Positions 1 to 64,000 of a stretch of 64,000 bases of DNA are shown piece after piece (the stretch's first letter is position 1; every line of letters begins with the position of its first letter). Position numbers and translations under genes: made by a program. The notes under the pieces were generated by a model. That model made no database searches and was not told where the DNA came from. It saw only the letters and a list, made by a program, of their open reading frames with translations. Location: NCBI GenBank assembly GCA_029250605.1, contig JAQXEZ010000008.1, forward strand, positions 111,770 through 175,769, read 5' to 3'. The stretch is from Candidatus Thalassarchaeaceae archaeon (GTDB lineage: Archaea; Thermoplasmatota; Poseidoniia; Poseidoniales; Thalassarchaeaceae).

Positions 1-1216
1 GCTCACGAGAGAGAAGGCGGCATCTGCTAATCTGCTTCTCGCATAATTCTGACTCTTGCTTCTCTAGGCCTCTATCTAGAGCCTGTGTGAAACACTTGAT
101 GGCATCATCAAACATCTCAACAGCAGCATATGAAGAACCCATGTTGAATAGTGTCCTGCCAGTAACGCTGTGTGGATCCATTCCTATGGCTGTGTGATAT
201 GCAACGACACTCTCAGTAAATCTTCCAGAATTGTATAATGCGTTTCCTCGGCCATTTTGAGCCTTGACCTTCAGATCGGTCTCAGATGGTGGGCATCCCC
301 CAATTGCCTTTTCAAAGCTTGATAATGCCTCGTCGTTCTTACCTTCACCTAGTAGGTTGATACCCATATTGTACCAACCAATGGCATCATCAATATCACC
401 TCGTGAAACTGGTTCTATTTCGACGGACTTGACCTCTTCAACAGCCAATATCAGCGCGTCAGCCAAATCATCTTCTTGCGTTTCAACATGATATATTTCC
501 TCCGGGGGTTCTGATTCTATACTCTCTGCCCTCTTGAAGCATTGATTGGCCCGATCGTCGTATCCTGCTGAACGCAAGGCTTCTCCAAGACCACGCCATA
601 CTTCTGGAGAATCTGGTGATTGCTCGAGGAGCCCCTTCCAGATTGCTACGGCTCCAGTATGGTCACCGGACGTAGAGAGGTCCCTTGCTGCTTTGAAGCT
701 ATTAGGATCAGAGTCATGATTCAACATATAGGAATGGTCTTCAATTTCATCAACTACCTCATCAATCTGCCTCGCTTCGACGAAGACTCTCTTTGGTTCC
801 AAGGGTTCTGAATATTCGGCTATTGATGTTAGTTTCTCATCATCTGAAATGGTCACTATGGCTGATTTTGCATATTCAGAAGCGACTATTGGTTCATGTT
901 GAGCCAGCAGGTAAGCTAGATTTGCAAGGGTAGGGGGATGATTTGGCAAGAGTCGATTGGAATTTTCAAATGCTTCAACTGCCTTATCAACGGACTGCGC
1001 TCTGGCGTATAAGACCCCGAGGCAGTACCATGCAGTTTCATTTTCGGGGTCTATCTCCAATACCGATAGGTATGAGTCTATTGCGTCAGAAACATTGCCT
1101 GACCTAGCATGTTCTGCTGCTAGTTCCATTGACTCACTTAACCTAGTTCCCACGACCTCTTCGAGGAAATTATGGTGAATAAGTATTCGCAACAGCAGAA
1201 TGTGGTTTTGTTGCAT
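1..1216 (-). CDS. TPR-repeat protein, truncated by the window edge
   Basis: The minus strand reads open from ATG at 1216 (MQQNHILLLRILIHHNFLEEVVGTRLSESMELAAEHARSGNVSDAIDSYLSVLEIDPENETAWYCLGVLYARA...) to the window edge, with repeated TPR signatures (GWYNMGINLLGEGKNDEALSSFEKAI). Not in the ORF track, probably because it runs off the edge. Confidence 0.75.
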   Translation of the reverse strand, partial: MQQNHILLLRILIHHNFLEEVVGTRLSESMELAAEHARSGNVSDAIDSYLSVLEIDPENETAWYCLGVLYARAQSVDKAVEAFENSNRLLPNHPPTLANLAYLLAQHEPIVASEYAKSAIVTISDDEKLTSIAEYSEPLEPKRVFVEARQIDEVVDEIEDHSYMLNHDSDPNSFKAARDLSTSGDHTGAVAIWKGLLEQSPDSPEVWRGLGEALRSAGYDDRANQCFKRAESIESEPPEEIYHVETQEDDLADALILAVEEVKSVEIEPVSRGDIDDAIGWYNMGINLLGEGKNDEALSSFEKAIGGCPPSETDLKVKAQNGRGNALYNSGRFTESVVAYHTAIGMDPHSVTGRTLFNMGSSYAAVEMFDDAIKCFTQALDRGLEKQESELCEKQISRCRLLSRE

Positions 1217-1255
1217 AGAATATTATCAATATATGAACGGATAATTGAAGACTAG

Positions 1256-1819
1256 GTGTCTACTGTGGGGGGCGTGAGTAAGCCAATTGTTGTGATGGGG
1301 GTCTGCGGGTCCTACGATCTAGATTCAGCGAACGGGAGAATGTTAGAGATTATACTCGAGGAGTGTAGAGAGCTGGGGGCTGAGACTGTGATTTGGAATC
1401 ACGGCTCAAAACCCTTACCGCTTGTTGGGGCCGAAGGCTCCTGGGATGATGAAAATGTCAAGGGTTTCCAAGAAATGGCAGTCTCAGCAGATGCCTTTGT
1501 GCTTTCAAGTCCAGAATATCATGGCACCATGAGCGGAGTGATGAAGAATAGCCTCGATTGGTTGTACTCAAAACACACCTCTGGAAAGGTATTCGGACTA
1601 ATATGCACCCTCGGCGGGCAGAGTAGTAACAATACACTCAATCACATGAGGATTGCAGCGAGGTGGATTCATGGCTGGGTTACTCCTGAGCAGATTGCTA
1701 TTCCCAATATTAAGGAGGCTTTCGATGATGATGGCTTACTAGTTAACGACGAAATCAATAGTAGGGTGAGAGCTCTCGCCTCCTCAATTGTAGAAAATAC
1801 AATTAAACTGAGGAGATAG
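1256..1819 (+). CDS. NADPH-dependent FMN reductase family flavoprotein
   Basis: Flavodoxin-like fold: VVMGVCGS...N-term, SADAFVLSSPEYHGTMSGVMKNSLDWL motif. Confidence 0.8.
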   Translation: MSTVGGVSKPIVVMGVCGSYDLDSANGRMLEIILEECRELGAETVIWNHGSKPLPLVGAEGSWDDENVKGFQEMAVSADAFVLSSPEYHGTMSGVMKNSLDWLYSKHTSGKVFGLICTLGGQSSNNTLNHMRIAARWIHGWVTPEQIAIPNIKEAFDDDGLLVNDEINSRVRALASSIVENTIKLRR

Positions 1820-1820
1820 A

Positions 1821-2159
1821 TTGACATTTTTTCCTGTTAGGGCGGAAGTTGGATGGGAAGAGTCAGGACCAGAGCAGGTAGTAATTATCATCAATAAGGA
1901 ACTCAGCTCTTTGGAGGAAAGGGTGGCAAATTTTCTTGGGGCACCAAAGTCTGTAAGAAGGCCTCTGGATGAAATGAATAGCAAACTATGGATGTTGATG
2001 GATGGAAAAATGACTGTGAATCAGATAGTTGCAGAGATGGATAGGATTTTCGCCGAAAAAATTGCCCCGGCCCCTGAGAGGGTGAATCGATCAATTGCTG
2101 ATTTCGTTAAAATGGGATTGGTCAAATTACATAAAACAGGATTTGATGAACAAGAGTAA
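1821..2159 (+). CDS. PqqD-like small protein
   Basis: LDEMNSKLWMLMDGKMTVNQIVAEM... resembles PqqD/RRE fold; follows the FMN reductase gene directly. Confidence 0.5.
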   Translation: MTFFPVRAEVGWEESGPEQVVIIINKELSSLEERVANFLGAPKSVRRPLDEMNSKLWMLMDGKMTVNQIVAEMDRIFAEKIAPAPERVNRSIADFVKMGLVKLHKTGFDEQE

Positions 2160-2169
2160 TCAATTAGGT

Positions 2170-3051
2170 TCATTCTTCCTCGACTGTGGTCCGGAGTTCC
2201 TCGTTCTTATTTTCCCTATATCGGGCAGAAAAGAAGATCATGAGTGGCATTACTAGTACCAAGAAGAAGCAACCTACTAATGCAGAAAAGCTGTATACAG
2301 TCTCTTGAACAGGATTGAGCTTGAACTCTTCCAATTCTAATAGTTCGTGGGAAGTGAATACCGATTCTACGAGAATCCCTTCACTAGATGCTGTTTGCCC
2401 CGTATCCTCAATAATAATCTTCCAAGTGATTGTCTTTTTTGCGGATTGAACTAGATTCTCAGCTTCATTTTGAGCATTGGTGATATCATCACTTTCGAGA
2501 TACCCCTTCCCCTTTATTGGAAGATCTAGTGAGACTCGGCCACGAAGTGTTCCGCTGCCATTTTCTAATACGATGGAATGGCTCCTACTGTATTCGCATG
2601 TTTCCAGATATTTCGAGTAGTCTGAGTCTGGCTCATTGCAAATGTAACTCTGGTCTTGGAGTCCCAGGCTAGGCGAATGAGACCAATTGGTGCCCTCTGC
2701 TTCCACGATAAGGGTAGATCCGGGTGCAGCGTTTTCGACAGTGAAATTGACCCATGTTATGGCACTGTAGGTCGTGTAATACCAATGTGCCTCTCCCTCC
2801 GACTCTTGTGAAATCTCCATGATATTATGCTCATTAGTAGTCGTATACGAATAGTATTCAGAGTCTACTGTATTCGAATAAACGGCATAGGAGAGCAATA
2901 TAATCAAAGTCAATCCTGTACCGACCATAGTTCGGAGCATGTTCGGATTCTTTGAGAGTGATCTCTTCACGTTATTTCGGCGTGCTAAGTAATTATTGAA
3001 TGCTTGTCGGGATGGATTTCTATGGATGTGATAGGAAAAACAGGTCATCAC
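2170..3051 (-). CDS. Membrane protein with two predicted TM segments and an extracytoplasmic domain, unknown function
   Basis: N-terminal TM (MVGTGLTLIILLSYAVY) and C-terminal TM (ALVGCFFLVLVMPLMIFF); start uncertain. Confidence 0.55.
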   Translation of the reverse strand: MMTCFSYHIHRNPSRQAFNNYLARRNNVKRSLSKNPNMLRTMVGTGLTLIILLSYAVYSNTVDSEYYSYTTTNEHNIMEISQESEGEAHWYYTTYSAITWVNFTVENAAPGSTLIVEAEGTNWSHSPSLGLQDQSYICNEPDSDYSKYLETCEYSRSHSIVLENGSGTLRGRVSLDLPIKGKGYLESDDITNAQNEAENLVQSAKKTITWKIIIEDTGQTASSEGILVESVFTSHELLELEEFKLNPVQETVYSFSALVGCFFLVLVMPLMIFFSARYRENKNEELRTTVEEE

Positions 3052-3095
3052 GGTTAAATACGTTCTGTTGGACGGCGGGGACGAACGGTGGAGCT

Positions 3096-3566
3096 ATGAC
3101 GACATACTACGACGTTCCAGCAGATCTCCTGATTACCGGTCTTTCTGAGAAAATGAACTCTTATGAGAAGATAATCGCCCCTGAATGGGCATCTCAGGTC
3201 AAAACTGGAACTCATCGTGAGAGGCCCCCGGTTCAAGATGACTGGTGGCAAACAAGGGCCGCCTCAATTCTTAGGAAAGTGGCGATCAAGGGACCCATAG
3301 GGGCAAATCGTATTTCCCAAGAGTTTGGTGGGGTTAAGAATCGCGGTGTGAAAAAGAACAAGGCCGTTTCCGGCTCAAGAAATGTCTCTCGAAAGATTCT
3401 GCAACAACTCGCTGATTCTGGCCTAATTGAAAACTCAATGAATACCGCAGGAACAGTGAATCATGGTAGGGTCGTCAGCTCAGTTGGACAGGCTCTCCTT
3501 GACGAAGTTGCACATTCAGTTCGCGGTGCTGCTGAGCAGAAATATCCAGGTTTGGAGAGGTACTGA
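3096..3566 (+). CDS. rps19e: 30S ribosomal protein S19e
   Basis: [13 protein letters not shown]...[36 protein letters not shown]; ribosomal cluster context; internal ATG chosen. Confidence 0.92.
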
Positions 3567-3574
3567 GTGATATT

Positions 3575-3730
3575 ATGGCTCGAAACAAACCCTTTGCCAA
3601 GAAGAAGCGCTTGAACAAGGTTACCAAGCAAAACAAGAGAGTTCCTGTTTGGGTAGTGATGCGAACAAACCGTAATACCAATTCTCATCCGAAGCGCCAC
3701 ATGTGGCGTCGCTCAAAGCTACAGAGGTGA
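3575..3730 (+). CDS. rpl39e: 50S ribosomal protein L39e
   Basis: [51 protein letters not shown], 51 aa; too short for the ORF track. Confidence 0.93.
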
Positions 3731-3737
3731 GAATTGA

Positions 3738-4001
3738 ATGGCAGAAGTAAAGGAGCTTACAATCCCTCTTAGGGCTGCTTGGAAGGTCCCTCGAACAAAT
3801 AGGGCAAAGAGAGCCATGACAGAAATAAGAATTCATGTTTCGAGACACATGAAGAAGACTGATGAAGAGGAGATTTGGATTGACGAATCTGTTAATCATG
3901 CCATTTGGGCCAGAGGGATGCAGAATCCACCTAGGAAAATCAGGGTTGTATGTACTCGAGAAGAGGGTTTTCCTCTTGAAGTAAAGCTACTGGAGGATTG
4001 A
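3738..4001 (+). CDS. rpl31e: 50S ribosomal protein L31e
   Basis: [39 protein letters not shown]; follows L39e. Confidence 0.93.
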
Positions 4002-4003
4002 AA

Positions 4004-4195
4004 ATGGGAAACATCAGACCGTCATTCATTAAATCGAGGGCTCTGAGATTAGTGGAGATGTATCCGGATCAATTCACCGATGACTTCGAAACCAACAAGC
4101 ATCTTGTTTCAGAGTTCTCCGATGTAGACAACAAGAGGATGCGGAACTGGATAGCAGGATACATCACCAGATATAGGCAGCGTCGAGTAGATTAA
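4004..4195 (+). CDS. rps17e: 30S ribosomal protein S17e
   Basis: [57 protein letters not shown]. Confidence 0.9.
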
Positions 4196-4231
4196 CGCAT
4201 CACTATTCACCTATGATGGAGTCGCTAGATC

Positions 4232-4996
4232 ATGGGAGAAAGGCGGGACGACTCACTTCCCCGATTCAACAAAAATATCTGCATTGTATTAGTTGAACCC
4301 GAACACGATGGCAACATAGGTGCCGTTGCTAGGTGTATGATGAACTTCGGGATTACTGACTTGAGGGTAGTAGGAAGAGATGGAGATTGGTCAGAAGAGA
4401 CTAGGAAACGAGCAAAGAATGCCCAAGAAGTTCTTGATGAAGCAAGACTGGTAGACACACTAGAGAAGGGAGTTTCAGATTGCTCAATTATAATAGGAAC
4501 ATCTGGGAAGAGGGAAGAGGGGGAAAAGACCTCTTTGAGGCATTTCCTACTACCAGATGAGTTGCCGGACCGCCTTTCAGATGTTGAGGGTAGGGTTGCA
4601 GTAGTTTTTGGCCCAGAGGGGAGGGGCCTACTAAACGAACAATTGCGAATGTGTGACATTCTAGTTACTATACCTACTTGGGAGGGGTATCCGATCCTGA
4701 ACCTCAGTCATGCTGTAGCAATAATCTGTTACTCTTGGTTCATAAACTGTCAAACAGGTCCTCCTTCGGGTTCTGGAGAACGCCTACTTGAACCAGCACT
4801 AAGGGAGAGGTTTAGAGAAGAGTCCATGAGACTTGTCAGATCAATTCCGACGAAGGAGCACAAGAGGAAAGGAATCGAGGAGAACTTGATTCGTGTGGTC
4901 ATGAGAGGGTTACCAAAGAACGATGAGATGCATAGGCTAATCGGAATAATTTCAGAAGCTGCAGATTCTTTCGAGAGAGAAGGGGATAATGTCTAA
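4232..4996 (+). CDS. SpoU/TrmH-family RNA 2'-O-methyltransferase (TrmJ-like)
   Basis: ICIVLVEPEHDGNIGAVARCMMNFGITDLRVVG; FGPEGRGLLNEQLRMCD; IPTWEGYPILNLSHAVAI. Confidence 0.88.
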   Translation: MGERRDDSLPRFNKNICIVLVEPEHDGNIGAVARCMMNFGITDLRVVGRDGDWSEETRKRAKNAQEVLDEARLVDTLEKGVSDCSIIIGTSGKREEGEKTSLRHFLLPDELPDRLSDVEGRVAVVFGPEGRGLLNEQLRMCDILVTIPTWEGYPILNLSHAVAIICYSWFINCQTGPPSGSGERLLEPALRERFREESMRLVRSIPTKEHKRKGIEENLIRVVMRGLPKNDEMHRLIGIISEAADSFEREGDNV

Positions 4997-5445
4997 TCAC
5001 GGGTCCAGGTTGCCCATGACTTGGGAGTCTCCCTAACATGAAATGAGTGTAGTCGTAATTTGTTTCCATAAGAAGTACTGATATGACGGTCGACTTGCTC
5101 GAATGCCCATCTCGCTAGATTCTCTGCTGTTGGGATAAATGGGACTATTACAGTACGATGCCAATCACCCATTGAAGATAGTGCAGTAATTGCCTCCTCA
5201 TCGCCCTCAAAAACGATGAAAGAATGATCAACAATATCGTGGATGTGCTTTGTGAGAATTTCTGAAACATCAGAGAAATCTATCAGCATCCCTTCTTCTG
5301 AAACTCCTGTTTCTATAACGACATCACCTTCTAACTCGACCTCCCACCTGTATCTGTGGCCATGAAAATTACAACACTTACTCTTGTGATTGGGTACCCT
5401 ATGCCCTGTATCGGTCTCGACCCAGCGCCTGATTCTCGAAGTCAT
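4993..5445 (-). CDS. queD: 6-carboxytetrahydropterin synthase (QueD/PTPS family)
   Basis: CCNFHGHRYRWEVELEG zinc motif; MLIDFSDV; DHSF; beside folE/queC/queE. Confidence 0.9.
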   Translation of the reverse strand: MTSRIRRWVETDTGHRVPNHKSKCCNFHGHRYRWEVELEGDVVIETGVSEEGMLIDFSDVSEILTKHIHDIVDHSFIVFEGDEEAITALSSMGDWHRTVIVPFIPTAENLARWAFEQVDRHISTSYGNKLRLHSFHVRETPKSWATWTRD

Positions 5446-5861
5446 TTCTCAACCTCCGGGACGAAATCCAAACTCGCCGAGTTGATGCAGTACCTCTCTC
5501 CTCCGAACTGCTCTGGCCCGTCTTTGAAGACGTGCCCTAGGTGGGCGTCGCAGCCCTTGCACCTGACTTCCAGGCGCACCATTGCGTGAGTGGTGTCCTC
5601 TAGCCGCCTAATTCCAGCATCGGGGTGCTCGGTGTGGAATGCGGGCCACCCGCAACCAGAGTTGTACTTCATCTCGCTAGTGAACAGCAGGCTGCCACAG
5701 CAGATGCAGAAGTAGTCGCCGTCCCTATCCTCCATGTTTAGGACCCCAGTCATCGGCCTCTCCGTTCCCCCTTCCCTTGTTACGTGGTATTGTATGGGAG
5801 ATAGTCGAGAACGCCACTCCTCGTCCCTCGCGGGGTCAAATCTAGGTATTCTAACGTTCAT
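5442..5861 (-). CDS. msrB: Peptide-methionine (R)-S-oxide reductase MsrB
   Basis: YHVTREGGTERPMTG...CICCGSLLF...GCGWPAFH...RCKGCDAHLGHVFKDGP...RYCINSASLDF. Confidence 0.93.
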   Translation of the reverse strand: MNVRIPRFDPARDEEWRSRLSPIQYHVTREGGTERPMTGVLNMEDRDGDYFCICCGSLLFTSEMKYNSGCGWPAFHTEHPDAGIRRLEDTTHAMVRLEVRCKGCDAHLGHVFKDGPEQFGGERYCINSASLDFVPEVEK

Positions 5862-6640
5862 TTGCTCTCCTCGTGCTTCTTGTTCTCCATTAGAGCATTC
5901 TCCAGGGCATCCTCCCAATCGCAGACGTACTCGACGGGGTCTTTCCTTCCTATGGCGTGGAATGCGAGGATCCTCTCTACGTCGGCACCGGACCTTCCAG
6001 AGCTGCGCCCAAACTCGTCTGGGTTGTAGGATGTGTTTGTGTTTGCAAAGACAGTGTCGAAGTCCAGGCCAAGGGTCTGAATCGAGTCATATGCGTCCAC
6101 CAGTATGGTCTCCTTGTCGCCGTCAAGGTACGGGAGGTGAAACGTAATTAGTTCACTGCCCCAGTTGCCGATTTTGAAGGCTTGAAGGATCGCTTCGTAG
6201 AACTCTGGGCGGCAGTCAGGGTAGATCTCGTGGTCACCACTGTGGACTCCGAGGGCGATTATGGGTTCAGTCTCCTCGCGTAGGGACACAGAGAGCGCAT
6301 ACCCGTAGAGGATGGATGCAAAGATTGCGTTCCTGTTAGGGACAACAGTCTGCTTCATCTGCTCGGACTCGTAGTGCCCCTCGGGTATTTCGAAACCATC
6401 TGTGGTCAGGGCCGAGTGGAAGAGGCCCATGACCGAATCGAGTTTCGCTATCCTGTGTTCAACTTGGAAGCCATTGTCAGCGAGATATCTGATATTGCTA
6501 CTAGCCCTGTCTAGTTCGATCACGTGCTTCTGCCCGTAGTCAAATGAGATGCAACTGACAGTATACCCATCAGCAAGAAGGCGCATCAGAAGGCTCGTGC
6601 TGTCCATCCCCCCGGATAGTGCCATTACAGCCCGCATCAT
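5858..6640 (-). CDS. queC: QueC-like 7-cyano-7-deazaguanine synthase with degenerate zinc site
   Basis: N-type PP-loop MALSGGMDSTSLLMRLL; ISFDYGQKHVIEL; VVPNRNAIF; LGVHSGDHEIYPDCRPEF; the Zn-Cys region is TSYNPDEFGRSSGRSGADVERILAF. Confidence 0.88.
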   Translation of the reverse strand: MMRAVMALSGGMDSTSLLMRLLADGYTVSCISFDYGQKHVIELDRASSNIRYLADNGFQVEHRIAKLDSVMGLFHSALTTDGFEIPEGHYESEQMKQTVVPNRNAIFASILYGYALSVSLREETEPIIALGVHSGDHEIYPDCRPEFYEAILQAFKIGNWGSELITFHLPYLDGDKETILVDAYDSIQTLGLDFDTVFANTNTSYNPDEFGRSSGRSGADVERILAFHAIGRKDPVEYVCDWEDALENALMENKKHEESK

Positions 6641-7233
6641 AGAACCCCCATCCACTTGTGAGTCTGCAGGCTAAGCCTCCATGTCGGGTTGTCCTTCACC
6701 AATTTCTCCACTACCTGGAAGTTTCTGCCGTTCTGGCCCACCGATTCGGTTTCGATGTAGCATGGCTGAATGAAGTGATGTGAGAAACCCTCTTTCAGTT
6801 CGTCATAGATGTCTAGTGACTGTCCGCAGTAGACCACCTTCAACTCGTCTCCTGATCTCTGTCTGATGGCGACGTTCGGGTATACCTGGTCCTTCGGACT
6901 CACGCAAATCCAGTCGATAATGGGATCCACTTCGATTGTCCCATTCGTCTCTATCGAGAGGATGAGGCCGTGCTCCTTGAGGTACCTGCCGATGGTCGAT
7001 AGGTCCTGTATGCCCGGCTCTCCACCGGTGAAGATCACCCTGTCGCACCCGTAGGAAAGCACCTCCGCGACGATCGAGTCCAGTTCCCTCTCCTCGTAGA
7101 CTAGGAAGTCTGTGTCGCACCACTCGCACCTGAGGTTGCAGTTACCGAACCTCACGAAGACATGTGGGATTCCACAGTGGAAGCCCTCCCCCTGTACTGA
7201 GTGGAATATCTCGACGATCGGGTACTTTACCAT
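6637..7233 (-). CDS. queE: 7-carboxy-7-deazaguanine synthase (radical SAM, QueE)
   Basis: EIFHSVQGEGFHCGIPHVFVRFGNCNLRCEWCDTDF; FTGGEPGIQ; SIETNGT; CVSPK. Confidence 0.93.
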   Translation of the reverse strand: MVKYPIVEIFHSVQGEGFHCGIPHVFVRFGNCNLRCEWCDTDFLVYEERELDSIVAEVLSYGCDRVIFTGGEPGIQDLSTIGRYLKEHGLILSIETNGTIEVDPIIDWICVSPKDQVYPNVAIRQRSGDELKVVYCGQSLDIYDELKEGFSHHFIQPCYIETESVGQNGRNFQVVEKLVKDNPTWRLSLQTHKWMGVL

Positions 7234-7237
7234 TCAT

Positions 7238-7822
7238 CTACCCCTTAAGTGGCGAACTCCGGATTAGCTGCATCAACTCAGATCGCGCTTCGGCCTTTTC
7301 GAAGAAGGCCCCCCTCATCGAACTGGTAGTCATCACGGAATTCTGCTTCTGGACCCCCCGGCACCTCATGCATCCGTGTTGTGCCTCGATGATAGCAGCG
7401 CAACCCTTCGGCTCCAGGTGAGTCATCAGATCGTCCGTGATCCCCTTCGTTATCCTCTCTTGGTTCTGCAATCTCTTGGCGTGCATGTCCAGAAGTCTAG
7501 CTAACTTACTGATTCCAACAATCCTGTCGACGGGGATGTATGCTATATGGGCTCGTCCAGAGAATGGCTGTAAATGGTGCTCGCAAGTGCTATGGAACTC
7601 TATATCCCTGAGTAGTACTATACCGTCATAACCTTCGGCATTGAAGGTAGAGTCAAGGATGTTCATTGCATCCCCAGAGTAGCCACTGAATATCTCCTCG
7701 TACGAATCTATCACCCTCTCAGGAGTCCTTAGGACACCCTCTCTAAGGTCACCATCTATTCCTTCGATATACCTCACTAGCGTGTCAATTGCAGACAAGG
7801 CGTTTTCCTTTGAAGTCAACAT
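7238..7822 (-). CDS. folE: GTP cyclohydrolase I
   Basis: LRTPERVIDSYEEIFSGY; IEFHSTCEHHLQPFSGRAHIAYIP; SKLARLLDMHAKRLQNQERIT; HGCMRCRGV. Confidence 0.93.
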   Translation of the reverse strand: MLTSKENALSAIDTLVRYIEGIDGDLREGVLRTPERVIDSYEEIFSGYSGDAMNILDSTFNAEGYDGIVLLRDIEFHSTCEHHLQPFSGRAHIAYIPVDRIVGISKLARLLDMHAKRLQNQERITKGITDDLMTHLEPKGCAAIIEAQHGCMRCRGVQKQNSVMTTSSMRGAFFEKAEARSELMQLIRSSPLKG

Positions 7823-7995
7823 TAGTCTACCTCTATACGACCGTGCCTTGCATCGACCTCGTCCAACTGGTCCAATAGTTTTCGACAAGCTGTTCTAATT
7901 GAGTCTGCTAAGCTGACGAACTTCTTATCGTCACCTACGTGATTCCTGAGATCTTCGAGGAGTTCGTTTGGCATGTCGAGGCTGATTTTAGGCAT
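7822..7995 (-). CDS. Ribbon-helix-helix (CopG-like) small DNA-binding protein
   Basis: 57-aa ORF, not in the track: MPKISLDMPNELLEDLRNHVGDDKKFVSLADSIRTACRKLLDQLDEVDARHGRIEVD; its TAA overlaps the folE ATG. Confidence 0.75.
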   Translation of the reverse strand: MPKISLDMPNELLEDLRNHVGDDKKFVSLADSIRTACRKLLDQLDEVDARHGRIEVD

Positions 7996-8019
7996 GGCCC
8001 TGGACTAAGAGATATGGAT

Positions 8020-8054
8020 ATAATATTACTGGAGTAATAGTATGGTAATATTAT
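8020..8054. promoter_or_regulatory. Candidate operator: nested inverted repeats upstream of the RHH-folE-queE-queC-msrB-queD operon
   Basis: ATAATATTAC (8020-8029) and GTAATATTAT (8045-8054) are perfect reverse complements; nested ATTACT-GG-AGTAAT (8025-8038); overlaps an AT-rich TATA-like element. Confidence 0.6.
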
Positions 8055-8401
8055 CTCATACTTTCGACTTTCTCATCTAGGCCCGGGTATGCTTGATTGA
8101 GTGCTGCGGCTCTGTTCTTTAGGCTGTTTAGTTGCAAAGAAGCCTCATCCACTGTGATTCCCTGGGATAACAAGTTTAGGAGCAGGGAAAGACCCCCCTG
8201 GATCGTTCCGGCATCTAGAAATGCGTCATTGGATATTTCATCCGTTGCTCTTAGTACCTCAAGTGCGTCTCTAATGAAATCCCTCTCCATTTCGATATCC
8301 TCGATACTGGAGGGGTCTAAATCAGAAAATTTCTCCAATGAAGTAATCATAGTAATGCGAGATAGGGTGCCCTTTTGATGATTCTCACTTGGAAGATTCA
8401 A
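8051..8401 (-). CDS. Hypothetical protein
   Basis: ORF 116 aa; likely start at internal MITSLEK; no family recognised. Confidence 0.5.
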   Translation of the reverse strand: MNLPSENHQKGTLSRITMITSLEKFSDLDPSSIEDIEMERDFIRDALEVLRATDEISNDAFLDAGTIQGGLSLLLNLLSQGITVDEASLQLNSLKNRAAALNQAYPGLDEKVESMR

Positions 8402-8792
8402 CTAATTCAATGAGCACCCCCCCGGCAGATGAAGGGTGGACAAAGGCGATTCGGTGACCGTCTGAACCAATGACTGGTTCTTCCGATACCATCCTGACCC
8501 CAATATCAATCAAATCGGAAATCATTGATTCAATGTCGACCACATCTATTGCAATCTGCTGAACACCCGGGCCTCTTCGTTCGATGAAACGGCCGACTGG
8601 TGTTTCCTTGGATAATGGCTCTAGCAGTTCTATTCGAGTATTACCTGTGCCTTGCAAGTATCTAATTTTGACGCCTTGCTCTTCGCTAATCGTGTCAACT
8701 GATTGAGAAAATCCTAATTTGGACCATAGTTCCCCTGATTCATCAAGCGAGGGTGTGGCTATTCCAATATGATTTACAGATCCTCCGGCCAT
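8385..8792 (-). CDS. mce: Methylmalonyl-CoA epimerase
   Basis: VNHIGIATPSLDESGELWSKLGF; RIELLEPLSKETPVGRFIERRGPGVQQIAIDV; FVHPSSAGGVLIELVE; adjacent to mutase. Confidence 0.9.
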   Translation of the reverse strand: MAGGSVNHIGIATPSLDESGELWSKLGFSQSVDTISEEQGVKIRYLQGTGNTRIELLEPLSKETPVGRFIERRGPGVQQIAIDVVDIESMISDLIDIGVRMVSEEPVIGSDGHRIAFVHPSSAGGVLIELVESSK

Positions 8793-10370
8793 TCAAACAC
8801 CACTTGGGGCGACCCATGTTCCGAACTCCTCCCTCAAAACACTGTTGACCTCTCCCACGGTTGCCTCTGCTTTGACAGCGGAAATTATTGGCGGCATTAC
8901 GTTGGACCCTTTTCTGCAGCACTGCCTCAGTTCTGATAGTGATTCGTTGACGGATTCAATGTTCCTGTTGGCCTTCATCTCAATTAATCGTGATATCTTT
9001 GAGTTTGCCTCGCTAGAGTCTAGAATGAGTCCTTCGAAAACTGGTTCTGTCTCGTCGACATGGGAATTTACGCCGACTACAAGCTCGCTCTTGTCCTCTA
9101 CGCTGCGAAGATGATCCCACGCGCTTTCATGGATCATTCTCTGTTGGAATCCGGCCTTAACGCACTCCATGGCCCCACCCATTTCCCCTATGTCATCAAT
9201 GATGGAACGGGCCTGATGGATCAGTTCATCGGTATTTTTCTCGACAGTCGAGGAACCCCCCAATGGATCCACGTGCCCGGTAATACCTAATTCCTCGGCG
9301 ATGATCTGTTGGGTGCGTAGTGCGAGGCGGGCAGAGTCTTCTGTTGGCAAACCCAACGCCTCATCAAAGCTATTTGTGTGAAGTGACTGAGTGCCGCCTA
9401 GTACTGCAGATAGTGCTTGATATGCCACTCTAATTGCATTGTTCTTTGGCTGTTGTGCTGTCAGTGTTACTCCAGAAGTCTGAGTATGGAACCTCAACTG
9501 TGACGATTTTGGATTGGTGGGTGAGAACTCTGCTTCTACCAGTTCGTACCACAACTGTCTTGCAGCCCTGAACTTACAAATTTCCTCGATGAAATCATTA
9601 TGACAAGCGAAGAAGAAGGACATTCTTGGTGCAAAATCATCTATCTTCATGCCGGACTCTATTGCCTTCCGGGAATAGAAAATCGCATTTGCTAATGTGA
9701 GTGCAATTTCCTGCGATGCTGTGCAACCAGCTTCCCTCATGTGATATCCACTTATTGAAATTGTATTCCACCTTGGAGCGTGCCTATTGCACCAAGACAT
9801 GAGATCTGTAGTCAATCGAATGGATGGTTCGGGGGGGAAGATGTATAGCCCCCTCGATATGTACTCCTTCAAAATGTCATTCTGAACTGTTCCAGATAAC
9901 TGATCTATGGGTATTCCTTGCTCATCCGCTACTGCAACATATAACGCAAGGAGAGTTGTTGCTGGTGCATTGATTGTCATTGATGTGGAGATAGAACCCA
10001 TATCAATTCCATAAAACAACTCCCTCATATCGTGGATGGAGTCAATTGAGACTCCCACCTTTCCAACCTCTCCCGAGGAAAGGTCGTCATCTGAATCGAG
10101 GCCTAGTTGAGTGGGTAGATCAAATGCTATCGAGATACCTGTCTGGCCGCTATCTAGTAATCTTTTGAAACGCTTGTTTGTATTACTAGGTGATGAAAAA
10201 CCGGCATACTGCCTCATGGTCCAAAGTCTGTCTCTATACATTCCTGGATGAATGCCCCGACGATATGGCGGCATCCCCGGGGAATTTTGAGATGCACCGT
10301 CGGTGCTGTCTATCGTTTCCACCACGTTATGTCCAGAGGGTTTCGACCCATGAACATTCTCAGTTTTCAC
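8793..10370 (-). CDS. mcmA1: Methylmalonyl-CoA mutase, large (catalytic) subunit
   Basis: PPYRRGIHPGMYRDRLWTMRQYAGFSSPSNTNKRFKRLLDSGQTGISIAFDLPTQLGLDSD; HTQTSGVTLTAQQPKNN; GGTQSLHTNSFDEA. Confidence 0.95.
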   Translation of the reverse strand: MKTENVHGSKPSGHNVVETIDSTDGASQNSPGMPPYRRGIHPGMYRDRLWTMRQYAGFSSPSNTNKRFKRLLDSGQTGISIAFDLPTQLGLDSDDDLSSGEVGKVGVSIDSIHDMRELFYGIDMGSISTSMTINAPATTLLALYVAVADEQGIPIDQLSGTVQNDILKEYISRGLYIFPPEPSIRLTTDLMSWCNRHAPRWNTISISGYHMREAGCTASQEIALTLANAIFYSRKAIESGMKIDDFAPRMSFFFACHNDFIEEICKFRAARQLWYELVEAEFSPTNPKSSQLRFHTQTSGVTLTAQQPKNNAIRVAYQALSAVLGGTQSLHTNSFDEALGLPTEDSARLALRTQQIIAEELGITGHVDPLGGSSTVEKNTDELIHQARSIIDDIGEMGGAMECVKAGFQQRMIHESAWDHLRSVEDKSELVVGVNSHVDETEPVFEGLILDSSEANSKISRLIEMKANRNIESVNESLSELRQCCRKGSNVMPPIISAVKAEATVGEVNSVLREEFGTWVAPSGV

Positions 10371-11266
10371 CTTCGGACGGTGTATCCATCAACGATCTTT
10401 TCCAGGGATGACATTTGGTCGTCGTCGATTATTCCCTCGTTAAGTTTCTCCACGAGGAATTCCTTAGCCTCCTTCGTAGTTTGCCTTTCTCCCCGAGCCC
10501 AAATAGTGGCAAGGAGATTAGAACGATGCTCTTCGTCAATTCCAATCTCCAATAGTAGTCCGCGCATTTCGTACTTATACTCCATATGTCTACTTCTATC
10601 CAGTCTCCGGGCTCTATTTGCTGGTTGATACGATGAGTTCTTGTTTCTGAACTTCCTCTGAGGCTTCTTTGGAGTTTCTTTAGGGGTTTTTGGCTTTGCT
10701 TGGGTCTTCTTCAGAGTTTTTGCTTCTTCTGCCGCAATGGAAGCTTTGATCATACTATCCTGAATAATCTGTCTAGCCTTCATACTCTTGCCCTGTAAAT
10801 CCTCACCAGGTGTTTTTTCGGATGGTTGAACTGGTTTCTTATCCAGGCCGATGTCTTTCCTTGAGCTATCGCCTAGAGTCTTATCCTGTATAATATCCAG
10901 ATTTTCTTTTTCTTCAAAGTTTGTTTGCTGAGTTTCTACAGATTGAGGCTCTTCAATGAGTGGTGCCTCGACAACAGATGGCTCCTCAACGACTGGTGCT
11001 TTGTCTTCTGTTTCAGTAATAACTTCTATGAGGGGGTTTTCTGGTTTAATTGCCTTCTCTGCCTTTGGCTTGGCACCGGGAACCGATGGCGGAGGGGCAA
11101 TCTGAGATCTCACTCTGGGGGTCTTTGCTTGAGATGAGTTTGTTGGTTTGGACTTCTGAGTGGTTTGGGGAACGGACCCGAAAACATTCTTTGGGGCAGC
11201 CTTCGTCCTACGTCTCCTCTGCACTGTCCAATCAATCCTCAAACTTCCGGCCGGACTGGCTCTCAT
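10367..11266 (-). CDS. Hypothetical protein: long low-complexity (P/E/K-rich) N-terminus plus short helical C-terminal domain
   Basis: Overlaps the mutase start by 4 nt; RRRTKAAPKNVFGSVPQTTQKSKP... then HMEYKYEMRGLLLEIGIDEEHRSNLLATIWARGERQTTKEAKEFLVEKLNEGIIDDDQM. Confidence 0.6.
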   Translation of the reverse strand: MRASPAGSLRIDWTVQRRRRTKAAPKNVFGSVPQTTQKSKPTNSSQAKTPRVRSQIAPPPSVPGAKPKAEKAIKPENPLIEVITETEDKAPVVEEPSVVEAPLIEEPQSVETQQTNFEEKENLDIIQDKTLGDSSRKDIGLDKKPVQPSEKTPGEDLQGKSMKARQIIQDSMIKASIAAEEAKTLKKTQAKPKTPKETPKKPQRKFRNKNSSYQPANRARRLDRSRHMEYKYEMRGLLLEIGIDEEHRSNLLATIWARGERQTTKEAKEFLVEKLNEGIIDDDQMSSLEKIVDGYTVRR

Positions 11267-11281
11267 AAGAGTTCGTTATTT

Positions 11282-12319
11282 TTATTGCCATACCACAGCA
11301 GTGTTGTCGGTTCTGAGAGTTGGATCGATAGCGCTATCCATGATCTTTGTTTCTATGCCACATTCAAGCATTCTCCGTCCTAGCTCTGCAATCATTGTTC
11401 CATTATCAATACAGAATGGCTTCTCTGGCCAAAAACAATTGGCACCCCTCTCATCACACATAATTTTACTCATTTCTCTGAGTCTATCATTACAAGCGAC
11501 ACCTCCACCGAGTAATAATTCAGTTTTTCCTGTGTGTGCCAAGGCCCTTTCAGCAACTTCGACACACGTTGCAAACGAATGCTCCTGTAGCGACCAACAC
11601 ACTTGCTCTAGTGATAATCCCTCAGATATCTTTTGAGTTGCAGAAGTAAGCATTCCCGAGAATGCTAGATCCATGCCATGCACACCATATGGTAGATACG
11701 CCTCGTCGAGGGACTTGGGGCCATTCTTCAAATGCTCCAGTGCTAGTTGTTCAATTTTCGGACCACCTGGAAAGGGCATACCCTGATTCCTTGCAAACTT
11801 ATCCAACATGTTTCCTATTCCGATATCCAATGTCTCGCCGAGAACACGATATCTTCCATCTGCTCTTGCTATTACCTGAGTATTACCTCCGCTAACATAT
11901 AGTAAAACTGGGTCGATGCAGCCTGTTTGATTCCTCCCAACTTCTATGTGTGCAACACAATGATTTACACCCAGAAGTGGTACTGAAAGCCTAGTTGCAA
12001 GAGTTCTAGCTACAGAGGCCCCCACACGGAGGCATGGCCCTAGGCCAGGGCCTTGGCTAAATGCTACTGCAACTATCGAATCCCAAGAAAAATCCTCATT
12101 GCTTGAGAGCTTTTTGAGTAGTTCGGATGTTGACTCAGAGTGATGATCTGCAGCTTCTCGAGGGTGTATCCCCCCCTCTTCTGGGCGGAATAGTGATGAA
12201 AAAGATGGAAAAAGTTCACCTTCGGTACTAACACTACCGAATGAAAAGGTGTGGGCGGTACTTTCGATTCCTAAGATAATGCCCTCCATGAGGTCCCCCA
12301 TGGGCGCGAGTTCTTTCAA
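11282..12319 (-). CDS. kae1: tRNA N6-adenosine threonylcarbamoyltransferase (KEOPS Kae1)
   Basis: ILGIESTAHTFSFG; GGIHPREAADHHSE; VNHCVAHIEVGR; LYVSGGNTQVIA; GGGVACNDRLREM. Confidence 0.94.
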   Translation of the reverse strand: MKELAPMGDLMEGIILGIESTAHTFSFGSVSTEGELFPSFSSLFRPEEGGIHPREAADHHSESTSELLKKLSSNEDFSWDSIVAVAFSQGPGLGPCLRVGASVARTLATRLSVPLLGVNHCVAHIEVGRNQTGCIDPVLLYVSGGNTQVIARADGRYRVLGETLDIGIGNMLDKFARNQGMPFPGGPKIEQLALEHLKNGPKSLDEAYLPYGVHGMDLAFSGMLTSATQKISEGLSLEQVCWSLQEHSFATCVEVAERALAHTGKTELLLGGGVACNDRLREMSKIMCDERGANCFWPEKPFCIDNGTMIAELGRRMLECGIETKIMDSAIDPTLRTDNTAVVWQ

Positions 12320-12340
12320 CTATCGGAATGTCCAGACATC

Positions 12341-13636
12341 ATGAGGACCCTGTTGTACAACTGTGGCGAGGTTGCACATCTTTCTACCGGGGATGACGAA
12401 TTCCCCCTATCTGGAGATAGGATGGTTGATCGCGAGTCTCTAATTTTCCCCCCGGGAATGGGAATTCTCATTGATTCCGGCAAGATTCTGGAAATTAGTC
12501 CAATGCAAGAGATAGTTGCAGAGTTCGCACCGTGGTACCCAGCAAAGATTGAGCATGGAGGGACGAAAGTAGTTGATGTCGGCGGAATGTCCGTCGTACC
12601 TGGTTTCGTTGACAGTCATACGCATCTAGTATGGTCTGGCGATAGGTCAAATGAGCTGGCCTTGAGAAATTCAGGCAAGTCATACAAAGAAATTTCACGA
12701 ATTGGGGGTGGAATTATGAAGACTGTGAATAGTACTCGAAGCTCTCCGCAAGAGCAACTTGTTGAAAGTGGCCTCAGACGATTGGATTCAGCGTTGAAAA
12801 ACGGGACTACTACGATGGAGGCAAAGAGCGGCTATGGATTAGATTTGGACTCGGAAGTAAAGCTTCTGGAAGCAATTTCTGTAATTGACAGGTCATCCCC
12901 CTGTGACGTTAGCGCCACTTGGTTAGGAGCACATGACTTCCCCAAGGAGATGACTAAGAATGAGTACGTAGAACACCTCATCACTGATCAATTGCCGGTT
13001 ATTTCTGAGTTGTCCTTGGCAAAATGGGTAGATGTGTTTTGTGAAGAAGGTTGGTTCACCAATGAACAAACTGAGGAAATAGTGTCCGCATCGAAGTCTT
13101 TTGGACTGAAATCGAGGCTCCATGTTGATGAGTTTGTTGATAGTGGTGGACTACAATTAGCATCAGAGTTAGGATCCGTTAGTGCCGACCATGTAGCCTG
13201 CTCAAATGATGATGCCAGAATTAGTGCTGCTGAATCTGGTACAGTCCAGACATTTCTTCCGGGGACTCCGTATGTCTTAGGAAAGAGTCTGGATCTTCCA
13301 ATTATGAAATGCATAGAGGAGGATTGGCCATTCTCATTTGCAACTGATTTCAATCCAAATTGCCCAATTACATCTCTCCCTTTGATAGGGAGCTTAGTAA
13401 CTCACAGGATTGGAATAGACCCTATTACTGCTCTTGCCGCAGTCACCAGGAACCCAGCAACGACAATGTTCCAAGATACTGGAGAAGTTAGAGGAGTTAT
13501 TTCAGAAGGGGTAATTGCCGACTTGAATGTTTTATGGTCGCCATCTGCTGACTCATGGTGCCAAACACCGGGGACATCGCCGGTCAGGTATACTTTCAAA
13601 AATGGAGATATTGTAAATTCTAATAATGTGTACTGA
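12341..13636 (+). CDS. hutI: Imidazolonepropionase
   Basis: VVPGFVDSHTHLVWSGDRSNEL; GGGIMKTVNSTR; GTTTMEAKSGYGLDLDSEVKLL; FATDFNPNCPITSLPLI. Confidence 0.94.
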   Translation: MRTLLYNCGEVAHLSTGDDEFPLSGDRMVDRESLIFPPGMGILIDSGKILEISPMQEIVAEFAPWYPAKIEHGGTKVVDVGGMSVVPGFVDSHTHLVWSGDRSNELALRNSGKSYKEISRIGGGIMKTVNSTRSSPQEQLVESGLRRLDSALKNGTTTMEAKSGYGLDLDSEVKLLEAISVIDRSSPCDVSATWLGAHDFPKEMTKNEYVEHLITDQLPVISELSLAKWVDVFCEEGWFTNEQTEEIVSASKSFGLKSRLHVDEFVDSGGLQLASELGSVSADHVACSNDDARISAAESGTVQTFLPGTPYVLGKSLDLPIMKCIEEDWPFSFATDFNPNCPITSLPLIGSLVTHRIGIDPITALAAVTRNPATTMFQDTGEVRGVISEGVIADLNVLWSPSADSWCQTPGTSPVRYTFKNGDIVNSNNVY

Positions 13637-13757
13637 TTCTACTAGTGATAAGTTGTGAATTTTATTCAATGTATTATATTTTTCAATAATTTATTTTTAA
13701 TTTCCTATCATCCTAAGTTCAATAGCAAATTGTATGAAAAATCCGCTTGTTTTGGGA

Positions 13758-13777
13758 CTGATAACCTACGTTATCAG
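13758..13777. repeat. Perfect 8-bp inverted repeat in AT-rich intergenic DNA
   Basis: CTGATAAC-CTAC-GTTATCAG. Confidence 0.6.
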
Positions 13778-13903
13778 AAATTGATTTCACTGGAAGAAGC
13801 TAAGATGACTCGCAGTACTGCGTTTATTGAAAAATGTGGATAATTTGCATAAAACCCCCTACTAAATGTGAAATGTTGAAGGCATGAGTCTAGTGGAGAG
13901 TGT

Positions 13904-14059
13904 ATGGCTCTGGAATACAGTGGGTTCTGTATGAAATGCAAAACATACGTTTCGATCAATGGTCCGAAGGAGATCGTGATGAGCAATGGCAGAACACGAG
14001 TTGCAGGAGAATGTTCCAACCAAGGTTGTGGTGGTCGCATCTCCAAGATTGTATCATAG
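13904..14059 (+). CDS. Small zinc-ribbon protein (DUF5679-like)
   Basis: 51-aa ORF MALEYSGFCMKCKTYVSINGPKEIVMSNGRTRVAGECSNQGCGGRISKIVS; CxxC and CxxxxC pairs; below ORF-track length. Confidence 0.75.
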   Translation: MALEYSGFCMKCKTYVSINGPKEIVMSNGRTRVAGECSNQGCGGRISKIVS

Positions 14060-14104
14060 CTGTTCAGAATGATTCTTGAGTGAATGGCAATTCGAAGGAG
14101 GGCC

Positions 14105-14180
14105 GGGCTCGTGGTCTAGGGGTTATGACGTCGCCTTGACATGGCGAAGATCGCAGGTTCAATTCCTGCCGAGCCCACCA
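14105..14180 (+). tRNA. tRNA-Val (GAC), CCA apparently encoded
   Basis: Acceptor GGGCTCG...CGAGCCC-ACCA; anticodon arm TCGCC-TTGACAT-GGCGA; T arm GCAGG-TTCAATT-CCTGC. Confidence 0.93.
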
Positions 14181-14204
14181 ATAGATTTGATTCTATTAAT
14201 AGTA

Positions 14205-14915
14205 TTATTCAAAATCATAAGATACTCGTAGACGGCCCTTGCCCTTGTTCTTCTTGCCCAGGAACCTTACTCGAGGAATTTGGGAAGTGTTTGAAACGTG
14301 AGTTCCGGCACAAGGGCACAGATCGACCCCTTCAACTTCCACGACTCTGAGATGCGTGATTGAAGTTGGAATTCTATGCATAAACTTGGTGTGTCTCATT
14401 TGGTCGTGCATCAAAATCTTCTCCCTTTCCCATTCGTGAACATTCACTGGAATATTTGATGAAAGTACAGAGTTTACAGTCTCGATCAGATCTTCTGGAT
14501 TGAAAACCTCCTTGTCATCGAAGAGTAGGTCGACTCTAGATTGTTCGGCTCCAATTTGGTTTCCCACCGTCTCGCAGCCCCACAAATCTTCGGCTAGAGC
14601 TGAGAAAATATGCTGTGCTGTGTGCATCATTGAATGGCTATTCCGCCTCAACACGTCAATCTCGCATGATACTTCCTGGCCTTTTCTGAACATCTCAATT
14701 TCCTCAACTGGATGAAGGATCATTTCCCCTGACAGTACCTCGTTCAATACAGCTGAGTTTCCATCCCCCAGTCTAATCATGCCTGTATCTCCAGGCTGCC
14801 CTCCGCCTCTGGGATAGCAATGTGTTTCTTCCAGAAAAAGTGAGTCCTCTTTTATTTCGACTACTCTGGTTGTAAACGGCGGTGGATCTGTGCCAGGATG
14901 CCTTTGCATGTGCAA
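14205..14915 (-). CDS. alaX: Alanyl-tRNA editing protein AlaX
   Basis: HCYPRGGGQPGDTG; HSMMHTAQHIFSAL; LCPCAGTHVSNTSQI. Confidence 0.92.
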   Translation of the reverse strand: MHMQRHPGTDPPPFTTRVVEIKEDSLFLEETHCYPRGGGQPGDTGMIRLGDGNSAVLNEVLSGEMILHPVEEIEMFRKGQEVSCEIDVLRRNSHSMMHTAQHIFSALAEDLWGCETVGNQIGAEQSRVDLLFDDKEVFNPEDLIETVNSVLSSNIPVNVHEWEREKILMHDQMRHTKFMHRIPTSITHLRVVEVEGVDLCPCAGTHVSNTSQIPRVRFLGKKNKGKGRLRVSYDFE

Positions 14916-14931
14916 TTTTTCTTGAATAATA

Positions 14932-16515
14932 TCACCCGAAAATGCTTGTTAGGCCACCATCAAGTATGGCCATGGATAAATTTTCACATTCCTTGGTAAG
15001 TGATCTGTCACCATCTAGTCCATCCACATGCTTCCTAACCCACTCTGAAACTTTGCCTACACCCGCTCCGGGCGTCTCTGCAATCCCATCTAGAGCCTCT
15101 GCGGAGCAAACTAACTCATTTGCAAGAACCTGGGATAGTAGAATGGAAGATTGCAGTGCCCTAAATGTTCCAGTTGCACCCATTGAAACGTGATCTTCCT
15201 TCCCCATGCTGACAGGTACATTGCTCGTAGATGCAGGATTGGCCAGTAAATGAAGCTCGGCAATTACTGCAGCCGCAACATATTGTACGATCATTAGACC
15301 GCTCTCTAAACCCTCATTTTTCGCTAGGAAAGCCTTCTGGCCACTCCAATTTGGATCCATTAACTGATTAATGCGTCTTTCTGAGATACTTGCCAATTCA
15401 TGGCATGCTATGGCAATTGAATCACTGGCTAAAGATAGGTTCTGACCATGAAAATTACCGCCACTGATTATTTCTGCGCTTCCGTAATCATCTACGAAAA
15501 CCAATGGATTATCAGTCGCACTGTTAATCTCAATCTCAAGAATCCTGCGAACCTCGCGTAACAGGTCAATTACAGGGCCATGTACCTGTGGAGAGCATCT
15601 GAAGCAGTATGCATCCTGAACCCGGTCGCAGTCGACGTGTGAAAGCATAATCTCAGAATCCGATACAAGTTCGGATATTCGTGCTGCTGAAATTGACTGG
15701 CCTAACTGAGGCCGAGAGTCGTGAATTCTCCTATCAAATGGTTTGTGAGAGCCTCTTATTGCCTCTAATGAGCATGCTATTGATGCATCTGCTGCCAAGG
15801 CAAGGGTTTCCATGTTGAGGACTGTTAGGGTTAGGAACGCACACATCTGGCTAGTTCCATTAATCAGAGAAAGTCCTTCCTTGGCTTGTAATTTGATTGG
15901 GGTCAAATCTGCTTCCGAGAATGCAGATGCGATATCGGTGAGATGCCATGAACCTCTCACGAACCGTTGGCATTCGCCCTCACCCATCATGCCTAGAGTC
16001 ATATGAGAAAGTGGAGCAAGATCACCGGACGCTCCTAAAGACCCTATTCTAGGAACTATTGGTGCTATTCTTGCGTTGGCCATTGATAGAATGAGTTCGA
16101 CTACATCGGGCCTGGCACCAGAGACTCCTCTTGCTAGCGAATTTGCCCTGATTATCATCATCAGAAGGACAATCTCGGGATCCATCCTTTCTCCAATTCC
16201 GCAAGCATGGCTTCTTACCAGGTTCGCCTGTAGGATCTCGAGTTCATCTTTTTCGATGCTTACGGAGGACATTGCCCCGAATCCAGTATTAATTCCATAA
16301 ACTACCTCATTCGAATCAACTACCTTTTCGACTGCATCACGTGATTGTTGCATCTTATCTCTTGATTTATCTGGGAGATAGGCGGTTGCAGTGCCTTTTG
16401 CTATTGCTAATGCAGACTCAAGTGTCAGAGATTTACCGTCAATAGCTATCTCTGCCATTAGACTGGCGAGGCTAGTCGGCCAAATAGAGTCATCGAGTGC
16501 CATCAAAGATGTCAT
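14932..16515 (-). CDS. hutH: Histidine ammonia-lyase
   Basis: GVSGARPDVVELI; GSLGASGDLAPLSHMTLGMMGEGE (MIO ASG); YCFRCSPQVHGPV; GGNFHGQNLSLASD. Confidence 0.95.
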   Translation of the reverse strand: MTSLMALDDSIWPTSLASLMAEIAIDGKSLTLESALAIAKGTATAYLPDKSRDKMQQSRDAVEKVVDSNEVVYGINTGFGAMSSVSIEKDELEILQANLVRSHACGIGERMDPEIVLLMMIIRANSLARGVSGARPDVVELILSMANARIAPIVPRIGSLGASGDLAPLSHMTLGMMGEGECQRFVRGSWHLTDIASAFSEADLTPIKLQAKEGLSLINGTSQMCAFLTLTVLNMETLALAADASIACSLEAIRGSHKPFDRRIHDSRPQLGQSISAARISELVSDSEIMLSHVDCDRVQDAYCFRCSPQVHGPVIDLLREVRRILEIEINSATDNPLVFVDDYGSAEIISGGNFHGQNLSLASDSIAIACHELASISERRINQLMDPNWSGQKAFLAKNEGLESGLMIVQYVAAAVIAELHLLANPASTSNVPVSMGKEDHVSMGATGTFRALQSSILLSQVLANELVCSAEALDGIAETPGAGVGKVSEWVRKHVDGLDGDRSLTKECENLSMAILDGGLTSIFG

Positions 16516-18511
16516 CTAAGACGTTTTCATCGACTATTTCGGGGACTGTTACCACTAGCCTACTATCTGAATCCATAGCTCGATTGATAGCTGATATGGC
16601 CCCACTATTTCTGGCCCAAGACCTTCGGGCAATCCCATTATTGACATCCCACGATATCATTGAGTCGATATTTTCCTGCGCCTTTTCGGAGCCGTCGATT
16701 ACAAGTCCAAAACCACCGTTAATCACTTCCCCCCATCCGACTCCTCCGCCATTGTGAAGGCTTATCCATGTTGCACCTCTGAATGAGTCTCCCACAAAAT
16801 TATGAACAGCCATGTCTGCAGTGAACATCGAACCGTCGTAAATGTTCGCGGTCTCTCTGAATGGGCTATCAGTACCTCCAACGTCATGATGATCTCGACC
16901 CAAAACGATTGGGGCAGATACCAAGCCGCTGGAAATTGCCTTGTTGAATTCGCTAGCAATGGTTCTTCTTCCTACTTCATCAGCGTACAAAATTCGTGCT
17001 TTGCTACCAACTATTAGGTCATGATTTTCAGCCTCTGAGATCCATTTTATGTTATCCATGTACTGTGTTCGGATATCATCTGAACAATTAGTAGAGAGCG
17101 TCTCTAGAACTTGTTTGGCTATCATATCGGTTGTTTGAAGATCTTCCTCATTACCCGAAGTGCAAACCCATCGGAATGGGCCAAACCCATAGTCGAAGCA
17201 CATTGGACCCATGATGTCCTCGACATATGATGGGTATCTGAACGAGCCATCATCAGAAATGACATCAGCTCCAGCTCGACTAGATTCGAGAAGGAAGGCA
17301 TTTCCATAGTCCCAAAAATGAGTACCCCTCTCAGCGAGGGAATTTATCGCATTTACGTGCCTCCGGAGGGAATTCTGGACAGAACTCTTGAAGCCAACTG
17401 GGTCTTTCTCCACCATAGACAGGCCTTCTTCAAATGACGTACCGGCAGGCATGTAACCACCTAACCATGGATTGTGGAGGCTGGTTTGATCACTAGCTAG
17501 CTCGGGAGTTATCCCTCTGACAACTAGATGCTCCAGCAAATCGACTACATTTCCCAGATATCCTAGTGAGACGGCTTCTTTTTTCGAGGTAGCCTGCTCA
17601 GCGCGAATACATAGTTCATCCAAGTCCTCGTATAGCTCTGACAGCCATCCCTGAGAGTGCCTCTTTCGTGCTGGTACTGGATCTATCTCAGCGATGATGC
17701 AAACAGCACCGGCAATAACTGCAGCCTTGGCCTGGGCACCCGACATCCCCCCCAATCCAGAAGTAACATACAGAACCCCGCCAAGACCTTGTTCCGATGA
17801 TTTGCCAAGGTACTTTCGTGCCGCATTCAATATGGTAATTGTTGTTCCATGAACTATTCCTTGGGGTCCTATGTACATGTACGAACCTGCAGTCATCTGC
17901 CCATACTGTGATACTCCCAAAGCGTTCATTCTCTCGTAGTCATTCTGAGACGAATAATTCGGAATCACCATACCGTTTGTGACCACGACCATTGGAGAAT
18001 CGATGCTTGAAGGGAACAAACCCAGCGGATGTCCAGAATACATCACCAGTGTCTGTTCTTCTTCCATTTTGCTAAGATAACCCATAGTTATCAGATACTG
18101 TGCCCAGTTCTGGAATACTCCTCCATTTCCACCATATGTGATCAATTCATGTGGATATTGAGCAACGTTGGGATCGAGATTATTTTGGATCATTAGCATA
18201 ATCGAGGCTGCTTTCTTACTATTGCATTGGTATTCCGAAATTGGTCTTGCGTGCATCTCGTAATTAGGCCTGAATCTATGCATGTATATGTGGCCGAATC
18301 GGTCTAGTTCGTCGAGAAACTCCGGAGCCAACACATGATGCCATTCTCTAGGGAAGTATCGCAGAGAGTTCGCTATTGCGAGGCGACGATCTTTTTCGTC
18401 CAGCACTTGGGGCCTTTTGGGAGCGTGAGGAACTGAATTGTCTATTTCTCTAATCGGTGGAAGTTCTTCTGGGATTCCTCCTAGGGAGTAATCTTCGGGA
18501 CACATCACCAA
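16490..18511 (-). CDS. hutU: Urocanate hydratase
   Basis: TYGGNGGVFQNWAQYLITMGYL; VMYSGHPLGLFPSS; TSGLGGMSGAQAKAAVIAG; GVGWGEVINGGFGLVIDG. Confidence 0.93.
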   Translation of the reverse strand: MVMCPEDYSLGGIPEELPPIREIDNSVPHAPKRPQVLDEKDRRLAIANSLRYFPREWHHVLAPEFLDELDRFGHIYMHRFRPNYEMHARPISEYQCNSKKAASIMLMIQNNLDPNVAQYPHELITYGGNGGVFQNWAQYLITMGYLSKMEEEQTLVMYSGHPLGLFPSSIDSPMVVVTNGMVIPNYSSQNDYERMNALGVSQYGQMTAGSYMYIGPQGIVHGTTITILNAARKYLGKSSEQGLGGVLYVTSGLGGMSGAQAKAAVIAGAVCIIAEIDPVPARKRHSQGWLSELYEDLDELCIRAEQATSKKEAVSLGYLGNVVDLLEHLVVRGITPELASDQTSLHNPWLGGYMPAGTSFEEGLSMVEKDPVGFKSSVQNSLRRHVNAINSLAERGTHFWDYGNAFLLESSRAGADVISDDGSFRYPSYVEDIMGPMCFDYGFGPFRWVCTSGNEEDLQTTDMIAKQVLETLSTNCSDDIRTQYMDNIKWISEAENHDLIVGSKARILYADEVGRRTIASEFNKAISSGLVSAPIVLGRDHHDVGGTDSPFRETANIYDGSMFTADMAVHNFVGDSFRGATWISLHNGGGVGWGEVINGGFGLVIDGSEKAQENIDSMISWDVNNGIARRSWARNSGAISAINRAMDSDSRLVVTVPEIVDENVLDDIFDGTR

Positions 18512-19125
18512 CCCAACCTCTCGTTCACCTGCAGGGTTATTGCCTCTGCTGAGGCAGTTGATTTGAGTACAACTTTGTTGATTTGCGAAGCGAGTCTGTC
18601 GACGTCATCCCCTTCGATAAACTCCAGGTTAATTCTTACGTTCATTGCAGCCATTTTTACTGCCGAAAGAGAAAGTTCCGATGCTGAGGCTAAATCAGTT
18701 AGGGCATTTGCATTACAGGAGGCGCACAACTTCTCTAGGTTGCTCAGAAGCTTCCTTGCACCGGAAGCTGTAGCGAGTGGGGCCGCGGCAGCCCCTATAG
18801 TCGCATCACGAATTGATTTTGCCCTCTCAGTCTTCTGTTCCTCGGTGTCTCTGGGAAGGCGATAGGCGGCCATTACTGATTCGAATGCTTCCGCGTCTAT
18901 CTCGGCTAGGCGCATTGCTTCCGCCATTCCTACTTGGGACTCGGAAATCACAGATTGGGCCACCTCATGCCCTTCTGCCCACTTTTTCTTTCCCACTGTG
19001 AGTCTCGCGACCATCATAGCAAGAGAGTGAGCATGGGCGAGGGAAAGGGCCGCTACCGATCCTCCCCCCGGAGTTGGGTCAGAAGAACCAATCGAGCGAA
19101 GAACCTCATTGTATCCTTCGTTCAA
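18505..19125 (-). CDS. Formimidotetrahydrofolate cyclodeaminase-like protein
   Basis: PTPGGGSVAALSLAHAHSLAMMVARLTVGKKK; AFESVMAAYRLPRDTEEQK; between hutU and ftcD. Confidence 0.9.
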   Translation of the reverse strand: MNEGYNEVLRSIGSSDPTPGGGSVAALSLAHAHSLAMMVARLTVGKKKWAEGHEVAQSVISESQVGMAEAMRLAEIDAEAFESVMAAYRLPRDTEEQKTERAKSIRDATIGAAAAPLATASGARKLLSNLEKLCASCNANALTDLASASELSLSAVKMAAMNVRINLEFIEGDDVDRLASQINKVVLKSTASAEAITLQVNERLGW

Positions 19126-20171
19126 TTCTCAGACCCCCTAGCAATAGCCCATTCGATGATGCAGGATTGTGGATCGAAGTCTCTCAGCTTGTCAAGCATC
19201 AGTCCTGAAATCGCCTTTTCGACAATTGTTTTTTCATCAATTTCGCCCTTATCATTATTGTAATAATTGCCAGCGGATTTCATTGCACTCAATGGCACTA
19301 GTCCAACCAATTCTCCCGCAGTCACATTTAGTCCGATCTTTTTCGCCTCAACGCGAATAGCTTCTGTTACTTCATGGAGCCCCGTAACGTCATAATCAAG
19401 GAGATTCATCGATACCTGTGCCGTAGAAGGGTCGTACATCCATCCTGCGGCCTGTAATGACTGAAATATTCCAGGGTTTCTGATGGGCTTACCATCGTCT
19501 CCAATAACCTTCTCACCATTTTCGTCCTTCACTAGTGACCCACTAGTCCTAATCTTAGACGCAATAGAGTTAGCCTTTGACTTGTCATCAGTATCTAGAT
19601 TTACATTATAGGCAATTAGTATAGTCCTAGCCCCAGTAGCGGTCACGCCCATCTTAGGCTTAAATTCTGATGGGCCGTAATCAGGTTTCCACTCAGGAGA
19701 AATTACCTTTTCTGCCATTCCCTCGTACTGGCCTCTACGAATATCCGGAAGCCTAGACCTCTGTGGGGTTCTTGCTGCTTCGGCATAGAGGTAAACAGGT
19801 AAATCGAGCTCTTCAGATACCGTATTTGCGTATCTCTCGGAGAGTGTAACGCAATCTTCCATGGAGATCCCTTGGATTGGAATGAATGGGACTACATCCA
19901 CTGCGCCCATCCTAGCATGCTCCCCAGAGTGTTCCCTCATATCTATGAGATCAGTTGCAATACGGGTACATTCGATTACAGTTTCCAATACTTCCTCTGG
20001 CCCACCTACCATTGTCACTACTGTCCTGTTGAAGTCGTGACCCATGTCAACATCGAGTAGTGAGACGCCATTTGTCTCCCTAATCGGCCTAGTAATTTGC
20101 TCAATTAGTTGCTTATCCCTTCCTTCGCTAAAATTCGGGACGCACTCAACTAGGGTTCCCTGCATGGACAT
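19122..20171 (-). CDS. ftcD: Glutamate formimidoyltransferase
   Basis: LVECVPNFSEGRDKQLIEQI; DVDMGHDFNRTVVTMVG; HARMGAVDVVPFIPI; SMNLLDYDVTGLHEV. Confidence 0.93.
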   Translation of the reverse strand: MSMQGTLVECVPNFSEGRDKQLIEQITRPIRETNGVSLLDVDMGHDFNRTVVTMVGGPEEVLETVIECTRIATDLIDMREHSGEHARMGAVDVVPFIPIQGISMEDCVTLSERYANTVSEELDLPVYLYAEAARTPQRSRLPDIRRGQYEGMAEKVISPEWKPDYGPSEFKPKMGVTATGARTILIAYNVNLDTDDKSKANSIASKIRTSGSLVKDENGEKVIGDDGKPIRNPGIFQSLQAAGWMYDPSTAQVSMNLLDYDVTGLHEVTEAIRVEAKKIGLNVTAGELVGLVPLSAMKSAGNYYNNDKGEIDEKTIVEKAISGLMLDKLRDFDPQSCIIEWAIARGSEN

Positions 20172-20201
20172 TGGAAGTGACTGCTCGTCAAGATATTTTG
20201 C

Positions 20202-21434
20202 TTATCCGTAGATTCCCTCGGAATTGGTTTCGTTGGACCCCTTCCTATTATCCTCGACCTTCTTTATCGCCCATATGAAATCGGATTTCTTTACGGACTT
20301 GCGGCCGCTAGATATTGCCGAAATTCCGGCTTCAACGACAGCAGACTTAATCTCAGCTCCACTAAATCCCTCAGACATTGAAGCCAATGATCTATTTTCC
20401 ACATCATTGGCCGTTGGCATTGAACTTGTATGCACAGAGTAGATAGCTTCCCTAGCATCCAAATCTGGAATAGGGATCTTAATTATTCTGTCAAATCTAC
20501 CTGGACGTAGAAGAGCAGCGTCGAGCAGTTCCGGGCGATTAGTTGCTGCAATAACCTTGACATTATCCAGACTCTCGAATCCATCTAACTCGGAAAGCAG
20601 TTGCATCAGAGTCCTCTGGACCTCACGATCCCCAGAAGTAGCGACGTCGAGCCTCTTGGAACCAATAGAGTCGATTTCATCAATGAAGATGATTGCAGGG
20701 GACTTCTGCCTTGCCATTTCGAACAGTTCCCTCACCATTCTGCCGCCCTCGCCAATGTACTTCTGGGCTAATTCTGCTCCCACTAGACCAAGAAATACGG
20801 CATTGGTGGAGTTTGCCACAGCCTTAGCCAGCATTGTCTTTCCAGTCCCGGGGGGACCTGTTAGTAGAACTCCTTTTGGAGGATCGATCCCGAAATCAGA
20901 GAATGCCTCAGGGTTCTCGAAGGGTAGCTCGATGGCCTCCTTCAGCTCCCTGATTTGTTTCTCTAGGCCGCCTATGGAAGAGTAATGAACATCTGGCGAG
21001 TCGATGATCTCCGCATTGCTAACTAATGGATCCCAAGAGTCGGAAAGTATCTCCACGACAGACAGAGTATCCTGATTTAGCGCCACTCTGGTCCCCGGTT
21101 TGATTTTTGTACTATCTAGCCGACGATTGATTGAGACTAGGAAGACTGTGCCATTGGAACTCCTGACAATTGCTTGCTCGTTGACCACATCCTGGATGTA
21201 ACCGATGATTAACGGAGGAGTGCGGATGTTGCTTAGCTCCTCTTCAAGTCTATTCGATCGCTTCTTTAGCTGTGTGAGTTCATTCTCTAGGAATAGCTTC
21301 TCTGTCAATAGCTGCTGAGCCTTGTCAGAAAGTTCCCGATAGTCCTTCGATAGTCTGTCTAGAGCACCTTTGTGAGGCTCTTTGTTGTCGAGGACATCGA
21401 TCCCACTTGGTTTCTCATCCGCCTCGGAGGCCAT
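20202..21434 (-). CDS. pan: Proteasome-activating nucleotidase (PAN)
   Basis: GVLLTGPPGTGKTMLAKAVAN; FIDEIDSIGSKR; IAATNRPELLDAALLRPGRFDR; C-terminal IYG fits the HbYX proteasome-docking motif. Confidence 0.93.
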   Translation of the reverse strand: MASEADEKPSGIDVLDNKEPHKGALDRLSKDYRELSDKAQQLLTEKLFLENELTQLKKRSNRLEEELSNIRTPPLIIGYIQDVVNEQAIVRSSNGTVFLVSINRRLDSTKIKPGTRVALNQDTLSVVEILSDSWDPLVSNAEIIDSPDVHYSSIGGLEKQIRELKEAIELPFENPEAFSDFGIDPPKGVLLTGPPGTGKTMLAKAVANSTNAVFLGLVGAELAQKYIGEGGRMVRELFEMARQKSPAIIFIDEIDSIGSKRLDVATSGDREVQRTLMQLLSELDGFESLDNVKVIAATNRPELLDAALLRPGRFDRIIKIPIPDLDAREAIYSVHTSSMPTANDVENRSLASMSEGFSGAEIKSAVVEAGISAISSGRKSVKKSDFIWAIKKVEDNRKGSNETNSEGIYG

Positions 21435-21503
21435 GTTGTTCACACTAAACGGATACTTATGACCCCTGCGAAGGACTATGATGCTCAATCGTATCGGCAA
21501 TGC

Positions 21504-22085
21504 ATGGGTGCGTGCGAGCTCTGTGGGGCCGAGGGAATCGCTACAAAGAGGGCGAAGATTCCCAAGCCTGTGGGGTATAATTCGATGCTCGAGTGCTGCA
21601 ATAGATGCATTGACTCCATGGGACTAATTGTTGAGGCAGCAAGGGTACCAACGGACATCCCCACCGCAGAACCCCAAAGCGTTGTCTCGGGGAAAGGAAT
21701 CTCCGGAGTGGACATCATGACAAAGGATGATTTGGAGCTAGCAAACGACTTTCATTCGCGAATCCGCAATGCTAGGAAGCATAGGGATCTTTCCCAGGAA
21801 GACCTTGCCAAACAGATGAATGAGAAGATTGGTGTCATTCAGAAGGCAGAGAATGGAATAAGACCGACTGACTCACTACTAAACAAGTTCGAAAAGGCAC
21901 TAGAAATCGGACTATTCGTCGAGTCGGTTTCCCATGCCCATACAATGGTGGCTTCCGAGACCGATAGGCAGATGACCATCTCAGATGCGAAAAATACGTC
22001 TGAGTCTGAGCCCAAGAAGAAGCAGAAGAAGAAGAAGGGCAGAAGGCTAGGGGTCTCTCGATCTGGTGCAAGATCTAGGAGATAG
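21504..22085 (+). CDS. Multiprotein bridging factor 1 (aMBF1): zinc ribbon plus HTH plus basic tail
   Basis: MGACELCGAEG...CCNRC; HSRIRNARKHRDLSQEDLAKQMNEKIGVIQKAENGIRPTDSLLNKFEKAL; tail KKKKGRRLGVSRSGARSRR. Confidence 0.9.
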   Translation: MGACELCGAEGIATKRAKIPKPVGYNSMLECCNRCIDSMGLIVEAARVPTDIPTAEPQSVVSGKGISGVDIMTKDDLELANDFHSRIRNARKHRDLSQEDLAKQMNEKIGVIQKAENGIRPTDSLLNKFEKALEIGLFVESVSHAHTMVASETDRQMTISDAKNTSESEPKKKQKKKKGRRLGVSRSGARSRR

Positions 22086-22629
22086 GGTCGTGGAAGAAGT
22101 CCCGCTCCATGTGATTCATCTCGACCAAGATGACCCGCGCAAATGCACAGCTAGGAAGATGCATGCGAATGGCCTTGTAGAGTTGCACGAATCCATAGCA
22201 AGAGCACCCAAGAGGGGTTATCTCCTAGATCCCAAATCAACAACCATACTTGGACCGGAAGATCGCGGCCTCATTTCTATTGGGGCTGCGGTTGTTGTTC
22301 TAGACTGCTCATGGAAGAGGATCGATGAATCCTTGGAGGAAATTGCTGGAAGTACTAGTCTCGAAGGGAGGATATTACCAGCATTACTAGCTGCAAATCC
22401 AGTTTCCTGGGGGAGAGTCGGCAGGTTGTCCTCTGTAGAGGCGATTGCTGCTACCTTGGCAATACTGGGTCATGACGAACAAGCCTCTAGGGTTCTAGAG
22501 CCATTCCAATTCGGGCAGCAGTTCCTAGATCTGAACAGAGAGCCACTAGAGGCATACGCCATTGCTGAGTCAAGAGATGAGGTTGCTGCAATACAATCAG
22601 AATTCTTCACAATGGAAAGTGAATCATAG
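22066..22629 (+). CDS. tsr3: 16S rRNA aminocarboxypropyltransferase Tsr3 (DUF367)
   Basis: LDQDDPRKCTARKMHANGLVELHESIARAPKRGYLLDP; LDCSWKRIDE; RILPALLAANPVSWGRVGRLSSVEAIAATL. Confidence 0.92.
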   Translation: MQDLGDRVVEEVPLHVIHLDQDDPRKCTARKMHANGLVELHESIARAPKRGYLLDPKSTTILGPEDRGLISIGAAVVVLDCSWKRIDESLEEIAGSTSLEGRILPALLAANPVSWGRVGRLSSVEAIAATLAILGHDEQASRVLEPFQFGQQFLDLNREPLEAYAIAESRDEVAAIQSEFFTMESES

Positions 22630-22655
22630 AGTTACCTGAATGAGGTGTTCGTGTA

Positions 22656-22682
22656 CAGGACGGGGAGTTTCCCCCCGTCCTG
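22656..22682. terminator. GC-rich hairpin between convergent genes, candidate transcription end or stabilising element
   Basis: CAGGACGGGG-AGTTTCC-CCCCGTCCTG, perfect 10-bp stem between tsr3 (+) and the MIP-like gene (-). Confidence 0.5.
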
Positions 22683-22714
22683 CTTGCGATAATTACTCTT
22701 CACGGTAAACAGTT

Positions 22715-23317
22715 TCAGAGATTTTCGTCGATTTTAGCGCCAACAAGGGCTCCTAGACCAACGAATAGGCCATCACAGACCCAGTTCACCAGTGTGTCGG
22801 CGATCCCGTCACCAGCACTGGCTATTGATGCGCCCATATTGTGGGCTCCGGTCAGAGTCATTGCTCCTCCCAGTACCATTAGGCCAAATGCGCTAGCCCA
22901 GGCACTGTTGCACCTTGTGTGGACCTGCCACCAAACAGCACCAGCAGCTATCATGCCAATTACCGACCAGATAGTCGCTTTCTCGGCGATGTCTGGTAAC
23001 CACATATCTGTTGCTACCCAATCTGGTCCAACGTCGCCAAACTGGGTAGCTAATAGTATGCCTAGCATCGCACCGACGGCTTGCGCAACCAAGCGCATCC
23101 CGTTGGCCATCCAGTTGCCTTCAGTGTCTCCCATGTCCCCTGTCATCATGTGACTCCAGGTAACAACGGGAAGCACGTGAGCGCCGGAGAAGGCCATCCA
23201 CACGACAGCGAGAGCGACTGCTCCCTCTAACGTGCCCAGACCCATTCCAAACACCATCCACGATAGCACAAAGGCGCCACCTATTTCTGCTTTCATTGCA
23301 TTCATATCTACGTTCAT
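22715..23317 (-). CDS. Aquaporin (MIP)-like membrane protein with non-canonical pore motifs
   Basis: About 6 TM helices; SGAHVLPVVTW sits where SGAHxNPAVT is expected and TGAHNMGAS where TGxxxNPAR is expected. Confidence 0.6.
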   Translation of the reverse strand: MNVDMNAMKAEIGGAFVLSWMVFGMGLGTLEGAVALAVVWMAFSGAHVLPVVTWSHMMTGDMGDTEGNWMANGMRLVAQAVGAMLGILLATQFGDVGPDWVATDMWLPDIAEKATIWSVIGMIAAGAVWWQVHTRCNSAWASAFGLMVLGGAMTLTGAHNMGASIASAGDGIADTLVNWVCDGLFVGLGALVGAKIDENL

Positions 23318-23495
23318 TTTTTCATCTCCTCGTATACACGAGTGACTTCGTCTCGTTTCCCTGCACTATATAATAGAGAAGGTGCTCGACCTGCGAAAAA
23401 CGGCTAAAAACACACTTTTTCCAAATATCCGGTGTAACTAACTACACCTAGTATATTTTACTAAAATGAGTGTGGATTAGTACAGTAATTTTCGT

Positions 23496-23903
23496 TCATT
23501 TGACTTCATCCGTGTAGTCAGTGACTCGGATTCCAAGCTTACCTGTCCTGGCCTTCCTAGTCATGACTTTGTCCATCTTCTTGTGGAATTCGTCCTCAAG
23601 ATCGACGTTCATTGCCAGAGAGTGCCCGAGTATCAGAATCAGAAGGTCGGCTAGCTCCTCGGCCGCCTCCTCGTCGGGCTTGCCCTTCGTAATGGCTGCT
23701 GATAGTTCTCCCAGTTCCTCCACAGTGAGGGCGATTCGGAATCCCATGTCGTGTCCATGATTCTCGTCATCTGAGAACCTGTGCTTGTGGTGGAAAGTAG
23801 CAACCCTGGCCATCATTGTCGACCAAGCCCCATCGGGCACCTCACCATGCTCCACCTGCAACCAATCATCTACACTCAGCCTCCCCGCCATGGCAATGGA
23901 CAA
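23496..23903 (-). CDS. MazG-like nucleotide pyrophosphohydrolase
   Basis: IALTVEELGELSAAITKGKPDEEAAEELADLLILILGHSLAMNVDLEDEFHKKMDKVMTR (EExxE...ExxD). Confidence 0.85.
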   Translation of the reverse strand: MSIAMAGRLSVDDWLQVEHGEVPDGAWSTMMARVATFHHKHRFSDDENHGHDMGFRIALTVEELGELSAAITKGKPDEEAAEELADLLILILGHSLAMNVDLEDEFHKKMDKVMTRKARTGKLGIRVTDYTDEVK

Positions 23904-23930
23904 ACTAGGGACTCCATCAAGATAGTTGCA

Positions 23931-24689
23931 CTAGTTGATGTCTTCAAGGAGGGCTGTAATGCAACTGGAAACCACATCCCTCATTTGGGAGGCCATCGCG
24001 TCCACTGCCTCGTGATTGATCTCTGCATCCGGCTTCCCGGGAGTCCTCCCCGCAGCCCAGTTAGAAGAGCACACTAGGGAAACATGGGCGATTCCAGTCT
24101 CTGAAACTAGCCTCTGCTCGGGACCAAGGGTCATGCCCACAACATGGGCACCGAGCCTCTGTAGTGCATCTATCTCAGATGGACTCTCGAACTGCGGGCC
24201 CACGCATTGGGCTACCACCAAACCTGTTGGAGATGTGCCCTGACTCTCTATGAGCACTGTCTCGCAAACGGAAGAATATCGTTGATCGAATGGCCGAGTC
24301 CGATCTGCATGAATCGCATCGTCATCGTGAAATGTCCATGGCTTGATAGATAGATCAAGGATGTCGCTGGCAATTCCCACGGCACCTGGTGGCATTGACT
24401 CTATCATCGATCCTACAGAGTTCACGCTAACGATTAGATCTGGTTTGCAACTGGAGGTTGCATGCACGTTCGCACGATGCTCGATTGCATGAGGGGGGGT
24501 TCTTGATTCGTCATTTGAGTGGTGCCTATCTATCACAAACACCTGACCAAGTTCGTGAGTCACCGATGAGATGGGTACGTCACCCCAATTAGACTCTGCA
24601 ATCATTGAGCTCGAAGTGGATGTTGTAGTTTCTAGAGTACTCGAGAATGCACTCATCCCGGTTCCACAAATCACCGCGATGCGGGACAT
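23931..24689 (-). CDS. Purine nucleoside / S-methylthioadenosine phosphorylase family protein
   Basis: MSRIAVICGTGMS; IVSVNSVGSMIESMPPGAVGIASDILDLSI; VAQCVGPQFESPSEIDALQRLGAHVVGMTLGPEQRLVSETGIAHVSLVCSSNWAAG. Confidence 0.82.
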   Translation of the reverse strand: MSRIAVICGTGMSAFSSTLETTTSTSSSMIAESNWGDVPISSVTHELGQVFVIDRHHSNDESRTPPHAIEHRANVHATSSCKPDLIVSVNSVGSMIESMPPGAVGIASDILDLSIKPWTFHDDDAIHADRTRPFDQRYSSVCETVLIESQGTSPTGLVVAQCVGPQFESPSEIDALQRLGAHVVGMTLGPEQRLVSETGIAHVSLVCSSNWAAGRTPGKPDAEINHEAVDAMASQMRDVVSSCITALLEDIN

Positions 24690-24693
24690 CGAC

Positions 24694-25587
24694 TCACTCC
24701 GAGAGTCTTGAGATTAGATCGGCCTTCTTCCCTGAGACTGGCTTGCCGGCTTCCTTCAGCAGTTCCTTTAGCTGTGCCACGGTCATTGACTCGTAGTCGG
24801 CATCGTCGGACTTCACAGAATCTTGATCTTCATCACCAGAATCATCCACGGCTTCCTCGTCAGAGTCAGCCTCATTTTGTGATTCATCGGCAACGTCCTC
24901 GTCCTCTAGAGTCTCCTCTTCCTGCTGCTTTGCCACCTTCTCCTCGGCCTTTATCTCCTCCAGAGTGGGGCCGTCGTCAACCACAACTCCGTCCTGGATA
25001 AGCTGACTGCGCCTGAAGAAAACTGCCCTAACTGGTTGAATTTTGGAGACTGCCGTGGAGACTGTCTCCTCCAAGGAGCCATCCATTAGGGCCTTCTGGA
25101 CCTTTATCCATGTAGACTGGGCACAGAACTTGACTACCTCGTTCCTGGTTACGATCCGAGACTCATGCTTCTGACTAGCCTTGACACTTGACCTTGTAAC
25201 GATGAGTGGCTTAATCCTGACAAAGAAGCCGTCGTCGGTGACGACATCAATAGTATCGTCTATTTTCCCTCTTTCCCTCCGAATCTGCCTTCTGACGAAG
25301 TCCTTCATGACATCGTGACCAATGAACTCGGTGATGGCGTCGTTTCCAACAATTTCCTTGATTCGGAACTTGATCTTGACGTGCATCTTCGTGAAGTCGC
25401 CATCCAACTCATTCTGCATGATCTCGAATGGTCTTCCCAGTAGCATCTCTTCTTCCTCGGCAATTGTCTCGCCGATTACCTTGAATGACCATGGATTCCG
25501 AGGGGCCCTGATAGAGAACCACCTCTTGGACTTCCACTTGTCCTTCTGCCTACGAGCTGCTGCTCTCGCTGATGCTCCTTTGGCCAT
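24694..25587 (-). CDS. rps3ae: 30S ribosomal protein S3Ae (eS1) with acidic linker and C-terminal SAP domain
   Basis: KRWFSIRAPRNPWSFKVIGETIAEEEEMLLGRPFE...; C-terminus YESMTVAQLKELLKEAGKPVSGKKADLISRLSE. Confidence 0.92.
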   Translation of the reverse strand: MAKGASARAAARRQKDKWKSKRWFSIRAPRNPWSFKVIGETIAEEEEMLLGRPFEIMQNELDGDFTKMHVKIKFRIKEIVGNDAITEFIGHDVMKDFVRRQIRRERGKIDDTIDVVTDDGFFVRIKPLIVTRSSVKASQKHESRIVTRNEVVKFCAQSTWIKVQKALMDGSLEETVSTAVSKIQPVRAVFFRRSQLIQDGVVVDDGPTLEEIKAEEKVAKQQEEETLEDEDVADESQNEADSDEEAVDDSGDEDQDSVKSDDADYESMTVAQLKELLKEAGKPVSGKKADLISRLSE

Positions 25588-25655
25588 TGAAACGTCTCCA
25601 TATTGCGGGGGCTACCCCGTTTGCGGGCCGTCCGACCTGCAACCAGTATTTGAAC

Positions 25656-26150
25656 GGAATGCTACGGATATCGATGCCCATGGAACGCATTCAAGTCACG
25701 TCAGCGTCTGGGCGGGGCATGAGCCTCCATGGCGGTGAATGGAGAATACATGCGAGTGCCGTTGAAGAAGGTAAAGTGATCGAAGATGCCCTTAGTTGGC
25801 TGAGTGGGGGATTATCTGAAATTATCATCCACAAGGAAAAGTCAACATTAGGAGCCCCGATGCAGATGATAAGCGTGAAGATGAAGGGGAAGCAAGCACT
25901 ATCCTCATTGGGAAGAGTGGAAAATGAGTCTTTGGTTTCCATGCTCGAAAGGGGATTAGACAATAGAGTAGACGAGGACAAGTTCCTGCATGTAAGACTG
26001 AGACTAGACAAGCTTGTACAGGGACATGGGGTCGTATCACAGAATTCAAACGAACCTGTTGCTAAGGGGAAGTTCAAGTTGGAAGTTTACCCTGGACAGG
26101 AGGCGAATGAGGTTGCAGAGGATTTACTAATGGGATTGATTGGAGAATAA
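25656..26150 (+). CDS. COG1325-like RNA-binding protein (exosome-associated family)
   Basis: IRVTSASGRG-like start; IHASAVEEGKVIEDALSWLSGGLSEIIIHKEKSTLGAPMQMISVKMKGK resembles the COG1325/DUF54 pattern; start uncertain. Confidence 0.5.
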   Translation, partial: GMLRISMPMERIQVTSASGRGMSLHGGEWRIHASAVEEGKVIEDALSWLSGGLSEIIIHKEKSTLGAPMQMISVKMKGKQALSSLGRVENESLVSMLERGLDNRVDEDKFLHVRLRLDKLVQGHGVVSQNSNEPVAKGKFKLEVYPGQEANEVAEDLLMGLIGE

Positions 26151-26192
26151 TACAAGAATTCATATGCTAATTACTCGGGCATTTGCCTCATT

Positions 26193-26471
26193 ATGACCCA
26201 CGTAGTAACCAGTGCTTGTGTAAGGTGCAAATACCAAGATTGCGTACATGTCTGCCCAGTAGAAGCATTTAGGGAAGCCGAAGAATATCTAGTGATAGAT
26301 CCCGATGAGTGCATAGACTGTGCGGCATGCATTCCTGAGTGCCCAGAAGAGGCAATCTACGCTGATAGTGATTTACCAGACGAAGAAATGGAATGGTTGG
26401 AGAAGAATGAGGAAGAGTCCCCCAATCTACCCATAGCAGAGGGAGATTCTCCTGTTCTGGCTGATAGTTAG
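26193..26471 (+). CDS. 7Fe-type ferredoxin (FdxA-like)
   Basis: CVRCKYQDCVHVCPVEAF...DPDECIDCAACIPECPEEAI. Confidence 0.92.
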   Translation: MTHVVTSACVRCKYQDCVHVCPVEAFREAEEYLVIDPDECIDCAACIPECPEEAIYADSDLPDEEMEWLEKNEEESPNLPIAEGDSPVLADS

Positions 26472-26521
26472 GAAAATTGCCCCCCACATAGGTTCATCAA
26501 TACGTGCCCAGAGGAATCTGT

Positions 26522-27511
26522 ATGCCTCAAAGAGTTGAGTTGGGAAATATGAGGCATGGGACAGAGCTTCTCAAGAGGGGTTTTGCGAAGATGCAGGAAG
26601 GCGGCGTAGTGATGGATGTCGTTACTCCCGAACAGGCCCACATAGCCGAGGATGCTGGTGCCGTATCAGTAATGGCTCTAGAGAGGGTCCCGGCGGATAT
26701 TCGATCTTCTGGCGGAGTAGCAAGGATGAGCCATCCAAAATTGATCAAGGAGATCATTGAGACCACTAGCATTCCAGTTATGGCAAAGACCAGAATAGGC
26801 CACGATGAAGAGGCTAGAGTACTGGAGGCGCTTGGGGTAGACATGATTGACGAATCCGAGGTGCTAACTCCCGCAGACCCGTTCTACCACATCCCCAAAA
26901 ATGACTTCACAATTCCATTCGTTTGCGGCTGCACCAGTCTTGGAGAGGCGGTTAGAAGGGTAGCTGAAGGCGCAGCGATGATTAGGACAAAAGGAGAAGC
27001 AGGCACGGGAAATGTTGTGAGTGCGGTCAAGCATGCTAGACTCCTAGCAACTGAAATTGAGACTTCGAAAAATGTAGATTCAAATGCGCGTGAGGAAATT
27101 GTGGAGAAGATGCTTGATGGGTACAGAAGACTGGAGAAATCATCTGAAATAGGGGCTAGAGTGGAAACTACTCCCTTCGGGAGCCTCGAAGAAGTCAGGA
27201 AGGAAGTAGCATCCGTTCTCGATGAAGTATCGGACTTAGGACGCCTGCCAGTGGTAACTTTCTCGGCTGGAGGCATAGCAACTCCTGCTGACGCATCTCT
27301 GATGATGAAGCATGGCATGGATGGGATTTTCGTTGGATCCGGTATCTTCAAGAGTTCTGATCCGACAAGAACTGCTGAGGCAATTGTGCTTGCGACGCAT
27401 CACTTCGAAGACGCAGTAGTAGTTGCTGAAGCTTGTGAGATGGTTGGAGAGGCAATGCCGGGACTAGAAATAGACGCACTGGAGACTAGGCTCGAGGAAC
27501 GAGGTTGGTAG
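26522..27511 (+). CDS. pdxS: Pyridoxal 5'-phosphate synthase PdxS
   Basis: [93 protein letters not shown]. Confidence 0.96.
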
Positions 27512-28498
27512 CTAGCTCTTCCTACCTCGAGAAGTACCCAGCTTTCTTGGTTTTCTCTTTGGCTTCGTTTTTTCTTCCTTAGTTTCGCTAGTATCAGTTC
27601 CTACGATGCCACCGAAGGTGATTGATTCTCCTCCGAGAAGCTTGGCGGAAAGAGATTCTGCGAGTTCTTCGTTTTGATCGGGACCTCTGAGTGCCTGCCT
27701 GACGGATTTATTGTGGTCCTTGACTAACCTCTCCCTCTCCTCGTGCTGTGAACGGATCTCGCTACGAATCTCATTCACCTTGGAGAGTAGTTCGACTAAT
27801 CCCTTGTGAGCCTCGTCGGCCTTGCCCCTTTCTTCCACGAAAAGAGCATGTAGCCTATCGCCCTCACCTCTGAGGAAGTCCCTCTCTTCGAACAGCGGCT
27901 TAATTTCAACCCAAATCTCGTCTGCAAGACTATTCTGTTCGAGCATTAGCTTGTGCTCGTTGTCAGCTTCTGCCCTCAATCTTTGAATTGACTCATCCAT
28001 GTCACTCAGGTCGATTGAAACTATTCGCTGCTGCTCGACATGAGGGGTTAACTCGTCTCTTCGAGAAATTAAAGACCTGAGTTTCTTGATTAGGGCATTC
28101 TCCTTCTCCAAGGTTAGCGCGCCATCAGTCATGATCCGCTCCTCAATCCTCTCAATCTCGCCTACGGTTTCGGACAGCTGGATGACTACTGACTTTCCTG
28201 GTCCTTGGTCTCGTTTCCCCTTCTTTCGCGTGAATATTTCTCTAATGGTCTGCTGGATCTCGTCACGACTTGCTTGGTGAATCTTGGCCTGTGCACGTAC
28301 CTTCTTCTGTTCATCCATCCTAGATGTGATGGTTTCTTGGACCTCGTTCCTTTTATTTTGAGTTGAGTTTCGCTGATCTGCAGCCCTCTTAGCGGAATCA
28401 TTGTGTGAATCCCTCTGTCCACGAACTCTGCTTAGTTTGGACTCCATGGCATGCAACCTAGTTCGGAGATCGTCAGAGACCTCATCGTCACTATCCAT
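27512..28498 (-). CDS. Coiled-coil protein (COG1340-like) with basic RKLGTSRGRKS tail
   Basis: Heptad-rich; RGQRDSHNDSAKRAADQRNSTQNKRNEVQE; RAEADNEHKLMLEQNSLADEIW. Confidence 0.65.
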   Translation of the reverse strand: MDSDDEVSDDLRTRLHAMESKLSRVRGQRDSHNDSAKRAADQRNSTQNKRNEVQETITSRMDEQKKVRAQAKIHQASRDEIQQTIREIFTRKKGKRDQGPGKSVVIQLSETVGEIERIEERIMTDGALTLEKENALIKKLRSLISRRDELTPHVEQQRIVSIDLSDMDESIQRLRAEADNEHKLMLEQNSLADEIWVEIKPLFEERDFLRGEGDRLHALFVEERGKADEAHKGLVELLSKVNEIRSEIRSQHEERERLVKDHNKSVRQALRGPDQNEELAESLSAKLLGGESITFGGIVGTDTSETKEEKTKPKRKPRKLGTSRGRKS

Positions 28499-28532
28499 GC
28501 AATTGCGAATAGTGCCCCCTTATTGAAGAGAC

Positions 28533-30110
28533 CTAAAGGCCAAGCAACCTAGCTACAAAGGGGAGGATGGGGGAAATGATGGCGAGAGCGGCGCCGAACA
28601 TGAATACCGCCCCGGTTGTCATCCTTAGGCGGGTAAAGAGATCGGAGCGTACTTGTGATGTTAGCACCTTTCCAGAAATAAGATTCCCTGAAGAGTCCTC
28701 GAGCCTCACTGTTACCGTTGCATCGCCCATAGAAGAAGGAATCAGTGTCTGCCAGACAATTCTCGAGGATGCCAATGAAGATGAGACTCTCTCGTAGGTT
28801 GATTTTCCTGACAATGGGTCGCTCCTATGAGGTTCCGCTTTGAGTCTATAGACGCACTCGTTTGGTCTGAAGTCAGGAGTCTGCACCCTTAAAATGAGGT
28901 CCTGGGTTTCTCCTGTTTCGTTTAGGACGAAGGCGAATAGATTTGCCTGGCCAAGTGTTAGATTCTCCATGTCAACATCAAACCATATTTGCTCACTGGT
29001 ATGTGTTGACAAGTGCATCCTCATCCTATCGTTTAGGCGGAAGAAAGGGGCGCATCGGTCCCTCGCATGCATAAGTAACCGGTCCAATGTCTCTTCTCCA
29101 AGCTCGGGATGATTGATAATCTGGTCAATAGTTGCTGAATCCACCAATTCCCCGAGTGCTTGATGGAAATCATCCTCTTCGATCAAGCCTGAGCGGAACA
29201 AATCAAGAACTTGTAGTAAATACTCCTGTAATTCTGAAAGTTTCACGCCGCTCTGAAGATTCTCACTAAATGATGAGACGTACTTGGAGAGGCGAACAGC
29301 TAGTAGAGGATCAACATGAGACCTGATGACGTCAGTGAATGGCTTATTCAGCAATGCAGGATGCATCGGAGGGGAGAATGCGGCCAACAGACCCCATGGC
29401 TCCACCGTGTTGAATCGGGGACGATTGGAAACCATGTATACACTATGTCCAGAAAGTAGAGTGCCGGTGGATAATGCAATCAGTACTGGGATTCCTTGAG
29501 TATCGGAAGGGAAAACCAATGCCAATCCAAGTAGACCAGTTGAGAAAAACATCAGAGTAGTTGTAAGGTTGAGTTGGTTAGAGGCGCCATCAATTACTGC
29601 TCTCATCTCGCTATACCCATGGGTGCTGCGAAATGTGATTCCAGTAGAGACTATCTCATTTGTTTCGATTTGAAAAATCCTCTTTGTAACCCACAACAAG
29701 TAATGGAGAACAATCAATAGCATCAGATCGGTTACCATCAGGGCTAGTGCGAGTAAGTAAACTGATTTTGAGAATGTAAAATCGAAGAATAGTTCCTGCA
29801 CCCCTCCCTCCCACCAGCCTGGAACTGATCCCCGATATGACTGTGCAAGGCCGAATAGGAGCACGACTACAATCGGAAGGAATAGAATCAAGCGCGCGCC
29901 CCTGCTGATTAATAGGTCATCAATTCCTGTCAAAATGGACTCTCTGGACTTCAATGTCTCCTTGTTATTGTTGATTTCTAACTTTTCCTCTTCCTTCACC
30001 ATTCCTTTGATTTCGGGAGCAGAGGGTGTCTCTGTCTGTAGTGTTGCCACCATTGATTCCAATTCACTCTCGGGTGAGTGGAAATTGCTTGGCTCTTCGG
30101 TCGGAGACAT
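28533..30110 (-). CDS. Large multi-TM membrane protein, unknown function
   Basis: TM segments LILFLPIVVVLLFGLAQSY, LLALALMVTDLMLLIVLHYLLWV, C-terminal FMFGAALAIISPILPFVARLLGL; no family recognised. Confidence 0.55.
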   Translation of the reverse strand: MSPTEEPSNFHSPESELESMVATLQTETPSAPEIKGMVKEEEKLEINNNKETLKSRESILTGIDDLLISRGARLILFLPIVVVLLFGLAQSYRGSVPGWWEGGVQELFFDFTFSKSVYLLALALMVTDLMLLIVLHYLLWVTKRIFQIETNEIVSTGITFRSTHGYSEMRAVIDGASNQLNLTTTLMFFSTGLLGLALVFPSDTQGIPVLIALSTGTLLSGHSVYMVSNRPRFNTVEPWGLLAAFSPPMHPALLNKPFTDVIRSHVDPLLAVRLSKYVSSFSENLQSGVKLSELQEYLLQVLDLFRSGLIEEDDFHQALGELVDSATIDQIINHPELGEETLDRLLMHARDRCAPFFRLNDRMRMHLSTHTSEQIWFDVDMENLTLGQANLFAFVLNETGETQDLILRVQTPDFRPNECVYRLKAEPHRSDPLSGKSTYERVSSSLASSRIVWQTLIPSSMGDATVTVRLEDSSGNLISGKVLTSQVRSDLFTRLRMTTGAVFMFGAALAIISPILPFVARLLGL

Positions 30111-30113
30111 GAA

Positions 30114-30773
30114 TTAAACCTCCATAGAAGTAATTCTAGCCAGAATCTTCATTGAAATGCTATCAGATAATCTGATGATCTTACCATTAGAAATTATCGT
30201 GCCTCCGGACACTAAGACTGATTCACCTGCCCCAAGTCCGCAATCGCTGATAGTGATGGATTCAACATCATTTGCAACTATCATTTCCACTACAGCGGAT
30301 GCTCCCTCTGGTAAGCGCCCTAATGGCAATAGCATTCCGACGCCCAAAGTATCAAAATCGCGCTCAATGCTAGGAATTCTGTGACCCCCTACAGTGGTCT
30401 CGGGATAGCCAAGAAGCCGGTCGAGAGTTTCCTCCAGTTCTATGCCCACTGCATGCTCCATTTTGCATGCAACCCCTTTCACGTCCCCCTTGAAGCCGAT
30501 CACATCTTTCAGAAGAACCTCGAGAAGTCCTTCTCGCCGTTTTACCCTAGCTGCTAACTGGAATCCCTCGGTTGTTAATCGGCATCCACGATATGGGATG
30601 TGAGTAATCATTTCACGTTGGGAGAGGCGCTGAACCATTTCTGTTACAGAGGCAGCAGATACTCCCATCAATTCAGCAATTTGAGTAGTCTTAACAATCT
30701 CGCCAGGAGTCTCGGTATGAACCTCGAAGATAGTCTTCAGGTACATCTCCTCAATTTCGCTGAATTCAGACAT
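30114..30773 (-). CDS. DtxR/MntR-family metal-dependent transcriptional regulator
   Basis: EEMYLKTIFEV...TTQIAELMGVSAASVTEMVQRLSQREMITHIPYRGCRLTTEG; C-terminal FeoA-like domain. Confidence 0.88.
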   Translation of the reverse strand: MSEFSEIEEMYLKTIFEVHTETPGEIVKTTQIAELMGVSAASVTEMVQRLSQREMITHIPYRGCRLTTEGFQLAARVKRREGLLEVLLKDVIGFKGDVKGVACKMEHAVGIELEETLDRLLGYPETTVGGHRIPSIERDFDTLGVGMLLPLGRLPEGASAVVEMIVANDVESITISDCGLGAGESVLVSGGTIISNGKIIRLSDSISMKILARITSMEV

Positions 30774-32343
30774 CTTGCGCCCCCTCGGCCTCGGCCATGA
30801 ATTCAGTCTTGCACACCGGGCACCTAGACATTGCTGGCCTATTGTCCATCTTTACCCTCAACGCCTGTTCACATTCTGGGCAATTTAGAGTGTCTTCGGA
30901 CGAGCGGACAACCGGATGTGATGGTTTGTCGTTTTCACCTACTATGAATTCCATTGAGCATGCAGGGCAGCGAACTCCTCCGGCATGATTGTGTGGGACC
31001 ATCAATCTTTGATCGCAGTATGAGCATTGAATTTCCGTCTTCTCCTGTTTAGAGATTGACTTTGCCGATTCCTTGGTTTCACGAAGATTGAAATCAGAGG
31101 TAGAGGGGGTCCTAGTAGAAATTGCACGCCAAACTAATGTCCCTACCAGGATTGTTAGAACCCCTGCGAGAAGGCCATAACCGGCGGCGAGAATGTCAAA
31201 GGGAAGTTTCAGTCCTTCCTGGCTATTATCCGCCTCTATTGAGTAAAAAATTGAGGATTTGATGCCGCTAGTATGCCACTGCACCTCTAAAACAACGCTA
31301 TCACTAGTCGGCCAATTTGGCAAAGACACGTCCGTTGTGAGATTTGAGCCGGGCATTACCGATTGGACATCTGTTTCGGAGAGGATTTTCTGGTCGGAAG
31401 AAGAAATCACCCGGACATAACCAGATTGTGCTTGATAATTGCCCATATTTTCTAAGAATATGGAGGCCATGACCCTATCTCCGGGAATTGGTTTTTCGGG
31501 AGTAAAGAAGGCTTCTACCAAAATTGAGTCTTTATTCACCAATGGCTCTGAAACATTCATCTCCGAGGAATTTACAGAATCTGATGAAGGCAACCATTCA
31601 ATTGGAATCGCCTCCAATATTACCTCATCTGCTGAAGGATGTCCTAGGTCGAATGTGATGGTCCTTCGGCCCGGATCAGATACAATCTGTATTCTCTGCA
31701 ATAATTGGTAGCTCCCCTGGGAACCTGTCGAGGCCTCGAGCATAATTCCCCTGGATTTTCCATTAGACAGAAATACCGATGCGTCGAAATTCAATCCACC
31801 AGAATTAGTCCATTCTATTGTGTCAAAAGATAGATCGAGGACCTGGCTCGGCATCACCTCCACTGAAAAATTACCTTGCAATTGTGAATTATCCGAGTCG
31901 TCATCCACAGAAACCTGCCAATCGAAATTGTTCGTCCCTGATGAAGACAGTTTGAAGGGGGTGAAAACTTCGCGAGTAGAACCGGGAGAGATGGGAATCT
32001 GCACGCCCTGGAAAATCTCATCCCCGGATATTGGGGATATGATCAGTGACACGGTCCCGCTAGAATTACCTGAATTGGTCACCATCATTGAGGCAACAAG
32101 TGTGTCTCCTACGTATCCCGGCTCTCCAGAAACTGCCAACCCAGAACCTCCTGATGATGTGAAATTAGTGAAGTTTGTTGACTCGTCAGAGTAATTGGAT
32201 TCTATTAGACTCGAATCTAGATGGTGTGGCGAGTATGAATTCAAACTGATGCACGATAGCGATATTATCGCTATCGTCATGAGAATAGAATTGCCTACCA
32301 AGACCCTCATGGAGTCGGCTTGAATGGACATCGTATGAATCAA
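30766..32343 (-). CDS. Secreted/membrane protein: CARDB-like ectodomain, TM helix, two C-terminal zinc ribbons
   Basis: SSGGSGLAVSGEPGYVGDTLVASMMVTNSGNSSGTVSLII; TM ILAAGYGLLAGVLTILVGTLVW; CSYCDQRL..CPACSMEF and CPECEQAL..CPVCKTEF. Confidence 0.6.
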   Translation of the reverse strand: MIHTMSIQADSMRVLVGNSILMTIAIISLSCISLNSYSPHHLDSSLIESNYSDESTNFTNFTSSGGSGLAVSGEPGYVGDTLVASMMVTNSGNSSGTVSLIISPISGDEIFQGVQIPISPGSTREVFTPFKLSSSGTNNFDWQVSVDDDSDNSQLQGNFSVEVMPSQVLDLSFDTIEWTNSGGLNFDASVFLSNGKSRGIMLEASTGSQGSYQLLQRIQIVSDPGRRTITFDLGHPSADEVILEAIPIEWLPSSDSVNSSEMNVSEPLVNKDSILVEAFFTPEKPIPGDRVMASIFLENMGNYQAQSGYVRVISSSDQKILSETDVQSVMPGSNLTTDVSLPNWPTSDSVVLEVQWHTSGIKSSIFYSIEADNSQEGLKLPFDILAAGYGLLAGVLTILVGTLVWRAISTRTPSTSDFNLRETKESAKSISKQEKTEIQCSYCDQRLMVPHNHAGGVRCPACSMEFIVGENDKPSHPVVRSSEDTLNCPECEQALRVKMDNRPAMSRCPVCKTEFMAEAEGAQDV

Positions 32344-32363
32344 ACCCCCAAAAATGTCCAGTA

Positions 32364-33227
32364 TTGCCTAAAAGGGATGTATTTCTCGGAATCGAAATGG
32401 ACACTGGAGAACTGATGCGGGTAGAGCCAAACGAGCTCGCTGAAAAACTCCTGAAAAGGAGGATTATACTAAAGGACAATCTTCCTGGCGTAATACGAAA
32501 TCTGGAAGCTGAAGAAGACTCATTGGCTCCAAAGGTCGATAGGATGAGAAAGGTTTTCGATGATGCAAATAGCAAGGTTGCATCTTTCAAGGAGGAGAGG
32601 GGCCGCTGTCAGAGAGAAGCTGGGGGGTTGATCCCCGAGGTAAAAGATATCAGAGAGAGTCTGATTAACTCCGGGGGGATGATTATCCTAGACCCCCAGT
32701 GGAAAAAGAAAAAACTGCTGGAGCAGATCGAAGAAATAGAGAATAAGATTCAGACCACGGCTCTTGATCACAAATCCGAGAGGAAACTGTTGGAGAAGAG
32801 GAGGGCGCTTATCTCGGAAAACGATAAATGGGTCAAGGATAGAAAGGATTCCAACCCAGAGATGTCCATCTATTTGGCGAAGAACAGGAAGATGTCTGAA
32901 TTATTCAAGAAGGCAGATAAAGCCCATTCTAAGATGATTGAAGCGGTTTCAAAGGCACAACCGATGTATAAGAAGCTGTCAGAATCATCTGGAGAATTAA
33001 AGGAAGTGAAGAGCCAGTTAGATAGGGCCAGGGAATTGCTTTCTCAGAGTGATAAGGCAATTGAATACTGGGAAAAGAGGTTGGAGTTCGGTTTTGGTGA
33101 TATTGGACCGGGGTACCGAGATCTCCTTAGGTCTAGAAAGACAGTTAATGATGGTGGACGATCCTCTTTTGCAAAGAAGACAGGGAAGAAAACCAAGCCA
33201 AGAAAATTAGCAGGTGAAGAAGAATGA
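32364..33227 (+). CDS. Coiled-coil protein (COG1340-like), cluster member 1
   Basis: KKKLLEQIEEIENKIQTTALDHKSERKLLEKRRAL; KKADKAHSKMIEAVSKAQ; basic tail KKTKPRKL. Confidence 0.6.
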   Translation: MPKRDVFLGIEMDTGELMRVEPNELAEKLLKRRIILKDNLPGVIRNLEAEEDSLAPKVDRMRKVFDDANSKVASFKEERGRCQREAGGLIPEVKDIRESLINSGGMIILDPQWKKKKLLEQIEEIENKIQTTALDHKSERKLLEKRRALISENDKWVKDRKDSNPEMSIYLAKNRKMSELFKKADKAHSKMIEAVSKAQPMYKKLSESSGELKEVKSQLDRARELLSQSDKAIEYWEKRLEFGFGDIGPGYRDLLRSRKTVNDGGRSSFAKKTGKKTKPRKLAGEEE

Positions 33228-34189
33228 GTGAGAGGTCCGAAATGAACAATTGGGGCGATCTCGAGGAATTCGATGCAGAAGGTATCAGTAGGATTGTCAA
33301 AGAAAAGAAGGTTTTGCTGCGCTCCATTGACGGGCAGATTAGAGACCTGCAGTCAGAGAGGAAGGAACAAGTGCATATAATCAAGGCTTTGAGATCTGCA
33401 ATTGTAGGTTTTGAAAATTCTGATTCTGGGAGAAAGAAGTTGCTTGGCGAATTTCACTCATTCAGAAAAATGGCGCAAAAACAGCGCGAGAAGCGGGATT
33501 CGATAAACAAGTGTGTACCACCCCCATCGAAGATTTTAGAAGAGTGGTTGAGTGACACATTCGATTCTTTAACTAACATTGACAATGACTTGACTTCCGT
33601 TCCAATGCTAAATCCAGAGCTAACTGCATTCAGCAGATTCTTTGAGATTCAGGCATCTATTAAGAAAAAGAGAGAGGCAGAGGAGGCACATTCGGATTAT
33701 ATCAAGAAAGTGAGTGAGATGAGGAAAATTTCTTCTAAATTGGATCAAAATAAGGAAGTCTCAAACAAGGTAGTATCAGAACTAAAAGACAATGTAGAGA
33801 TTGAAGAAGATAAAGTTAGCAGGAAAGAAATTAGTCGAATCAGCAAGAGGATTTCATCGATTGATAAGAAGATTGAATCAATGAAAGGGGCCGTGAAGAT
33901 TGAGCGCAAGGAACTGAAAAGAGTTGAGAAATTCTCCAGAATTTCATCTGGCAGGGGGGACTTCTCCAGCATAGAAGATATTCGTGGTATTGCAGCTAAG
34001 GGAGGTGCTCTGAGCACAGATGAATTGGGTGCATTGCTAGAGTCTGGCGGGCTCTCATCGATTTCTGAAACGGGAGAGGAAGAATCCAAAAAGTCGGAAG
34101 AAGCGTCCAAGCCCAGGAAAAAGAGTAGGAAGATAGGAGTCTCCAGAAGAGGTAGTAGGCAAGGCCGAATTGCTACTCGCAGAGAGTAG
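33224..34189 (+). CDS. Coiled-coil protein, cluster member 2, tail RKKSRKIGVSRRGSRQGRIATRRE
   Basis: Overlaps the previous ORF by 4 nt; heptad-rich throughout; conserved tail. Confidence 0.6.
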   Translation: MSERSEMNNWGDLEEFDAEGISRIVKEKKVLLRSIDGQIRDLQSERKEQVHIIKALRSAIVGFENSDSGRKKLLGEFHSFRKMAQKQREKRDSINKCVPPPSKILEEWLSDTFDSLTNIDNDLTSVPMLNPELTAFSRFFEIQASIKKKREAEEAHSDYIKKVSEMRKISSKLDQNKEVSNKVVSELKDNVEIEEDKVSRKEISRISKRISSIDKKIESMKGAVKIERKELKRVEKFSRISSGRGDFSSIEDIRGIAAKGGALSTDELGALLESGGLSSISETGEEESKKSEEASKPRKKSRKIGVSRRGSRQGRIATRRE

Positions 34190-34252
34190 ATTGATTGAAA
34201 ACTTGGTATTCCTTAAATGGAGACCCAAATTGGAAGTGACAGAGGGACGTAG

Positions 34253-35113
34253 TTGGAGCTCAATCAGTCGAATTATAGTACTGTTTTCGAAACGAAGACT
34301 CAAACAGTTAGCGATAAGCTGGCAGATTTCAAAACACAGCGCGACCAACTTAACGTCAAGGTCAGGGGCCAATTGGACAAGAGGAATGAGATTAATAGCC
34401 AGGTTAAGGAATTGATCACCGAAGTCCAAAAGCAGAAGGCCTTGCGAAATGAGGCAAACAGCAAAGTTGCAGAACTAAGGAAAATTAGACTAGAAAAAAC
34501 AAATGAGTTGAAGGAAATTAGGACTAAACTAAGAAGCTCGGTAGAGAATAAAGATCGTGACTCTGGAAGGAAGAAGAATGGCCAAAATTCTCGGACAGTT
34601 CGTGAGCAGATGAATAAACTAGAGTGGCGCCACCAAACTGGGCAAATTAGCCCAAAAAAGGAGAAGGATTTCTTCACGACAATGAAGAGATTGCAGGCAG
34701 AATTTAAGACACTCAAAAAATCAGAGGAAGCAAGTAGCTCTTCTGTTCTAAAGGAAGTTAAGCAAGCAGAGAAGAGGCAACAGAAGGCACATGACGCTGT
34801 AACTGGTGCTTCAGAGGAATCCGAGGAAGCCCATTCACTGATGATGGAACTTTCAAATGAAGTAGACAGGCTAAGAGGAATGGCAAATTCGGAACATCTT
34901 GGACTAACGTCGACTAAGGGCGATGCCGATGATTTGCATAACAAATATATCATTTCCCTCAGATGCATCCATTCCATGCAAGATATTCTGAAGTTATCGG
35001 GATCAAAGAGGGACCAAGATTCCGAGAGAGTTGATGTAACTGACCTAATGGCTAGGCTGATGGAAGGCCAAACACTATCAGATGAAGATATGATGCTTCT
35101 CCAGAGGAATTAG
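34253..35113 (+). CDS. Coiled-coil protein (COG1340-like), cluster member 3
   Basis: TQRDQLNVKVRGQLDKRNEINSQVKELITEVQKQKALRNEANSKVAEL; apparent TTG start. Confidence 0.6.
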   Translation: MELNQSNYSTVFETKTQTVSDKLADFKTQRDQLNVKVRGQLDKRNEINSQVKELITEVQKQKALRNEANSKVAELRKIRLEKTNELKEIRTKLRSSVENKDRDSGRKKNGQNSRTVREQMNKLEWRHQTGQISPKKEKDFFTTMKRLQAEFKTLKKSEEASSSSVLKEVKQAEKRQQKAHDAVTGASEESEEAHSLMMELSNEVDRLRGMANSEHLGLTSTKGDADDLHNKYIISLRCIHSMQDILKLSGSKRDQDSERVDVTDLMARLMEGQTLSDEDMMLLQRN

Positions 35114-36072
35114 TAGTCGTATAGACGACCATTTCTGCCATGCAGTATCTTCTCAGTTTCTAAATGGATTACCCATCCGGGGATCATAATCTTACTATGG
35201 CTGACTATTGCTCTTTCTGAATCCAAAGGCCATTTCTGGAGAAGCATGCTCCGGACAGTTCCTGAAACACCACTCTTTACTGAATTCCCTCGCCTTCTTT
35301 CCTCTATGACTTTGGACAATTCTTCGTTAATTCTATCCGGAGCTAGCCAATTGATATCTTGCGGTTCAATCGTCCTCAGAATGGGGGCATGCTGAAGGTT
35401 CTGGATGTCATTTAGTAGAGTCACAGTTTTTGACCATGGGTCCTCTAGAATCGTCCATTCACCGGATTCAATTTCACCGTTGGGACCATGCAATTCACCC
35501 AATACCGACCATAGCCGTGCAGAGATTAGGACAGGAGTAGACGAGACTCCCTCCATCCCTCTTTGGGCAGACCAAGATTTGACCTCAATGGCTGGTTTCA
35601 GAACTAGAATTTTCTCAATTTTTCTTTCATGGCCATACTCCTCCATTCTTGCTCGGTCATCTTCATCCTTAGCAGCTGCAATCAAGTCACCAGAAAGAAC
35701 CGCCTTACCGATCCACGATGAAATGTCTTCTGGTTCGAGAATTATGAAATCGAAAGTATCTACTGAGTGGCATTCTGATTGAACCGGCCTTTCACTGAGA
35801 ATTAGGTTCAATCCACTAGGTGCATCCATTCCAAACCTGATAATCTCACTCTTAGTTATCGGCAATATGCCCGCTCGAGCATGCCAGATGAAAACCTCGT
35901 TTGAGTGGATTTCTAGTTCTGGGATAGACGTCGCCACTCCGAAGCAGGTGAATCCGTGAGGAGAAAAGACCACATTATGGGTTCGGAGATTAACAGATTT
36001 TATTCCGATTAAATCTCGCAACGCCGCTTCCATGGAGATTGGCCAGTGGGTCTGACTTTGAAGAAAACCCAA
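35110..36072 (-). CDS. Hypothetical protein
   Basis: Long ORF, convergent 4-nt overlap with the coiled-coil gene; no family recognised. Confidence 0.55.
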   Translation of the reverse strand: MGFLQSQTHWPISMEAALRDLIGIKSVNLRTHNVVFSPHGFTCFGVATSIPELEIHSNEVFIWHARAGILPITKSEIIRFGMDAPSGLNLILSERPVQSECHSVDTFDFIILEPEDISSWIGKAVLSGDLIAAAKDEDDRARMEEYGHERKIEKILVLKPAIEVKSWSAQRGMEGVSSTPVLISARLWSVLGELHGPNGEIESGEWTILEDPWSKTVTLLNDIQNLQHAPILRTIEPQDINWLAPDRINEELSKVIEERRRGNSVKSGVSGTVRSMLLQKWPLDSERAIVSHSKIMIPGWVIHLETEKILHGRNGRLYDY

Positions 36073-36101
36073 AAAAATTGTTCTTGGGGGGGATTATTCC
36101 A

Positions 36102-36398
36102 TCAAAGGTTAGGGGCGAGCTGAAGTAAATCGCTTTGTCCGGCATCGATGATGCAAAGAGAGCTTACTGGGAATGGTTTTCCGCATGCTGCGCCAAGTTG
36201 CCTGTTCACCATGGTAACCTGGTGCATAGGCACGGATGGGTGTGAATTTCTCAATTCATCGATAAATGACTCTGGGCAATTAGCGGCAACGAGTACCATT
36301 TTGGCCTCGCCCCTGGTGCACTCAGATGATGTTTGCCTTTGGCCGAAAACAATGTTACCAGTGTTTATTCCTTGCTTCAATTGTCTAGCAATGTCCAT
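36102..36398 (-). CDS. rpl30e: 50S ribosomal protein L30e
   Basis: QGINTGNIVFGQRQTSSECTRGEAKMVLVAANCP; downstream of rpoA2 as is typical. Confidence 0.85.
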   Translation of the reverse strand: MDIARQLKQGINTGNIVFGQRQTSSECTRGEAKMVLVAANCPESFIDELRNSHPSVPMHQVTMVNRQLGAACGKPFPVSSLCIIDAGQSDLLQLAPNL

Positions 36399-36407
36399 TC
36401 GTTCACC

Positions 36408-37991
36408 TCAATTAGTTTCCTGGGGTATGTAGAACAACTCGACGCTGCCCGTACCCAAAGCTACTGGCTGGCCGACAATGATGTTCTCAGTCACACCAGA
36501 TAGCATGTCCCTTTCACCAATTACTCCAGCCTTCAATAGGTGAGTCACAGTAACTTCGAAAGCCGATCTGGCAAGAATTGAGTGCTTGGTCCCGCTGACT
36601 CCATGCCGACCTATGGCCCTAACTTCCCCTCCGGTTGTCATTACGTCTGAAACCATGATGAGGTGCCTAACGTCAACATCAAGACCCGCTCCTTCCAAGG
36701 TGTCCCACATTTCGTTAATAATTGCTTGACGGGCTGCTTCGATCCCTAGGTAGTCATGGATCTCATTGATATTGTTGGTGTAAGTTCTAGATCTATCTAT
36801 TCCATCGAACTCGCTGACCTTCGAAAGGTTTGACCCAATGGTGGAAATGTAGTACTCGCCCGTGTTAGTCATTGGTCCTTGGACAGTTGCCCTACTGATT
36901 CCTGGTAGACCCTTCAAACGGAGTTTCTTGATCTTGTCTTCAAGTTGGAGAAGAGCTGTGTATGTTGGTGGATCGGATGCTAAATCGGCCAGATCCTCTT
37001 CCTTTATTATACCGGGAATGATTCTGAGTGACTTTGGACGGTCCTCGTTATCGGCTTGAACGTAAAGTCGGAGTGCGCGGGAAAGTTTGTCCCTCACCTC
37101 AGCCCCATTCATCTTCTTCAGCCTCATATTGCTATTGTTCAATTGGAGGACGATGTTCCTCTGGGCGACGTCAACGTCGATAGTGGCAATATCAATTGCA
37201 GTAGTGGTCTCGATTGCAGCTGCTAAATCCCTGACTAGCTTCTCATTAGTCCTTAGGGGATTGTTTTTGGAATTCTTCTCATCCATGTAAATTATCATGG
37301 TTGGTGTCTTGGGTACCTTTCTCGCATCGACGATCTCGATAATCCTTGGAAGACCCTGTGTGACGTTTACAGTTGCCACACCGGCATAGTGGAAAGTACG
37401 CATAGTCATCTGCGTACCAGGTTCGCCAATTGACTGGGCGGTAGTGATGCCTACGGCTTCGTGAGGAACTGCCTTAGAATCCATGTAGAAATTGTATGCA
37501 GAGGTGATTATCTTCTTTGCCTTGGCATCGGTCAATTTCTTCTCCCCCCTGTTGTGGAGCCCCTTTACTAGTTGATCAATCATCCTTGGAGTCATTTTCG
37601 AACCTGTTTTTGTTGCGGCTTTGTTTAGTTGGATATACATCTCATCTTCGTGGTCAATGTCACGGATAAGTTGTGCCATTTTCGAATCATAGTCGTAATC
37701 CTGCAACGGTAGAGAGCGCGTAGTTCTTCTTCGTCTAGAGGCGGTTCGACGCCTTACAACCGTCTTCTCAGTACTTGCAGTAGAGGATCTAGATGATTTT
37801 ATGGAGCTTGCCATTACACCGTGGATTTTCTGAGATGTTCCCGAGTCTATCCCGCAGATCTGAGCAATTTGCCCGGGAGAGAGTCCCTTAACGTCATCCC
37901 ACTTTCTGTCATCCGCTAGCTTGTGTGCGTACTCCTCCTCGATGCCGAGATCCATCAATTTCTTCTTTGTTGCACTCTTAACGACCATCAA
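36408..37991 (-). CDS. rpoA2: RNA polymerase subunit A'' with N-terminal HhH-like extension
   Basis: [92 protein letters not shown]. Confidence 0.96.
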
Positions 37992-40900
37992 TTAGCACCT
38001 CCCAATGCGTCATTCAGAACTTGGTCGACGTCGAAAGGACTTCCCTTTCTACTTCTGGCTGGGTCTGTGCCATCCTCGCCATATTCGAATTGGATGATTC
38101 TATTAGCAGTGTTCCTAACTGAGGTCATCGTATCGTTTGCGACCTTTAGGTCGTCCATTGCATTAATCAGGCGCCTTTGCATGTATCCGGATTTGCTCGT
38201 CCTTACGGCTGTATCAACCAGGGACTCCCTACCCGATACGGACAGCATGAAGAACTCTGTAGGCTCTAGTCCCCTCTTGAAGGAAGAAGACACGAAGCCT
38301 TTCTCCTTGGAACCCTTTACCTTCCTTGGGAAGTGAGATAGGACACGGTCTTGGTATCCTCTCTCGAGCCTCTTACCTCTGACTTTCGGCTGACCGATTG
38401 ATCCGGCCATCATCGCTAGGTTATCCATAGAACCTCGAGCACCGGAAGTAGCCATCAGTACCGCTGAGTTGTCATCGCCCAGTTCTTTCTTTGCCACATT
38501 ACCGGTCTCGGCCTTGGCGGCATCCAGGATAGTGAGGATATTCTCTTCAAGGGTCTCATGAGGGGTTCGACCCGGGCGAGCCTCGTATTTCCTACCATCC
38601 TTTCCGAATTTCTCCAATTCTGCATCTACGTCGGAGCTGGCCTGAGAGTTGATTCTAGCAATCTCGTCCTTGGCCTCTGGAGGGAGGTCCTCGTCGTCAA
38701 TTCCAGTAGTGAAGCCCATTGATGTGCAAATTGCGATAGTCATCTTCGTCATCTTGTTGATGAAATCTGCTCCCACATCATTTCCGTGAGTCTGGACTAC
38801 TGCATCTAGAAGGCGTCCGTCCTCGGCACCGATTCCTCTCTTGTCAATTGATCCAGAAACATCACCTTTGGTCACGTGAACGTCTTCGCCGGCTCTATTC
38901 TTGAAGTTGAGGCTGAAGCCTCCGAGGACCAATAGGCTGAATATCTGATTTCCGAGGAATCCAGTCTGTCCGTTTCTCTCGACAGTTTCGGGCAGGTCTC
39001 CCTCCCAACTAATTGAGCTCAAGACGTCCATTGCCACATGCATGGGCAGGAATGCCTCCCCATGGGTGAGAAGGTATGCACCAGTGATGTGGTCATGTAT
39101 TCCTCCGATTACGCTACCTCCGTACCTTGGGGAGATTATGTGCTCTTGGACTCGCATCAGTATTCTAGCCTCAGCTCTGGCTTCCTCGCTCTGGATAACG
39201 TGGAGATTCATTTCGTCGCCGTCGAAATCTGCATTGTAGGGAGTGCAATCGGCTAGATTGAACCTGAATGTCTTGCCATCCATGACTCTTATTTCGTGGA
39301 CGAGCATTGACATCCTGTGTAGGGATGGTTGGCGATTGAAGATGGTTACGTCACCGTCGATAAGATGCCTTTCAACGACGACACCCGGACGAGGGTTGCC
39401 TTCTCTGTCATATGTGCTTAATCTGTCTTCTGTTTCCGTGGGGTAGACATTTCCATGCTCGTCCTCAATCTCCGGACTACCACAGTGCGGGCACTTGACC
39501 TCTAGGTGCTCTGGAAGATATTCTTCGGGGTTATTTACCTCCCACTTCCACCTATAGTGAATTGCTGCATCGGGGTCATCTTCGGCTAATGGCTTACCAT
39601 TGCCCCCCTCGCCCCTGAGGTTCGATAGTGTCCCATCGAGATTAACACTCCATTCGGGAATTAGTAAATCGGTCATCGGATCTCTCCGCATCTGCTCTCT
39701 CAGAACAAGTCCGGGAAGGAAGTTGGGTGCTGGTAGCACCTCATTCAAGTCAGGTCTGTACCCCGTGTAGGGTTCTTCCTCGCTTCCCGAATGGCATTCG
39801 GGGTTCAAGCATCTGAAGCCGGCCCAGATGTACTTGGTCCTATCAGTGATCCTCACTCTGAATCTGTCGCCTCTGATGATATAGTTCACACCCGGGTGGA
39901 CATCTGGGCCACGTAGGACCATCTGCCTCAGTTGTTCGCGGTTTCTGCTCGTTGCCCTGATGGGGACGGTAAGTTCCTTTGCGGTCTTTACAGGCACGCC
40001 GACTTCATTTATTCCAAGATTCGGGTCAGGGCTGATTACTGTTCTTGCGCAGAAGTTCACCCTTTTACCTGACAGGTTGCTTCTGAATCTTCCTTCTTTG
40101 CCCTTTAGTCTCTGGGAAAGAGTCTTGAGTGGGCGTCCGGAACGATGCCTTGCTGGAGGAATTCCACTAGTTTGATTGTCGAAGTATGTAGTACAGTGAT
40201 ATTGGAGAAGTTCCCAGAGATCTTCCACGATGAGTTGTGGAGCACCTGAATCTCGATTCTCCCTCAGTCGCTGATTAATCCTTAGAACATCGACCAACTT
40301 GTGTGTCAAGTCGTCTTCTGATCTGTCGCCACTCTCTAGTGTGATTGATGGCCTGACGGTTATTGGTGGGACGGGTAGGACCTTCATTATCGTCCATTCC
40401 GGCCTGCTGACGTCGCTCTCCATTCCAACGAAAATTAGATGCTCGTCGGGAATTTTCTCAAGCCATTCCCTGATATCGCGGGCATTCAGCTTGTGCTCTC
40501 CCTTGTCAGCCTTCTTTTCTTTGAAGGTCGTAGGTTTGTCCAAGACGATCTTTCCTTGTTCAGCACCGCAATGCATGCAGATTGCCCTCTTTGCACCAGC
40601 ACAGAGATTCTCAATATCCTTGATTATCTTCTTGAACTCCCTTCCTCCAACTCCATGCTTCAGTATGATGTCATTTACACGGTCCCTGTAGTAGTCCTGT
40701 TCAGACTTCTCGGGATCGGTTGGATGGGACTCTGGTGCATCAAGCAGTAGAACTTTGCTGCAAGAGTTACAGGTAGTCTTCAGGCATGTCTTGATTAACC
40801 CAGTAAAACCGATATGCATTACTGGGAGTTCGAGGGCAATGTGTCCGAAGTGGCTTGGGCACTCCTCGTGCTTGTTGCCGCAGGTTTCACATCTGATCCC

Positions 40901-41083
40901 AGGATCAATTACACCCATCTTGGGATCCATTAGTCCCTGCTTGAATGCGTGTCCATCGTCCTTGTAGGTATCTGCAGTCTTGACCTCGACGGAAGACATC
41001 TTCCTTATTTCGTTGGGATCCATCAATGTGAATCTAATAGAGTCAATCCTCTTTGGTATCTTGGCTGCATCTCGGGCACTCAT
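37988..41083 (-). CDS. rpoA1: RNA polymerase subunit A'
   Basis: [23 protein letters not shown] catalytic motif; [18 protein letters not shown]. Confidence 0.97.
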
Positions 41084-44000
41084 CTTCTATCCTCCAGTTC
41101 TAGTCTCATTGCCACTCCAAGACTCTTCATCTCATCCAGGAGTAGTTTGAAAGCGTAAGATGTTTGGACCGAGTGGACATCCGACCTATCACCGCACACT
41201 GGGCAAATGGTGGTTCTTCGCTTCCAGTCGTAGTATGCAACATGCCCACAACGTGGTGTGTTGCAGACCATCAGATTCCAACCATCGGACTCATCCAGCA
41301 ATCTATCCTTGATTACCATCGATGCCCCATGGGAAATGAGGCAGTCCCTCTCCATCTCACCGAACCTTAGACCGCCTTGTCGAGCTCGCCCCTCGGTTGG
41401 CTGCCTTGTGAGGATCTGGACTCTACCCCTACTACGTGCGTGTAGTTTGCTGCTGACCAAGTGATGTAGCCTCTGGTAGTAAATCACACCAACGAATGTT
41501 TCGACCGGGAAGCTCTCGCCAGTCTCGCCGTTGATCATTGACTCTCTTCCTGTATGCCTAAGGCCATTCCTGAGTAGCCCTGAACGAAGTGACTCCTCCT
41601 TCTCGCCTGTGAATGCAGTTCCATCAATTCTCCTTCCCTCCATTGAGCCGACCTTGCCACCAATCATTTCCAGGACGTGGGCAACGGTCATCCTAGAAGG
41701 GATGGCGTGTGGGTTAATCAGGAGGTCAGGGATCACTCCATCTTCAGTGAATGGCATATCCTCCTGCTCAACCAACCTTCCGATAATCCCCTTCTGCCCG
41801 TGACGGCTAGCGAACTTATCTCCGAGCTCTGGAATCTTGTTAGTGCGTAGCGTTATCCTCACGAGTCTGCCGGAGTCAAGTGACTCGGTGACGAAGATGT
41901 TGTCGACCCATCCCTGCTCGCCATGCCTCACCATCATTGATGATTCACGCCTCTCTTGGGCTTGTAGAAATGCACCATGGGACTCTTCAAGGAATCTAGG
42001 TGGGCTTGTCTTACCGGCGAGTATGCCCCTACCTCCCTCTTGGCTGGTGAGTTCAATCTCGGGTACGGGAAGGCCATCTCTTTCCAAGTGTGAATAAGCA
42101 TCCCATGATTTGAGACCCTTTATTTCGTCTAGGCCAGTTCCGGGAATTTCGATTCTCTCCTCTTGGCCACCTGGGAATCTCTTGTTTTCTGCATTGTACG
42201 TCCGGATGAATGCTGATCTACCAAGTGCCCTCTCAACGGATGCCCTGTTTATTATCACCGCATCTTGCATATTGTAACCATGATGGCTGACAATTGCTAC
42301 GACGAAATTCTGTCCACCGGGTCTCTGGTCGAACTTTGTGGACGTCATTGCCCTGGTTCCTACAATCGAACGCTGAGGGTAATGCATCACGTGGGCTCTG
42401 GTATCTGGCCTAAGCCTGAAGTTTGCACTGGCAATGCCGAGACTTTGCTTGACCATAGCGGTCCCGCCTGTAACTCTAGGAGTTGAGTTGTGCTCCGGGT
42501 AAGGCACCAAAGAGGCGCAGACACCCATGATCAGCTGGGGGTCTATCTCTACGTGTGTGAAAACAAGAACTGTGTTGTCCTTCTTCTCCTTTCTCTTCAA
42601 CACATCTATATTTTCTTGGTAGTAATTTAGTGGCACCTTGAATTTCTCAACCTTCGCTTCGCCATTCGGCATCATTATCTCAGCAGAAACATTGGCATGA
42701 GAAATTCCATGCTCGCCCAAATTGGTCCACTCCACCTTTGCAGGGTTGATTGGACGGTTGTTCTTCGGAGAATGTGCTGGTAGATCGAATGGCCTTGGTG
42801 CAATTAGCAAGTCTTCTTCTTCCTCTGCATCCACCCATTCGACCACTCCGCCCGAAACAAGATCAGAGAATGTTATCTCTCCCGAGTTGAGTCCCTCGAG
42901 GTGCATCTTTGTAATCTGAAGACTCCCGTGATCGATAATCAGAAGTGGGCGGAGCATGCGCCCTCTGTCTGTATTGATGTAAACGTCGCGATTCTCGAGA
43001 TCATGTCTAATGCTTACCTCTGGCCTGATTCTGCCAGAACGCCTCCTCCTCTTGAATTGGCTAACAAGCTTTTGTGGCCTCTTGTGAAGGCCGAAGATAT
43101 CCCCATTTACGTGGATTCGTGAACCGTCGGCCCATCCATCTGGGTTATCGTTGACGCCGGCTTCCTTAAGCAAAGCCTTCACATCGTTCTCTGGGACTTC
43201 CTCTGAGACGTCGATCATTTGGGCGGCATTCTTCACGAGTCCGCAATTCTGCCCTTCAGGGGTTTCGTTCGGACATAGCCTTCCCCATTGTGTTGGGTGC
43301 AGGTCCCTTGCCTCGAAGTGGGGTTGGCTCCTGACGAGTGGACTCGTAACTCTCCTCATGTGAGAGAGTGCTGAAAGATACGTTGTTCTGTCAAGAAGTT
43401 GGCTGACTCCAGATCTGCCGCCGACCCAGTTTCCTGTAGCCAGAGCATGCATAATCTTCGTTGTCAGGACGTCTGGCCTGAGGCAAGAGGAGATTCGGAG
43501 TTCTCTCTTCCTATTGTGGTGCCTCTCTAACTGATACTTCAAATCTCTCGCGAGCTGTTGTAGGCTAACCCTGAACAGGTCCTCTATCAGGTCACCAGCC
43601 AACCTCACACGCTTGTTTGCATAGTGATCCTTGTCGTTCGGATCCTTGTTCTTAATTGCCATCTCGAGAACTTGCCGCGCAATTCTTCCGAGGAAAATTG
43701 CTTTCTTCTCCCTATTGTCTATGTTGGACCCAAGATGTGGAAGAAGTTCGTTATCAAGCAGATTCTGTATACGTGACTCACGGTACTCTTTCTGCTGCCC
43801 TGCTGCAAACTTCTTCTCAAGCCAGGCCAGAGCCTCTTCAGAAGTATCAACTCCGTATTCCTCGTTATCTCTGAGATCGTTTAGATTGGCCACTGTGAAC
43901 TTCATTGCTTCGGGGGGGCCGGCTATGGATGCGAATATCTCCCTGTCATTTTCCACTCCAAGAGCCCTCATCAGCAAGACAAGCGGGATTGGTGTGGTCC

Positions 44001-44772
44001 CGGCGCTTGGAATCTTTACCATTAGCATCCCATCTCTCCTCTTCTCGACATTGAGTGGTTTTCTGACTCCGTCCTTTTGAGAGAAAATCTTCGCGACCTG
44101 GGTTTCGTGAGCATACTTCTTGTTCTTCTCGACCGTAACTCTGTTTGGTGCAAGATCCTCCATTGAGATTAGCACCCTTTCAGTACCGTTGATTATGAAA
44201 TATCCACCAGGATCGAGGGGGTCCTCGCCCGACTTTCTCAGAAGTTGTGTGTATCTCTCTGAATCTTCACCCGAAGTATCAGGAGAGAGTCGTCTATTCT
44301 CGTCTATGTGATTATGATTCAGGTTGCATCGTGCGGATCGAACCATAATGGGGAGGTTTCCAATATGTACACTCGTCTCTTCTTGGGATCCCATTTCACT
44401 ACCAGGAGAGGGGGGTAAATCGTCACGGAAGATCTTGAAGTCCAAGTAGACTGGTGAGAAGTATGTTAACTTCCGAAGCCTGCACTCCATCGGAGTTGCA
44501 TGGTGTTCTGCACCATTAGCCTCTTTTATTGTGGGCCTGCCTAATCGAAGATTCTTCAGTCGGACAATAATTTCCTTATCGAGAAGGTCTAGTTTTACAA
44601 GGCCGCCCTCATCATCTTCGAAGGGCTCATCGCTTCCAATCCTGATGTTTCTAACAATCTTCTCCATCCTGCTTTCTTTTCCGTCTCCGACTGGTATGCA
44701 GTCATTGTACGAAGCAAGCTGATGGTTCACTAGGCTTCTCTGTTTGAAATAGCTCTCAACAATCTCCTTCAT
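41080..44772 (-). CDS. rpoB: RNA polymerase subunit B (unsplit)
   Basis: GDKFASRHGQKGIIGRLVEQEDMPFTEDGVIPDLLINPHAIPSRMT; RLCPNETPEGQNCGLVKN; GGLRFGEMERDCLISHGAS. Confidence 0.97.
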   Translation of the reverse strand: MKEIVESYFKQRSLVNHQLASYNDCIPVGDGKESRMEKIVRNIRIGSDEPFEDDEGGLVKLDLLDKEIIVRLKNLRLGRPTIKEANGAEHHATPMECRLRKLTYFSPVYLDFKIFRDDLPPSPGSEMGSQEETSVHIGNLPIMVRSARCNLNHNHIDENRRLSPDTSGEDSERYTQLLRKSGEDPLDPGGYFIINGTERVLISMEDLAPNRVTVEKNKKYAHETQVAKIFSQKDGVRKPLNVEKRRDGMLMVKIPSAGTTPIPLVLLMRALGVENDREIFASIAGPPEAMKFTVANLNDLRDNEEYGVDTSEEALAWLEKKFAAGQQKEYRESRIQNLLDNELLPHLGSNIDNREKKAIFLGRIARQVLEMAIKNKDPNDKDHYANKRVRLAGDLIEDLFRVSLQQLARDLKYQLERHHNRKRELRISSCLRPDVLTTKIMHALATGNWVGGRSGVSQLLDRTTYLSALSHMRRVTSPLVRSQPHFEARDLHPTQWGRLCPNETPEGQNCGLVKNAAQMIDVSEEVPENDVKALLKEAGVNDNPDGWADGSRIHVNGDIFGLHKRPQKLVSQFKRRRRSGRIRPEVSIRHDLENRDVYINTDRGRMLRPLLIIDHGSLQITKMHLEGLNSGEITFSDLVSGGVVEWVDAEEEEDLLIAPRPFDLPAHSPKNNRPINPAKVEWTNLGEHGISHANVSAEIMMPNGEAKVEKFKVPLNYYQENIDVLKRKEKKDNTVLVFTHVEIDPQLIMGVCASLVPYPEHNSTPRVTGGTAMVKQSLGIASANFRLRPDTRAHVMHYPQRSIVGTRAMTSTKFDQRPGGQNFVVAIVSHHGYNMQDAVIINRASVERALGRSAFIRTYNAENKRFPGGQEERIEIPGTGLDEIKGLKSWDAYSHLERDGLPVPEIELTSQEGGRGILAGKTSPPRFLEESHGAFLQAQERRESSMMVRHGEQGWVDNIFVTESLDSGRLVRITLRTNKIPELGDKFASRHGQKGIIGRLVEQEDMPFTEDGVIPDLLINPHAIPSRMTVAHVLEMIGGKVGSMEGRRIDGTAFTGEKEESLRSGLLRNGLRHTGRESMINGETGESFPVETFVGVIYYQRLHHLVSSKLHARSRGRVQILTRQPTEGRARQGGLRFGEMERDCLISHGASMVIKDRLLDESDGWNLMVCNTPRCGHVAYYDWKRRTTICPVCGDRSDVHSVQTSYAFKLLLDEMKSLGVAMRLELEDRR

Positions 44773-44789
44773 TTTTTACATCTCCAAAT

Positions 44790-45377
44790 TTATGCGCTCT
44801 CCACGATTAAGCGAAATGCCACCGAATTTCCAGCAGAACGACTGTAACGAATTACCTTGACAACCCTGTTTGCAAGCCAACCAGCTGGTAATTCATCATT
44901 CTCTGATTCTTCGATCTCCTTTATCACCTGGATTGCAGGATCTGTGATTAGAATCTTGGGCAAGAGTTCCTTGGCGAGTCTTCCGGTACCGAATTCATCG
45001 TCTGTAGTAAGACCCCATGGTTCCAGAACCTCTGCCTCAGAGTCTATGGGGACTAATTCATGATGAGGGACTAGGAAGTGATTGAGGACATTGAATCTAT
45101 AGTCGCCAGTAGGAATATCTTCATCCAATAGAGCCTTCCTTGAGATTGTGATTCGATTGCTCTTGCTCCTTTTCCTAGAGCCGACGTGTTCACTGATTAC
45201 AGTCATAATATGATCGAGCTCAGATACGCCCTCCTCTATGCCGACCTTCTTCGCGACTTGCTCGCGTGACATCCTCTTAATTGCATCCAGATTTGCGTCG
45301 TCGGCTAATTTGTGTGCATGGTCTTCTGGAATTCCCAGCTCTATCAATCTCTTTTTTGTTGAGCTCTTTACTGCCAT
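44790..45377 (-). CDS. rpoH: RNA polymerase subunit H with N-terminal HhH-like extension
   Basis: HFLVPHHELV...LLPKILITDPAIQVI...VVKVIRYSRSAGNSVAFRLIVESA; upstream of rpoB. Confidence 0.9.
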   Translation of the reverse strand: MAVKSSTKKRLIELGIPEDHAHKLADDANLDAIKRMSREQVAKKVGIEEGVSELDHIMTVISEHVGSRKRSKSNRITISRKALLDEDIPTGDYRFNVLNHFLVPHHELVPIDSEAEVLEPWGLTTDDEFGTGRLAKELLPKILITDPAIQVIKEIEESENDELPAGWLANRVVKVIRYSRSAGNSVAFRLIVESA

Positions 45378-45424
45378 GTTGCTACCCCCGCCCGTAAAAA
45401 CCGTGGTCCTGCAGTCCTACCAGG

Positions 45425-45498
45425 CGGGCCTGAGGGGATTCGAACCCCCGGCCACCGGGTTAAAAGCCCGGCGCTCTACCTGACTAAGCTACAGGCCC
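45425..45498 (-). tRNA. tRNA-Lys (TTT)
   Basis: Minus strand GGGCCTGTAGCTTAGTCAGGTAGAGCGCCGGGCTTTTAACCCGGTGGCCGGGGGTTCGAATCCCCTCAGGCCCG. Confidence 0.95.
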
Positions 45499-45560
45499 AT
45501 GGCTGATGCTGGGCTATCCTCCGACCCTAGGGGGGTTCAAAAGGCTTGCGCACAGCATCG

Positions 45561-45621
45561 CTCCCGCAAATCTGCGAGAGGTACCGGAGGAAGCCGGTAC
45601 TGCCCATCCTTCGCTGGATGA
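45561..45621. other. Three tandem hairpins in intergenic DNA, candidate structured RNA or leader
   Basis: CTCCCGCA-AATC-TGCGAGAG (one mismatch), GTACCGG-AGGAAG-CCGGTAC (perfect), CATCC-TTCGCT-GGATG (perfect), head to tail. Confidence 0.4.
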
Positions 45622-45692
45622 CGACATAAAGGTTGTTGAGTAGGGAGTGGTCGCGGGGCGCAACAATTTTGTCTCGAAAGCGAGTGAAAATT

Positions 45693-47045
45693 TTGATGGA
45701 AGCTGGGAGATTCCGAATTGACGGCGTTGGCGAGTGGGAGGTATTCGTCCCACCTACCGTTTATCCCCCCCGAGAGGACACAATGATGCTTTGTCGTGTT
45801 ATCTCGAATCTATCATCAAAGTCGGGTGCGAAGGTCCTGGAGGTAGGATGCGGATCTGGTTTGGTTTCCATGGTTCTCACGACCCTTGGGTGGGAAGTAA
45901 CTGCCTGTGATGTGAATCCATATGCTGTAGCCTGCGCAAGGGGAAACTTGGATGCTAATGGACTATCTGGGAGGGCTAGAATTATCGAAGCCGAGATTGG
46001 GGTTGATTTACCAATTCAAGAAGATACGGAATTGATTGTTTGGAATCTTCCCTATCTGGACGAAGATGTGGACAATCCGGGGGTTCTCGAGAAGATCGAA
46101 GAGGCAGCGCTGACCGATATCCCTCATGGTGGATGGGGCCGGGTTCTCCTGCATACCTTGGAGAATATTAGCACAACTTTGACTGAAAATGTAATGGTAA
46201 TCTTGGTTATGAGGACAGAGCCAGAGGGAAGTAGCAGCGTTCGGGACTGGGAAGAAAGTGGATGGTCGTGGCGCTCACTCAGTATGGAAAGATATGGTTC
46301 TGAGAAGGTAGAAATTATCGGTTTCTGGCGAACTGGATCGGGAGTTGAGGCGATAATGATGGATTCATGTAAATCAACAATGGATGAGGCAGAGAGGCTT
46401 CCCCGGATAGGTTGGCAGAGAGTTCTTTCAAGTAAGCAGACCAATGGGAGAGGGAGGAGAGGTTCGGACTGGATTTCCGATGAAGGAGGATTGTTTGCAA
46501 CGTGGAGTTTGGACGCTGAATTGCTGGATAGGTTCTCGCCGGGACTTGTGCAGACAAGCATCGGTGCTATTGTATCGAGAGTATTGGGTGCAAATATGAA
46601 ATGGCCAAATGATATTCTCAATGAAGATGGGGTAAAGATTGGCGGGGTCCTTGTTGAGTCTTCAAACAATAGCACCATCAGAGTAGGGGTTGGTGCCAAC
46701 AGGACTGGTTTCGTAGGGGGAGACGTTGAAGGCGCTGGTTGGGACGAGACTCTGGGCGATGTTGATTCGTCAGAGGTTTTCCGTAGAATAGACAGGGGGA
46801 TATCCTCAATGTTCGAGACCAAGAAAATGATTGCATCGACGGAAATTGATTTTCTCCCTCAATTATCATGGATGGAGCTTTCTAGATTGCTTTCAAGAGG
46901 GGTGCTGACAACTCATGATGACAAGTTGTATAGGCCCACTGGCCTGAAAAATTCAGGAGAGTTAGAGTTGGTTGGTATAGTGGATAAGGAAAGGTTTCAA
47001 GACTTAGATGGTATTGAGTGGATTATCCCCAAGAGTTGCGTTTAG
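45693..47045 (+). CDS. Fusion: HemK/Mtq2-like methyltransferase plus biotin-[carboxylase] ligase (BirA/BPL)
   Basis: VLEVGCGSGLVSMVL...IVWNLPYL (NPPY-like) then QTNGRGRRGSDWISDEGGLFATW and KWPNDILNEDGVKIGGVLVES, in one ORF; start uncertain. Confidence 0.85.
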   Translation: MMEAGRFRIDGVGEWEVFVPPTVYPPREDTMMLCRVISNLSSKSGAKVLEVGCGSGLVSMVLTTLGWEVTACDVNPYAVACARGNLDANGLSGRARIIEAEIGVDLPIQEDTELIVWNLPYLDEDVDNPGVLEKIEEAALTDIPHGGWGRVLLHTLENISTTLTENVMVILVMRTEPEGSSSVRDWEESGWSWRSLSMERYGSEKVEIIGFWRTGSGVEAIMMDSCKSTMDEAERLPRIGWQRVLSSKQTNGRGRRGSDWISDEGGLFATWSLDAELLDRFSPGLVQTSIGAIVSRVLGANMKWPNDILNEDGVKIGGVLVESSNNSTIRVGVGANRTGFVGGDVEGAGWDETLGDVDSSEVFRRIDRGISSMFETKKMIASTEIDFLPQLSWMELSRLLSRGVLTTHDDKLYRPTGLKNSGELELVGIVDKERFQDLDGIEWIIPKSCV

Positions 47046-47321
47046 ACGCTTCCTGACCAATCTTATCTTCCCAGAACTGGTTAGAGTCTCCATGCCCTCT
47101 GAATTATTTATTTGGAGAGTTATTTGTTGGAAGTTATCTAAGGGTGTTTTGAGAATCGCAAGAGTGCTTTCTCGGGCCTCTAGAATATCGAATAATCGCC
47201 ATTCATTACCCTTAAGATTGACTTTCAGTGAGCTTTTCAATTCTTCCCTAGTAGAAGTATGATCAATCCTAAAACCAATCCATCTGTGTTTTCCTCTAGC
47301 GGTCTTTTTCGGCTTCGGCAT
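47004..47321 (-). CDS. Possible RNase P component 2 (Pop5/Rpp14-like)
   Basis: KHRWIGFRI... small basic protein, weak similarity to Pop5. Confidence 0.35.
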   Translation of the reverse strand: MPKPKKTARGKHRWIGFRIDHTSTREELKSSLKVNLKGNEWRLFDILEARESTLAILKTPLDNFQQITLQINNSEGMETLTSSGKIRLVRKRLNATLGDNPLNTI

Positions 47322-47349
47322 GCTACTCCGAAGGGGTTTACCTTAACCA

Positions 47350-48600
47350 ATGGTGGGTTTACGGAGGGTTATGAGCGCGGCTAGCGTCAATGACGCTTCT
47401 GAAGCGGGTAGTTTGCTAAGAGTTTTCTCGAGTCCCTCCACTCTGCCGCACTTGCTTTCATTGGGGGCATTTTCTGGTTTCCTATACGTTGCAATGAAGA
47501 TAGACTTGTTTGGTTCCGAGATTCAAGGTAGCATCATTTTTCTTTCTCTATCCTTTTCATACTTCTTTGCTGCATTGATTTCACCAAGCAGAATAGGCAA
47601 ATGGATTTTTACAATTCGGTATGGCGATGATGGGGTTCTAAACCGGAATTATTGGTTTGGGGGATTTTCCCGATTGCTACCAATTATTGCAGTGGCAGGG
47701 ACATTCTGGCTGATCTCAAACCTTTTATTTGTTGAAGGGCAACTAAGCAATGCAAGGATATTTCTAGCTTTATTATTTATCGGGATGTCTGTTTTCCAAG
47801 GCGTTTCGTTGGCTTATGGCTGGGTTGTTTATGCAAGGAAAGTTCAACGGTCCCCTCGAAAAAGTAGGATTGGAGGAGTTTTTTCATTCGTTAGGTCATT
47901 AGCCGCTGTAATTGTTTTCTCCCCCTTAGTTTGGTGGTTTGGTTACGGTGCAGATAATCCCAGTAACGCCAGTTATACTGAGAATACTTATTGGATACTT
48001 TTCCTCATAATTATTGCTTTAATAGGAGTTTTATTGGATCGTTACACCAAGAGTGTGAGAGATAGAGATGGAGTTGACGGAGTCGCCTTGGACAGGGCAT
48101 TTTTCTTCATCTTCATTACATCTTGTTGGCACCTCCTAGGTGCATGGAGAAGAAGTCCAATTGCTACTGAGAAGAGCTCTGGAGGGATGCTTCTAGAAGA
48201 AGCAGTGCTAATGTCAATCTCGATAATTCTCGCTGTGTGGTCGATGTCGAAAAGAGGGGAAAAGGGTGGTTGGAGAATTTTTCAAGGTCAATCAGCGGTC
48301 TTCTGGGGTATTGGTTTTGGGTTCATCTATGCAGGAAGCATCTCGTCACTAACTGCCCTATCCGAGGGAAGTCTGCTTACGACCACTGCGATTGGGCATG
48401 CTATTACCGCACTGGTGATGATGGGGATTTTGCCAATTTGCATCTCTTGGATCGGACAGCCCGATGTTGAGAAAATTGGGGTGGTTAATCGACCGCAGCC
48501 AGCTGAAGAGGAGAGTGTTTTGAAGCATTTACCAGGAGTAGGAAAATTAACTCAAGAACGAACAATAATCGATGACGACGAAGTCGAATTATTGGACTAG
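47350..48600 (+). CDS. Polytopic membrane protein, unknown function
   Basis: Many hydrophobic segments; C-terminal cytoplasmic tail. Confidence 0.6.
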   Translation: MVGLRRVMSAASVNDASEAGSLLRVFSSPSTLPHLLSLGAFSGFLYVAMKIDLFGSEIQGSIIFLSLSFSYFFAALISPSRIGKWIFTIRYGDDGVLNRNYWFGGFSRLLPIIAVAGTFWLISNLLFVEGQLSNARIFLALLFIGMSVFQGVSLAYGWVVYARKVQRSPRKSRIGGVFSFVRSLAAVIVFSPLVWWFGYGADNPSNASYTENTYWILFLIIIALIGVLLDRYTKSVRDRDGVDGVALDRAFFFIFITSCWHLLGAWRRSPIATEKSSGGMLLEEAVLMSISIILAVWSMSKRGEKGGWRIFQGQSAVFWGIGFGFIYAGSISSLTALSEGSLLTTTAIGHAITALVMMGILPICISWIGQPDVEKIGVVNRPQPAEEESVLKHLPGVGKLTQERTIIDDDEVELLD

Positions 48601-49514
48601 AGGCCACTTACTACAGCAACGAGTCGGAGCCTTCCGGCCATATCCTCACTCGCTCTGGCGCCAAGTATTACCTGGCAGTCATTATCTAGAGTTGAGACGA
48701 ATGCCTCCGAGACCATATTAAGATGGCCAAGAGTCATGTCGGGGCCACCTTCAACTTGGATGAGACAGCCCTTGGCGCCGTCAGCCGAGATCTCGGACAG
48801 CGGAGAGTTCCGTGCCATTCTGACGACCTCCTCGGGGTCATCGGTAGTGCCGTTTCCAACGATAAGCGTGGCATTTCCCGGCCTCCCAATTACTGTCCGC
48901 AGATCCATAAGATCCAGGTTCATCTTGCCAACTCTCGCTAGAGTTGTGACCAATCCCTCAATCAACTCGCCAATCCATTCTGAGCCTAGCTTCCAGTCTG
49001 AGTTCCGATGCCTGGCCTGCCAAGCAAGCCTCTCGAGGCTAACTAGAATGCATAAATCAGAATTTATCTCTATAGGGGGGAGTGCTTTCTCCGCTATTGC
49101 GCATCTGAGTGGTTGCTCTGCAAATGGGATGCCGACGATGCTGATTACCAAGCTTCCAGACTCTCTCGATTTAGCAGCAATTTCTGCTGTTGCGCCCGAA
49201 CCGGTCCCGCCTCCTAATGCCGTTAGAAGGATGACTAATTCTGATTTCTCCAATAGCGCAGAGATGTTTGTGATTCCCTCATTGAGGCGATGAGCGGCCA
49301 GATTTGGGAGAGCAGCTGCGCCCCTCGCACTACCACTAGCGTCCAAGTGCAAACAGTGGGCCTCGTGTTCGGATGTAAAGGAGGATTCGTCGGCATCTAC
49401 CATTAGTAGATCGGCCATCTGTTGACATTTGTCGTGGGCTCCACCAGACCACTGGCAACCAATCCCCCCAACTCCAACAATCAGAATCGAGCCCTGCTCC
49501 ATGAGGGCCCGCAT
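48597..49514 (-). CDS. Divergent FtsZ/tubulin-superfamily protein
   Basis: ILIVGVGGIGCQ; LLTALGGGTGSGATAEIA (tubulin signature); MNLDLMDLRTVI (NxDxxD T7-loop). Confidence 0.78.
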   Translation of the reverse strand: MRALMEQGSILIVGVGGIGCQWSGGAHDKCQQMADLLMVDADESSFTSEHEAHCLHLDASGSARGAAALPNLAAHRLNEGITNISALLEKSELVILLTALGGGTGSGATAEIAAKSRESGSLVISIVGIPFAEQPLRCAIAEKALPPIEINSDLCILVSLERLAWQARHRNSDWKLGSEWIGELIEGLVTTLARVGKMNLDLMDLRTVIGRPGNATLIVGNGTTDDPEEVVRMARNSPLSEISADGAKGCLIQVEGGPDMTLGHLNMVSEAFVSTLDNDCQVILGARASEDMAGRLRLVAVVSGL

Positions 49515-49537
49515 GCGACTGACTAGATTATTCTGTT

Positions 49538-49843
49538 CTAGTCATAGGTTACATAACGCCTGTATCTCCTCCTTTCGTCTCTTGCCCAGGCGTTATCTGG
49601 CTCAAGTTCTAGGACCCTGTCGTAGTATTCGATTGATGCTTCGAAATCGGATAGATATCGCCCGTGTAAGTGACCTAGGATATTCAAAACGGGAATGCAA
49701 TTGTTATCCTCTTCCAGCAGGCCCAAGAGAATTTCCTCGGATTTGTTAATCTCCATAGATTCCATTTTGTCCTCGGCTTCCTCCAATTTTTCTATTTGAT
49801 CTGAGTTGAGATCGTATATGTTCTTCCACCGCGGGGCTCCCAT
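49538..49843 (-). CDS. Small TPR-like protein
   Basis: KSEEILLGLLEEDNNCIPVLNILGHLHGRYLSDFEASIEYYDRVLELEPDNAWARDE. Confidence 0.65.
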   Translation of the reverse strand: MGAPRWKNIYDLNSDQIEKLEEAEDKMESMEINKSEEILLGLLEEDNNCIPVLNILGHLHGRYLSDFEASIEYYDRVLELEPDNAWARDERRRYRRYVTYD

Positions 49844-49960
49844 GCCACTCGTCTAGAACGGGAGTGTTTGGTTCTTTTCGCATGGCTATTTTGTTCGGCC
49901 CCGTAGGGGCCGTAGTGGAACGTTAATATCCCCCTTTTTTTTCGACCGTAGTATTAGCAG

Positions 49961-50782
49961 ATGCTAGGTGAACGAAATATGACATCTCGACAAAAAACAC
50001 TGGTCCTTATTCTGGTCACGATTTTTGTTGCTGGCTCTGGTGAGGCATTGCACACAGGAGTTGGCGGGAACGCAAATGGACAGGGAGATGTGGCTCTTGC
50101 TGGTTGCACTTGCCACTCTGAAGAGCCGGACAATTCTGTAACCGTAATTCTTGATGGTGTGCCCTTCCACTATTCACCCGAAACAGCCTATGAGATGAAA
50201 TTACAACTTATCGGCGGTCCTGAGGCTAATCTGGAATCCTACACCGGGGGATTCTCAATGAGAGTTAGCATCGGTTCACTGGGACCTTCAGAAGGATTCG
50301 AAGACCTGGTCCAGAACTGGGAAGATGACCCTGCCACGCTCACTCACACAGATGCCGGCTCAAGGACCTCTGACAGATCATGGACGTTCATTTGGATAAG
50401 TCCAGCGGAGGGTTCAGGAACAGTGAACTTCATGGTTGCGGGCAATTCGGTAAATGGGGACATGGCGCCATCCAGCCTAGATCGGTGGAATCGCCTAACG
50501 ACTAGTTTTGACGAGGGCAATGACGATGGAAGAACGAGGACTGTCTTCTCGGGCAATGGTGACATCACACCCCCGGCTCCGGCGGAGGGTCACACTGACC
50601 TCCACCACATGGGTGCTAAGCTCTTGGCTCACTGGCTAGGACTTCTTGGATTCGGTGCGGTGATGCTGGTTATCCTATTCTGCGGACTTTTCCTAAGATA
50701 CGGTTTCTCCAGACATTACGAAGGCAGGAGTAACCTACTGAGGCTAAGAATAAAGCATCTAAGGAGAGGGGACCAACTATGA
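49961..50782 (+). CDS. Exported protein with CxCH motif and C-terminal TM anchor
   Basis: N-terminal signal, GCTCHSEEP, ectodomain of about 200 aa, C-terminal TM LGLLGFGAVMLVILFCGLFL; co-oriented with Rieske/cyt b. Confidence 0.65.
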   Translation: MLGERNMTSRQKTLVLILVTIFVAGSGEALHTGVGGNANGQGDVALAGCTCHSEEPDNSVTVILDGVPFHYSPETAYEMKLQLIGGPEANLESYTGGFSMRVSIGSLGPSEGFEDLVQNWEDDPATLTHTDAGSRTSDRSWTFIWISPAEGSGTVNFMVAGNSVNGDMAPSSLDRWNRLTTSFDEGNDDGRTRTVFSGNGDITPPAPAEGHTDLHHMGAKLLAHWLGLLGFGAVMLVILFCGLFLRYGFSRHYEGRSNLLRLRIKHLRRGDQL

Positions 50783-51228
50783 AAGACGACACAGTGATGA
50801 AGCTCCTCCGACAAGTGAAGTCGGGCGAAGTGAGCGTCGAGGATGCTAGAGTGGCTCTTGAAGACGCCACACTGACAGAAGAGTCGTTTGCTGCAGCTGT
50901 TGATCACGGGGTCTTCAACGATGTCAAACCGGGAACGATAGTGCGAGCCAGTCTGGCTCCATCCGGAGACTCGTGGCTAATCATCCTAGTAGGTCTGTGG
51001 GGGATTCTGTGGACACTCTATTGGGCAGGTGCTCTGGCTTACGGATTGTTTAATCACTGGGACCAGCAGTTGCTCTCATTCAATTTGGCAATGACCATGC
51101 TAACTCTCATTATCATGGGCATAGTGTACTTGAAGTACGTACTACCCGATGTGGTGATTGTAAAACACAGAAGGAACAAGTACATCACTAGCCATGACAC
51201 TAATTCTTGGAAGAAATACGAGGTCTGA
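50779..51228 (+). CDS. Two-TM membrane protein, unknown function
   Basis: WLIILVGLWGILWTLYWAGALAYGLF and MTMLTLIIMGIVYLKYVL; overlaps upstream CDS by 4 nt. Confidence 0.6.
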   Translation: MKDDTVMKLLRQVKSGEVSVEDARVALEDATLTEESFAAAVDHGVFNDVKPGTIVRASLAPSGDSWLIILVGLWGILWTLYWAGALAYGLFNHWDQQLLSFNLAMTMLTLIIMGIVYLKYVLPDVVIVKHRRNKYITSHDTNSWKKYEV

Positions 51229-51230
51229 AT

Positions 51231-52079
51231 ATGGCAAGGAGATTCAAATTACGCCAGATTGACTCGCAAAGTCAGAGTTTCCTTGAGAAGAGTGGGGCCA
51301 TTGACAGAAGGGAATTCATGAGGCTGTCTTTCAACACGGCTGCTGGACTAATCACAACAGCATCATTGGGTAGTGTAGGTTTTGCCTCGTTCCTAATGGG
51401 GCAGGAAGAAGGGAGCAGTTCAGACTCAGCTATCACATTCTACGTTCCAAAGGGATCCGATGTTTGGTACGGCAACTTGGACAAACAACCCATGACCATG
51501 CAAGCTTTCATTGACGAATCCGCTAATTCAACAACTGGAATGGTAGGGGCTGCCGGGCTTTGGTCTGGGTTGCCAATCATTGCAACCTACGTCCCTCATG
51601 AAGAAAATAAAAACAGACCATTGGAAGCGAATACTCCACGATTCCAGTTTATGGATGGATACACATCTGGTGGGGCTTATGTCGGATCAGGTTTCGAGAT
51701 CGAGGAAAAGGAAGAGTATGCAGCCCTGAATATCCATGATAACATGATTATAGTTTTTGCACGGTGCCCACACCTCTGTTGTATCCCGGGATGGCAACTA
51801 GTCAGCAATGACTTCACTGCAGACAGTTGGTTGCCGGGCGGTACGGACACAAGTGGGAACAAGTCATTCTGCATTTGCCACTCTAGCAGGTACGACCATA
51901 CCGTCATAGAAAAGAACACGGCGAGAAATCGGTCAAATGGGCAAGAGTTCGATTTCATAGGAGTAAAAAAGACTGGCGGGCCTGCCCCGTATGGGATGCC
52001 ATTGATTCCATTTACGGTTAACGGGGGAACAATCGAGGCGCTTCCAGACTTCATGGACTGGTACACATTCTGCGGTTAG
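51231..52079 (+). CDS. Rieske [2Fe-2S] protein
   Basis: CPHLCCIPGW and CICHSSRYD cluster/disulfide motifs; Tat-like DRREFMRLSFNTAAGLITTASLGSVGFASF. Confidence 0.9.
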   Translation: MARRFKLRQIDSQSQSFLEKSGAIDRREFMRLSFNTAAGLITTASLGSVGFASFLMGQEEGSSSDSAITFYVPKGSDVWYGNLDKQPMTMQAFIDESANSTTGMVGAAGLWSGLPIIATYVPHEENKNRPLEANTPRFQFMDGYTSGGAYVGSGFEIEEKEEYAALNIHDNMIIVFARCPHLCCIPGWQLVSNDFTADSWLPGGTDTSGNKSFCICHSSRYDHTVIEKNTARNRSNGQEFDFIGVKKTGGPAPYGMPLIPFTVNGGTIEALPDFMDWYTFCG

Positions 52080-52087
52080 GTGAGATA

Positions 52088-52960
52088 ATGATACAATTCT
52101 GGTTCTTGTGGATTTTCATCGCGGTCGTCGTTGTTATCGTCGCCTTCACACTGAGGAGGGAGCGTGACGACGTGCCGCGAAAGGACATTCTAAGAGCGGT
52201 GGAGACAAATGCTGGAAGCATGGGACTTGCCGAGAAATTATTCCTCTGGACCTTCTCCTGGTTGGACACCAGATTCAGAATCCAAGACTATTGGGGAATG
52301 AGCAGGGACTCATACTACAGCATGCACAGGCAGATGCCACTGACCCATGCCGAGAAGTATAAACTCAGAATAATCTGGTACTGGTACCCCCTATACTGCT
52401 TGGGAGGGATATCATTCATTGCGTTCATTATCCTAGTTATCACCGGAACGATTCTAGGTTTCTACTACGTTCCCGGGGGTGATCTAAATTCGGATCCGAC
52501 GCCTGCCTATGCATCAATGGAATTCATCATGTTGGAGTTGCCTTTCGGATACATCATCAGATCGATACACCACTGGGGCACGCACTTCTTCGTTGCTGCC
52601 GTCTTCCTCCACATGTGCAGAGTCTACTTCACGGGAGCTTACAGGAACCCCAGAGAACTCAACTGGTTAATCGGGGTCGCTTTGATGTTCTTCTCCATAT
52701 TCTTCGGTTACTCGGGTTATCTCCTCCCATGGGACAGTCTGGCTTTCGGTGCGGCTACTATTGGGATAAACATGGCAATGGCGACCCCTCTGGTTGGGGA
52801 ATGGGTCGCGAGTGCAATGTTCGGCGGGACTACGCTCACAGGGCAGACTGTTGTTCGGATGTATTTCCTCCATGTTTTCGTGCTGCCGCTAATAGTTACG
52901 GTGCTAATCTTGGCGCATCTTTTCATCGTCTGGGTTCAGGGAATTGCGGAGCCGCACTGA
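52088..52960 (+). CDS. petB: Cytochrome b N-terminal domain (b6-type)
   Basis: RSIHHWGTHFFVAAVFLHMCRVYFTGAYRNPRELNWLIG...GYSGYLLPWD...MYFLHVFVLPLIVTVLILAHLFIVWVQGI; heme His pairs present. Confidence 0.93.
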   Translation: MIQFWFLWIFIAVVVVIVAFTLRRERDDVPRKDILRAVETNAGSMGLAEKLFLWTFSWLDTRFRIQDYWGMSRDSYYSMHRQMPLTHAEKYKLRIIWYWYPLYCLGGISFIAFIILVITGTILGFYYVPGGDLNSDPTPAYASMEFIMLELPFGYIIRSIHHWGTHFFVAAVFLHMCRVYFTGAYRNPRELNWLIGVALMFFSIFFGYSGYLLPWDSLAFGAATIGINMAMATPLVGEWVASAMFGGTTLTGQTVVRMYFLHVFVLPLIVTVLILAHLFIVWVQGIAEPH

Positions 52961-52969
52961 GGTGATTAA

Positions 52970-55786
52970 ATGGGGATGATGGAGAGATTTGGAAGGATTG
53001 CTGATACCTACGTCAGTGAGAAGGAGCAATTGCTGGGTGCGGAAGAAGAGCGGAAGAGAGTGCACGCTGGGCATCCTTTCTGGCCAACTGAGGTCCTTAG
53101 GGACACCATTATCTTCGCAGCCATTGTGATGGTAATCGCATTCTACTCTTGGATAATCCCCCCTCCTTTGCACAATGCTGCTGACCCATACGCTCAGGCT
53201 GGTTTCGTTTTCCCCGATTGGTATGTCTTGTTCTCCTATGGATATCTCAGGTGGGGCGAGTACCTTCCCCAATTCGACATACCAGCCGGACCGATTGGTG
53301 AATTCTTCGGACAGCCTATTGTCTCCTGGAATGCTGGTGTCTGGGGGGCCATGATCACGGGACTTCCGGTTGGAATCCTAGCACTCCCACCATTCATCAT
53401 TGGAAAGAGAGAGAAAAGGGGAGTGGAAGACCCATGGTTCGCTACGGCTGGGGCGGTTTATCTCGCGCACGTCTGGTTCATCTCAGTATTCTCGATCAAC
53501 ATCTTTCTCGAGATGTATTCGAAGAATCGGACTGACTATTGTTGGTCTACCGCCCATGGTGGGTTCAATTGCGGAACTCAGGCCCCTTGGACAGCGGAAG
53601 TCTTCAATGCAATACCTTGGATCCTCACGGGCGTCTTCATCTTCACGGTTCTTTACTTCTCAGCGAGGAAGTTCCTGATCGGACCCATGGGATCCAGGCT
53701 GACTCCAATTCTGGGTCGACAGGTAGCAGTAGGATCTCTGGTCGCTACCGTCCTATTATGCACGGTGACTTGGCCCGTGTACGAGAACGGCTTTTGGAAT
53801 CAGCGAGGTCTGGGAACGATGGGTTTCTGGGAATACCAGTATGATGCAAAATTAGTCGAATTGGATGGAATTAGGGGTCAGCCGGGGGATACGTTGATTC
53901 ATTCAGAGGGAGGTCCAGTATGGGAAGAGTGGGGTGATGAATGCATACCTTACGAACAGACCAGTGCACTAGCAATATGGGACACAATGGAAGAGGGTAC
54001 TGAGAATTCCGAATGGTGCGTAATACCAGCCACTCATTGGATGAAATGGGGAGTTTTCCAGCCAACAAGAGCCAAGATTCTGGACTTCAGCGGTGCCAAT
54101 GGGCATGCGGATGTCCAAACCTCGAGGAACATAGGCGCTAACGAGATAATTTACCAAGGACCTCAGGACGGCTCGCCAATCGAAATCTCTGAGTCCATTC
54201 AATTTGAAGTGGAAAACTTGGGAGTCGCGAGTGTGCCAGCGGACGTCGGGTGCAACTTCAGGACCACGGTTCGTGCAGCAGGGGTTCATTCGCAGAGTCT
54301 TGTGCTTACCGATGAGGCCGGCGAGACAATCTGGATGAATGAAGGATCGACCTGTGACTCGGGCACTATTTACCTAGACTCTGGCGTTTCATACACCGTA
54401 ACTTTCACGACGCAGTCGGAGGGCGTGAACGAAAGCGTCACTATGATCTCTGATTTCTCTGCGATTGCGTACCAACCACTTCTCGTCGCCGGGGATGGAA
54501 CTGCGATAATCCGTTCCGAAATGAGCCTCAGTGACGAGCAGCTGTCCACGATGTCAATAACAAATCCGACTTTCCAGAAGAACCCTAAGAGCTTGGATGC
54601 GAAGCTGATCTACTCCATGTTCATCCCATGCCTGGGAGTGGGTGCCCTAGTCTTCGTGATGCTAAGGAGCATGGCACGAGGCTACGAGTGGGAGATGAAC
54701 AAGTGCTATGGATGCGACCTTTGCGACGATGCTTGCCCAGTCAGGCTGTTCAACGCAGGAGACAAGTTGAACATCATCTACAACACATGGAACAACGAAG
54801 ACGACGGAGTCCCACTGTACTCCTGCTTGACCTGCACAGCATGTACGAACGCATGCCCGCAACTCGTAGACTACGACTCCTATATCGACATCAGGAGGAA
54901 TCTCGTTGTGGGTGGGCCGCCGGCGACAGAGATCCCCCACACCGTCCTCCAGGCAGTACTTGCCGCGGAGGCTGAGGAGGATGCTGATGACTCATTCATA
55001 CCAGTGGATGACTACCCACTCGACTCCAGTATCGGATATTACCCCGGATGCGTTGACTACATCGACCAGGAGATGGTATTCAGCCATGTCAACAAGGGCA
55101 GCATGGACCTAGGGGATGCGACAACTTCGGCGTTCACGATTTTCGAGGAGATGGGAGAAGAAGTCACATACCTAGGTAGGGACTTCCTGAAGTGCTGCGG
55201 GCACGATCAAAAGTGGCAGGGTATGACAGAGGTCTTCGAGAAACTCAAGAGTTACAACCAGAAGAAACTAGGCGAGAGCGGGATCGAGACGCTAGTCACG
55301 TCGTGCGCAGAGTGCTTCAGGACATTTGCCCTGGACTACGAGCTAGACGACATGAAGGTGATGCACACGACCGAGTTCCTAATCGAGAATGGGTTCGACA
55401 TGGAGTTGAAGACCGACAACGAGGTGACCGTGACCTACCACGACCCATGTCGTCTGGGTAGGCAGATGAACATCTACGACGAGCCTCGTGACCTGGTTGG
55501 TTCGGTGGAGGGGGTCAACCTAGTGGAGATGGAGCACACCGGCGAGGATGCACTTTGCTGCGGAGTCTCCAGCATGATGTCATGCAACGAGAACAGCAGG
55601 GCACTTAGGGTCCAGAGATTCGACGAAGTCAGGGCCACGGGTGCCGACATAATGCTGACATCCTGCCCTAAGTGCGTGGCTCACTTCGAGTGCCTGAAGT
55701 TCGAGGGCGACCCGAGACACGACTTCGAGATTCTAGACGTGGTCAGCTTCCTTGCCAGACAGATTGAAGAGTCCAAGGCGAGGTAA
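52970..55786 (+). CDS. Fusion: cytochrome b C-terminal (subunit IV-like) domain, extracytoplasmic domain, 2x[4Fe-4S] ferredoxin, double CCG (HdrD/GlpC-like) module
   Basis: PDWYVLFSYGYLRW (PEWY-like); CYGCDLCDDACP and CLTCTACTNACP; PGCVDY..CCGHD..TSCAEC; DPCRLGRQ..CCGVSS..TSCPKC; single uninterrupted 938-aa ORF. Confidence 0.9.
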   Translation: MGMMERFGRIADTYVSEKEQLLGAEEERKRVHAGHPFWPTEVLRDTIIFAAIVMVIAFYSWIIPPPLHNAADPYAQAGFVFPDWYVLFSYGYLRWGEYLPQFDIPAGPIGEFFGQPIVSWNAGVWGAMITGLPVGILALPPFIIGKREKRGVEDPWFATAGAVYLAHVWFISVFSINIFLEMYSKNRTDYCWSTAHGGFNCGTQAPWTAEVFNAIPWILTGVFIFTVLYFSARKFLIGPMGSRLTPILGRQVAVGSLVATVLLCTVTWPVYENGFWNQRGLGTMGFWEYQYDAKLVELDGIRGQPGDTLIHSEGGPVWEEWGDECIPYEQTSALAIWDTMEEGTENSEWCVIPATHWMKWGVFQPTRAKILDFSGANGHADVQTSRNIGANEIIYQGPQDGSPIEISESIQFEVENLGVASVPADVGCNFRTTVRAAGVHSQSLVLTDEAGETIWMNEGSTCDSGTIYLDSGVSYTVTFTTQSEGVNESVTMISDFSAIAYQPLLVAGDGTAIIRSEMSLSDEQLSTMSITNPTFQKNPKSLDAKLIYSMFIPCLGVGALVFVMLRSMARGYEWEMNKCYGCDLCDDACPVRLFNAGDKLNIIYNTWNNEDDGVPLYSCLTCTACTNACPQLVDYDSYIDIRRNLVVGGPPATEIPHTVLQAVLAAEAEEDADDSFIPVDDYPLDSSIGYYPGCVDYIDQEMVFSHVNKGSMDLGDATTSAFTIFEEMGEEVTYLGRDFLKCCGHDQKWQGMTEVFEKLKSYNQKKLGESGIETLVTSCAECFRTFALDYELDDMKVMHTTEFLIENGFDMELKTDNEVTVTYHDPCRLGRQMNIYDEPRDLVGSVEGVNLVEMEHTGEDALCCGVSSMMSCNENSRALRVQRFDEVRATGADIMLTSCPKCVAHFECLKFEGDPRHDFEILDVVSFLARQIEESKAR

Positions 55787-55798
55787 GGACTGAGAAAG

Positions 55799-56065
55799 TC
55801 ACTGCATGAAGGCAAGCAGAGCCGAGACTGATGAAAGAGCCGTGTTGATCAACACCCCCCAAATCGTTGCCTTAGCGAATCTGTAGTCCTCGTACCCCAG
55901 TGCCACCAAGTAGAGGAAGAACCCGATCAAGCCCCCACAGGCAAGTGAAATCCAAGCCGCTGGGACGCTCAGGTAGACTGCCATTACTAGCCAAATGGCG
56001 CCACCCTGTAAGAGCCCGAGCCACACCATTGGATCGACCCACCATGTGGATTCAGTCGCGCTCAT
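55799..56065 (-). CDS. Small membrane protein
   Basis: 88 aa, about 3 hydrophobic segments. Confidence 0.5.
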   Translation of the reverse strand: MSATESTWWVDPMVWLGLLQGGAIWLVMAVYLSVPAAWISLACGGLIGFFLYLVALGYEDYRFAKATIWGVLINTALSSVSALLAFMQ

Positions 56066-56140
56066 GAAAGCCCGTGAGGGGGAACACCAATCAAACTCAC
56101 TATGATAAAGGTCGACTCTATCGAATGAACAGGAGATATC

Positions 56141-56473
56141 ATGACCAAGGTTGGTGACGTCCTGAAGAGGAGGGCGGTAGAGCAGTCAAAGATCAGGGTC
56201 CAACTAAACTCGGTCAGGGCCGAAGAGGAGGCCTTGCTCAAGGGTGGGGAGGACACTGTGGCTTGGGTGAAGGAAGAACTATGCATCGGCTGCGACCAGT
56301 GTACAATAGTATGCGAAGATGATGCAATAGAGCTCTATGACACCCCTCTTGCAAGCCCCATAATGGATGTGGACGTCAACAGGAAGGCGAGGATCCTGAG
56401 GGACCCCTGCACTGGGTGCAAGATTTGCGTCTTAGCGTGTCCGACTGATGCGATTATCATGATAGACAGGTGA
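56141..56473 (+). CDS. 2x[4Fe-4S] ferredoxin-domain protein
   Basis: CIGCDQCTIVCEDDAIEL...CTGCKICVLACPTDAIIM. Confidence 0.88.
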   Translation: MTKVGDVLKRRAVEQSKIRVQLNSVRAEEEALLKGGEDTVAWVKEELCIGCDQCTIVCEDDAIELYDTPLASPIMDVDVNRKARILRDPCTGCKICVLACPTDAIIMIDR

Positions 56474-56479
56474 AGTAAG

Positions 56480-56758
56480 ATGGGTGATGATGATCCAGTT
56501 AGGTTTGGGGCAGAATTCGGCCCCCACAGAACCAAGAGGGCTAGTGGGGTTTCCCTTTCCACATTCAAGACTCTTGTTTGGGTATCCAACCTAGGAGGTT
56601 TGATCCTATTCGCCATTGGGATGGAGTTGATGATCAGGGGTTCTTTCTGGTTAGGTATCGCATGCATTGTAATTGGTGTCGCAATAGCACTATTCCCATC
56701 GAACTACGAGATTGTTGGAATGGAAGATCTGGAAGGCGGCGGATGGGAGAAGAAGTAG
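56480..56758 (+). CDS. Small two-TM membrane protein
   Basis: WVSNLGGLILFAIGMELMI, FWLGIACIVIGVAIALF. Confidence 0.5.
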   Translation: MGDDDPVRFGAEFGPHRTKRASGVSLSTFKTLVWVSNLGGLILFAIGMELMIRGSFWLGIACIVIGVAIALFPSNYEIVGMEDLEGGGWEKK

Positions 56759-57051
56759 TTACAGATGTCCCAGGGACGCCATTCCAGAGGATGGTATGGG
56801 ACGAGATAAGAAAGATACCACCGGGTGAAACCAGGACTTACAAAGGCATTGCAGAGGCTATTGGAAATCCTGGGTCTTACAGAGCAGTGGCGAATGCTTG
56901 TGGATCCAACCCCTTTCCGATTTCGGTCCCTTGTCACCGGGTTATCCGATCGGACGGGGAGATTGGGGGATACAGTGGCCCTGGAGGTACTTCTGGTAAA
57001 TCGGTCCTTCTCGCGGTAGAGAAGAACATCCACATTTCTAGAAATACTTGA
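56743..57051 (+). CDS. ogt: Methylated-DNA-[protein]-cysteine S-methyltransferase / Ada-like alkyltransferase
   Basis: FQRMVWDEIRKIPPGETRTYKGIAEAIGNPGSYRAVANACGSNPFPISVPCHRVIRSDGEIGGYSG (PCHR active site). Confidence 0.92.
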   Translation: MGEEVVTDVPGTPFQRMVWDEIRKIPPGETRTYKGIAEAIGNPGSYRAVANACGSNPFPISVPCHRVIRSDGEIGGYSGPGGTSGKSVLLAVEKNIHISRNT

Positions 57052-57169
57052 AGAAAATTGCGAAGGAAGCCAAAGAGGCAAGTCCCCAGATGAACATGTA
57101 TGTGCTCTGTCCCAATGGTGATTCCCACATCTCAGCTGATGAGTTTGGCTCTTTATCCCCCATATCCAT
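57038..57169 (-). CDS. Tiny membrane protein (43 aa)
   Basis: MDMGDKEPNSSAEMWESPLGQSTYMFIWGLASLASFAIFFKYF; one TM; below track length. Confidence 0.4.
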   Translation of the reverse strand: MDMGDKEPNSSAEMWESPLGQSTYMFIWGLASLASFAIFFKYF

Positions 57170-57214
57170 GCACATGGGGCATGAAATTAGGATGTAAACA
57201 TGACGGGAGTGAAA

Positions 57215-57859
57215 TCACAAGAAGGGCAGAATTAGGACGAGCCCCACTAAGGGGAAGAGAACCATGGTGGCATTATCATCAATCACCCTCGTAGCTGGAA
57301 GTTCCCCCAAAACAGTTAGCGGTGCCAGAAACAATGCTGCGATTAACTCTGTTCCGATCCAGAAATGACATCCCACCCAAACCGCATAGGATACTACTAA
57401 TCCGAGAATGATGGCTGCTCGGAGGTCTTTCATTGTCCTCTTGACCTCTCCCATCACAGGGTCGACGAGAGTCATTCCCAGGATTATTGGGGCCCCATAC
57501 TTGCCAGCCCCCATACCATCATTTTCACCCTCTGGAGCAATCAATATTGCGAGTGCCACGGCAAGTGCGCCCCAAGCAAGTGCTGAAATCTGACTGGATT
57601 CATATTCCCTCTGCCCCACTATCACAATTCCGGTCCTTAGTCGGACGACCTCGGTAACAAGAATTAGTACGCATATGACACTGACAAATTCCCTGGCTTG
57701 CAGAAAGAAATATGACGAAATTGTCGACCCGTGCACGTAGTAGAGATATGGGATAGATGCCATAGACACGTGAGTTAGACGCCTGAAGGCGTGCCCCCGT
57801 ATCCCTCCAATTGAATGCCCGACATGATCAACGAAGACGTCGGTTGATTGGTCTGTCAT
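57215..57859 (-). CDS. Dolichol/phytol kinase-like membrane protein
   Basis: RRLTHVSMASIPYLYY (RKxxH-like) and VIDDNATMVLFPL (DDNLTVPL-like). Confidence 0.6.
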   Translation of the reverse strand: MTDQSTDVFVDHVGHSIGGIRGHAFRRLTHVSMASIPYLYYVHGSTISSYFFLQAREFVSVICVLILVTEVVRLRTGIVIVGQREYESSQISALAWGALAVALAILIAPEGENDGMGAGKYGAPIILGMTLVDPVMGEVKRTMKDLRAAIILGLVVSYAVWVGCHFWIGTELIAALFLAPLTVLGELPATRVIDDNATMVLFPLVGLVLILPFL

Positions 57860-57863
57860 CAGA

Positions 57864-58757
57864 TTACCTGCCGTTGGGAATGGATGTTCTCAGTACCTTA
57901 ATCGCCTCATCAATAGTTATTGAACTGTCACACAATTTTGTGATGATCTCATCGATTTCTGGATGTGAGACCAACAGGGAGTCCCATTCAGAAATGAGGA
58001 CCTCTCGCATTATCACCTCATTTCTGCCGCTTTGAGTTTCACAAGAGTCAATGGCCGAAATCAGTTTCTCGATCCCCGCCCCTTCCAGAGCTGAGACTAG
58101 GATGACCTCTCGAGAGTCATCATCTGAGAGATTCAGAGAAGTTCGTATACTCTGAGCCGACAAAGATGCTCCGGGCAGGTCTGATTTGTTCACTGCGATT
58201 ACATCAGCAAGCTCCAGAATGCCAGCCTTCTCAGCCTGGATTATGTCACCCCTGTCTGGTCCGTCGACAAGAAGAAGCCTATCTGCCAATGCGGCTATTC
58301 GGAACTCTGATTGCCCTGTTCCAACGGTTTCGACAACGATTCGAGACCAGCCACAAAGAGATAGAGCATGACACATGGGCCATATTCGTGGGGAAATTCC
58401 ACCAGGAGTATTTCCAGAGGCTATTGACCTGACGAACACCTTGTCCCCCAAGTCGCTACCTTCCATCCTAATTCTGTCAGCGAGAAAAGAGCCCCCTGAA
58501 ATTGGAGATGTAGGATCAAGCGCAAGAATTGCCACGCTCTCGCCCATCGCGACCCATTGCTTCGCCAACCGGCCTATTAGAGTGGATTTTCCTGAACCTG
58601 GTGGCCCGGTTACCCCTAAAGTCCAGATTGACTCAGAGTGAAATTTAGGAGTTTTTTCTGAATCTGCTATCTCAGTCATAAGTCTGGAAAGGCTTCGACG
58701 ATCCCCGGACTTTGCTAATTCTAGAAGTTTGTCGATTTCGCTCAATTCCAGTGCCAC
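57864..58757 (-). CDS. meaB: Methylmalonyl-CoA mutase-associated GTPase MeaB/ArgK
   Basis: LGVTGPPGSGKSTLIGRLAKQW; ILALDPTSPISGGSFLADRIRM; VAVNKSDLPG. Confidence 0.94.
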   Translation of the reverse strand: MALELSEIDKLLELAKSGDRRSLSRLMTEIADSEKTPKFHSESIWTLGVTGPPGSGKSTLIGRLAKQWVAMGESVAILALDPTSPISGGSFLADRIRMEGSDLGDKVFVRSIASGNTPGGISPRIWPMCHALSLCGWSRIVVETVGTGQSEFRIAALADRLLLVDGPDRGDIIQAEKAGILELADVIAVNKSDLPGASLSAQSIRTSLNLSDDDSREVILVSALEGAGIEKLISAIDSCETQSGRNEVIMREVLISEWDSLLVSHPEIDEIITKLCDSSITIDEAIKVLRTSIPNGR

Positions 58758-59179
58758 CCCAAATCGTCTCCGACTCCGATTGGAACATTCTCTTTTTTCC
58801 GTTGTCTGGCTTCATCCAAGAATCCCAGGACGTCGGAAGTGGGAGTTCCGGGCCCGAAAACCGCCCTTACTCCCGATTTGTAGAGCATTTCCAGATCCCG
58901 ATCAGGGATAATCCCCCCTGCAAAAACTATTACATCGCCCATGTCCTGTTCCCTCAGACCATCACAGATCTTCGGAATTAGGGAGTCATGGGCTCCTGAA
59001 AGAGTGGAAAGACCGAGGACTTCTGCATCTTCGTCATTTACGATCCTTACAATGTCAGAAGGTGTCTTTCTAAGTCCAGTGTAGATAACATCGTGACCAC
59101 CGTCTCTGAGTGCTCTGGCGATTACCTTTGCACCACGATCGTGCCCATCAAGACCAGGTTTAGCAATCACAACTCGCAT
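58742..59179 (-). CDS. mcmA2: Methylmalonyl-CoA mutase, cobalamin-binding subunit
   Basis: [44 protein letters not shown] (DxHxxG B12 motif); [11 protein letters not shown]. Confidence 0.95.
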
Positions 59180-59248
59180 GTTTCAACCAGTTGCAAATGG
59201 CGATATGCCTTCAAGGAACCGGAAGGTGAAATCACTTCCTCCTTAGGA

Positions 59249-60835
59249 ATGCTCATGGGCGGCATGCACCCCCCAATCCCCATGAGTGGTAACTCCGACA
59301 AGATTGACGACCTTAGGCGTCGAAAGTCGAAGTCTCAATCTGGGGGAGGGCAAAAACGAATCTCAGCACAGCACGCAAAGGGAAAGATGACTGCCAGAGA
59401 GAGGATTGAGCAAATGCTTGACCCTGATTCATTCTCTGAAGTAGATGCTTTGGTAGAGCATCGATGTAGGGATTTTGATATGGATAGGAACGTGATTCCG
59501 GGAGATGGTGTGGTTTGTGGCCATGGCACGATTGATGGCAGGCTAGTCTACTGTTTTGCACAGGACTTTACAGTTTATGGGGGATCTCTCGGAGAAATGC
59601 ACGGACTGAAGATTTGCAAGGTCCTAGATATGGCAGTAAAGACTGGGGCACCGGTGATTGGTTTGAACGACAGTGGTGGTGCGAGGATACAGGAAGGTGT
59701 TGCGAGTCTTGGCTCCTATGCTGAGATTTTCTTTAGAAATGTGAGGTCTAGTGGTGTAATCCCTCAGATTTCTGTAATCATGGGACCATGCGCAGGAGGT
59801 GCCGTGTACTCTCCGGCTATCACGGATTTCGTGATAATGGTAGAAGATACATCACACATGTTCATCACTGGGCCAGAGGTAATCAAGACGGTAACGAATG
59901 AGGAAGTGGGTTTTGAAGAATTGGGGGGGGCTTCGACTCATGCCACAAAATCGGGCGTTACGCACTTTACGGCAAAGGATGACGAAAGTGCATTGGAAAT
60001 CGTCAGAGACTTAGTAGGGCTAATTCCTTCAAATAACCTACAAAAGGCACCAGTCTCAGAAAGCAATGATTCCCTTGTAAGGAAATGTGAATCCCTAGAT
60101 TCCCTAGTTCCAGAGGATCCATCGATACCCTATGATATTCTGGAAGTAATTGAAGAAGTCCTTGACTCCGAGAGCTTCTTGGAGATTCAAGATGTTTTTG
60201 CCCCAAATATCATCATTGGACTCGGTAGACTTGGTGGACAGTCAATTGGAGTTGTTGCTAATCAACCAATGCACTTAGCAGGATGTCTAGATATTGACGC
60301 ATCTGTGAAAGCCGCAAGATTTGTACGATTCTGTGATGCATTCAACATCCCATTGCTGACATTTGTTGATGTTCCTGGTTTTCTTCCTGGAGCGAATCAG
60401 GAATGGGGAGGAATCATCAGGCATGGTGCCAAGCTACTCTATGCATTTGCCGAGGCTACAGTTCCGAAACTCACTGTCATTACTAGGAAGGCATATGGCG
60501 GTGCATATGACGTAATGTCTTCCAAGCACATTAGGGGCGATTACAACATTGCTTGGCCAACAGCAGAACTTGCAGTAATGGGTGCTGAAGGTGCGGTACA
60601 AATTATCCACAGACGTAGGATCGCAAATTCAAGAAATCCCGAGCAAGAGAGGGAGAGACTGGTGGATGACTATGAGGGGGCGTTTGCAAATCCGTACAAG
60701 GCAGCAGCTTTAGGTTACATCGACGATGTAGTCATGCCGTCAGAAACGAGAGTGGTGCTGGTGAAGGCATTGGGTGCGATTCTCGAGAAGGAGGAGCCAA
60801 GACCTGAGAAGAAGCATGGGAATATTCCGTTGTGA
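59249..60835 (+). CDS. pccB: Propionyl/acyl-CoA carboxylase beta (carboxyltransferase) subunit
   Basis: [96 protein letters not shown]. Confidence 0.95.
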
Positions 60836-60840
60836 TAAAT

Positions 60841-61038
60841 ATGGGTAAAGAAGAAAGAGAGATGCGGATTATTGCGGCTGTAATCTCTTCGGTACTGATA
60901 GAAAACGAAACTGGTGGATCAATTAAACCATCACTGGGTCGGGATGGAGGCAGTTCTTGGTCGGCCTCCCATAGGAGGATGGCAATAGGCAAGAGTTCCT
61001 TGCTGAAAGCGAGAACAGTTAGGAGTTCAAAGAGGTGA
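60841..61038 (+). CDS. Small acyl-CoA carboxylase-associated protein (epsilon/OadG-like?)
   Basis: About 65 aa between pccB and the biotin carrier; EREMRIIAAVISSVLI...SSWSASHRRMAIG; no TM. Confidence 0.4.
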   Translation: MGKEEREMRIIAAVISSVLIENETGGSIKPSLGRDGGSSWSASHRRMAIGKSSLLKARTVRSSKR

Positions 61039-61042
61039 TAGT

Positions 61043-61453
61043 ATGTCTGAAAAGAGGAAGGTCACCGTTGACGGAGAGGAGTTCGAAGTAGGAATTAAGT
61101 TGGAAGAAGGAAATTGGGAGGTTTCTATTGAAGGCAGAACCTACACTGTTGAGGTAGAGGGGAGTGAGAGGAGGACTTCTAGAAAAAGGCGGGCGGCAAA
61201 GAGTGGTGGAGCATCTGGTTCGGGAATAATTTCTTCTGCAATTCCAGGGAAAATTGTGGCAATAATGGCATCTGAGGGTGATGACGTAGAGGAGGGTAAC
61301 GTAGTAATTGTCCTTGAGGCAATGAAAATGCAAAATGAGATTAAGGCAGGCATAGGCGGGTGTGTAAAGAAGATCATGTGCAAGCCGGGAGAGAGGGTCG
61401 AAGCGAATATGCCCTTGATGGAAATATCAAATAAAATGGGAAGTGCCGATTGA
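61043..61453 (+). CDS. Biotin carboxyl carrier protein
   Basis: SSAIPGKIVAIMASEGDDVEEGNVVIVLEAMKMQNEIKAGIGGCVKKIMCKPGERVEANMPLMEI (EAMKM biotinylation site). Confidence 0.94.
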   Translation: MSEKRKVTVDGEEFEVGIKLEEGNWEVSIEGRTYTVEVEGSERRTSRKRRAAKSGGASGSGIISSAIPGKIVAIMASEGDDVEEGNVVIVLEAMKMQNEIKAGIGGCVKKIMCKPGERVEANMPLMEISNKMGSAD

Positions 61454-61683
61454 TGCCTGTATGTGATTTCGAAGACTGTGAAAGTAAGTCGGCAATTGTT
61501 AGCAGGCTCTCTCCCGAAGGTTATCTTGTTTCGAGTGGGAATAAGGCATACTCTTTCAGGGAAGCGTATGAGAGATTCAACTACTGCAAAAAGTGTCATG
61601 ATCTTTTAATGGTGGAAGTTTGGACTAGAGTTAGGAGTTCTGGAACAAAAAATGATGATCATGTTGCCCCAACGGCAGTTTAG
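61450..61683 (+). CDS. Small Cys-rich hypothetical protein
   Basis: PVCDFEDCES...YCKKCHDLL; overlaps upstream CDS by 4 nt. Confidence 0.5.
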   Translation: MMPVCDFEDCESKSAIVSRLSPEGYLVSSGNKAYSFREAYERFNYCKKCHDLLMVEVWTRVRSSGTKNDDHVAPTAV

Positions 61684-61721
61684 AGCGTTAAATTCATTGG
61701 ACATCTGCCTAATTCGGAAGC

Positions 61722-62948
61722 ATGAACAGTTACGTAAGTCATCTAGAATGCGCATACTCGGGAAAGAGATACGAGCCTGGAAAGGTCCATACGATTTCCG
61801 AAATGGGAAAGCCGATTATTGTAAAATACGACCTAGAAAGGATCGCTGCCGAAGTTCCACGTAGTTCTATTGAGGATTCGAAGGAGCCGGGATTCTGGAG
61901 ATACGCTCCCCTACTTCCTGTCGATTCGGAGAAAAATAGAGTATCTCTAGGAGAAGTGGTCACTCCAATGATTCCACTTGAAAATTCTAAAGACATATTC
62001 GGAGTTGCTGCCAAATCTGTATTCGTAAAGGATGAATCGAGGCTTCCAACCGGATCTTTCAAGGCTAGGGGTTTAGGGATGGCAGTTTCTATGGCAAAAG
62101 AATTGGGAGTAAGTCATCTAGCCATCCCTACCAATGGAAATGCTGGATCTGCTTTGGCGGCCTATGCAACTAGAGCGGGGATTGAGTGTACTGTCCTATG
62201 TCCGGACAACACTCCAGAAATTAATGTCAGAGAAACTCAGATGCAAGGGGCCAGCACACACATTGTGAATGGCCTAATTGGGGAATGCGGCAAGATAATT
62301 GCTGATGGTTCGAATGAAATTGACTGGTTCGCAGTTTCAACTCTTAAGGAGCCATATAGGATTGAAGGAAAGAAAACTATGGGTTTGGAGATAGCCGAGC
62401 AGTTTGGATGGATCCTCCCCGACGTCATATTCTACCCAACAGGAGGTGGTACTGGGATAATTGGGATGTGGAAGGGCTTCCAAGAGTTAATTGAACTTGG
62501 ATGGATTGATGGAAAATTACCCAGAATGATCTCGGTACAATCTTCGGGTTGTGCACCCATTGTCAGAGCCTGGGAAGAAGGGCATGAGTTTGCCGAATAT
62601 TGGGAGGGCGCTGAGACTATTTCTTCTGGGATCAGAGTTCCTTACGCCCTTGGGGACTTCATGATACTAGATGCAGTAAGGTCTTCAGGGGGTTTCGCTA
62701 TCTCTGTAACCGACGGTGAAACTCTGGAAATGCAGAGTCAGATTGGACTGAGTGAGGGTTTGCTCCTGTGTCCAGAGGGGGCTGCAACAGTGGCAGCATA
62801 TCGAAACTCTCTGGAGTTGGGATTGGTCTCCAGTAGTGAATCAGTGGTTCTCTTCAATACTGCAACTGGTCTGAAGTATCCTATGCCAGGGGTTTATTCC
62901 AATATTGACAAAAACAACGTTGAATACTCCGTTTTCAATACTAAATAA
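61722..62948 (+). CDS. thrC: Threonine synthase
   Basis: VKDESRLPTGSFKARGLGMAVSMAKELG; IPTNGNAGSALAAYATRAGIECTVLCPDNTP; YPTGGGTGIIGMWKGFQELIELGWI. Confidence 0.92.
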   Translation: MNSYVSHLECAYSGKRYEPGKVHTISEMGKPIIVKYDLERIAAEVPRSSIEDSKEPGFWRYAPLLPVDSEKNRVSLGEVVTPMIPLENSKDIFGVAAKSVFVKDESRLPTGSFKARGLGMAVSMAKELGVSHLAIPTNGNAGSALAAYATRAGIECTVLCPDNTPEINVRETQMQGASTHIVNGLIGECGKIIADGSNEIDWFAVSTLKEPYRIEGKKTMGLEIAEQFGWILPDVIFYPTGGGTGIIGMWKGFQELIELGWIDGKLPRMISVQSSGCAPIVRAWEEGHEFAEYWEGAETISSGIRVPYALGDFMILDAVRSSGGFAISVTDGETLEMQSQIGLSEGLLLCPEGAATVAAYRNSLELGLVSSSESVVLFNTATGLKYPMPGVYSNIDKNNVEYSVFNTK

Positions 62949-63603
62949 GGCCGAGTGCGTCTTCTATCCTATTCAGTTCGGGGCCCGTGGAACCCGCCCC
63001 CACAAGTGCATGGGAGTCACTGGCACAGCAACCAGCACCGACGAAGGGGGAGCCGAATGTCACAGTCCCCACCATTGCCGGCACCCCCAATGCAGACTCG
63101 ATTGCCTCTACCTCTGATGTCTTCACATCCGGATGAACCAAGACCCCTTTGTTATTTGCCACTATCATGCTTCCAACGGTTCCATGTCCAGCGACCTGGG
63201 AACGGACTGCCTTGACTCCCAGTACATCAGAAATTATCTCAGCGCCTGCTTCTGGAATTGTTGGGCTTACGATGGCTCCGTTATCATTGCACTCAATGAG
63301 GTTCCCGGCGGCATTGACTCCACTCTCCATTATCACCACATCGCCAAAACTGGAAAGCTCGTCCAAGTCATCCTGAGTTGCTATATCGGCTACTGCAATT
63401 CCCTTTCTATTGCCTCGGACAAGACTCCCAATCAAAGCTGATCCTCCAATCGAAAGTCTGTGTGCTTCTATGTCGAAGGAGGATTCTACCTCCTCGGCAA
63501 TTTCTTCTTCTAGGGTGCTTGGGATGAACAGAACGTCCCCAATCACACTGAGATATACGCCAACTTGAGAGTGGCCTAGAATGTCTCTCGTGGAAATTGG
63601 CAT
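62941..63603 (-). CDS. eif6: Translation initiation factor aIF6
   Basis: GVYLSVIGDVLFIPSTLEEE; NDNGAIVSPTIPEAGAEIISDVLGVKAVRSQVAGHGTVGSMIVANNKGVLVHPDV. Confidence 0.93.
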   Translation of the reverse strand: MPISTRDILGHSQVGVYLSVIGDVLFIPSTLEEEIAEEVESSFDIEAHRLSIGGSALIGSLVRGNRKGIAVADIATQDDLDELSSFGDVVIMESGVNAAGNLIECNDNGAIVSPTIPEAGAEIISDVLGVKAVRSQVAGHGTVGSMIVANNKGVLVHPDVKTSEVEAIESALGVPAMVGTVTFGSPFVGAGCCASDSHALVGAGSTGPELNRIEDALGLI

Positions 63604-63660
63604 GTCTACCCCTTCATTGACTAACGTCTACCGGTTAATTTGTGTTGCGGGGAGGTGAAG

Positions 63661-63788
63661 GAGAGTGGCACAGCGACGATCTTTCCCGTGGGCTTTCGCA
63701 CCACAGTACCGGAATCGACGCAGGAGGGCTTGACTTCCGGGTTCGATATGGGACCGGGTAGGGCCCCTCCGCTATGGCCGTGCACAAC
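63661..63788 (-). rRNA. 5S ribosomal RNA (ends approximate)
   Basis: Minus strand GGCCATAGCGGAGGGGCCCTACCCGGTCCCATATCGAACCCGGAAGTCAAGCCCTCCTGCG...GTGGTGCGAAAGCCCACGGGAAAGATCGTCGCTG. Confidence 0.9.
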
Positions 63789-63859
63789 TCTTCCTTCGAA
63801 TGCGAATTGATATGCTCTTTTGGACAGAGACTCACACTAATGTGTACCTCGAAATTTAG

Positions 63860-64000
63860 ATGCTCGGGGGGTTAGTGCAGCTGGGCTGAACACCTCGGCG
63901 AACCTCGGTGCTTACACCCGCTGTCTATCAAACTCGTCTTCTACGAGTCCCCTGAGATGCCTCGTCTTTCGGGTGACTTCGAGCTTAGATGCTTTCAGCT
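63860..64000 (-). rRNA. 23S ribosomal RNA, 3' end only
   Basis: Minus strand AGCTGAAAGCATCTAAGCTCGAAGTCACCCGAAAGACGAGGCATCTCAGGGGACTCG...GTGTAAGCACCGAGGTTCGCCGAGGTGTTCAGCCCAGCTGCACTAACCCCCCGAGC. Confidence 0.9.

Follow-up and report, generated by a model that had tools for sequence, protein, structure and literature searches.

A Rieske/cytochrome b complex carrying a covalent Hdr-type module in Poseidoniales and related archaea

In Thermoplasmatota, a bc/b6-type respiratory core is covalently joined to an HdrD-type iron-sulfur module, akin to that of heterodisulfide reductase (Hdr) in methanogens, and in a phylum-wide sample this fusion proved real and conserved. The 64,000-nucleotide stretch analyzed here (the window) comes from a Candidatus Thalassarchaeaceae archaeon (contig JAQXEZ010000008.1). 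Its open reading frames and motif positions show that 51231-55786 encodes three proteins: a Rieske protein, a b6-type cytochrome b, and a 938-aa fusion protein. In our leading interpretation, with a probability of roughly 45%, the complex is a Rieske/cytochrome b-type menaquinol:cupredoxin oxidoreductase joined covalently to a cytoplasmic HdrBC (HdrD-like) electron wire that works in the ferredoxin-to-quinone direction.

Organization of the operon and its Rieske/cytochrome b core

All features described below lie on the forward (+) strand. The first gene of the cluster (49961-50782) encodes a membrane-anchored, extracytoplasmic "choice-of-anchor V" protein (NF041895, 3.4e-22) with a conserved GCxCH motif. 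Its position is kept in class-mates, and in L084 a cytochrome c gene is found there instead. It is followed at 50779-51228 by a small two-TM protein related to DUF7318 (PF24002, 1.5e-5, slightly below the curated cut-off), whose place is kept in Marine Group III (MGIII) and other relatives.

The Rieske protein (51231-52079) was assigned from its motif and position, together with a match to TIGR01416 (3.9e-8, below the cut-off), and has the twin-arginine signal RREFMRL. Both [2Fe-2S] ligand boxes are present, CPHLCC at 51765-51782 and CICHSSRY at 51870-51893, and the second contains the Ser and the Tyr typical of a high potential. The 290-aa cytochrome b (52088-52960) matches PF00033 (2.8e-41) and, at 1e-41, the b6 of solved b6f complexes. 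It carries LPWD and two histidine pairs, His-x13-His at 52568-52612 and His-x14-His at 52871-52918. When aligned with the cytochrome b6 of 7r0w and 1vf5, all four histidines and the cysteine of YCLGG (52394-52408) matched, and the offsets of 14 and 15 residues are the b6 spacing. YCLGG falls on the FYCLGG of b6, placing its cysteine at the Cys35, or heme-cn, position. Judged from these residues, the Rieske and cytochrome b core is an intact b6-type core, with bis-His sites, heme-cn Cys, PDWY, and canonical Rieske ligands. The gene set and motifs had been described in an earlier note, and its coordinates, strand, lengths, and motifs all agree with ours.

Architecture of the fusion protein

The fusion protein (52970-55786), a single frame in relatives, consists of subunit IV, an ectodomain, a TM helix, an HdrC-like ferredoxin, and an HdrB-like CCG module. 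Its subunit-IV-like half (52970-53782) has five TM helices according to alignments and the charge pattern, and the Qp-site motif PDWY (53213-53224), which is invariant in the alignments, conforms to P-[ED]-W-Y. The Pfam families expected by the earlier note were recovered in part: the window protein itself matched PF02754 (2e-22, two stretches) and Fer4 families, but no PF00032 match was detected in it by profile search. The subunit-IV family was reached only through the L066 homologue, to which the window half aligns with an E value of 3e-15. The L066 protein is one 606-aa chain above the curated cut-offs for PF00032, PF02754, and several Fer4 families, and it also matches the cytb6_f_IV model (TIGR01156, 1.4e-7). 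An additional heme within the subunit-IV helices, as in the anammox models, was considered and rejected; H167 is conserved in the order and is not His in L053, L066, and MGIII.

The extracytoplasmic domain (53783-54604) was delimited by alignment and, in AlphaFold/Foldseek comparison, is a beta-sandwich resembling a GOLD domain; it is missing from the MGIII, L053, and L066 homologues. The last TM helix (54605-54667; AlphaFold helix 541-570 and charge count) is predicted to return the chain to the cytoplasm. There, the HdrC-like dicluster ferredoxin (54704-54856), with CYGCDLCDDAC and CLTCTACTNAC, is supported by Fer4 and HdrC-chain profile matches. The two CCG motifs, C-x47-CCG-x34-CxxC (55049-55315) and C-x35-CCG-x33-CxxC (55448-55675), were identified by PF02754 and motif alignment, and both fit the CX(n)CCX(n)CXXC pattern of non-cubane clusters in full. 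Profile matches within the module run in the order HdrC (33-133), then HdrB (238-385). The full-length AlphaFold model is weak (mean pLDDT, 59). When the C-terminal 395 aa were modeled alone, the HdrB fold came out well and the ferredoxin part with poor confidence, and Foldseek comparison places the CCG module in the HdrB/EtfD/LutA fold. A location of the module on the cytoplasmic (N) side, which is also the side of heme cn and Qn, is supported by the prediction of six TM helices and by the distribution of charges. The domain layout that the earlier note had read from the letters, from the PDWY half to the two CCG modules, is thus borne out by domain matches and motifs.

The module is not filed as Hdr proper because curated equivalog cut-offs were missed, as for TIGR03290 (HdrC; 18.4 versus 160) and TfrB (109 versus 385). 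Its best family matches are TfrB, LdhH, and GlpC, all far below their curated cut-offs. In the membrane, subunit IV and the b6-type cytochrome b take the place of a NarI/HdrE-type diheme subunit, and the fusion lacks the EMO/EtfD architecture with its NarI-like N-terminus.

Distribution in Thermoplasmatota

In the phylum-wide sample, the Hdr module was found in 80 of the 82 genomes of the order, which we infer to be Poseidoniales/MGII, nearly always within one frame of about 920 to 990 aa. The full fusion also occurs in two deeper Thermoplasmatota families, in one of which an HdrA-FlpD gene adjoins it. MGIII keeps the operon, but there subunit IV is fused to the ferredoxin only and the CCG protein is the next gene; in CSMAG_355 the CCG part is likewise separate, as the next gene. 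Fusion to the ferredoxin recurs in every fused lineage, and gene order is conserved. A misassembly or frameshift chimera near 54.6 kb, whose sole basis is the caution of the earlier note, is vanishingly improbable: across the order, dozens of independent genomes carry this junction in one frame, with no stop or frameshift, and two other families have the fusion as well. The fusion also survived the test of whether relatives encode the module as an unlinked gene, since orthologues are intact single frames and the separate CCG genes adjoin.

For the 18 metal-ligand cysteines of the module, conservation across 46 orthologues is at least 97%. By sequence comparison, this conservation together with the single-frame recurrence is far beyond chance. 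Unfused relatives with an ordinary subunit IV occur in the same phylum, so the core can evidently function without the module, which could then be an assembly or regulatory appendage electronically unlinked to the quinone sites. With the cysteines so well kept, the ferredoxin fused in every such lineage, and the gene order conserved, this is very unlikely. The nearly universal fusion of a cytochrome b half to an Hdr module makes it probable that the complex exchanges electrons with a cytoplasmic carrier besides quinones.

The heme-cn Cys is present in all fused lineages save some MGIII and is replaced by Thr, Ala, or Ser in all nine unfused relatives inspected. Since epipelagic MGIII keep the module with Ser at this position, heme cn is not strictly required.

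Neighboring genes and genome context

Downstream lies a gene for an RnfB-like dicluster ferredoxin (56141-56473; best NCBIfam match rnfB, 3.4e-11, below the cut-off), a probable soluble redox partner. It adjoins the operon in 44 of 47 loci of the order, and a ferredoxin gene is likewise adjacent in MGIII and L088. The next gene (56480-56758) encodes a 92-aa TM protein with an FGAEFGP motif and no Pfam match, and the pair is kept in nearly all loci having the ferredoxin. The RnfB-like protein is probably the ferredoxin partner of the fused complex. For Marine Group II, cytochrome b and Rieske proteins were reported as present, the canonical bc1 complex as absent, and RnfB as an orphan (PMC6336850). 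The operon suggests an explanation for both the missing bc1 and the orphan RnfB, namely, that complex III is a different, fused enzyme.

The window genome also encodes 2-oxoacid:ferredoxin oxidoreductase, MqnA/D-type menaquinone genes, and cupredoxins, and a menaquinone-type quinone is predicted. NuoD is present, and NuoF was not found in this genome. HdrA and FlpD had no match in the window genome (G000, 86% complete) or the order-mates tested. HdrA-based bifurcation was rejected on this ground, and flavin-based bifurcation is accordingly unlikely in this organism; HdrA beside the fusion was seen only in family f25, where an HdrA-FlpD gene adjoins it. A separate 666-aa EMO/EtfD-like (ETF:menaquinone oxidoreductase-like) protein, with a NarI-like N-terminus and an FeS-CCG C-terminus, is encoded as well, which makes ETF an unlikely donor to the fusion.

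In that protein, one Cys is gone from the first CCG motif, unlike the fusion, whose complete motifs would suit a module serving as the entry point for electrons from a particular dehydrogenase (for 2-hydroxyacid or glycerol-3-phosphate) or from a low-molecular-weight thiol, in the manner of LutA/LdhH, GlpC, TfrB, or EtfD, with the ferredoxin incidental. The closest families (TfrB, LdhH, GlpC) and folds (EtfD, LutA, HdrB) point the same way. However, no conserved dehydrogenase gene adjoins the operon in the neighborhoods inspected, an ETF:quinone oxidoreductase-like protein is already encoded separately, and the cut-offs of these families were missed by far. We consider such an input unlikely.

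Proposed direction of electron flow

In the favored ferredoxin-to-quinone reading, the two [4Fe-4S] clusters of the ferredoxin part would lie beneath heme cn and the quinone site of the N side, and the two non-cubane clusters of the CCG part would face the cytosol. The cytoplasmic donor would most likely be the RnfB-like ferredoxin charged by 2-oxoacid:ferredoxin oxidoreductase or, alternatively, a thiol pair. By way of the Hdr module, its electrons would reach heme cn/Qn, where menaquinone would be reduced. The resulting menaquinol would then be oxidized at the P site (PDWY, Rieske), with electrons passing via cupredoxin to an oxidase. Such a route would be a covalent version of b6f cyclic flow (ferredoxin-FNR to heme cn to quinone), itself proposed but not proven; heme cn has been proposed as the conduit for ferredoxin electrons in b6f (PMC9342900).

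Several observations are in line with the ferredoxin wire: the heme-cn Cys accompanies fused lineages, the module cysteines are conserved, the predicted topology is N-side, and a ferredoxin gene is adjacent. Others count against it. Adjacency is linkage and says nothing about direction, and a ferredoxin-to-menaquinone path that does not pump would forgo the energy that the genome's own complex I conserves. In addition, the heme-cn position is Ser in epipelagic MGIII despite the module, and two complete CCG motifs suggest disulfide-type chemistry over a plain ferredoxin relay.

The wire might also run in reverse, with quinol bifurcated at the P site, one electron going to Rieske, cupredoxin, and O2 and the other via hemes b and the Hdr module to ferredoxin or a disulfide. 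A scheme of this kind, yielding NAD(P)H, has been proposed for the Rieske/cytochrome b complexes of Kuenenia, which have FeS-flavin modules in the cytoplasm and, likewise, five TM helices in subunit IV (PMC12954380). The potential-raising Ser and Tyr of the window Rieske and the predicted menaquinone-type quinone would also fit. However, with the membrane potential opposing it, lifting electrons from menaquinol to ferredoxin potential is difficult, and a heterotroph that already produces reduced ferredoxin would gain little from it. Moreover, the Rieske Tyr is Phe in several relatives, the HdrA-linked family has lost the Ser as well, and no flavin module was found in the window genome. We regard the reverse direction as somewhat doubtful.

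More broadly, we tentatively suggest, at less than even odds, a bc complex doubling as an oxidoreductase for ferredoxin or a disulfide. Within this single enzyme, one covalent wire would connect quinone-based bifurcation at the P site with the non-cubane cluster chemistry of Hdr, making it a reversible hub between low-potential carriers in the cytoplasm, menaquinone, and respiration with O2. Nearly all sampled genomes of the order, which is among the most common archaeal orders in the ocean, encode the fused complex. Electron injection from the N side into b6f is a long-debated step of photosynthetic cyclic electron flow. Should the Hdr module and the quinone core indeed exchange electrons, the complex would be a natural test system for such direct injection into a cytochrome b6f-type complex. 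It would also be a second instance, unrelated to the anammox one, in which a bc complex is connected to low-potential chemistry in the cytoplasm.

Comparison with known systems

No earlier description of a bc-Hdr fusion was found in the openly licensed literature, in keeping with the earlier note's statement that no bc-type quinol oxidase covalently joined to an HdrD module is known to have been described. Cytochrome b6f and the split bc complexes of Firmicutes and haloarchaea share the Rieske protein, four-helix cytochrome b, and subunit IV, as well as the heme-cn cysteine (b6f) and a DUF7318-like small subunit (haloarchaea). However, their subunit IV stops after the TM helices, without an FeS or CCG domain. 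In HdrDE, DsrMK, QmoC, and EMO/EtfD, an HdrC-like ferredoxin and a CCG module are likewise joined to a membrane cytochrome b with quinone chemistry, but that cytochrome is a NarI/HdrE-type diheme subunit, with no Rieske protein and no P-side bifurcating site, whereas the membrane part of the fusion is subunit IV of a bc complex. Soluble HdrABC-MvhAGD likewise combines HdrC and HdrB domains and has both CCG motifs complete, and the f25 locus adds HdrA-FlpD. The fusion's module, in contrast, is joined to the membrane, HdrA/FlpD went undetected in the window genome, and CoM/CoB chemistry is not expected.

The closest precedent found comes from anammox bacteria, whose Rieske/cytochrome b complex includes an NAD(P) oxidoreductase on the cytoplasmic side. 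Kuenenia Kuste4569-4574 and Kustd1480-1485 share the b6-type cytochrome b, five-TM subunit IV, Rieske protein, and a cytoplasmic FeS module with proposed electron exchange with the core's N side, but in them the FAD/NAD(P) oxidoreductase is separate, and they contain large multiheme cytochromes c (PMC12954380). The archaeal complex instead has a covalent HdrC-HdrB module and a ferredoxin neighbor, with no flavin domain. Thus, Rieske/cytochrome b complexes with cytoplasmic FeS modules are already known from anammox bacteria, and what appears to be new here is the covalent Hdr module on a b6f/bc-type core.

Three-gene operon and identity of the fusion protein

The Rieske (51231-52079), cytochrome b (52088-52960) and 938-aa fusion (52970-55786) genes were all found on the plus strand where the earlier note had placed them, separated by gaps of 8-9 bases, with a GGTGA-type ribosome site at each of the two junctions. 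They are contiguous at every locus of sufficient length. Both ligand boxes are present in the Rieske protein. The cytochrome b is indeed b6-like (PF00033, 2.8e-41) and aligns with cytochrome b6 of 7r0w/1vf5, with the heme-cn cysteine and the four His ligands matched. The dicluster ferredoxin and two CCG stretches ascribed to the 938-aa protein were also recovered. Its N-terminal half did not reach PF00032 in a Pfam search. This half aligns with a homologue (L066) in which one chain exceeds the PF00032, PF02754 and Fer4 cut-offs and also matches the cytb6_f_IV model, so its identity as subunit IV stands by transitivity.

In helix B of cytochrome b (52568-52612), an HHWxxH motif provides two extra His (i, i+4) beside the heme bp ligand, possibly a metal or proton site. 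It occurs in the window's order, Marine Group III (MGIII) and loci L053, L084 and L088, and is missing from L066, the unfused relatives and b6. At L053, L054/L066 and L067, the cytochrome b N-terminus is fused to long extracytoplasmic repeats, Ig-like/Big_5-type by eye; the L066 and L067 fusions have a cytochrome c-like CHG motif.

Topology of the 938-aa protein

Helices were predicted at about residues 40-62, 122-138, 155-185, 206-240, 246-273 and 541-570. These positions, together with the basic character of the short inside loops and the acidity of the 274-residue ectodomain (40 acidic and 13 basic residues), place the FeS module, by prediction, in the cytoplasm. When modeled, the ectodomain resembles a beta sandwich of the GOLD type. 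Foldseek with the C-terminal model returned EtfD, LutA and HdrB, and a profile search of the module returned HdrC chains, then HdrB chains.

Conservation and neighboring genes

The window's genome (1.48 Mb, 86% complete) shares its class with G127 and G138; Candidatus Poseidoniales (Marine Group II, MGII), with two families and MGIII as sister, is most likely its order. The phylum-wide sample comprised 293 genomes, 82 from this order. Assembly error as the source of the fusion was excluded, since 80 of these 82 carry the module, nearly all in one frame of ~920-990 aa; the fusion is real, as the earlier note held. Across 46 orthologues, conservation reaches at least 97% for each of the eight cysteines of the ferredoxin, for all ten in the CCG motifs and for C191/C201 of the P-side loop, likely a disulfide pair. 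A second, f2-like operon copy on a short contig of G002 (C5, L062) is likely binning contamination.

A ferredoxin resembling the RnfB FeS domain (56141-56473 in the window) adjoins the operon in 44 of 47 distinct loci; in family f2 it still does so, mostly with flipped orientation. This gene is probably the one meant in a published remark that RnfB occurs in MGII in the absence of the other Rnf subunits (PMC6336850). An HdrA-like protein with an FlpD domain is the neighbor in family f25. The first cluster gene (49961-50782; L055-L060) keeps a GCxCH motif in both orders, which lacks one residue compared with the CxxCH of c-type hemes; it may bind heme through CxCH, form a copper site or mark a lost heme. 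At this position L084 carries a genuine cytochrome c gene. Upstream (48597-49514) lies a divergent FtsZ/tubulin-family protein (PF00091, PF12327), also present in G031 and G052.

Fused and unfused relatives

Subunit IV lacks the ferredoxin in families f4, f15, f21, f23, f31, f32 and f39 and in hypersaline lineages. In three inspected cases (G060, G080, G241) it ends in 'YE..LNRTYYKVR' or a similar sequence; at precisely this point the fused forms have 'YE..LNRCYQCxxC'. In MGIII and CSMAG_355 (L088), subunit IV is fused to ferredoxin, followed by a separate CCG gene and then the ferredoxin gene. The HdrD part is therefore separate there, a case the earlier note had raised, but it is not unlinked. 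L084 has the subunit IV-ferredoxin fusion, and no CCG gene was found before the contig end. The full fusion occurs without the ectodomain in G083 (789 aa) and G091/L066 (606 aa), and with it in the window's order. Fused and unfused lineages form separate groups in the cytochrome b tree, though with only moderate support (86/86) and long branches.

A single scan with two peptide patterns across 84,980 species turned up fusions only in Thermoplasmatota-like records and one Chloroflexi-filed contig. The latter (L081, NZTZ01000011.1, 'Chloroflexi bacterium isolate EAC10') has an MGIII-type operon and is probably mis-binned. In another family, the unfused subunit IV of L135 (G080:C55) also has an inserted ectodomain; it lies roughly where the window's does but is of another kind, LamG-like by eye.

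Proposed direction of electron flow

The b6 Cys35 position is Cys in all fused lineages, except Ser in some MGIII, and Thr, Ala or Ser in nine of nine unfused relatives inspected. The pattern is in line with an N-side electrical link, but it represents very few independent events once descent is considered. At L086 (6840-7469), subunit IV stops at the fusion junction and lacks the cysteines of the ferredoxin; in its partner cytochrome b, Ala replaces the heme-cn Cys, so the two may have been lost jointly.

The architecture and topology are read from sequence; how the electrons travel, and which way, we infer. We tentatively favor (probability about 0.45) input, in which electrons from cytoplasmic ferredoxin or thiol would pass through the Hdr module to Qn and reduce menaquinone, because this flow is downhill to menaquinone, the ferredoxin gene is a conserved neighbor, and heme cn has been proposed as the entry point of ferredoxin electrons in b6f (PMC9342900). 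Against input, complex I could oxidize ferredoxin with energy conservation. The genome encodes a NuoD-type complex I, 2-oxoacid:ferredoxin oxidoreductase, two MqnA/D-family (menaquinone) proteins, cytochrome c assembly proteins, cupredoxins, a rhodopsin and a 666-aa EMO/EtfD-like protein. NuoF, FlpD and HdrA were not found in this 86% complete genome or in order- and genus-mates 92-96% complete. Elsewhere, G011:C15 (L063) clusters etfBA with an EMO-like protein and a molybdopterin-type oxidoreductase. A like objection to input was raised for anammox complexes, favoring reverse bifurcation with the opposite flow (PMC12954380); the Ser/Tyr pair of the window's Rieske box fits this direction, which we regard as less likely than input. 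That another cytoplasmic donor feeds the module seems slightly less likely again.

Comparison with known systems

No earlier description of the complex was found in the open-licence literature. Both halves of the fusion are of known kinds, and the anammox complexes demonstrate that a cytoplasmic redox module can be attached to a bc complex.
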